IMG/VR virus record: IMGVR_UViG_3300020169_000085
Location: 1 to 27,798 of that record
Source: a virus
DNA: 27,798 nt
Reading direction: 5' to 3' (one strand)
Both the position numbers and the translations under genes were made by a program. Below are positions 1-27,798 of this stretch, piece after piece. A model generated the notes under the pieces. The model was not told the origin of the DNA. It saw only the letters and a list, made by a program, of their open reading frames with translations, and did not search any database. Every line of letters begins with the position of its first letter. Positions within the stretch are counted from its first letter, which is position 1.

Positions 1-2
1 CA

Positions 3-41
3 TTCTCGGCAGGGTTTGCCGGCAAAGCATACTTAAACTAA
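3..41 (+). CDS. C-terminal end of an upstream gene (partial, tentative)
   Basis: An open frame enters from the left edge and stops with TAA six bases before the next gene, giving the tail FSAGFAGKAYLN. The tail resembles the opening of the 740-aa fibre protein at 1715 (SGYFAGKVGIG), and the DNA around TTTGCCGGCAAAG is also similar to that gene. This suggests a related fibre-type protein, but the piece is too short to be sure and another frame remains open across this stretch. Confidence 0.25.
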   Translation, partial: FSAGFAGKAYLN

Positions 42-47
42 CAAAAC

Positions 48-1697
48 ATGGCAATTAATTTTTTAAACACGATTGATCTTAATAAGAACTCTCTCGACAA
101 CGCTAGGATACAAAATCTAAGCGCCGATCCCACAGCAGCAAATAGCTCTATTGGACAAATATATTTTAACACAACAGCGGATACCTTAAAACAATATGTA
201 GCAGACAAGGAAGGAAGCGGTAATCCTGGATGGGTTGAAGTAGGTTCTGACAGTGTAGAAGCTGGTACTGGTATTGGAATTACTTTTACTGGAGGTAATG
301 CTGTTATAAGAAACACAGGTCTTGTAACTGTATTAGATGGTACATACATAGATTTAACAAAACAAGGTGGTGGCGATAATACACAGTTGACTGCAGATTT
401 ATCTGCGGTAGACGGAACTGCCGTTCTTGCAACAAGATTTTTAAGTAAAGATAATACCTGGGATGTGCCTGCGTTTGATAATTATTCAGGTTGGACTTTA
501 GATGGTGACTCTGGAACTGGTGAGGTTATTTCAAGTGGCAATACCGCTACATTTGCAGGTGGATTAAAAATAACCACTGATGTAGCATCAACAGATACAT
601 TAAATATAGTTCACGATTTACAAGCACAATCAGACACAACATCAACAGATTCACCTTCAGCAGGTGGAACATTTACAGTAATTGATAGTGTTACAGTAGA
701 TACAACAGGTCACGTGGGTGGGGTTAATGTAAAAACCATTACACTTCCAAGGGATGATTATAGTATTGTTTCAAAAGCAAATCCTACGGCAGGAGCTGAT
801 GTAGATTTAGTGGATTCAGGAGGTACTGTAGATTCAACAGTTAATTTTATAGGTACAGCTGGAGAAATAGTTGTAGCCCAATCTGCTACTGCAAATAAAA
901 TAGTAATAAGTCAACCTGAAGATGTTACAATTGGAAATGACTTACAAGTTGATAATGATGCTTCCATAGATGGAGCATTAACAGTTGTTGGGCAAGTAAC
1001 AGTTCCGGCTGCAACAGCAGCTACAAGCGCACCTAACTTAGGTCAAGTAGAACAACTCGTTGCTGGTATTGGATTGTTTAAAGGTGGTTATAATGCTAGT
1101 ACAGATCCAGGTGTTCCAGTTATAAGCGGTGCATCAAATATTGCTTTAGATTTAGGTGACTATTTTGTAGTTACTAATGATGGTGACATAACATTTAGCG
1201 ACACTACAATCTCAGTAGAGGTTGGTGATATGATATTTGCTAATGCAGATATTACTGCATCCTCAGATCCAGCATCGACAGAATATACATTTGTTATTCA
1301 AGATGCTAATATAGCAGGAGCAGGAGCAACAGACGGAGCTACTGAAAAAGGTGTAGCTGGTTTTGATTCAGCAAGCTTCGATGTATCCGCAACTGGTTGG
1401 GTACAATTAAAACCTCAAGCAAATCCTTATGGAGCCAAACAAGATTTAAATAACACAGCTCCTTGTACAAGAGTAGAGGCTGGTGGATTAACAACATTTA
1501 CAATTGATTTAACAGACGCAAGTCTTTTTGGAACAAGCGCTTTAGCCGCAAATGTAAAAGCTGAAATAACGCAAATAGCCGCGCCTTATGAAACAGTGTA
1601 TGCTGATGTAGCAAGAAGTGGATCAGGAACAATATCTTTTGCTTTCACAGGGAGTGTTGCAAGCGATGTTTACGCTGCGCTACTTGTTTACGTATAA
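48..1697 (+). CDS. Tail fibre-like virion protein
   Basis: This 549-aa protein is probably an extracellular part of the tail involved in host attachment. Its first 70 residues (FLNTIDLNKNSL, then a GQIYFNTTADTLKQY stretch) look like the N-terminal region common in fibres of large aquatic phages. The rest is rich in Gly, Thr, Ser, Asp and Val and poor in Lys, Arg and Cys, as expected for a beta-structured trimeric shaft. The segment near residues 345-420 (DPGVPVISGASN, DGDITFSDT) resembles fibre domains I know from cyanophage-like viruses. The last 60 residues look like a compact beta domain. It is the first of a run of fibre and lectin-like genes. The start follows an A-rich leader without a Shine-Dalgarno sequence. 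Receptor and exact place in the tail are unknown. Confidence 0.7.
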   Translation: MAINFLNTIDLNKNSLDNARIQNLSADPTAANSSIGQIYFNTTADTLKQYVADKEGSGNPGWVEVGSDSVEAGTGIGITFTGGNAVIRNTGLVTVLDGTYIDLTKQGGGDNTQLTADLSAVDGTAVLATRFLSKDNTWDVPAFDNYSGWTLDGDSGTGEVISSGNTATFAGGLKITTDVASTDTLNIVHDLQAQSDTTSTDSPSAGGTFTVIDSVTVDTTGHVGGVNVKTITLPRDDYSIVSKANPTAGADVDLVDSGGTVDSTVNFIGTAGEIVVAQSATANKIVISQPEDVTIGNDLQVDNDASIDGALTVVGQVTVPAATAATSAPNLGQVEQLVAGIGLFKGGYNASTDPGVPVISGASNIALDLGDYFVVTNDGDITFSDTTISVEVGDMIFANADITASSDPASTEYTFVIQDANIAGAGATDGATEKGVAGFDSASFDVSATGWVQLKPQANPYGAKQDLNNTAPCTRVEAGGLTTFTIDLTDASLFGTSALAANVKAEITQIAAPYETVYADVARSGSGTISFAFTGSVASDVYAALLVYV

Positions 1698-1714
1698 CCT
1701 AATACTTATAATGC

Positions 1715-3937
1715 ATGGCATTAAGATTTTTAAATAGTGGATATTTCGCCGGCAAGGTAGGTATTGGAATAGAAACACCAACTGCACCATTGGATGTGTT
1801 TGGTGTTAGAGCAGGTAGAGATTGGGCTATCAATAATAGAGCTGTTATAAGATTAGACTCTAACGGAACTAACATACCTTCAGATATATTATTTGGACAT
1901 ACTGCCGCAGCAAATCAAACAAGCTGGACAGGCGCATACTGGTCACTAAGTTCAAGGGGATCGATTGCTAATAACAAATTTTATTTTTATAGAGCAAGTG
2001 GAAATCCAACAGGAGGAAGCGAGCAAGTGCTTATGACCTTTGACCCTAACTTAAAAGTTGGGATCGGGACGGAGAGTCCTTCACAAAAACTACACGTAGA
2101 CGGTAATATTAGAGTTGGTGATTCCGCTGATGTTATATTTAGTAACAATCTATACGGACTGTCAGCAGGAAATTTAACTATATCTACTTCAGGTGATACA
2201 TTATTAACACAGACAGGCGACGTCGGGATTAACACTACTTCACCTGATTTCAAATTAGACGTAGACGGAACATTTGGTGTTTCTGATTTACCATTTAATA
2301 CAGACTCGGTTTCTGTATTAGTAGCAGATGAAACTATAGGTGCAGATTTAGTAACAAATGGTGATTTCGCAACTAATACTAATTGGACAGAGCAAGGCGG
2401 CGCTGCTGCTTGGAGTATAGCTAACGGAAAAGCTAATTGTGTAGTAAATTCTATAATTAGGTATTTTGAACAAGGCAACGTTCTACCATCATCAGGTCCA
2501 GGAAACACTTACAAAATTGTTTATACTATATCTGGAATTACACAGGGTGGATTTGCAATAAATGTAGGAGGATATGGATCAACCCCAGTAAGAACTACTA
2601 ATGGTACATATGCTGAAACATTTACTATAACTTACGCTTCATCCAATAATAGAATATATTTACAATCTTCTCCAAATACTATTGGTAGTATAGATAATAT
2701 ATCAGTACAACTAGTAACCTCTGCAAGTAATCAAATACAAAAAAGAGAATTAGGTACTGGTGCGTTTGGACCAACACCCGTGGGAGCTTACTTACCACTA
2801 GCTGGTGGAACAATGACTGGAACTGCTGGAGTTTTAATGCCAGATGATTTTAAGCTAAAGTTTGGAGATGCTACAACGCCAGATCTTGAAATATATCATG
2901 ATGGTAGTCATAGTAGAATTTCAGATGCTGGTACAGGACATTTAGTTATAAATGCTACTGATTTTGTTGTAAACAACTCTGCTGATACAAAAAATATGAT
3001 TATTGCATCCGATGGTGGTTCAGTAAATCTTTACTATAATGCTTCACAGAAATTCAGGACCATAAGTGCAGGTGTCGAGGTAACAGGTAATATTGATTTG
3101 CCAAGTAACGGAGCAATATTATTTGACAATACGAATAATACCGAGCAATATTATATAAGAAATGGTGGTGGCTCTCAGTCAAGTTTTCAAGTAGGTAAAG
3201 GTAGTCCAGGTTCAGATATTAAACTTATTATAGACGACGGAGGCAACTTAGGTATAGGGACGACTAGTCCTACAGCTAAACTACAAGTAGGGGGAGGTAC
3301 AAGTAATCAGCAATCTCCCATTTCTTCTTTAAGTGGTTCATTCCAAGGATTATTAAGCACTTTATCCTTGGTTAATCAAACAGCTAATTTGGTCACTAAT
3401 GGTGGTGTTGCTTTAGATTTTCATTTAAATAGTGGATATTCGCCAACTGGTAGAATCACAACAAGAACTGAAAATGTGTCAAGTCCGACTGCTTCATATA
3501 TGCAGTTTTTTACATATCTAAGTGGTCTAAACGAAAGAATGCGCATTACCTCCACAGGTAACGTAGGTATTGGAACTACTAGTCCTGGTCAAAAGCTTGA
3601 TGTTAATGGTAATATAAAAATACAAGCAGCTTTACTTTCAAACCAATCAAACACAAATGTAGATACAGGTGCTGAAGTAGTTGCTCAGGTTTCTACATCA
3701 ACATACACAGCGGCATTCTTTGACTTTGTTATCAAGAAGGTTGGAAATATAAGATCAGGTACAGTTTATGCTTGCCACGATGGAACAAACGTAGAGTTTA
3801 CAGAAACATCGACCAATGACTTAGGTGACACGTCAGATGTTACGCTAAGCGTAGATAAATCAGGTACAAACCTAAGACTTATAGCAACAGTAACTTCAGA
3901 TGACTGGATAATTAAATCATTAATAAGAGCAATATAA
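1715..3937 (+). CDS. Tail fibre protein with VGIGT-SP repeats
   Basis: This 740-aa fibre protein is built from repeated modules. At least five copies of a VGIGT.SP..KL.V element occur, near residues 15, 115, 169, 511 and 616, each likely closing one beta repeat of the shaft. A YLPLAGGTMTG element lies near residue 360, followed by DLEIYHDGSHSRISD; both have counterparts in the 1581-aa fibre downstream. Residues about 205-340 form a non-repetitive domain with a carbohydrate-binding flavour (DLVTNGDFATNTNWTEQGG). No S74 chaperone domain is present, so trimerisation must differ from that of the larger fibre. The gene ends in TAATG, shared with the first LamG gene, suggesting translational coupling. 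A virion role is inferred from sequence type and neighbours. Confidence 0.72.
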   Translation: MALRFLNSGYFAGKVGIGIETPTAPLDVFGVRAGRDWAINNRAVIRLDSNGTNIPSDILFGHTAAANQTSWTGAYWSLSSRGSIANNKFYFYRASGNPTGGSEQVLMTFDPNLKVGIGTESPSQKLHVDGNIRVGDSADVIFSNNLYGLSAGNLTISTSGDTLLTQTGDVGINTTSPDFKLDVDGTFGVSDLPFNTDSVSVLVADETIGADLVTNGDFATNTNWTEQGGAAAWSIANGKANCVVNSIIRYFEQGNVLPSSGPGNTYKIVYTISGITQGGFAINVGGYGSTPVRTTNGTYAETFTITYASSNNRIYLQSSPNTIGSIDNISVQLVTSASNQIQKRELGTGAFGPTPVGAYLPLAGGTMTGTAGVLMPDDFKLKFGDATTPDLEIYHDGSHSRISDAGTGHLVINATDFVVNNSADTKNMIIASDGGSVNLYYNASQKFRTISAGVEVTGNIDLPSNGAILFDNTNNTEQYYIRNGGGSQSSFQVGKGSPGSDIKLIIDDGGNLGIGTTSPTAKLQVGGGTSNQQSPISSLSGSFQGLLSTLSLVNQTANLVTNGGVALDFHLNSGYSPTGRITTRTENVSSPTASYMQFFTYLSGLNERMRITSTGNVGIGTTSPGQKLDVNGNIKIQAALLSNQSNTNVDTGAEVVAQVSTSTYTAAFFDFVIKKVGNIRSGTVYACHDGTNVEFTETSTNDLGDTSDVTLSVDKSGTNLRLIATVTSDDWIIKSLIRAI

Positions 3938-4608
3938 TGGGATTTTATAGAGGACCAAATATAGTAACAGACGGATTAGTATTTGCAGTAGACGCAGGAT
4001 CAGAAAGATCTTATCCAGGTAGTGGAACTACGGCTACTGACTTAGCGGGTGCAAATACTGTAGCTTTAGTTAACGGTGTTAGCTACAATCCAAATCAAGG
4101 AGGTAAGTGGGGTTTTGATGGAATTGATGATCAGATAGTATTAAACTCTGGAACTGCACTTGTATTAAATGATTTTACAATAACTCAATGGATACAATTT
4201 CCAGCTACATCTTCAAGAATGTCTATAGGAGGCGGTTTGTATACTGGGGGAAACTCTTATAAGGGGTATATTTGGTATAGATCTGCACAAAATGAAATTA
4301 GAGTGACAATGGACGGCGAAACAGGCGCTATCTTTACTGTATCTGAAAGTGTTTATTGTGACAAATGGTCTCAAATTACAGCAACAAGAAGTGGTGGTAC
4401 TTATAAATTATATATAGATGGGGAGCAAGTAGATATTACAAGAACAGCTTCAACTAATGATTTTTCTATAAGAACTATTGGTTGGAGTTACAGTAATAGC
4501 TATGCGTTTGCAGGAAGCATATCAAATACTTTAATTTATAACACAGCTTTAATAGATACCCAAGTAGCACAAAACTATAACGCACAAAAATCAAGATTCG
4601 GATTATGA
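3937..4608 (+). CDS. LamG/concanavalin-like lectin domain protein 1
   Basis: This 223-aa protein has the pattern of a single LamG-like jelly-roll domain: an opening GPNIVTDGLVFAVDAGSERS, a central DGIDDQI and WIQFPA region, and DKWSQITATRSGGTYKLYIDG where these folds carry their paired strands. It closes with LIYNTALIDTQVAQNYNAQK. Such domains usually bind sugars, so attachment to host surface polysaccharide is likely. It is one of three paralogues in a row and is joined to the upstream fibre by a TAATG overlap. No signal peptide or catalytic motif is visible. It could be a separate tip protein or a decoration of the neighbouring fibres. Confidence 0.72.
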   Translation: MGFYRGPNIVTDGLVFAVDAGSERSYPGSGTTATDLAGANTVALVNGVSYNPNQGGKWGFDGIDDQIVLNSGTALVLNDFTITQWIQFPATSSRMSIGGGLYTGGNSYKGYIWYRSAQNEIRVTMDGETGAIFTVSESVYCDKWSQITATRSGGTYKLYIDGEQVDITRTASTNDFSIRTIGWSYSNSYAFAGSISNTLIYNTALIDTQVAQNYNAQKSRFGL

Positions 4609-4847
4609 TAACATACATTACAATAAATATGTCTGAAATAGCATTGGTTGATTTCAATCAAGTTATGGAAACATCAGAAGAAACAGTTAGACTATCAGTT
4701 GATGGTCTACAAACAGTATTAAAATGGGAAGGTGCAGAGCCTTCATTTGTATCAACATTAAGTTCATACGAAGGACCTTACACTCACGAAGAGATATTAG
4801 CAATAATGGCTACTCCAGAATGGACTGATCCTAATCCACCAGAATAA
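4605..4847 (+). CDS. Small acidic protein between lectin genes, unknown
   Basis: I do not recognise a function for this 80-aa protein. It begins ITYITINMSEIALVDFNQV, followed by ETSEETVRLSVDG, a KWEG segment, and PYTHEEILAIMATPEW near the end, so it looks like a compact, acidic alpha/beta protein with no Cys and no membrane segment. The chosen start overlaps the stop of the preceding LamG gene as ATGA. An in-frame ATG at 4629 would remove eight residues; the longer form is preferred because the extra residues look like a beta strand and the overlap fits the coupled layout. Its place between two lectin-like genes suggests a virion or fibre-assembly role. Confidence 0.6.
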   Translation: MITYITINMSEIALVDFNQVMETSEETVRLSVDGLQTVLKWEGAEPSFVSTLSSYEGPYTHEEILAIMATPEWTDPNPPE

Positions 4848-4848
4848 T

Positions 4849-5565
4849 ATGGGAGCATACGGAGGACCAGATATAATAACAGATGGATTAGTATCTGCAT
4901 ACGATGCCGCTAGCGTAAGAAGCTACTCTGGTACTGGAATAGCTTGGAACGACTTAAGTGGAGACAACAACGATGCAACTTTATATAATGGTGTAGTTTA
5001 TACTACAGCTAATTACGGTACTATGGAATTTGACGGATCTGATGATTATATGCAAGCTGACGTAAGCACAACATCTCTTGATGGAGATCCAAGTTTTACC
5101 GCAGATATGTTTGTAAAAAGAAGAACTGGCACAAACGTTGGCGCAGGTAATGGATTTTGGGGAATAGGTGGTGTAGGACAAGGTAATGGAATATCAGGCT
5201 GGACACCCACTCAAAATCTTATAAATTTAGATGTGTATGATTCTACTAGACTAGCAACTTCAGTAACTTATCCAGAAAACGAATGGATTCATTTAGTCTG
5301 GACTAAAAATGGTCCAGGTACAGAAACAACAAATGTTAAATGTTATATAAACGGAGTTGAAACTTCTTTAACTAAAACCAGAAGTGCTACAAGAGCAAAT
5401 CAATTTAACACTAGTACAACCGGCGTGTGTTTAGGAAGAATTTCTGCTAATGCTAGCAACTTCTATTCACCTATAAATATTGCTACATATAAAATTTACA
5501 ATAGAGCATTAACCGCTGCAGAAGTATTACAAAACTATAACGCACTAAAAAACAGATTTATATAA
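4849..5565 (+). CDS. LamG/concanavalin-like lectin domain protein 2
   Basis: This 238-aa member of the lectin trio begins GGPDIITDGLVSAYDAASVR and ends AAEVLQNYNALKNRF. In between are the features of a LamG jelly roll: MEFDGSDDYMQ, SFTADMFVKRR, ENEWIHLVWTKNG and KCYINGVE. It is probably a sugar-binding virion protein. It shares its middle (DGDPSFTADMFVKR against QGDPSFTISMWVKR) more closely with copy 3 than with copy 1, suggesting copies 2 and 3 arose from a later duplication. It starts one base after the stop of the 80-aa protein and shares a TAATG with copy 3. Confidence 0.72.
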   Translation: MGAYGGPDIITDGLVSAYDAASVRSYSGTGIAWNDLSGDNNDATLYNGVVYTTANYGTMEFDGSDDYMQADVSTTSLDGDPSFTADMFVKRRTGTNVGAGNGFWGIGGVGQGNGISGWTPTQNLINLDVYDSTRLATSVTYPENEWIHLVWTKNGPGTETTNVKCYINGVETSLTKTRSATRANQFNTSTTGVCLGRISANASNFYSPINIATYKIYNRALTAAEVLQNYNALKNRFI

Positions 5566-6272
5566 TGTACACAGGACCTCACATAGTAACAGACGGATTA
5601 ATATTTGGAATTGATGCAGCAAGTGAAAGATCTTATCCGGGTAGTGGAACTAATTGGGTTGATATAGTTGGTGATAGTAACTGTGCTTTAGTGAATGGAC
5701 CTACTTTTGATTCTGGAAATGGTGGTTCAATAGTACTTGATGGACTTGACGATTACGTGTTAAGATCAACTACACCAACAGAGTTACAAGGAGATCCCAG
5801 TTTTACCATATCAATGTGGGTAAAAAGGTTGTCAAATGGGGCTAATTATGCAGGGATATGGGGTTTTGGCGGTAATGCTACAAATGGAGGTATAAATTCC
5901 TGGTGGTTTCAAAACGTAAATGAAATCACAATAGATACTTGGAGTAGAGCTACATTCACTTCTGGGCAAACATATCCTTTAAACGAATGGGTGTTTGTCA
6001 CCTGGCAAAAAACAGCAGGTGCAATGACTCGAGCGAATTGTACAATATGGAAAAATACTACAAGCTATACAGGAAATGACTTAACAGTATTGAGAGCAGA
6101 AAGCACAGCTCCTAATATCAATAATAGCGGAATAGTACTCGGGACAATACATTCCACCTATACCCCTGTAGTAAATTTTCAATACGCAAATACTCTAATA
6201 TACAATAGAGTACTTACTGCATCAGAAGTAATACAAAATTATAACGCACAAAAATCCAGGTTTGGATTATAG
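5565..6272 (+). CDS. LamG/concanavalin-like lectin domain protein 3
   Basis: This 235-aa third copy has the same plan: TGPHIVTDGLIFGIDAASER at the start, IVLDGLDDYVLR, SFTISMWVKRL, LNEWVFVTWQK, and VLTASEVIQNYNAQKSRFGL at the end. The end matches copy 1 almost exactly in its last residues (NYNAQKSRFGL). The sugar-binding loops between strands differ from the other copies, as expected if each recognises a different glycan. A 35-base AT-rich gap separates it from the large fibre gene. Fold assignment is fairly firm; location on the virion is inferred. Confidence 0.72.
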   Translation: MYTGPHIVTDGLIFGIDAASERSYPGSGTNWVDIVGDSNCALVNGPTFDSGNGGSIVLDGLDDYVLRSTTPTELQGDPSFTISMWVKRLSNGANYAGIWGFGGNATNGGINSWWFQNVNEITIDTWSRATFTSGQTYPLNEWVFVTWQKTAGAMTRANCTIWKNTTSYTGNDLTVLRAESTAPNINNSGIVLGTIHSTYTPVVNFQYANTLIYNRVLTASEVIQNYNAQKSRFGL

Positions 6273-6307
6273 AATAACAACTTTTTGGATATTGAAAAAA
6301 AGATAAT

Positions 6308-9300
6308 ATGGCAAACGAATTTAAAATAAAGAAAGGTCTAATTGTAACAGGCGCATCAGGTGGAACTGTTGTAGATATACAGGGTTCACAAGGGCAACTG
6401 TTTTCAGTAACCGATGATTTAAGCGGATCTATATTCGCTGTGTCAGATATATCTGGTGTACCGATACTGGATGTCAACTCAAGTGGTCTTTCTACTTTTG
6501 ACGGTGACGTTAATTTACCAGATAATAAAAAAATACTATTAGGTACAGGAAATGATCTTGAAATATACCACGATGCAAGTCATAGTTATATAAAAGATAT
6601 AGGAGTAGGAGATTTAAAAATATCATCTAACACCGTAAGAATAGAATCTAATGCTGCTGAAAATATGATTATTGCTATCGCTAATGGTGGTGTTTCTTCA
6701 TATTATAATAATGTTAAAAAGTTTGAAACCACAAGCACAGGCGTTAATGTAACAGGTGGCGCAACAATAACAGGCACTAATACATTTTTAATAGAATCAA
6801 ATTCTACAGCTGCAACATTTAATTTAAACAGTACAGTTAGAGGGTTTGATTTCATAAACAATAACGCAACTTTACTAAGTATTGACAATGACGGAAATGG
6901 AACTTTTGCTGATCAAGCATTTGCAACAACAGCCACATCTTCTGGAGACGCATCATCAACACTAACAACAAAAGGTTATGTAGACGGCTTAATTACTGGG
7001 GCTACAATATATAGAGGTGCTTGGGATCCAAGTGGTGGTGGATATGGTTCACCTGATTTAAGTGGTGTAACTCAAACATCTGGTTACTATTATATCTGTA
7101 GCGCCGCTGGTACTGCTGAGCCTAATGGTACAGGTACTGAGCCTGATACTTGGGCTGTTGGTGACTGGGTTATATATAACGATGTTAGTGGTACTGGTCA
7201 ATGGCAAAAGATTGATAATTCATCTGTATTATCAGGTGTAGGTACAGGTCAGACCGTAGCTTTATGGGAAGGTGCTGGTTCTGTTACAGATTCAGAAACT
7301 TTAGGTAATGCACCAATAACAGTTAGTGGTAATGATACAACTTTTGGTGGTAACATAACAACTTCAGGCACTAACGCTACGGTTTTTGCGGATAGATTTT
7401 CTGGGCTTGGAGTAGGCGCTGTAATAGGACCTAATGGAGCAGGAACAGTTTTTTTAAGACCAAGCGGTGTTGGCTCATCTACAAATCAATCTTCATTTAC
7501 AACAACTTTAGCAACTATTGGAACAGACGCAACTTTTGCAGGGGATGTAGTAATAAACTCAGCAGGTGATGCAACCTCACCTATATTAAGACTTAATAAT
7601 AGTTCATCAAATACTTTTAATCACGCGTTAGAAGCTATTAACGACAACCTTACAGCAGCTCAAACGGAATTATTATTATTTGGTAAAGAAACAAACAATC
7701 GTAATTCAGGTTTTATAGGATATAACTGGAATGCAGACAACAGTGAGACTAATTATGTAACAATAGGTCATTGGGGTTATAATCATCTTTTAAAAATATA
7801 CCCTACAGGAACCGCAACTTTTGTAGGAGCGGTAACATCCCCGACATTCTTAGGTGACCTAAACGGCACAATAAACACAGCAACTACAGGTGTAACACAA
7901 ACAGCTGGTGATAATTCCACACTAATAGCAACAACTGCTTACGCAGATGCAGCAGCAGCAGCGGTGCCTATTGGAAATTACTTACCACTAGCCGGTGGTA
8001 CGATGACTGGGGTAACCCAATTTAATGATCATACTAATTACGGTGATCAGGTTTATGCTAGATTTGGTGCTTCACAAGATCTTCAAATATTTCACAATGG
8101 TACTGATTCATTTATTGATAACTACACAGGTAGTTTAACAATTAGAAACAGACAAGATGATGGAAATATTGTATTTACTTGTGATGATGGATCTGGCGGT
8201 TTGGCTTCATATTTAACTTTAAACGGAAACAGCACACACGCTTATTTCACAAATCCAGGCAACGTCGGTATCGGGACTACTAGTCCTAGTTCTAAGTTGA
8301 ATGTGATAGGCGGCTCTGGTGATGATATAATAGCAAAATTTAAAACAACAGGCACGGGTACTGGTGATTATTCGGAAATACATATATTAAATGATAATAA
8401 TGATGCGCTAAAAATTGGTTCTATAGGTAGTAATTACACTAATTCCTCTTGGGCGGGAATGAGATATGTGTATGCTGGTAGCGGAGATTTAGGATTAAAA
8501 GCAGTAGCAGGCACTGGTAATGTAAGAATATACGCAGGTGGGGCAGGTTCAGAAAGAATGCGTATTACAAGTGGTGGAAACGTAGGTATAGGTACTACGA
8601 GTCCTGGGTATAAACTATCTGTTAATGGTGATATACATATACCTCAAAATGAATATATATATTTTGACAATACAGCTCATTATATAAGAAGAGGATCTAG
8701 CGATGTAGAATTGCAAGGTTTTAATGGGTTAAATCTACGCACCAATGGATCTTCTAGGTTATACATTAAGCAAGACGGTAACGTCGGGATCGGGACGACT
8801 TTGCCTGGAAGTAAGTTAGAGCTTTATGAAGTATCAGGAGGCGCACCTACTTTATTGACTTTACATCAAAACGCTGTTGATATTGTTGCAGACGACTCTA
8901 TGGGGTCTTTTATAGATTTTAAAAGTACAGATATAAATGCTAATTTTACTCCACAAGCAAGAATCGGAATGTTAATTCGAGATTCAAATGGTGATAATGG
9001 TGTTATTTCAGAAGGCTGTGGTAATTTAGTTTTTCATACATCAAGAGGTACAGATGCAGCAGGAGCAGGAGAGGATGTTGAAAGAATGAGAATTACGGAC
9101 ATTGGAAACGTAGGTATCGGAACATCAACACCTAACGCTAAACTTGACGTACAAGGAACACAAGGTCAGTTATTCTCAGTTACAGATGATCTATCTGGTG
9201 ACATATTCTCAGTTGCTGACATATCTGGTGTACCTATAATGAATGTTAATTCTGATGGAACTTCGTATTTTGATGGTAACGTCGGGATCGGGACGGATAG

Positions 9301-11053
9301 TCCTGATAATAAATTATTTGTAACAGCTAGTACAGCAGGAGATTATGCGGCTTTTATTGAAAATACTAATAGTACAAATGGATATGGTTTACTTGCAAGA
9401 ACAGCACAAACTGGAACTTCGTCATATGCTTTTGCAGCAAGAGCTGGTTCTAGTGATATTTTTGTAGTAAGAGGAGATGGCAACGTCGGGATTGGGACGG
9501 CTAGTCCAAATACTAAGTTACACGTAGCTGGAATAGCTCAAGTAACTGAAAGTGGAAATAGTGCTTTTTATGGAGGTAATTACGTTAGAGTGTTTGGTGA
9601 TCAAAATTACGGATTTAGAAACACTGGCGGTACTTACATAGCAAACATATCAATGAGCGGAAACTCATACTTCAACGGCGGTAACGTAGGTATAGGAACG
9701 ACTAGTCCTGGTGCTAAATTAGAAATTTCTCAAGGCGCAGGAGGAACAGCGCAAAACGTTATTAATTCTGGTGAACAAGCTTTTAGGTTTTCTACTAAAG
9801 TAGAAGATACTAGTACTAATACAGCTGTATTTAGACAAGGCATATATTATAATAATACTGAAAACGCAACAATAGCTTTTTATAGAGGAGGTAGCTCTGT
9901 TGGTGGGTTTATGACGTTTCAAACACAAAACGGAAACGAAAGAATGCGTATCGACTCAGTCGGCAACGTAGGTATCGGGACTACTAGTCCTGCAACCAAA
10001 TTAGAAGTTAATGGCGGAACAGATGCTATAGTAACAATAACTGGTACTACAACAGCGGCGAGATTAGATATAAAAACTGACTCATATCATAGATTTCTAC
10101 AAACAATAGAATCTGACGGTCGCTTTAGATTATATAACCAAACTACAGCTACAGAACAATTAACAGTAACAAACGCAGGAAACGTAGGGATCGGGACGGC
10201 TAGCCCTGACGATATGCTAGAGGTTTATGGTTCTTCACCAAATATAAGAGTAACTAACACAGCTGAAACAGACGCAGGTATAGTTTTCAACGATGCTCAG
10301 GCAGGTACTGGTCAAATGGCAGCTATAAAATTTAACTCCAGTGACGAAAAATTAAAGTTCTTTGTGAATGACGAAACCTCGCAAAGAATGGTTATAGATA
10401 CAGCTGGTAACGTCGGGATCGGACCGACTATTAGTCCATCATATTTATTAGATGTTAGAGATGGAACTACGAGTGGTGCAATTGCAAGATTTAGTGCTAT
10501 TAACGCTCACGTCGTAATTGAGTCTAGTACAGCTGGGAATGCTGTTCTACACTTAAAACCAAATGCAACAGGTAGTAAATTTGGTCAGTTTAAAGTAACA
10601 GCTGGAAATGGTTACGGGTTTAGTTGGAGTAATGATGCGGCAGGTACGGGTGAAACTACTTATATGGATTTAGACACCAGTAGTACTGGTGGTGGAGATT
10701 TGACAGTAAAAGGAGATGTTATAGCATATGGATCTCCTTCTGATAAAAAATATAAAGAAAACATCAAGCCAATTGAAAGTGCTTTAGGTAAAGCAATGCA
10801 GCTTCAAGGTGTTACATTTGATTGGAAAGATAGTGATAGTATATTAGATATAAAAGAAGATATAGGTTTTATAGCTCAAGATGTTCAAGAAGTGTTGCCA
10901 GAACTTGTTAGAGATAGCGGTAAAGGAAATTTATCTTTAAGGTATCAAGGAATAACACCTATACTTTTAGAAGCTATAAAAGAATTAAAAGCGGAAATAG
11001 ATTTATTAAAATCAAAACCGTGTAATTGTAATAACTGTAATTGTAATATATAA
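6308..11053 (+). CDS. Giant tail fibre with C-terminal S74 self-cleaving chaperone
   Basis: This 1581-aa fibre carries ten NVGIGT-type repeats between about residues 650 and 1380, with a DLEIYHDASHS element near residue 83, a second such element near 590 and YLPLAGGTMTG near 560. A block at residues 25-60 (QGSQGQLFSVTDDLSG) is duplicated near residue 950. The last 104 residues are a Peptidase_S74 intramolecular chaperone: SDKKYKENI puts a Ser at 1478 and a Lys at 1483, the same +5 spacing as the Ser-Lys dyad of endosialidase tailspikes. The domain should trimerise the fibre and then cut itself off before Ser1478. A coiled coil (LLEAIKELKAEIDLLKSK) and an unusual Cys-rich tail (CNCNNCNCNI) follow. 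It is likely the main host-range determinant. Confidence 0.88.
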   Translation: MANEFKIKKGLIVTGASGGTVVDIQGSQGQLFSVTDDLSGSIFAVSDISGVPILDVNSSGLSTFDGDVNLPDNKKILLGTGNDLEIYHDASHSYIKDIGVGDLKISSNTVRIESNAAENMIIAIANGGVSSYYNNVKKFETTSTGVNVTGGATITGTNTFLIESNSTAATFNLNSTVRGFDFINNNATLLSIDNDGNGTFADQAFATTATSSGDASSTLTTKGYVDGLITGATIYRGAWDPSGGGYGSPDLSGVTQTSGYYYICSAAGTAEPNGTGTEPDTWAVGDWVIYNDVSGTGQWQKIDNSSVLSGVGTGQTVALWEGAGSVTDSETLGNAPITVSGNDTTFGGNITTSGTNATVFADRFSGLGVGAVIGPNGAGTVFLRPSGVGSSTNQSSFTTTLATIGTDATFAGDVVINSAGDATSPILRLNNSSSNTFNHALEAINDNLTAAQTELLLFGKETNNRNSGFIGYNWNADNSETNYVTIGHWGYNHLLKIYPTGTATFVGAVTSPTFLGDLNGTINTATTGVTQTAGDNSTLIATTAYADAAAAAVPIGNYLPLAGGTMTGVTQFNDHTNYGDQVYARFGASQDLQIFHNGTDSFIDNYTGSLTIRNRQDDGNIVFTCDDGSGGLASYLTLNGNSTHAYFTNPGNVGIGTTSPSSKLNVIGGSGDDIIAKFKTTGTGTGDYSEIHILNDNNDALKIGSIGSNYTNSSWAGMRYVYAGSGDLGLKAVAGTGNVRIYAGGAGSERMRITSGGNVGIGTTSPGYKLSVNGDIHIPQNEYIYFDNTAHYIRRGSSDVELQGFNGLNLRTNGSSRLYIKQDGNVGIGTTLPGSKLELYEVSGGAPTLLTLHQNAVDIVADDSMGSFIDFKSTDINANFTPQARIGMLIRDSNGDNGVISEGCGNLVFHTSRGTDAAGAGEDVERMRITDIGNVGIGTSTPNAKLDVQGTQGQLFSVTDDLSGDIFSVADISGVPIMNVNSDGTSYFDGNVGIGTDSPDNKLFVTASTAGDYAAFIENTNSTNGYGLLARTAQTGTSSYAFAARAGSSDIFVVRGDGNVGIGTASPNTKLHVAGIAQVTESGNSAFYGGNYVRVFGDQNYGFRNTGGTYIANISMSGNSYFNGGNVGIGTTSPGAKLEISQGAGGTAQNVINSGEQAFRFSTKVEDTSTNTAVFRQGIYYNNTENATIAFYRGGSSVGGFMTFQTQNGNERMRIDSVGNVGIGTTSPATKLEVNGGTDAIVTITGTTTAARLDIKTDSYHRFLQTIESDGRFRLYNQTTATEQLTVTNAGNVGIGTASPDDMLEVYGSSPNIRVTNTAETDAGIVFNDAQAGTGQMAAIKFNSSDEKLKFFVNDETSQRMVIDTAGNVGIGPTISPSYLLDVRDGTTSGAIARFSAINAHVVIESSTAGNAVLHLKPNATGSKFGQFKVTAGNGYGFSWSNDAAGTGETTYMDLDTSSTGGGDLTVKGDVIAYGSPSDKKYKENIKPIESALGKAMQLQGVTFDWKDSDSILDIKEDIGFIAQDVQEVLPELVRDSGKGNLSLRYQGITPILLEAIKELKAEIDLLKSKPCNCNNCNCNI
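8261..10440 (+). repeat. Ten dispersed copies of the NVGIGT-coding DNA repeat
   Basis: Copies begin at 8261, 8579, 8780, 9107, 9278, 9482, 9683, 9965, 10181 and 10409. Each is about 30 bases of the form AACGTNGGNATNGGNACN followed by NNTAGTCCT or similar, and each codes for NVGIGT..P. Several are strikingly GC-rich (AACGTCGGGATCGGGACG) inside AT-rich DNA. Spacing is roughly 170-330 bases, matching the fibre repeat unit. The last copy has a changed motif, VGIGPTISP. Related copies occur in the 740-aa fibre gene near 1757, 2057, 2220, 3245 and 3560. Confidence 0.85.
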
Positions 11054-11517
11054 TGGCGGTACCAGCATCAGGAGCATTGTCAATGTTAGATATAGCGCAA
11101 GAAGCTTTATACGGAACGTGGGGTTCAGGAACTATAACTGGACCAATATCTATGTACGATATGATAAATGGCGGAAACTCTCACGGTTCTGGTAATTCAT
11201 ACCCTACAGTAAACGATGGATGCACACCAAATCCAGTTGATAGAACTTATTTTCAAATTACTTTGACATTAGCTCAAGTAGGTGGTGGAGATGTAACTGT
11301 CTTTACGACCAGAAACCCTATTACTGGTTTAGTAACAAATGATGTTTTATATGATTATGTAAATGGATCATATACAGCTTGGACGGGTGCTTCGCAAACT
11401 TATTCATATTGGATATTTGGTCAAGGAACATTTTTTGGTTGTACATCAAGTGAGTGTCCTAACATTTCCGTTAGTTCATCTGGAGTAGTAACAACTAATG
11501 GGTGTCAATGCCCTTAA
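11053..11517 (+). CDS. Probable tail-associated virion protein
   Basis: This 154-aa protein begins VPASGALSMLDIAQEALYG followed by GPISMYDMINGG, a pattern like the short N-terminal modules with which many phages attach small tail proteins. The rest is a Gly/Thr/Tyr-rich beta domain. Three Cys near the end (GCTSSECP, then NGCQCP) could form disulfides or bind metal. It shares a TAATG with the large S74 fibre, so the two are probably made together. No enzyme motif is visible and exact function is unknown. Confidence 0.55.
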   Translation: MAVPASGALSMLDIAQEALYGTWGSGTITGPISMYDMINGGNSHGSGNSYPTVNDGCTPNPVDRTYFQITLTLAQVGGGDVTVFTTRNPITGLVTNDVLYDYVNGSYTAWTGASQTYSYWIFGQGTFFGCTSSECPNISVSSSGVVTTNGCQCP

Positions 11518-11527
11518 AAATTAAATT

Positions 11528-11854
11528 ATGCCTATAGCTTATCCATATAGATTTTCCGATTGGTACGGTTACGACAAAGACTGTACAACATTAACATCGT
11601 TTAGTTCTGGCTCAGGACAATCAGATACTAAATTTATATGTACTCAATCTGTGAATACAACAAAATATCACGACGGTAGCGGTAATAACCCAACTACAGG
11701 GGATACTGTTTATGATAATTCCACAGGAACAACAACAACTGGAAACGGTTTTTACACAATTCAAAACGGAGCGTCGCCTCCAGCAACAATTGGGTATTAC
11801 AGAATAACAGGCGGAAGCGGAGTAGTTGCTTCTTTAGGATTATGCTTTCCATAA
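11528..11854 (+). CDS. Small tail-region protein with PYRFSDWYGYDKDC motif
   Basis: This 108-aa protein begins MPIAYPYRFSDWYGYDKDC and continues as a Ser/Thr/Gly-rich beta domain ending GLCFP. The aromatic N-terminus looks like an attachment module similar in role to that of the preceding gene. Three Cys (residue 19, one in FICTQ, one near the end) are spread through the chain. There is no signal peptide, membrane helix or catalytic motif. Together with the preceding gene it forms a pair of small Cys-containing proteins directly after the giant fibre, so a role in the fibre or tail tip is the best guess. Confidence 0.5.
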   Translation: MPIAYPYRFSDWYGYDKDCTTLTSFSSGSGQSDTKFICTQSVNTTKYHDGSGNNPTTGDTVYDNSTGTTTTGNGFYTIQNGASPPATIGYYRITGGSGVVASLGLCFP

Positions 11855-11855
11855 C

Positions 11856-11879
11856 AAATAAACAAATAAATAAATAAAT
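11856..11879 (+). repeat. AAAT/AAAC tandem tract in an intergenic leader
   Basis: The 40-base gap between the 108-aa and 123-aa protein genes contains a run of four-base units (AAATAAACAAATAAATAAAT and on). It is likely just an A-rich leader that leaves the start codon at 11895 unstructured. Confidence 0.6.
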
Positions 11880-11894
11880 CTTTAAAATTAAAAA

Positions 11895-12266
11895 ATGGCA
11901 ATTATTTACAAATGGGATATCCCACAAATGAACGCTCACATCCAAGCGGATGGGCAAGACAATGTAATCTACACAGTGCATTACAGATACACAGGTTCTG
12001 AAGAGTCCGAAGGAGTTACGTACTCATCAACTAACATTGGAACGCAAAGTTACACGTATGTAGCAGGTGAGCCTTTTACACCTTACGAGGATACTGAAGC
12101 TTTTGAAGCTATAGTTATTGGTTGGTTAGAAGGATCTTTAGATGTAGATCAAATGCAAGCTAGTATAGCTGCAAGCATACAATCTCAAATAACACCTGTT
12201 AATGAAGACTTGTATTTTACATGGCAAAATCCTACGCCAACACCTCCAGTTAACGATGAAGAATAA
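11895..12266 (+). CDS. Unknown protein of the tail-fibre region
   Basis: This 123-aa acidic protein begins IYKWDIPQMNAHIQADGQDN and then YTVHYRYTGSEESEGVTYSS, a beta-rich domain I have seen as small uncharacterised proteins beside phage tail genes. The second half is helical (AFEAIVIGWLEGSLDVDQMQ) and ends in a Pro-rich, acidic tail (PTPTPPVNDEE). There is no Cys, no membrane segment and no catalytic signature. Because it sits at the end of the fibre cluster, a tail assembly role is plausible but unproven. Confidence 0.5.
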   Translation: MAIIYKWDIPQMNAHIQADGQDNVIYTVHYRYTGSEESEGVTYSSTNIGTQSYTYVAGEPFTPYEDTEAFEAIVIGWLEGSLDVDQMQASIAASIQSQITPVNEDLYFTWQNPTPTPPVNDEE

Positions 12267-12332
12267 TACGTAATAATAAAACCATAACCTGTTCATTACA
12301 GAAAACCAATTGTCAAATTAAAACCAAAACCA

Positions 12333-12623
12333 ATGACAACATTTTACCAGACTAATTCATGGAGTAGTCACCCATCACCGTCTAAAGATTATACGGATCT
12401 TTGGAAACACATAGCCAATAAAAAAAATTGGCGGATTGTTGAACTAATTAATGGTTATTATCAAACCGAATATCAAGATTTAAAAAATCAAAATGTATGG
12501 AATGATGTAACAAGAAGGGAAACTTTAAAACAAGCGGAAGATGCTATAGATGAAACTGTAGCTTACTATTCAAAAAAAGTTGAATTTCTTAACGGACCAA
12601 AAGTAGTAAAAACATTCAAATAA
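12333..12623 (+). CDS. Unknown small protein upstream of groEL
   Basis: I do not recognise this 96-aa protein. It is rich in Trp and Tyr in its first half (SWSSHPSPSKDYTDLWKHI, then NWRIVELINGYYQTEYQDL), and the second half looks like a single long helix (ETLKQAEDAIDETVAYYSKK). A 66-base A-rich gap separates it from the fibre cluster, and it lies only 22 bases from the chaperonin start, so it may be the first gene of the chaperonin transcript. No cleft or binding motif is evident. Confidence 0.5.
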   Translation: MTTFYQTNSWSSHPSPSKDYTDLWKHIANKKNWRIVELINGYYQTEYQDLKNQNVWNDVTRRETLKQAEDAIDETVAYYSKKVEFLNGPKVVKTFK

Positions 12624-12645
12624 AAATATAATCAAATTTAATTAA

Positions 12646-14199
12646 ATGGAATACAATAATCCAAGTGAGATTGTTAAAACTCTCACATTCGGGAAAGACG
12701 CAAATGATCAAATTATAGCAGGTGTCGAAAAGTTAGCTAACGCAGTGAAGTCCACATTAGGAGCTTCCGGAAAATGCGTAATTTACGAAGATGCCTTAGG
12801 AAGACCGGTAATAACAAAAGACGGAGTAACCGTTGCAGAGAGCGTAGTCTTACTACATCCGGTCGAGAACATAGGAGCAACCCTTATAAAGCAAGCAGCT
12901 AGAAATACTGTAAGAGAAGCAGGAGACGGTACGACAACATCTACCGTCCTTGCTAATTCTCTTTTAAAGATTACAAACAAACATTTAGATGAAGAAAAAG
13001 TTAGAGAACTTAAAGCAGGCATTATTAGCGGTGCTAACAAAGTTAAAATATATCTTGATAAGACCAGTACTCCTGTTAAAGGCCAAATGCTACAAAACGT
13101 TGCTATCATTAGCTGCAATAATGACAAAGAGCTTGGGATCAAGATTGGAGAAGCTTATGAAAAAGTTGGAAAAAATGGAATTGTATTAATGGAAGAATCT
13201 GATACAAATGAAACTTACGTGGATTTTGTTGAAGGAGTACAATTTGATAGTGGATTAAAGTCAACGCATTTAATAACAGACAAAGACAAACACACAGCTG
13301 TTTTAGACGATCCTTACGTGCTTATTGTTTCATCCCCTATTCCTAACATAAGAAAAATACAAAGCGTCTTAGAACACGTTATAAAGAGTAAAAGAAGTTT
13401 ATTGATTGTAGCCGATATGGAACAACAACCATATGCTACATTGTTATCGAATAAAGTTAAAGGTAATATAAAAGTTAATATTGTTGATGTACCTGGTTTT
13501 GGTTTAACAAAGCAAGATACAATGGATGATTTAGCATTACTTACTGGAGCAATGATAATAAACGAGGAACTTGGTGATGATTTAGATTTAATAAACCCCG
13601 ATGTACTAGGTAGCGTTAAAAAAGCTGTTACAGATGAAAAATCAACAGTGCTTCAGATAGAGCAATCAATAGATGTAGCTCACAGAGTTGAAGAGGTTAC
13701 TAAAAGTATTGAAACAGAAACTAATCCATTCTTTAAGAAAAAGTTAGAGCAAAGACTGTCAATGTTAACTGGTAAAGTTGGTATTGTTTATGTTGGAGCA
13801 GATTCTGAAGTAGAGCTTAAAGAAAAGAAAGATAGAGTTGAAGATGCAATTCACGCAACTAAAGCTGCTTATAAAGAAGGTATTGTAGCAGGGGGAGGTA
13901 TTGCTTTATTGAATGCTGCTAATAACTTGAAGGCTAAGAATAAAGGAGAAGAGATATTGTTTGAAGCAATTAAATCACCTTACTATACTATACTAGACAA
14001 TGCTGGTATTATTGAAGTTAAAAAGCAAACAATAAAAAATAGAGGGATTGATGTTAAAACTGGCAAAGAAGTTAATATGATTAAAGCCGGTATTATAGAT
14101 CCTGTGTTAGTTACTAAGTCAGCTCTTAAAAACGCTGTAAGTGTTGTAACAACTATTGTGTCTGCAGATTGTGTAATTAGCAATAAAAGATTGATGTAA
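12646..14199 (+). CDS. groEL: GroEL-type chaperonin (Cpn60), phage-encoded
   Basis: This 517-aa protein is a group I chaperonin that should form a double-ring ATP-driven folding chamber in the host cytoplasm. All three domains are present without interruption. ATP-site motifs are kept: TLGASGK, TKDGVTVA with Asp59 (E. coli D52), AGDGTTTSTVLA with Asp94 (D87), VEDAIHAT with Asp400 (the hydrolytic D398), and AGGGIALL. In the apical domain NIR.......LE and PGFG are kept, but several hydrophobic substrate-binding positions are altered. It is about 30 residues shorter than E. coli GroEL, from a shortened loop in the second equatorial half and loss of the Gly-Gly-Met tail; it ends ISNKRLM. A groES gene follows with a TAATG overlap. 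The first 300 bases are more GC-rich than the rest. Virus-encoded chaperonins are known in aquatic phages. Confidence 0.96.
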   Translation: MEYNNPSEIVKTLTFGKDANDQIIAGVEKLANAVKSTLGASGKCVIYEDALGRPVITKDGVTVAESVVLLHPVENIGATLIKQAARNTVREAGDGTTTSTVLANSLLKITNKHLDEEKVRELKAGIISGANKVKIYLDKTSTPVKGQMLQNVAIISCNNDKELGIKIGEAYEKVGKNGIVLMEESDTNETYVDFVEGVQFDSGLKSTHLITDKDKHTAVLDDPYVLIVSSPIPNIRKIQSVLEHVIKSKRSLLIVADMEQQPYATLLSNKVKGNIKVNIVDVPGFGLTKQDTMDDLALLTGAMIINEELGDDLDLINPDVLGSVKKAVTDEKSTVLQIEQSIDVAHRVEEVTKSIETETNPFFKKKLEQRLSMLTGKVGIVYVGADSEVELKEKKDRVEDAIHATKAAYKEGIVAGGGIALLNAANNLKAKNKGEEILFEAIKSPYYTILDNAGIIEVKKQTIKNRGIDVKTGKEVNMIKAGIIDPVLVTKSALKNAVSVVTTIVSADCVISNKRLM

Positions 14200-14456
14200 T
14201 GAAAGCGATCAATTATTATATAATTATAGAAAAAATCAAAGAAGCTCCAAAGAAAGTAGGAGGCATTGAATTAACTGAAAAGCAAGATACAGACATTAGA
14301 TATTTAAAAGCTAATGTAATAAGTGTAGGAGACAAGATAGAAGGTATTAATGAAGGAGATATTATCAGGTATGATAAGCATGCTGGTCATGGTATCGAAT
14401 GGAAAGATAATTTTTATTATGTTATTACAGTTGGAGATGTAGTTATAGTTGAATGA
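14199..14456 (+). CDS. groES: GroES-type co-chaperonin (Cpn10)
   Basis: This 85-aa protein is the lid partner of the chaperonin encoded just upstream. The Cpn10 barrel can be followed by eye: YYIIIEKI as the first strand, a mobile loop with GGIEL at residues 21-25 (GGIVL in E. coli), ANVISVGD (GEVLAVGN), INEGDIIRYDK (VKVGDIVIFND) and FYYVITVGDVVIVE as the closing strands. It is about 12 residues shorter than E. coli GroES, mainly because the roof hairpin is reduced. The hydrophobic tripeptide that docks on GroEL is I-E-L, with a charged middle residue. Its TAATG overlap with groEL and ATGA overlap with the next gene point to coupled translation. The identification is strong, although identity to bacterial GroES looks low. 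Confidence 0.92.
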   Translation: MKAINYYIIIEKIKEAPKKVGGIELTEKQDTDIRYLKANVISVGDKIEGINEGDIIRYDKHAGHGIEWKDNFYYVITVGDVVIVE

Positions 14457-14893
14457 GACTAACAGCTTCAGATCTTAGAGATATAAATTTATTAAAGTAT
14501 TACAGGCTCGTTAGAAGGTGGGCCTGTAAAACTTATGGATTGAAAGACGCTGATTTAGAATTACTTGTGTATTTAGATTGCAAACAATTTTTTACTCGTA
14601 ATGATTTTATAAACGGCGTTTACACTTATACTTGGGATAAAAATAGATGGGAGCGTTTACGTAGAAACGGTTGGATCGATGTTTTTAAAGAGCGTAATAG
14701 AACGAGTTCTAAATACGCAGTATATAAAGTATCTACGAAAGGTAAGCATTTAATAAGTAGAATATATAGAATACTATTAGCAGAAGAAGATTTACCTACA
14801 TCGGCAAGAAGTGTATTTTATAATAATAAAACATATACAGATAAAGTTTTTAATAAAGCTATTGATGATATGATAAGAGATAAAGAGAGATAA
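14453..14893 (+). CDS. Predicted winged-helix DNA-binding protein
   Basis: This 146-aa protein has the layout of a MarR/PadR-like winged helix. Helices LLKYYRLVRRWACKTYGL and LELLVYLDC lead into FTRNDF, then WDKNRWERLRRNGWIDVF as the likely recognition helix and turn. A basic wing follows (KERNRTSSKYAVYKVSTKGK), with a closing helix LISRIYRILLAEE. This is the arrangement of a transcription regulator, though phage proteins of this fold can also serve in virion assembly or packaging. It overlaps groES by four bases (ATGA) and the metalloprotein gene by one. A late-gene regulator is possible. The fold is inferred from pattern, not from clear homology. Confidence 0.5.
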   Translation: MRLTASDLRDINLLKYYRLVRRWACKTYGLKDADLELLVYLDCKQFFTRNDFINGVYTYTWDKNRWERLRRNGWIDVFKERNRTSSKYAVYKVSTKGKHLISRIYRILLAEEDLPTSARSVFYNNKTYTDKVFNKAIDDMIRDKER

Positions 14894-15273
14894 TGGATTT
14901 TAAACTTAAAGATTTTGCAGATCTTGTCGGAATAGACAAAGAAACTTCTACATATAATACACCTGTTTTTAAAAAAGATTTAGATGGAGATATATTAGGT
15001 GAAGCTAATAATGATGGTACTATATTTATAGACAAGTCATTGAAAGGTAAAGCAAAAGAAGAAGCTGTAAATCACGAAAAAGTTCATTTAGATCAAATGG
15101 CTCAAGGAAGATTGCACTATGATGACAACAAGGTAACTTGGAAAATGGATACAAAGTCGCCAGCTAGAGTTTATAAAAGAGTAGGTGGACAACTAATAGA
15201 CGAAGAAACAGGTAAGTCAGCGCAAGAAGGCGGGGATTTTGAATGGGAAAGAGAAGCATATAAAAAACAGTAA
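14893..15273 (+). CDS. Small HExxH zinc-metalloprotein (predicted peptidase)
   Basis: This 126-aa protein contains HEKVH at about residues 57-61 within EEAVNHEKVHLDQMAQGRL, the HExxH zinc site of metallopeptidases. A C-terminal FEWEREAYKKQ offers a Glu as possible third ligand, giving a minimal zincin-like core. The N-terminal part (TYNTPVFKKDLDGDILGEAN, GTIFIDKSLKGK) probably supplies the edge strand and first helix. I know similar short proteins from Bacteroidota and marine phages, where the substrate is unknown. There is no signal peptide or cell-wall-binding repeat, so an endolysin role is not supported; head maturation protease or virion-associated protease are possible. It shares a TAATG with the winged-helix gene. 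Confidence 0.55.
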   Translation: MDFKLKDFADLVGIDKETSTYNTPVFKKDLDGDILGEANNDGTIFIDKSLKGKAKEEAVNHEKVHLDQMAQGRLHYDDNKVTWKMDTKSPARVYKRVGGQLIDEETGKSAQEGGDFEWEREAYKKQ

Positions 15274-15274
15274 T

Positions 15275-15481
15275 ATGGGATATAAAGCAAAATCAATTAC
15301 AGCTAAAGCGTCAAGTGCTTGTAAAATGAATATGGGATTAGTTATGGGTGCAAGCGATATGCATAATTCTAAATCCTTTGTTGATCATGGGGCTTTAATT
15401 GAAAAAAGAATACAAAGCGGAAAAGCAAAACCCGTTACACCTGAAGAACAAGAAAAAAAAACTAACATAACAGAAGAATAA
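15275..15481 (+). CDS. Small basic unknown protein
   Basis: This 68-aa protein begins MGYKAKSITAKASSACKMNM and ends in a charged tail (TPEEQEKKTNITEE). The start at 15275 was chosen because it lies one base after the stop of the metalloprotein gene, like many junctions here; an ATG 36 bases upstream in the same frame would run inside that gene. Its KAKSITAKA and KMNMG segments recall the tagged basic proteins that follow, so it may be a distant member of that set. Function is unknown. Confidence 0.55.
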   Translation: MGYKAKSITAKASSACKMNMGLVMGASDMHNSKSFVDHGALIEKRIQSGKAKPVTPEEQEKKTNITEE

Positions 15482-15482
15482 T

Positions 15483-16352
15483 ATGAACTTACCAATCACA
15501 AGTAGAGTAAAAAGATCTCCCCTGTTAAGCCAAGCGTCTCAAGCTATAGAGGTTGAGAATGACGATCAAGCTAAAGGCTTTTATGAAAGTCAAGGAGAAG
15601 ATGTAAAATCCACTAAAACAGTAACCCAAGAGCCTACTGAAACTTTCACGGGGACAAAAGCAACAGGAGAAGCAGAAAAAAAATGGGCAAAACAAAATGA
15701 ATACTGTAAAGGTAAACCCGTGGGTACACCTGGTTGTTCTGGTTTTCATAAATTCGAAGGAACTGGAACCGTAGTAGAGGAGACGGTTGTTAAAGGGAAA
15801 AAAGAAATGGGTGAAGTTCCAATAAGAGTAGCTCAAAAAGGAGACGTAATGGAGCCTTGGCAAATTTCTAGAATGCAAAGATCCATAAAGAAAGAACAAA
15901 AGCAAATTAGAAAATCTAAACTTAAACAAAGACCAGACGGTGTTAGTAGAAGAGATTGGAAGAGGCAGGTTAGAGCAGAAGAAAATGCTGCTGAACAAAA
16001 AGAGTTTCAAGCTTTAGCAGATAGAAACGCTAAATCAAGAGCTTCCGGTAAAAGAGGAGGATCAAGAGATGTAGCTGGTTTTGATAGAGCTAAAACCGTT
16101 GGAGAAGATAGTGAAAAAGTGCAAGTGACTAAAGCTCAAAAAGCAGCTGAGCTAGCCGCTAACAAAAATAAAAAAGAAGAAAAGAAAAAATCACCAAACG
16201 AAATGAGATCAACAAGCCCAGCAAAAAAAGCATTAAAAGGTAGCCAAAATCAATTACCTCAGCATTTACAAGCAGCTATTAAAGCAGCTCCTGGTAAAAT
16301 GAACGGTTCTCCTTACAAAATGAAAGGCTCAATGTTTAAAAAGAGATACTAA
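15483..16352 (+). CDS. Basic protein with N-terminal PITSRVK motif (family member 1)
   Basis: This 289-aa protein is very rich in Lys, Arg, Glu and Gln and begins NLPITSRVKRSP. The same opening recurs in two genes downstream. Residues about 75-95 contain YCKGKPVGTPGCSGFHKFEG, the only part that looks folded. Long charged helices follow (QISRMQRSIKKEQKQIRKSK). The C-terminal third is disordered, with STSPAKKAL and the ending APGKMNGSPYKMKGSMFKK. No enzyme motif is visible. It could be an internal virion protein or a DNA-binding or condensing protein, since SPAKK-like motifs occur in histone-like tails; this is inference. It starts one base after the preceding stop and shares a TAATG with the next gene. 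Confidence 0.6.
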   Translation: MNLPITSRVKRSPLLSQASQAIEVENDDQAKGFYESQGEDVKSTKTVTQEPTETFTGTKATGEAEKKWAKQNEYCKGKPVGTPGCSGFHKFEGTGTVVEETVVKGKKEMGEVPIRVAQKGDVMEPWQISRMQRSIKKEQKQIRKSKLKQRPDGVSRRDWKRQVRAEENAAEQKEFQALADRNAKSRASGKRGGSRDVAGFDRAKTVGEDSEKVQVTKAQKAAELAANKNKKEEKKKSPNEMRSTSPAKKALKGSQNQLPQHLQAAIKAAPGKMNGSPYKMKGSMFKKRY

Positions 16353-16666
16353 TGGCTATACCAATTACAAGTAAAATAAAAAACTGCTCGCCTGCTAAGA
16401 AAACAGGAGCATGGACAAGGAAAGAGGGGCAATCGGAATCTGGAGGTTTAAACCAAAAAGGTGTTGATGATTATAAAAGAAAAAATCCTGGTTCAAAATT
16501 AAAGACCGCTGTAACAACAAAGCCATCTAAATTGAAGCCTGGTAGTAAAGCCGCTAATCGTAGAAAATCTTTTTGTGCAAGAATGAGCGGGGTAAAAGGA
16601 CCAATGAAAAAACCAAATGGTAAACCTACAAGAAAGGCTTTAGCATTAAGAAAATGGAATTGCTAA
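16352..16666 (+). CDS. Small basic phage protein, PITSKIK motif (family member 2), DUF6321-like
   Basis: This 104-aa, strongly basic protein begins AIPITSKIKNCSPAKKTGAW and continues WTRKEGQSESGGLNQKGVDD. It ends with a run that looks highly conserved from memory of other aquatic phages (ANRRKSFCARMSGVKGPMKK, then RKALALRKWNC). I associate this latter part with the uncharacterised DUF6321 family, an assignment I cannot check here. Three Cys (NCS, FCA, WNC-end) are notable for so basic a protein. A virion-internal or DNA-bound role would fit the charge. It overlaps both neighbours by one base (TAATG). Confidence 0.65.
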   Translation: MAIPITSKIKNCSPAKKTGAWTRKEGQSESGGLNQKGVDDYKRKNPGSKLKTAVTTKPSKLKPGSKAANRRKSFCARMSGVKGPMKKPNGKPTRKALALRKWNC

Positions 16667-16821
16667 TGGAATCAAAAGGACTAGGCGATACGGTAGAAAA
16701 AATAACTAAAGCAACAGGAATCAAGACTTTAGTAGAAAAAGTTTCAGAGGGTTTAAACATCCCGTGCGGGTGCCAGCACAGAAAAGAAAAACTAAATAAA
16801 ATGTTACCATACAAAAAATAA
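16666..16821 (+). CDS. 51-aa protein with CGC motif
   Basis: A short gene begins inside the stop of the previous one (TAATG) and codes for MESKGLGDTVEKITKATGIK followed by TLVEKVSEGLNIPCGCQHRK and the ending EKLNKMLPYKK. The plan, GLGD.(V/I)EKITKATGIK, then a CGC, then RKE.LN and FPYK or similar, is one I recognise from many small proteins of Bacteroidota phages, which supports it being real despite its size. It is probably two short helices joined by a Cys-turn that could bind metal as a dimer. Function is unknown. It lies between members of the PITSKIK-tagged family. Confidence 0.7.
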   Translation: MESKGLGDTVEKITKATGIKTLVEKVSEGLNIPCGCQHRKEKLNKMLPYKK

Positions 16822-16827
16822 AAAAAA

Positions 16828-17889
16828 ATGAGTTTCAAAAACACACCAATAACGGCGAAAATTAAAAGAACTACTAAAGGAGGTATTACACAACCATTAC
16901 TTAACGTAGGAGCTCCTATTAAAATGAAGATGTCTTCACCTGCTAAGCAAACAGTTGCTGACCCTGAACTTACTAAAAAAATGGACAATTTTAGAAATGA
17001 AATGTCTAGACAAGACAAAGTAAAAGCCGACAACTTAGCTGCAAGCAAAGCAAAGAAAGCTGCGAAAGATAAATCTAATTATCAAAAGAACATGGATCAA
17101 TATAGAAAAGATGTATCTACTTTAAATGCAAATACAAAAGCTGCATCTAAAAATGTTAATCCTAGACAAATGGATTCCGCTATGAATAGAAGCGTAAGAC
17201 AGGCAGGTAGGATTAAATCTTTTGAAAAGAATCTTTACGACTACGATACAAAAAACAAAGCAGGTAGCACTGAAGGTTATACTGCTAAAGAATATGCAAT
17301 GGCTAAAGCCAGTGGTACTTATAAATCTAGAGCTAAGAAAAAAGAAGACGTTAAAGTAGACACTACCAAAACTCAAGCCACTAAAACTAAAAAAGTTTCA
17401 TACGATACTGCTTATAAAAATAGGGATCAAAAAACATACGGTAAGATGGACAAAGCTACTTATATAAAAGAAGCTAAACGTCAAAACGCTTCATATAAGG
17501 CCGGTAAAGGATGGGATGTTAAAAACAAAGGTAAAGATACACCACCTAGAAAAAAGGTTAAAACAGCTTCTGTAATAGAACCTAAAGGAATTAAAAAAAT
17601 AGAAATATCTACAAAGTTAGATCCAAAACAACTTAAAGCAGAAGTTGTAAAGCGTAACACTAAAACAGAAAAGCCTTCTAAAAGAGACGTACGTAAAGCT
17701 AATAGAAAAGCTAAATCAGCAGGTAGAGCAAGTGATAGAGCAGCAAGAGCTAGACTAAAAGGCCAACAAGCTTTAGAGAATGGTAACAAGCAAAAAGCTT
17801 TAAGACTTAAAAGAAAAGAAACACGATTAAAAGCAAAAGCTACTAGAAAAAGAGGACAAGCAGCAGATGCTATTAAGATAAAAGATTAA
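16828..17889 (+). CDS. Very basic Lys-rich protein with PITAKIK motif (family member 3)
   Basis: This 353-aa protein starts MSFKNTPITAKIKRTTKGG and soon reaches IKMKMSSPAKQT, repeating the two hallmarks of the two genes before it. The rest is dominated by Lys, Arg, Ala, Asp and Thr, with long charged helices (KMDNFRNEMSRQDKVKADN). The C-terminal 80 residues resemble a histone-like or nucleic-acid-coating tail (DVRKANRKAKSAGRASDRAA, RLKRKETRLKAKATRKRGQ). No Cys and no enzyme motif occur. An internal head protein or genome-condensing protein is the most natural guess. A 6-base A-rich gap follows the CGC gene, and the holin-like gene starts directly after the stop. Confidence 0.6.
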   Translation: MSFKNTPITAKIKRTTKGGITQPLLNVGAPIKMKMSSPAKQTVADPELTKKMDNFRNEMSRQDKVKADNLAASKAKKAAKDKSNYQKNMDQYRKDVSTLNANTKAASKNVNPRQMDSAMNRSVRQAGRIKSFEKNLYDYDTKNKAGSTEGYTAKEYAMAKASGTYKSRAKKKEDVKVDTTKTQATKTKKVSYDTAYKNRDQKTYGKMDKATYIKEAKRQNASYKAGKGWDVKNKGKDTPPRKKVKTASVIEPKGIKKIEISTKLDPKQLKAEVVKRNTKTEKPSKRDVRKANRKAKSAGRASDRAARARLKGQQALENGNKQKALRLKRKETRLKAKATRKRGQAADAIKIKD

Positions 17890-18285
17890 ATGAAAAAGTT
17901 ATTTCAATGGCTTACAGGTAGTGTTGTTAAAGAAATTGGCAGCGCTATTGATAAGTTAACTACAACTGAAGAAGAGAAGCTTACTATTAAAAAGCAAGTT
18001 ATAGAAATACTAGAACAAGCCGATACAAATGCTCAAGCTCAAGTAACAGATCGTTGGAAGTCAGATATGGAAAGTGACAGTTTCTTGTCTAAAAATATCC
18101 GGCCAATTATACTCATATATATAACGGTTATATTTACAGCGTTGGCATTTACTGATGGTAACATTGGAGAGTTTCAAATAGCAAAAGAGTATATACCTAT
18201 ATTTCAAACATTATTAGTTACTGTTTACGGAGCTTATTTTGTAGGAAGAACTTGGGAAAAAGCAACAAAAATAAATAAAAAATAA
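17890..18285 (+). CDS. Holin-like membrane protein (3TM holin/GTA type)
   Basis: This 131-aa protein resembles the Holin_3TMs group first noted for gene-transfer agents and common in Flavobacteriia phages. An amphipathic start (KKLFQWLTGSVVKEIGSAID) leads into a helical Gln/Glu-rich part, then the hallmark DRWKSDMESDSFLSKNIRP at residues 54-72. Two hydrophobic segments follow, at about 72-88 (PIILIYITVIFTALAFT) and 102-118 (IPIFQTLLVTVYGAYFV), and a basic tail. The N-terminal amphipathic segment may be the third membrane element. Its job would be to open the inner membrane at lysis. No endolysin is recognisable beside it, so lysis genes may be split. Confidence 0.72.
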   Translation: MKKLFQWLTGSVVKEIGSAIDKLTTTEEEKLTIKKQVIEILEQADTNAQAQVTDRWKSDMESDSFLSKNIRPIILIYITVIFTALAFTDGNIGEFQIAKEYIPIFQTLLVTVYGAYFVGRTWEKATKINKK

Positions 18286-18294
18286 ACAAAAATA

Positions 18295-18819
18295 ATGGGA
18301 CAATTTTTAAATCAGCCAGACTTTATAGAGTTTGGCAAAGTAGTAACACCAAGCAATACAATTAATGCTTCTACAAACCTTAACAAAGCTTCTTTGTGGG
18401 TTGGCGGAGGCGGTACTGTAAAAGCTATACTTTCTAGTACACTTGGAGGTGTTGTAGAAAGTTTTACAATAACATCACCAGGAGCAGGTTATACCACTGG
18501 AGCTGCAGTAGCAACTTTAAACGATGATGGTACAGATGCAACTGGCTTAACCGTAGATATCACTGTAGATGGTAGTGGTGCAATTGTTACTGCCGTACTA
18601 AATAACACAGGTAGTGGTTATGTAGTAGGACAAACACTTAGAATAGCAGGAGGTACTTCAATGGCAGTTATTACTATTACAGGAGTTGATAACACACCTT
18701 TAGCTTCTCAAGCAGTATCTTTTCAAGGAGTACAAGCAGGGACATACTTGCCAGTAATCGTTGATTATGTGTTAATAGAAGGCACTAACCCGGCAACTCT
18801 GATGATTGCATGTCATTAA
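18295..18819 (+). CDS. Gly-rich virion-like protein
   Basis: This 174-aa protein is almost all Gly, Thr, Val, Ala and Ser with a beta-strand pattern. Two related units occur, SPGAGYTTGAAV near residue 62 and NTGSGYVVGQTL near residue 103, the G.GY..G element often seen in fibre and head-decoration proteins of aquatic phages. The ends (NKASLWVGGGGTVKAI, and VQAGTYLPVIVDYVLIEGTN) look like a split beta barrel around the inserted repeats. It is probably part of the virion surface, a decoration or spike protein, but the exact site is unknown. Confidence 0.6.
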   Translation: MGQFLNQPDFIEFGKVVTPSNTINASTNLNKASLWVGGGGTVKAILSSTLGGVVESFTITSPGAGYTTGAAVATLNDDGTDATGLTVDITVDGSGAIVTAVLNNTGSGYVVGQTLRIAGGTSMAVITITGVDNTPLASQAVSFQGVQAGTYLPVIVDYVLIEGTNPATLMIACH

Positions 18820-18836
18820 GAATGCTTAAAAACAAG

Positions 18837-18850
18837 TAACTATATAGTTA
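18837..18850. promoter_or_regulatory. Perfect 14-base palindrome in an intergenic leader
   Basis: TAACTATATAGTTA is its own reverse complement and lies 28 bases before the start at 18878, in one of the few real gaps (58 bases). Just before it TTAAG-AATG-CTTAA could form a weak hairpin. It may be an operator or part of a promoter, though AT-rich palindromes arise easily by chance. Confidence 0.3.
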
Positions 18851-18877
18851 TTATATAAACAATTAAATCATATTATT

Positions 18878-19114
18878 ATGTCTAAAAAATTATCAGAAGT
18901 AGAGTTAAAAGAATTACAAGGGGTCATTGGTAAAATCAACGAAGTGCAAATGCAAATTGGTGGTTTAGAAATGCAAAAACAAGAACTTATTTTAGCGGGA
19001 GTTGAGGCTAAAAAAGCTTTAGGAGAAACTCAAAAAACGTTAGAAGAAACTTATGGCCAGGTTCAAATTGATATCCAAACTGGAGAAATCAAAGAAAATG
19101 AATCAGATAGTTAG
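18878..19114 (+). CDS. Small coiled-coil protein
   Basis: This 78-aa protein has regular heptads over most of its length (KELQGVIGKINEVQMQIGGL, then MQKQELILAGVEAKKALGET), followed by GQVQIDIQTGEI. I have met very similar short coiled-coil proteins in marine phage genomes near the terminase genes, always without known function. It is preceded by a palindrome-bearing leader and its end overlaps the next gene by 17 bases. It could serve as a small oligomeric adaptor. Confidence 0.6.
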   Translation: MSKKLSEVELKELQGVIGKINEVQMQIGGLEMQKQELILAGVEAKKALGETQKTLEETYGQVQIDIQTGEIKENESDS

Positions 19115-19319
19115 AAAGATAAGTATTGGTAAAGACTACAAAAATGATGCCATGCACTACTCTGTTGGACAGGAAGTGTATGGTGGTCATACCATAAAAA
19201 ATATAATTGAAGAAGATACTAAGTACTCAATATATATAGAAAAGAATAACGAGATAATGCCATGGAAAGATTTTAATAAGAATATGGCAATTGCAGTAGA
19301 ATATGACTTGCAATATTAA
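19098..19319 (+). CDS. Small unknown protein, MNQIVRKISIG family
   Basis: This 73-aa protein begins MNQIVRKISIGKDYKNDAMH and includes YSVGQEVYGGHTIKNI and EIMPWKDFNKNMAIAVEYDL. I recall similar proteins opening at the same Met in aquatic phages, so the start at 19098 is preferred over an in-frame ATG at 19053, which would add 15 residues overlapping the coiled-coil gene. The chain alternates short strands and turns, suggesting a small beta-rich fold. The gene overlaps its upstream neighbour by 17 bases and shares a TAATG with the Cpn10-like gene. Function is unknown. Confidence 0.6.
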   Translation: MNQIVRKISIGKDYKNDAMHYSVGQEVYGGHTIKNIIEEDTKYSIYIEKNNEIMPWKDFNKNMAIAVEYDLQY

Positions 19320-19909
19320 TGAAGTCATTAATTAATTTTATCATAGAGCCTATAGGCGAAAGATATAACAATGTAAAGAATATTGAAGGCAACGAATTAT
19401 TGTTAAATACAGAATTACAAAATCATAATTATTCAAATAGAATAGCCAAGGTTATATCCGTACCTAAATTATCAGATACTGATATAAAAGAAGGTGATCA
19501 AGTAATAGTGCATCACAATGTATTTAGACGTTTTAGAGACATTAGAGGTGACGAAAAAAATAGTAGATCTTACTATAAAGACAATATATACTTTGCAACT
19601 GAAGATCAGGTTTACGCTTACAAAAGAAAAAGCAACTGGCAAAGCTGTAAAGGATTTAATTTCGTAAAACCTATAAAAGAAACAAAATCATTTTCATTAG
19701 ATAAAGAGAAAGAAGGTGTTGGCGTTTTATACTTCAAAGATCCTGAACTAAAAGGATTAAAAGACGGAGATCTAGTCGGGTTTAGACCTGGGGCAGAATA
19801 TGAATTTGTAATCGGTAACGATAGAATTTATAGAGTACCCACAAATTCAATCACAATTAAATATGAATATCAAGGAAACGAAGAAGAGTATAATCCAAGC
19901 TGGGCATAG
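19319..19909 (+). CDS. Two-module Cpn10-like (GroES-like) protein
   Basis: This 196-aa protein appears to hold two GroES-like barrels. In the first, NFIIEPIG is the opening strand, the stretch to GNELLLN is a mobile-loop equivalent with an LLL tripeptide, and AKVISVP, IKEGDQVIVHHN and NIYFATEDQVYAYK match GEVLAVG, VKVGDIVIFND and EVLIMSESDILAIV of E. coli GroES. A second, shorter unit from about residue 125 gives GVGVLYFKD, LKDGDLVGFRPG and DRIYRVPTNSITIKY in the same order. Tandem Cpn10 domains are known in plant chloroplast Cpn20, and phages such as T4 make their own co-chaperonin (gp31) for capsid folding. Its position next to the packaging and head genes fits such a job. The homology is by pattern only. 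It overlaps the next gene by 47 bases. Confidence 0.6.
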   Translation: MKSLINFIIEPIGERYNNVKNIEGNELLLNTELQNHNYSNRIAKVISVPKLSDTDIKEGDQVIVHHNVFRRFRDIRGDEKNSRSYYKDNIYFATEDQVYAYKRKSNWQSCKGFNFVKPIKETKSFSLDKEKEGVGVLYFKDPELKGLKDGDLVGFRPGAEYEFVIGNDRIYRVPTNSITIKYEYQGNEEEYNPSWA

Positions 19910-20138
19910 AGCGGTTGAAGAACTTATAAAAGTTGCCAAAGAATCTATTGTAGATTCAGAAGATGATCTTGCTGCAGACAAGCTTAAAAACGCAGCGGCT
20001 ACAAAAAAGCTAGCTATATTTGATGCTTTTGAAATCCTTACTAGGATACAACTTGAACAAGATATTCTTGACGAAAAACCAGCAGAAATTAAAGAAGAAA
20101 AATCTTTTAAAGGATTCGCTGAAAAAAGATCTAAGTAA
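19863..20138 (+). CDS. Probable terminase small subunit
   Basis: This 91-aa protein is mostly helical: NIKETKKSIIQAGHRAVEEL, DLAADKLKNAAATKKLAIFD, then FEILTRIQLEQDIL and a charged tail. It lies directly before the large terminase with a TAATG overlap, the usual place for a small subunit, which would bind the packaging site and stimulate the large subunit. A helix-turn-helix is not clear, and the protein is shorter than many small terminases. Its start lies inside the Cpn10-like gene, 47 bases before that gene stops. The assignment rests mainly on gene order and on memory of similar proteins at this place in marine phages. Confidence 0.6.
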   Translation: MNIKETKKSIIQAGHRAVEELIKVAKESIVDSEDDLAADKLKNAAATKKLAIFDAFEILTRIQLEQDILDEKPAEIKEEKSFKGFAEKRSK

Positions 20139-22351
20139 TGTACGAACAAACATTATATAAGATTGTAACTCCTGTAAAGCTTACTACAATATCAAGACTC
20201 AACAAAGCTAAAAAATGGGAGTATGGTTATAACAAAGAACACGACATCGTTGTTATAAGTAAGACTGGGCAAATTGGTGAAATATACAATATACAGAACT
20301 TAAAAATAGCTTTACCAAAAGCACCGCCTAGTGTAGATAAATCAAATAAAAAATGGACACCTGAAGAATACCCTAAAGAATTAAAATCAATTGAAAGTAT
20401 ATTCGATTGGAGGGATTATCCAGAGTCATTTAAGCTAAAATGGGAAAGTTATATAGATGAACAATTTAACAAAAGAGAAAACGGTCACTGGTTCAATAAT
20501 AAGGGCTTGGATACTTACATTACTGGTACTCACTTTATGTACTTGCAGTGGTCCAAGATTGATGTTGGGCAGCCAGATTTTAGGGAATCAAACAGATTAT
20601 TCTACATCTTCTGGGAAGCTTGTAAAGCAGACACCCGTTGTTATGGAATGTCATATCTCAAGAATAGACGTTCAGGCTTTTCATTCATGGCGTCTGGGGA
20701 AACGGTTAATATGGCAACAATATCGTCCGACTCACGCTTTGGGATTTTGTCCAAATCTGGAGCCGATGCTAAGAAAATGTTCACAGATAAGGTTGTACCC
20801 ATTAGTGTTAACTACCCGTTTTTCTTTAAACCGATCCAGGACGGTATGGACAGGCCAAAGACGGAACTTGCCTACAGGGTCCCCGCATCAAAGCTTACTC
20901 GTAAGTCCATCACCAAAGCCGTTAGGCCCGAGACCCTTGACGGTCTTGATACCACCGTCGATTGGAAAAACACCGGTGATAACGCATACGATGGAGAAAA
21001 ACTAAAACTACTAGTACATGATGAAAGTGGCAAGTGGGAGAAACCGAATAATATATTAAATAACTGGCGAGTTACAAAAACGTGTTTAAGATTAGGTTCT
21101 AGAATTATTGGAAAATGTATGATGGGTTCAACCTCAAATGCATTAGATAAAGGAGGAGACAATTTTAAAAAACTATATAACAATTCAGATGTTATTAAAA
21201 GAAATAGGAATGGCCAAACCGCTTCAGGTTTATATTCTTTGTTTATTCCTATGGAATGGAATTATGAAGGATTTATTGATGAGTATGGGCATCCTGTATT
21301 TAATACCCCTAAAGAACCTGTACTAGGCCCATACGGCGACGTTATAGACATCGGGGTTATAGAGCACTGGAATAATGAGGCAGAAGGATTAAAGTCCGAC
21401 CAGGACGCTCTAAATGAATTTTATAGACAATTTCCTAGAACAGAAGAACACGCTTTTAGGGATGAAACAAAAAATAGTATATTTAATTTAGTTAAAATAT
21501 ACGAACAAATAGATTACAACGAAGATTTAGGTAATACAAATGTATTAACAAGAGGAAGCTTTCAATGGGTAAATGGAATAAAAGATTCTACGGTGAAATT
21601 TTCACCTAATCCATCTGGAAGATTTTTAGTATCTTGGGTTCCCGGGGAGCACTTACAAAATAAACAAGTTGTTAATAAAGGATTGAAAGCCCCAGGTAAT
21701 GATCATATGGGCGCATTTGGTTGTGATAGTTATGATATATCAGGAACAACAGATGGGCACGGATCTAAAGGAGCTTTACACGGTTTGACAAAATTCAGTT
21801 TAGAAGACGCTCCAGCTAATACGTTCTTTTTAGAATATATAGCTAGGCCACAAACCGCAGAGATATTTTTTGAAGATGTATTAATGGCTTGTATATTTTA
21901 TGGAATGCCTTTATTATGTGAAAACAATAAACCTAGATTATTGTATTATTTTAAAAGAAGAGGATACAGAGGGTATTCAATGAATAGACCTGACAAAGTG
22001 TGGAACAAATTATCTGTAACTGAAAGAGAAATTGGTGGAATGCCTAACTCTAGTGAAGATATAAAACAAGCACACGCGGCAGCTATCGAAACATATATAG
22101 ACAAACACGTAGGTTTACGTGAAGATGGTCAGTACGGTGCAATGTATTTTAATACTACTTTAAATGATTGGGCTGGTTTTGATATAAATAAAAGAACAAA
22201 GTTTGATGCAGCTATAAGTTCTGGCTTAGCTATAATGGCTTGTAATAGACATTTATATTATCCCAGACCTCAAGTACAAAAAGAAACAATAAGTTTAAAA
22301 ATAGCTAAATACACCAACCAAGGTGGTTTATCAAAATTAATAGAAAAATAA
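20138..22351 (+). CDS. terL: Terminase large subunit
   Basis: This 737-aa protein is the ATP-driven packaging motor and genome-cutting nuclease. The ATPase half has a deviant Walker A, KNRRSGFS at residues 175-182, which lines up with the K.AR.G.S form of lambda gpA rather than a classical GK(S/T). Walker B is KLLVHDESGKW with Asp295-Glu296, and a coupling motif follows at MMGSTSN around residue 330. The C-terminal nuclease begins near residue 527 with GCDSYDIS (Asp530, Asp533), with further acidic residues in LLCENNKP and after EREIGGMPN. A stretch from about 20560 to 20990 is far richer in GC than the rest and uses codons such as CCC, ACC and GTC. The nearest downstream gene is the portal, as usual. 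Confidence 0.9.
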   Translation: MYEQTLYKIVTPVKLTTISRLNKAKKWEYGYNKEHDIVVISKTGQIGEIYNIQNLKIALPKAPPSVDKSNKKWTPEEYPKELKSIESIFDWRDYPESFKLKWESYIDEQFNKRENGHWFNNKGLDTYITGTHFMYLQWSKIDVGQPDFRESNRLFYIFWEACKADTRCYGMSYLKNRRSGFSFMASGETVNMATISSDSRFGILSKSGADAKKMFTDKVVPISVNYPFFFKPIQDGMDRPKTELAYRVPASKLTRKSITKAVRPETLDGLDTTVDWKNTGDNAYDGEKLKLLVHDESGKWEKPNNILNNWRVTKTCLRLGSRIIGKCMMGSTSNALDKGGDNFKKLYNNSDVIKRNRNGQTASGLYSLFIPMEWNYEGFIDEYGHPVFNTPKEPVLGPYGDVIDIGVIEHWNNEAEGLKSDQDALNEFYRQFPRTEEHAFRDETKNSIFNLVKIYEQIDYNEDLGNTNVLTRGSFQWVNGIKDSTVKFSPNPSGRFLVSWVPGEHLQNKQVVNKGLKAPGNDHMGAFGCDSYDISGTTDGHGSKGALHGLTKFSLEDAPANTFFLEYIARPQTAEIFFEDVLMACIFYGMPLLCENNKPRLLYYFKRRGYRGYSMNRPDKVWNKLSVTEREIGGMPNSSEDIKQAHAAAIETYIDKHVGLREDGQYGAMYFNTTLNDWAGFDINKRTKFDAAISSGLAIMACNRHLYYPRPQVQKETISLKIAKYTNQGGLSKLIEK

Positions 22352-22355
22352 AAAT

Positions 22356-24788
22356 ATGGCTGAGTCAGTTATAACAAGTTATTTTCCAAGCCAAGTAGCT
22401 AGCGATGCGGAGAAGATGTCCATGGATTATGGTACTACTGTAGGTAGAGCTATAGAAAGTGAGTGGTTCAATAATACCAATGGAGGTAATAGCAGTAGGT
22501 TTCAAAGCAACCAAGTTACTTTTCACAATTTAAGATTATACGCTAGAGGCGAACAACCTATACAAAAATATAAAGATGAGTTATCTATAAACGGTGATTT
22601 ATCTTATTTGAATTTGGATTGGAAACCTGTGCCTATTATACCTAAATTTGTAGATATAGTAGTTAACGGTATTTCTGATAGATTATTTGATATAAGAGCT
22701 TATTCACAGGATCCTTATGGGGTGGATAAACGTACAAGATACATGGAGTCTTTAATAAGAGACATGCAAACTAAAGAGCTTAATGAATTTGCTTCTGCTG
22801 AGTTTGGTGTTAACTTATTTGAAAATGATCCTGAAACATTACCTAAAAATAAAGAAGAGTTAGATCTTCACATGCAACTTACTTATAAACAACAAGTTGA
22901 GATTGCAGAAGAGCAAGCAATCAAAGTCTTATTAGATGGTAATAATTATGACTTAATAAAAAGACGTTGTAATTATGATTTAACCACTATAGGTATTGGT
23001 GCTGTAAAAAATGTTTTTACAAAATCAGAAGGAGCTAAAGTAGAATATGTGGACCCTGTTAACTTAGTTTGGTCATATACAGATTCACCTTACTTTGACG
23101 ATATATATTATGTAGGAGAAGTAAGATCAGTACACTTAAATGAACTTAAAAAAGAATTCCCTTGGCTTACCAATGAGGAATTAAAAGATATTGCTGGGCA
23201 GTCAGTTAGTAACAACGGTTTTTACAATAGATCTATTAGTAACGTAAATCAAGATGATTCTAATACAGTACAGGTATTGTATTTTAATTACAAAACATTT
23301 ACTAATGAAGTTTATAAAGTAAAAGAAACCGCAACTGGAGCAGCAAAAATAATACCTAAAGATGATCAATTCAATCCGCCACCTGAATTATATGAAGAGT
23401 ATGGTATTGAAAAGTTATCTAAATCTCTTGAAGTATTATACGAGGGAGTAAAGATTGTTGGGGGAAGAATGCTTAAATGGGAACTTGCTAAAAATATGAT
23501 TAGACCAAAGAGTGATTACTCTAAAGTCAAAATGAATTATAGCATGGTTGCTCCTAGAATGTATCGAGGTAGAATAGAATCTATAGTAAGTCGTATAACG
23601 GGATTTGCAGATATGATTCAATTAACTCATTTAAAACTACAGCAAGTAATGTCAAGAATGGTTCCAGACGGAGTTTACCTTGATGCTGATGGTTTAGCTG
23701 AGGTTGATTTAGGTAACGGTACAAATTACAATCCGCAAGAAGCACTTAATATGTTTTTTCAAACAGGTTCTGTAATAGGTAGATCATTTACACAAGACGG
23801 CGATATGAATCCTGGCAAAGTTCCTATTCAAGAAATAACTACAGGAGCTGGAGGAGGTAAAATGCAATCACTAATTGGTAATTACAATTACTACATGCAA
23901 ATGATTCGTGACGTAACCGGATTGAATGAAGCTAGAGATGGAAGTACTCCTGATTCTAGAGCATTAGTTGGCGTGCAAAAAATGGCAGCAGCAAATTCAA
24001 ATGTAGCAACAAGGCATATATTAGATGGAAGTTTGTTTTTAACATCGGACTTATGTGAAGGGTTATCATTAAGAATTTCAGATATATTAGAATATTCTCC
24101 AACAAGAGAAGCTTTTATACATAAAATAGGTAATCAAAATGTAGCTGTATTAGAAGAAATGAAAGATTTGTATCTTTATGATTTTGGTATATTTATTGAG
24201 TTACAACCAGACGAAGAAGAAAGAGCTGTGTTAGAAAACAATATACAAGCAGCTGTACAAAGTGGATTAATTGATTTATCAGATGCTATTGATCTTAGAG
24301 AAATTAAAAATCTTAAGTTGGCTAATCAATTATTAAAAATAAGAAGAATAGACAAACAGAAGAAAGACCAAGAAATACAACAACAAAATATACAAGCTCA
24401 AGCCCAAGCTAATGCACAAGCGCAGCAAGTAGCAGCTCAAGCAGAGGTTCAAAAGGGTCAGGCTTTAATACAACAAAAAATAGAGTTAGCAAACGCTCAA
24501 GCTCAAATTGATACACAAAAACTAATGCAAGAAGCTACTTTAAAGAAAGAGCTAATGCAATTAGAATTTGAAATGAATTTACAGCTTAAAGGTTTAGAGG
24601 TTCAAGGTCGTAAGTCTGAGATAGTAGATAAAGAAGATAGAAAAGACGACAGAACTAAATTACAAGCTACACAACAAAGTGAATTAATACAACAAAGACA
24701 AAATAATTTGCCAGCACAAGACTTCGAGTCAAGTGGGTTCGATACAATGGGCGGTGGATTTAACTTAGGTTCGTCAGACCCTAGGTAA
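22356..24788 (+). CDS. Portal protein
   Basis: This 810-aa protein should form the dodecameric ring at one head vertex through which DNA enters. Its size, the position right after the large terminase, and features such as IPKFVDIVVNGISDRLF near residue 105, ESIVSRITGFADMIQLTHLK near residue 407 and VTGLNEARDGSTPD near residue 520 are typical of the portals of aquatic phages. The C-terminal 150 residues are a long, Gln- and Ala-rich coiled coil (QQQNIQAQAQANAQAQQVAA) that probably forms the crown or barrel reaching into the head. It ends in a Gly-rich tail. A short A-rich gap precedes the start. Confidence 0.85.
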   Translation: MAESVITSYFPSQVASDAEKMSMDYGTTVGRAIESEWFNNTNGGNSSRFQSNQVTFHNLRLYARGEQPIQKYKDELSINGDLSYLNLDWKPVPIIPKFVDIVVNGISDRLFDIRAYSQDPYGVDKRTRYMESLIRDMQTKELNEFASAEFGVNLFENDPETLPKNKEELDLHMQLTYKQQVEIAEEQAIKVLLDGNNYDLIKRRCNYDLTTIGIGAVKNVFTKSEGAKVEYVDPVNLVWSYTDSPYFDDIYYVGEVRSVHLNELKKEFPWLTNEELKDIAGQSVSNNGFYNRSISNVNQDDSNTVQVLYFNYKTFTNEVYKVKETATGAAKIIPKDDQFNPPPELYEEYGIEKLSKSLEVLYEGVKIVGGRMLKWELAKNMIRPKSDYSKVKMNYSMVAPRMYRGRIESIVSRITGFADMIQLTHLKLQQVMSRMVPDGVYLDADGLAEVDLGNGTNYNPQEALNMFFQTGSVIGRSFTQDGDMNPGKVPIQEITTGAGGGKMQSLIGNYNYYMQMIRDVTGLNEARDGSTPDSRALVGVQKMAAANSNVATRHILDGSLFLTSDLCEGLSLRISDILEYSPTREAFIHKIGNQNVAVLEEMKDLYLYDFGIFIELQPDEEERAVLENNIQAAVQSGLIDLSDAIDLREIKNLKLANQLLKIRRIDKQKKDQEIQQQNIQAQAQANAQAQQVAAQAEVQKGQALIQQKIELANAQAQIDTQKLMQEATLKKELMQLEFEMNLQLKGLEVQGRKSEIVDKEDRKDDRTKLQATQQSELIQQRQNNLPAQDFESSGFDTMGGGFNLGSSDPR

Positions 24789-24820
24789 TAATAATAGTAA
24801 CAATTATATAATATTTTATC

Positions 24821-25984
24821 ATGTCAGAAGAATTAGAACAAGAAGTACCTACCGTTGAGGAAGTCAAGGTAGAAGAACCTAAACCTGTGTCAGTTGACGA
24901 CGGGGTTATTAAGGTTGACTTAGGATTATTAAACAAACCAGAAACTGATGCCATTCCAGAGCAAGAAACAAATGCAGTGGATGATGATCAACCGGCCGCA
25001 ATTAGCGAAGAAGTGGTTGAAGAAATACCACAACAACAAGAGCCCGTTCAAGATGAACAACCCGTTCTTGAAGAAATAGTAAACGAAGAAGTAGCTGAAC
25101 AAGTTGAAGAACTTAACGAACAAGTTGAGCAAGCTATAGTTGAAGCGGATGCTGGTATTGCATTACCGGATAATATTCAAAAAGTGGTTGAGTTTATGAA
25201 TGAGACTGGGGGGAGTTTACAAGATTACGTAAAACTTAACACCGATTATGCTTCATTGAATGAAACACAACTACTAAGAGAATTTTATGAAACTACTAAA
25301 CCTCATTTAGATAGGGAAGAAATTGATTTTATAATGGAAGACAATTTTTCTTACGACGAAGAGGTTGATGAAGATAGAGACATTCGAAGAAAAAAGTTAG
25401 CTAGAAAAGAAGAGCTAGCAAAAGCTAAAAATCACTTAGATGGATTAAAATCTAGGTATTACGAAGAAATAAAAGCTGGGTCTAATTTAAACCCAGAAAC
25501 AAAAAAAGCGGTTGACTTTTTCAATCGTTATAAAAAAGAAAACGAAGAAGCGAGTAAAGTAGCTGAAAACCAAGTATCTGTATTTAACAGTAAAACAGAA
25601 AAGCTTTTTTCCAATGATTTCAAAGGTTTTGATTTCAATGTTGGTGAAAAGAAATTTCGTTACAGAGTTAAAAATGCGGATCAGGTTAAAGACACTCAAG
25701 GCGATATCAATAATTTTGTCAAGAAGTTCTTGAACGATAAAAATGAAATGAGCGACGCCGCGGGATATCACAAGTCTTTATTTACAGCTATGAATGCAGA
25801 CGCAATTGCAAATCACTTTTATGAGCAAGGTAAAACCGATGCTATGAAAGCAAGTGTACAAAAATCGAAGAATATTGATATGGACCCAAGGGGTGTTCAT
25901 GAAAACGTCAAGCCGACTTCGGGAATGTCATTTAAGTCAATTAAGTCTGGTGGAACTTCTAAGTTTGGAATAAGAAAAAAATAA
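24821..25984 (+). CDS. Scaffold-like head assembly protein
   Basis: This 387-aa protein sits between portal and major capsid protein, the usual place of a scaffold. The first 130 residues are extremely acidic and disordered (VPTVEEVKVEEPKPVSVDDG, NEEVAEQVEELNEQVEQAIV). A helical middle part with strong charge follows (DIRRKKLARKEELAKAKNHL). The C-terminal part ends with a basic tail (MSFKSIKSGGTSKFGIRKK), as expected for a segment that binds the inner face of the capsid. An acidic N-terminus with a basic C-terminus is common in scaffolds. The identification rests on position and composition; no protease motif is seen. Confidence 0.65.
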   Translation: MSEELEQEVPTVEEVKVEEPKPVSVDDGVIKVDLGLLNKPETDAIPEQETNAVDDDQPAAISEEVVEEIPQQQEPVQDEQPVLEEIVNEEVAEQVEELNEQVEQAIVEADAGIALPDNIQKVVEFMNETGGSLQDYVKLNTDYASLNETQLLREFYETTKPHLDREEIDFIMEDNFSYDEEVDEDRDIRRKKLARKEELAKAKNHLDGLKSRYYEEIKAGSNLNPETKKAVDFFNRYKKENEEASKVAENQVSVFNSKTEKLFSNDFKGFDFNVGEKKFRYRVKNADQVKDTQGDINNFVKKFLNDKNEMSDAAGYHKSLFTAMNADAIANHFYEQGKTDAMKASVQKSKNIDMDPRGVHENVKPTSGMSFKSIKSGGTSKFGIRKK

Positions 25985-26013
25985 TTAAAACTTAAAACTT
26001 AAAATTAAAAATT
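25985..26013 (+). promoter_or_regulatory. A/T-only style leader of the capsid gene
   Basis: The 29 bases between the scaffold-like and capsid genes consist of CTTAAAA-type direct repeats (TTAAAACTTAAAACTTAAAA) with only two C and no G. There is no Shine-Dalgarno sequence. An unstructured A-rich leader like this is typical of strong translation starts in Bacteroidota. A promoter cannot be assigned. Confidence 0.35.
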
Positions 26014-27435
26014 ATGGCCGGATCATTTACAGGGAGTACTGGAGCATTAGCTCACTTAACTCCTCGACCAACACAAACGTTGTTTAACGACAACTACCTG
26101 TCTTTATCAGACATGGATTTTACACAACAATTCTTACCAGAAGTATATGAGAAAGAAGTAGAAAGATACGGAAACCGTACTATCTCTGGATTCTTACGTA
26201 TGGTAGGAGCAGAAATGCCTATGGCTTCAGACGTAGTAGTATGGTCTGAGCAAGGTAGATTACACGCAGCTTATGACCCAGTAGAAACTACAGCTACTAC
26301 AGTTATTATTCCAGCTAACGCAGCAGGAGCTTCTCAAAACGTTATTGGCCCAGGTGCTACTATCGTTATTGCTTCAGCAAACGGTTTAGTTGTGGAAAAA
26401 GCTTATGTATCTGCAGTATCTGCACCAGTGGCGGGAGTTGTTACATTAACTGTAGCTGGATATCAAGGAGCTATTACTGTTCACGCAGCAGCTAAGGTAT
26501 TCGTATACGGTTCTGAATATGCAAAAGGGACTTCTAATGCAGGAACTTCTGTTGATGCATCTTTCGAGCAATTTAGTAACAAACCAATTATCTTAAGAGA
26601 TAAGTACAATGTGAACGGTTCTGATACCGCTCAAATTGGATGGGTTGAAGTAACTACTGAAGCTGGTACTTCTGGATACTTATGGTATTTAAAATCTGAG
26701 CACGAAGCTAGAATTCGTTTTGAAGATCAATTAGAAATGAGTATGCTAGAGGCTGAAAAAGCAGCGTCACCAATTACGCCAGCTGACTTTGGAACTTCAG
26801 CAGGAACTCAACTTACTGGTTCTGACGGATTATTCTCAGCTCTAGAAGATAGAGGATTAGTTTATTCAGATCAAGATTTTGGTGGTGCTGATGGACTTGC
26901 AGACTTTGACGTAATATTACAAGAATTAGATAAGCAAGGATCTATTGAAGAGAACATGATGTTCTTAAACAGATCAGCTTCTTTAGGGCTAGATAATATG
27001 TTAGCATCTGTTAATTCAGCTTACAGCACAGGATCTTCTTATGGAGTATTTAATAACAGCTCTGAAATGGCATTGAACTTAGGGTTCTCTGGATTCAGAA
27101 GAGGTTCTTACGATTTCTATAAGACTGACTGGAAATACTTAAACGACGCTACTACTCGTGGATTAGTTGGAGATATTGAAGGTGTATTAGTACCAGCAGG
27201 AACTTCTACAGTTTACGACCAGCAATTAGGACAGAACATTTCAAGACCATTCTTACACGTACGTTACAGAGCTTCTGAAGCAGACGATAGAAAAATGAAA
27301 TCTTGGATCACTGGATCTGTTGGTGGAAACTTTACAAGCGACGAGGATGCAATGAACGTTCACTTCTTATCAGAAAGATGTTTATGTGTACAAGCAGCTA
27401 ATAACTTTGTGTTATTCAAAAAAATAGCAGCATAG
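26014..27435 (+). CDS. Major capsid protein
   Basis: This 473-aa protein is the likely main shell protein. It follows terminase, portal and scaffold in the standard order and has a composition typical of capsid proteins, with one Cys pair late (CLCVQAANNFVLF). The N-terminal part (TLFNDNYLSLSDMDFTQQFL, then GNRTISGFLRMVGAEMPM) resembles capsid proteins I know from marine phage contigs. Residues about 85-160 form a Val/Ala-rich beta insert. Codon use shifts toward CGT for Arg and GCT/GGT in places, in contrast to the AGA-dominated neighbours, as expected for a highly expressed gene. A strong hairpin lies 16 bases after the stop. No prohead cleavage site is obvious. Confidence 0.82.
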   Translation: MAGSFTGSTGALAHLTPRPTQTLFNDNYLSLSDMDFTQQFLPEVYEKEVERYGNRTISGFLRMVGAEMPMASDVVVWSEQGRLHAAYDPVETTATTVIIPANAAGASQNVIGPGATIVIASANGLVVEKAYVSAVSAPVAGVVTLTVAGYQGAITVHAAAKVFVYGSEYAKGTSNAGTSVDASFEQFSNKPIILRDKYNVNGSDTAQIGWVEVTTEAGTSGYLWYLKSEHEARIRFEDQLEMSMLEAEKAASPITPADFGTSAGTQLTGSDGLFSALEDRGLVYSDQDFGGADGLADFDVILQELDKQGSIEENMMFLNRSASLGLDNMLASVNSAYSTGSSYGVFNNSSEMALNLGFSGFRRGSYDFYKTDWKYLNDATTRGLVGDIEGVLVPAGTSTVYDQQLGQNISRPFLHVRYRASEADDRKMKSWITGSVGGNFTSDEDAMNVHFLSERCLCVQAANNFVLFKKIAA

Positions 27436-27451
27436 TAAATTAATGTAATTC

Positions 27452-27478
27452 TTACCCCTGTTGCATTGACAGGGGTAA
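27452..27478 (+). terminator. Strong intrinsic-type terminator after the capsid gene
   Basis: A perfect 10-bp stem, TTACCCCTGT paired with ACAGGGGTAA, encloses the 7-base loop TGCATTG, 16 bases after the capsid stop. The sequence after it is T/A-rich but without a long pure T run. It is the clearest terminator in the window and would keep capsid transcripts separate from the next gene. Confidence 0.78.
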
Positions 27479-27515
27479 CTATTACTCTTATAAAATTATT
27501 TAATCATATTATATC

Positions 27516-27798
27516 ATGGCAAAACAAGCTACAGCAAAGCAAGTTGAGGTTGCTCCTCAAGTAAAAGCAGTACCAAAAGCGGCTGCAAAACCACAATGGG
27601 AATACAAAGACAGAACGTACTTTTTAATAACGGGTAAGTCTCCATTAATTTTTACAATACCTTCTAAGCATTCAAGAAACAAACCTTTATTATATTTTGA
27701 TAAAGAATCTGGATATCAAAGAGAACTTAGATATGCTACCAATCAAAAAACACCTTTTGCAGATGAACAAAAAGGAGAAGCAACTTTAGGTAGAATAG
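27516..27798 (+). CDS. Head-region protein downstream of capsid (truncated by the window)
   Basis: An open frame begins MAKQATAKQVEVAPQVKAVP and runs off the window end after 94 codons. An Ala/Lys/Pro/Val-rich linker leads into QWEYKDRTYFLITGKSPLIF, then KPLLYFDKESGYQRELRYAT and NQKTPFADEQKGEATLGRI. I recall proteins with the same WEYKDR.Y and RYATNQK.PF.DEQ pattern directly after capsid genes in marine phages, always of unknown function. It may be a head completion or capsid-associated protein. Its leader carries AATCATATTAT, also found before the coiled-coil gene at 18878. Confidence 0.65.
   Translation, partial: MAKQATAKQVEVAPQVKAVPKAAAKPQWEYKDRTYFLITGKSPLIFTIPSKHSRNKPLLYFDKESGYQRELRYATNQKTPFADEQKGEATLGRI

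Follow-up and report, generated by a model that had tools for sequence, protein, structure and literature searches.

To our knowledge, outside the T4 lineage, and leaving aside the giant phages with their propeptide-based ejection proteins, little is known of how tailed phages choose the proteins that are packed into their heads. In T4, a short N-terminus, the capsid-targeting sequence (CTS), with the consensus MK-x-[FY]-x-x-[FY]-[IL]-x-E (MKxYxEFIAE), is common to the unrelated basic internal proteins IPI, IPII and IPIII of a single genome, IPII and IPIII both starting with MKTYQEFIAE. Ten residues of this sequence are enough to bring a protein into the T4 head (PMC9026906). In the crassvirus phicrAss001, a podovirus infecting Bacteroidota, gp45, gp46 and RNA polymerase subunits, cargoes of 60-277 kDa, are located in the head and have been proposed to be ejected ahead of the DNA, and the available text of that report mentions no N-terminal tag shared by them (PMC10172136). 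Encapsulin cargo is loaded into an HK97-fold shell through a short terminal peptide (PMC8229669). Finally, the cyanomyovirus family gp114/T4-GC119 (DUF6321/phrog_727), whose members are mostly large multi-module proteins of 387-707 aa without any PIT tag (see below), is encoded, as at the locus described here, near the terminase gene.

This locus lies in IMG/VR record IMGVR_UViG_3300020169_000085, whose 27,798 nt, analysed as a whole, are hereafter called the window. Several basic proteins encoded there open with a motif of the type PITx[KR]xK (the PIT tag). As in T4, a short N-terminus is shared by several unrelated basic proteins of one genome, and the DUF6321 family, of which tagged protein B is a member, is found behind both T4-type CTS and PIT tags. 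The earlier statement that no system of this kind had been described was too strong, since the T4 capsid-targeting sequences provide one. Nevertheless, the PIT tag does not match the T4 consensus, the tagged proteins have no glutamate cleavage site, neither the S77 protease nor the Gp23 capsid was found in the tagged contigs searched, the motif can be internal, and the phage is a podovirus of a different capsid lineage. The likeness to the crassviruses lies in the head-stored proteins of a Bacteroidota-infecting podovirus; in contrast to those large cargoes, PIT-tagged proteins are basic and of 7-40 kDa, and PHROG and Pfam scans of the window named no gp45 or gp46 family. Encapsulin cargo-loading peptides differ from the tag both in sequence and in the shell that they serve.

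Genome context of the tagged genes

The window contains genes for GroEL/GroES, a holin, the terminase large subunit, the portal and a capsid candidate (Table 1). Its terminase is 62% identical to that of podovirus ctfjg026, 45% to those of the Flavobacterium elemo phages and 37% to those of Cellulophaga phi38:1 and phi18:3, and it has a weak match, over 27% of its length (E=9e-6), in the gut crAss-like phage cr10_1. A 57-kb contig (L210) has this tagged block too, its proteins being identical to those of the window or nearly so.

Table 1. Tagged block and morphogenesis genes of the window, with the evidence for each feature
Feature	Position	Strand	Evidence
126-aa HExxH protein, zincin-like	14893..15273	+	H61, E62, H65 and E119 invariant in 9 homologues
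68-aa protein, diverged tag SITAKAS, class D	15275..15481	+	PITSK/PITNK in homologues (L083, L293, L324, L331, L332)
Tagged protein A, 289 aa, pI 10.0, C-terminal LPQHLQAAIKAAPGK motif	15483..16352	+	homologue alignment
Tag PITSRVK, protein A residues 4-10	15492..15512	+	sequence
Tagged protein B, 104 aa, pI 10.9, Pfam DUF6321 body	16352..16666	+	PF19846, E=2.7e-22
Tag PITSKIK, protein B residues 4-10, followed by SPAKK	16361..16381	+	sequence
DUF6321 module, protein B residues 27-102	16430..16657	+	Pfam profile match
51-aa untagged protein (GLGD...PCGC...LNKMLPYKK)	16666..16821	+	position kept in relatives; phrog_32048, E=2e-5
Tagged protein C, 353 aa, pI 10.4, QPLLNVGAP and SPAKQ motifs	16828..17889	+	homologue alignment
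Tag PITAKIK, protein C residues 7-13	16846..16866	+	sequence
Holin-like protein, last gene of the tagged block	17890..18285	+	phrog_3427 holin, E=7e-27
Terminase large subunit	20138..22351	+	phrog_6681, E=1e-167
Portal protein	22356..24788	+	phrog_6547, E=4e-151
Acidic 387-aa protein between portal and capsid genes	24821..25984	+	pI 4.6, charge -32
Major capsid protein candidate	26014..27435	+	phrog_13704 virion structural protein, E=6e-100

Relatives that were examined have their tagged genes in one block, with the HExxH gene on one side and the holin gene on the other. They lie 2,050-12,555 bp upstream of the terminase gene (median 3.8 kb, mostly 2-5.5 kb), beyond which the portal gene and the genes of the scaffold and capsid candidates follow. 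From their positions, the acidic 387-aa protein is a scaffold candidate, which may be the receptor of the tag, and the product of 26014..27435 is a candidate for the capsid protein. The capsid, portal and scaffold candidates have a pI of 4.6-4.9, against about 10 for the tagged proteins.

Besides a full GroEL, the window encodes two GroES-like proteins (14199-14456 and 19319-19909), the second being a long variant whose gene is directly upstream of a small terminase candidate. In the untagged phages phi38:1 (L160:6618-6893) and elemo (L162:6030-6299), genes upstream of the terminase encode small basic phrog_6437 proteins with 33-34% lysine plus arginine, that of phi38:1 being annotated as a structural protein; these proteins may do the same job as the tagged ones.

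A common N-terminus on dissimilar basic bodies

The pattern PIT[SA][KR][IV]K opens three genes, at 15483-16352 (MNLPITSRVKRSP), 16352-16666 (MAIPITSKIKNCSPAKK) and 16828-17889 (MSFKNTPITAKIKRTT), whose products A, B and C carry SPAKK, SPAKK and SPAKQ, respectively. These three proteins, their coordinates and their shared motifs had been reported in the original prediction and all proved to be real; a fourth member with a diverged tag, encoded at 15275-15481 and opening with MGYKAKSITAKASSACK, had been missed. At the position of the tag, homologues of this 68-aa protein read MGSKPITNKASSACK and MTYKARPITSKACSPYK, the SITAKASSACK of the window standing against PITNKASSACK or PITSKACSPYK. One genome thus bears the shared N-terminus on several unrelated proteins (three strict and one diverged), and up to four tagged proteins per contig are found among relatives.

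The slightly wider pattern P[IV]T[SA][KR][IV]K has three matches in the 9,015 residues of the 30 window proteins, all of them inside residues 4-13, where 1e-5 would be expected by chance. A chance origin of the shared N-terminus was ruled out by shuffling within these 30 proteins, none of 20,000 shuffles giving a tag-bearing N-terminus. As had been claimed, the proteins are unlike outside their motifs: once the first 18 residues are removed, the best mutual BLASTP match of the four bodies, in a four-sequence database, has E=0.07, which is no significant similarity.

The basic character of the bodies was likewise confirmed, with net charges of +26, +23 and +61 for A, B and C, and a pI of about 10 is found in nearly all of 53 tagged proteins tested. 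SPAK is roughly twenty-fold enriched in the tagged set (18 against 0.9 expected, with a maximum of 5 in 500 shuffles), and SPxK occurs 50 times against 7.8 in shuffles, the units counted being SPAK and SPxK. In the AlphaFold model of protein A (mean pLDDT 54, mostly of low confidence) there is one confident helical hairpin, at about 125-187, and the tag region has low confidence, which is what a short linear motif located in a flexible tail should give.

Protein B scores 79.6 bits against PF19846 (curated cut-off 28.5) and also matches phrog_4689 (E=7e-30) and phrog_727 (E=3e-21). Comparison of DUF6321 with solved structures returned matches at chance level only, and neither DUF6321 nor the tag motif strings were named in the literature searched. 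Protein C has relatives at 58 viral loci and none among 84,980 cellular genomes, and no homologue of A or C was found in sequenced phage records. For classes A, C and E, defined below, no usable match came from scans against Pfam, NCBIfam and PHROG.

Spread of the tag and selection on the peptide

A DNA-pattern scan of viral contigs, homology scans and a frame-by-frame survey of open reading frames (ORFs) detected the motif, no more than about ten residues from a Met, in 114 distinct ORFs. This is a regular-expression count, from which a few chance matches were removed by eye, about 108 being convincing; the common short N-terminus on unrelated basic bodies, first noticed in three proteins, is thereby extended to this larger set. 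The DNA-pattern scan also caught T4 gp23-like proteins with MQSQPITAKTKK (L175, L184, L199), which were judged to be internal stretches of capsid genes where a Met occurs by chance and were left out.

The tagged proteins fall into at least five body classes, with only rough counts per class because the assignment was made by keyword: A, resembling 15483; B, the DUF6321 proteins; C, resembling 16828 and bearing PLLNxGAP; D, small and resembling 15275; and E, which has a hydrophobic glycine-rich segment (LDIAGLVPGVGEIADG) and is absent from the window. Among contigs with at least 6 kb of sequence upstream of a terminase at least 78% identical to that of the window, 49 of 52 have a tagged gene, a proportion inflated because many contigs were fetched with a tagged-protein query and some entered twice; with contigs fetched by the terminase alone, at the same identity, it is 7 of 10. 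The tag becomes rare at 70-77% terminase identity (3/24) and below 70% (1/7), and it was absent from the region read in the cultured phages phi38:1, phi18:3, elemo and Gundel_1 and in the uncultured ctfjg026.

Within the ORFs, the motif is 63 times denser at N-termini than in the rest. In 56 tagged genes, proline is written with 4 codons, isoleucine with 3 and threonine with 4, and this synonymous variation rules out a leader acting at the regulatory or translational level. In class A and C homologue pairs with body identity below 60%, identity is 86-88% over the eight tag columns and 28-38% over the bodies; in the alignment of protein A, P4, I5, T6, R8, K10 and R11 are invariant in 8 homologues of 21-94% identity. 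The synonymous codon variation and the better conservation of the tag than of the bodies place the selection on the peptide, and the tag is therefore a selected protein motif.

The tagged proteins might also be rapidly diverging paralogues of one basic ancestor, in which the conserved N-terminus has a local role, in binding DNA or a partner, and is no address label. The genes are adjacent and co-oriented, all products are basic, and SPAK motifs and, at the C-terminus, a KK-x-YFK or LPxHLxxAI motif recur in several of them, as would be expected from such an origin. However, the bodies of one genome have no similarity to each other, and hundreds of phages have DUF6321 and PSAYAS bodies that lack the tag and start with other N-termini, so that the tag was joined to pre-existing bodies; common descent is accordingly an unlikely explanation.

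DUF6321 behind two kinds of N-terminus

The body of protein B was compared in 88 distinct DUF6321 proteins from fetched contigs. Most have neither type of tag. A T4-type opening (for instance MKTLKDFIAE, MITFKQFLEE, MKTFQEYLNE or MKITEIITES) is present in 24, as found with a loose regular expression and mostly on contigs that are fragments, the T4-like nature being shown only for L078 (S77, Gp23 and T4 portal), L054 (T4 portal) and L010 (gp17-like terminase); this opening is missing from the DUF6321 proteins of other T4-like viruses (L032, L041 and several isolates). None of the 24 is on a contig bearing marker genes of the window's clade, none of the 29 DUF6321 proteins of its podovirus clade has a T4-type opening, and the PIT tag on DUF6321 is confined to contigs with genes of that clade (L235 being marked by GroEL alone). 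The two openings thus segregate by viral lineage. The T4-type pattern matches 36 of 344 ORFs on the DUF6321 contigs, a rate biased upward because these contigs were chosen for a DUF6321 protein with that opening, against 4 of 324 on PIT-clade loci.

A second body appears to behave in the same way. A PIT-tagged 76-aa protein (L272:4865-5095) matches residues 252-307 of phrog_727 and the DUF6321 of the window matches residues 336-430, and both tagged bodies are therefore modules of a single family. The 252-307 module stands behind T4-type openings in 11 proteins (by a loose expression) and repeats the exchange of tags once, so that the same bodies take one or the other tag according to the virus. 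As to conservation of the motif in homologues, on which the original prediction was to stand or fall, the A and C families keep it, but 25 of the 29 podovirus-group DUF6321 proteins are without it, and therefore targeting cannot depend on the tag everywhere.

In two cultured cyanophages, DUF6321 proteins carry labels pointing to the virion: 'virion protein' for the one adjoining terL in S-SCSM1 and 'structural protein' for that of S-B43. In S-SCSM1, 45 virion proteins were detected by mass spectrometry, on which its label presumably rests. These labels are indirect hints of packaging. The comparison with internal head proteins made in the original prediction gains independent support from the DUF6321 body, which has the PIT tag in this podovirus clade and T4-type openings elsewhere.

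Taking into account these data, it is quite unlikely, and somewhat less probable than divergence from one ancestor, that the tagged proteins remain unpackaged and act in the infected cell, binding the host nucleoid or assisting takeover, the tag serving to bind a host factor or to give them their location. In favour of such a role, they are strongly basic and lysine-rich, and their SPAK motifs resemble the SPKK motifs that bind the DNA minor groove. Against this role, the genes are in a morphogenesis block beside holin, terminase and portal genes, DUF6321 is virion-labelled in cyanophages and carries T4-type head-targeting openings, and we know of no host signal resembling the PIT motif.

Processing of the N-terminus

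The tag had been proposed to be a targeting or a cleavage signal, and DUF6321 with PIT or T4-type N-termini speaks for the first of these. Cleavage is not supported by the sequences. A search of 10 tagged-clade contigs for the S77 protease (PF03420) found none, and neither an S78 (PF04586) nor a Clp-type (PF00574) protease was matched in 11, although any of these contigs may be incomplete; tagged N-termini have no T4-like glutamate at P1, and no conserved cleavage site follows the tag in the class A and C alignments. Moreover, in eight homologues of the 68-aa class D protein (L012:403-891, L009:1895-2539 and six others) the motif is internal, at residue 49-121, behind a fused conserved domain (FRGQASRLN...NFYGGEAYFQDGYGGDL).

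It is accordingly very improbable that the maturing head loses the tag as a propeptide, perhaps with the HExxH protein acting as a minigluzincin-like protease. This protein matched no Pfam family, but its HExxH and a later conserved Glu are invariant, its predicted fold is confident (AF2 pLDDT 84.8), its best PDB matches in Foldseek are the mini-metallopeptidases selecase, abylysin and IrrE, and in all relatives that were examined its gene stands in front of the tagged block, all of which leaves it a possible processing enzyme. On the other hand, these matches are weak (E 0.13-0.6), the gene is also present in the tagless relative L124, the motif is internal in the fused homologues, and the tag is followed by no conserved cleavage motif.

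Proposed function of the tag

A shared N-terminal motif, selected at the protein level, stands on unrelated basic bodies whose genes are in the morphogenesis half of the genome. We consider it reasonably probable that the PIT tag acts on basic cargo as a signal similar to capsid-targeting sequences, with a new type of sequence and in a lineage outside T4, its best support being the DUF6321 body, with the PIT tag here and apparent T4-type openings on other viral contigs. In such a mechanism, PITx[KR]xK would serve as a short linear targeting signal, which several phage proteins, unrelated but strongly basic, carry at a flexible N-terminus and which recruits them into the assembling head. It would bind the head core or scaffold, the acidic scaffold-like protein being the obvious candidate, and the tagged proteins would be packaged alongside the DNA and probably ejected with it, thus entering the host. 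Its mode of action would be like that of the T4 capsid-targeting sequence, with another sequence and no detectable prohead protease.

A broader proposal, which we put forward as possible rather than probable, is that a second, protease-independent capsid-targeting code has arisen in a podovirus lineage related to crAss phages. A transferable motif of seven residues, N-terminal or internal, would load changing basic cargo modules into the head, some of these modules being shared with T4-like phages behind T4-type sequences. If modules are exchanged in this way between two tag systems in different capsid lineages, head cargo would prove to be a common and modular pool of genes.

With a recognisable tag, one could tell from the sequence which proteins an abundant group of uncultured marine phages packages and probably injects. 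Packaged tagged proteins would be candidates for host takeover and counter-defence, and the tag itself could serve as a tool to load proteins into phage heads.

Other recurrent features

A hydrophobic glycine-rich segment (LDIAGLVPGVGEIADGANAAWYASEGDYKNAAL) without a family match is present in the tagged proteins L087:2864-3682, L083:7787-8299 and L181:1321-2007 and in L221. It resembles the pre-toxin segments of polymorphic toxins, and a role in crossing the membrane during ejection would fit these proteins.

T4-type N-termini (M[KR]..E[FI]..E) are found on many proteins per contig in L019, L047, L034, L074 and other DUF6321 contigs, with six or more each in L019 and L047, which suggests that such contigs encode a large set of internal head proteins. 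A further recurrent opening, MA[FY]K[MQ]..(C)SP or MAY[IVT]QNN(S)PF, occurs on DUF6321 and other proteins without the PIT tag (L012, L093, L008, L009, L084, L011, L014 and L105) and is possibly an alternative tag.
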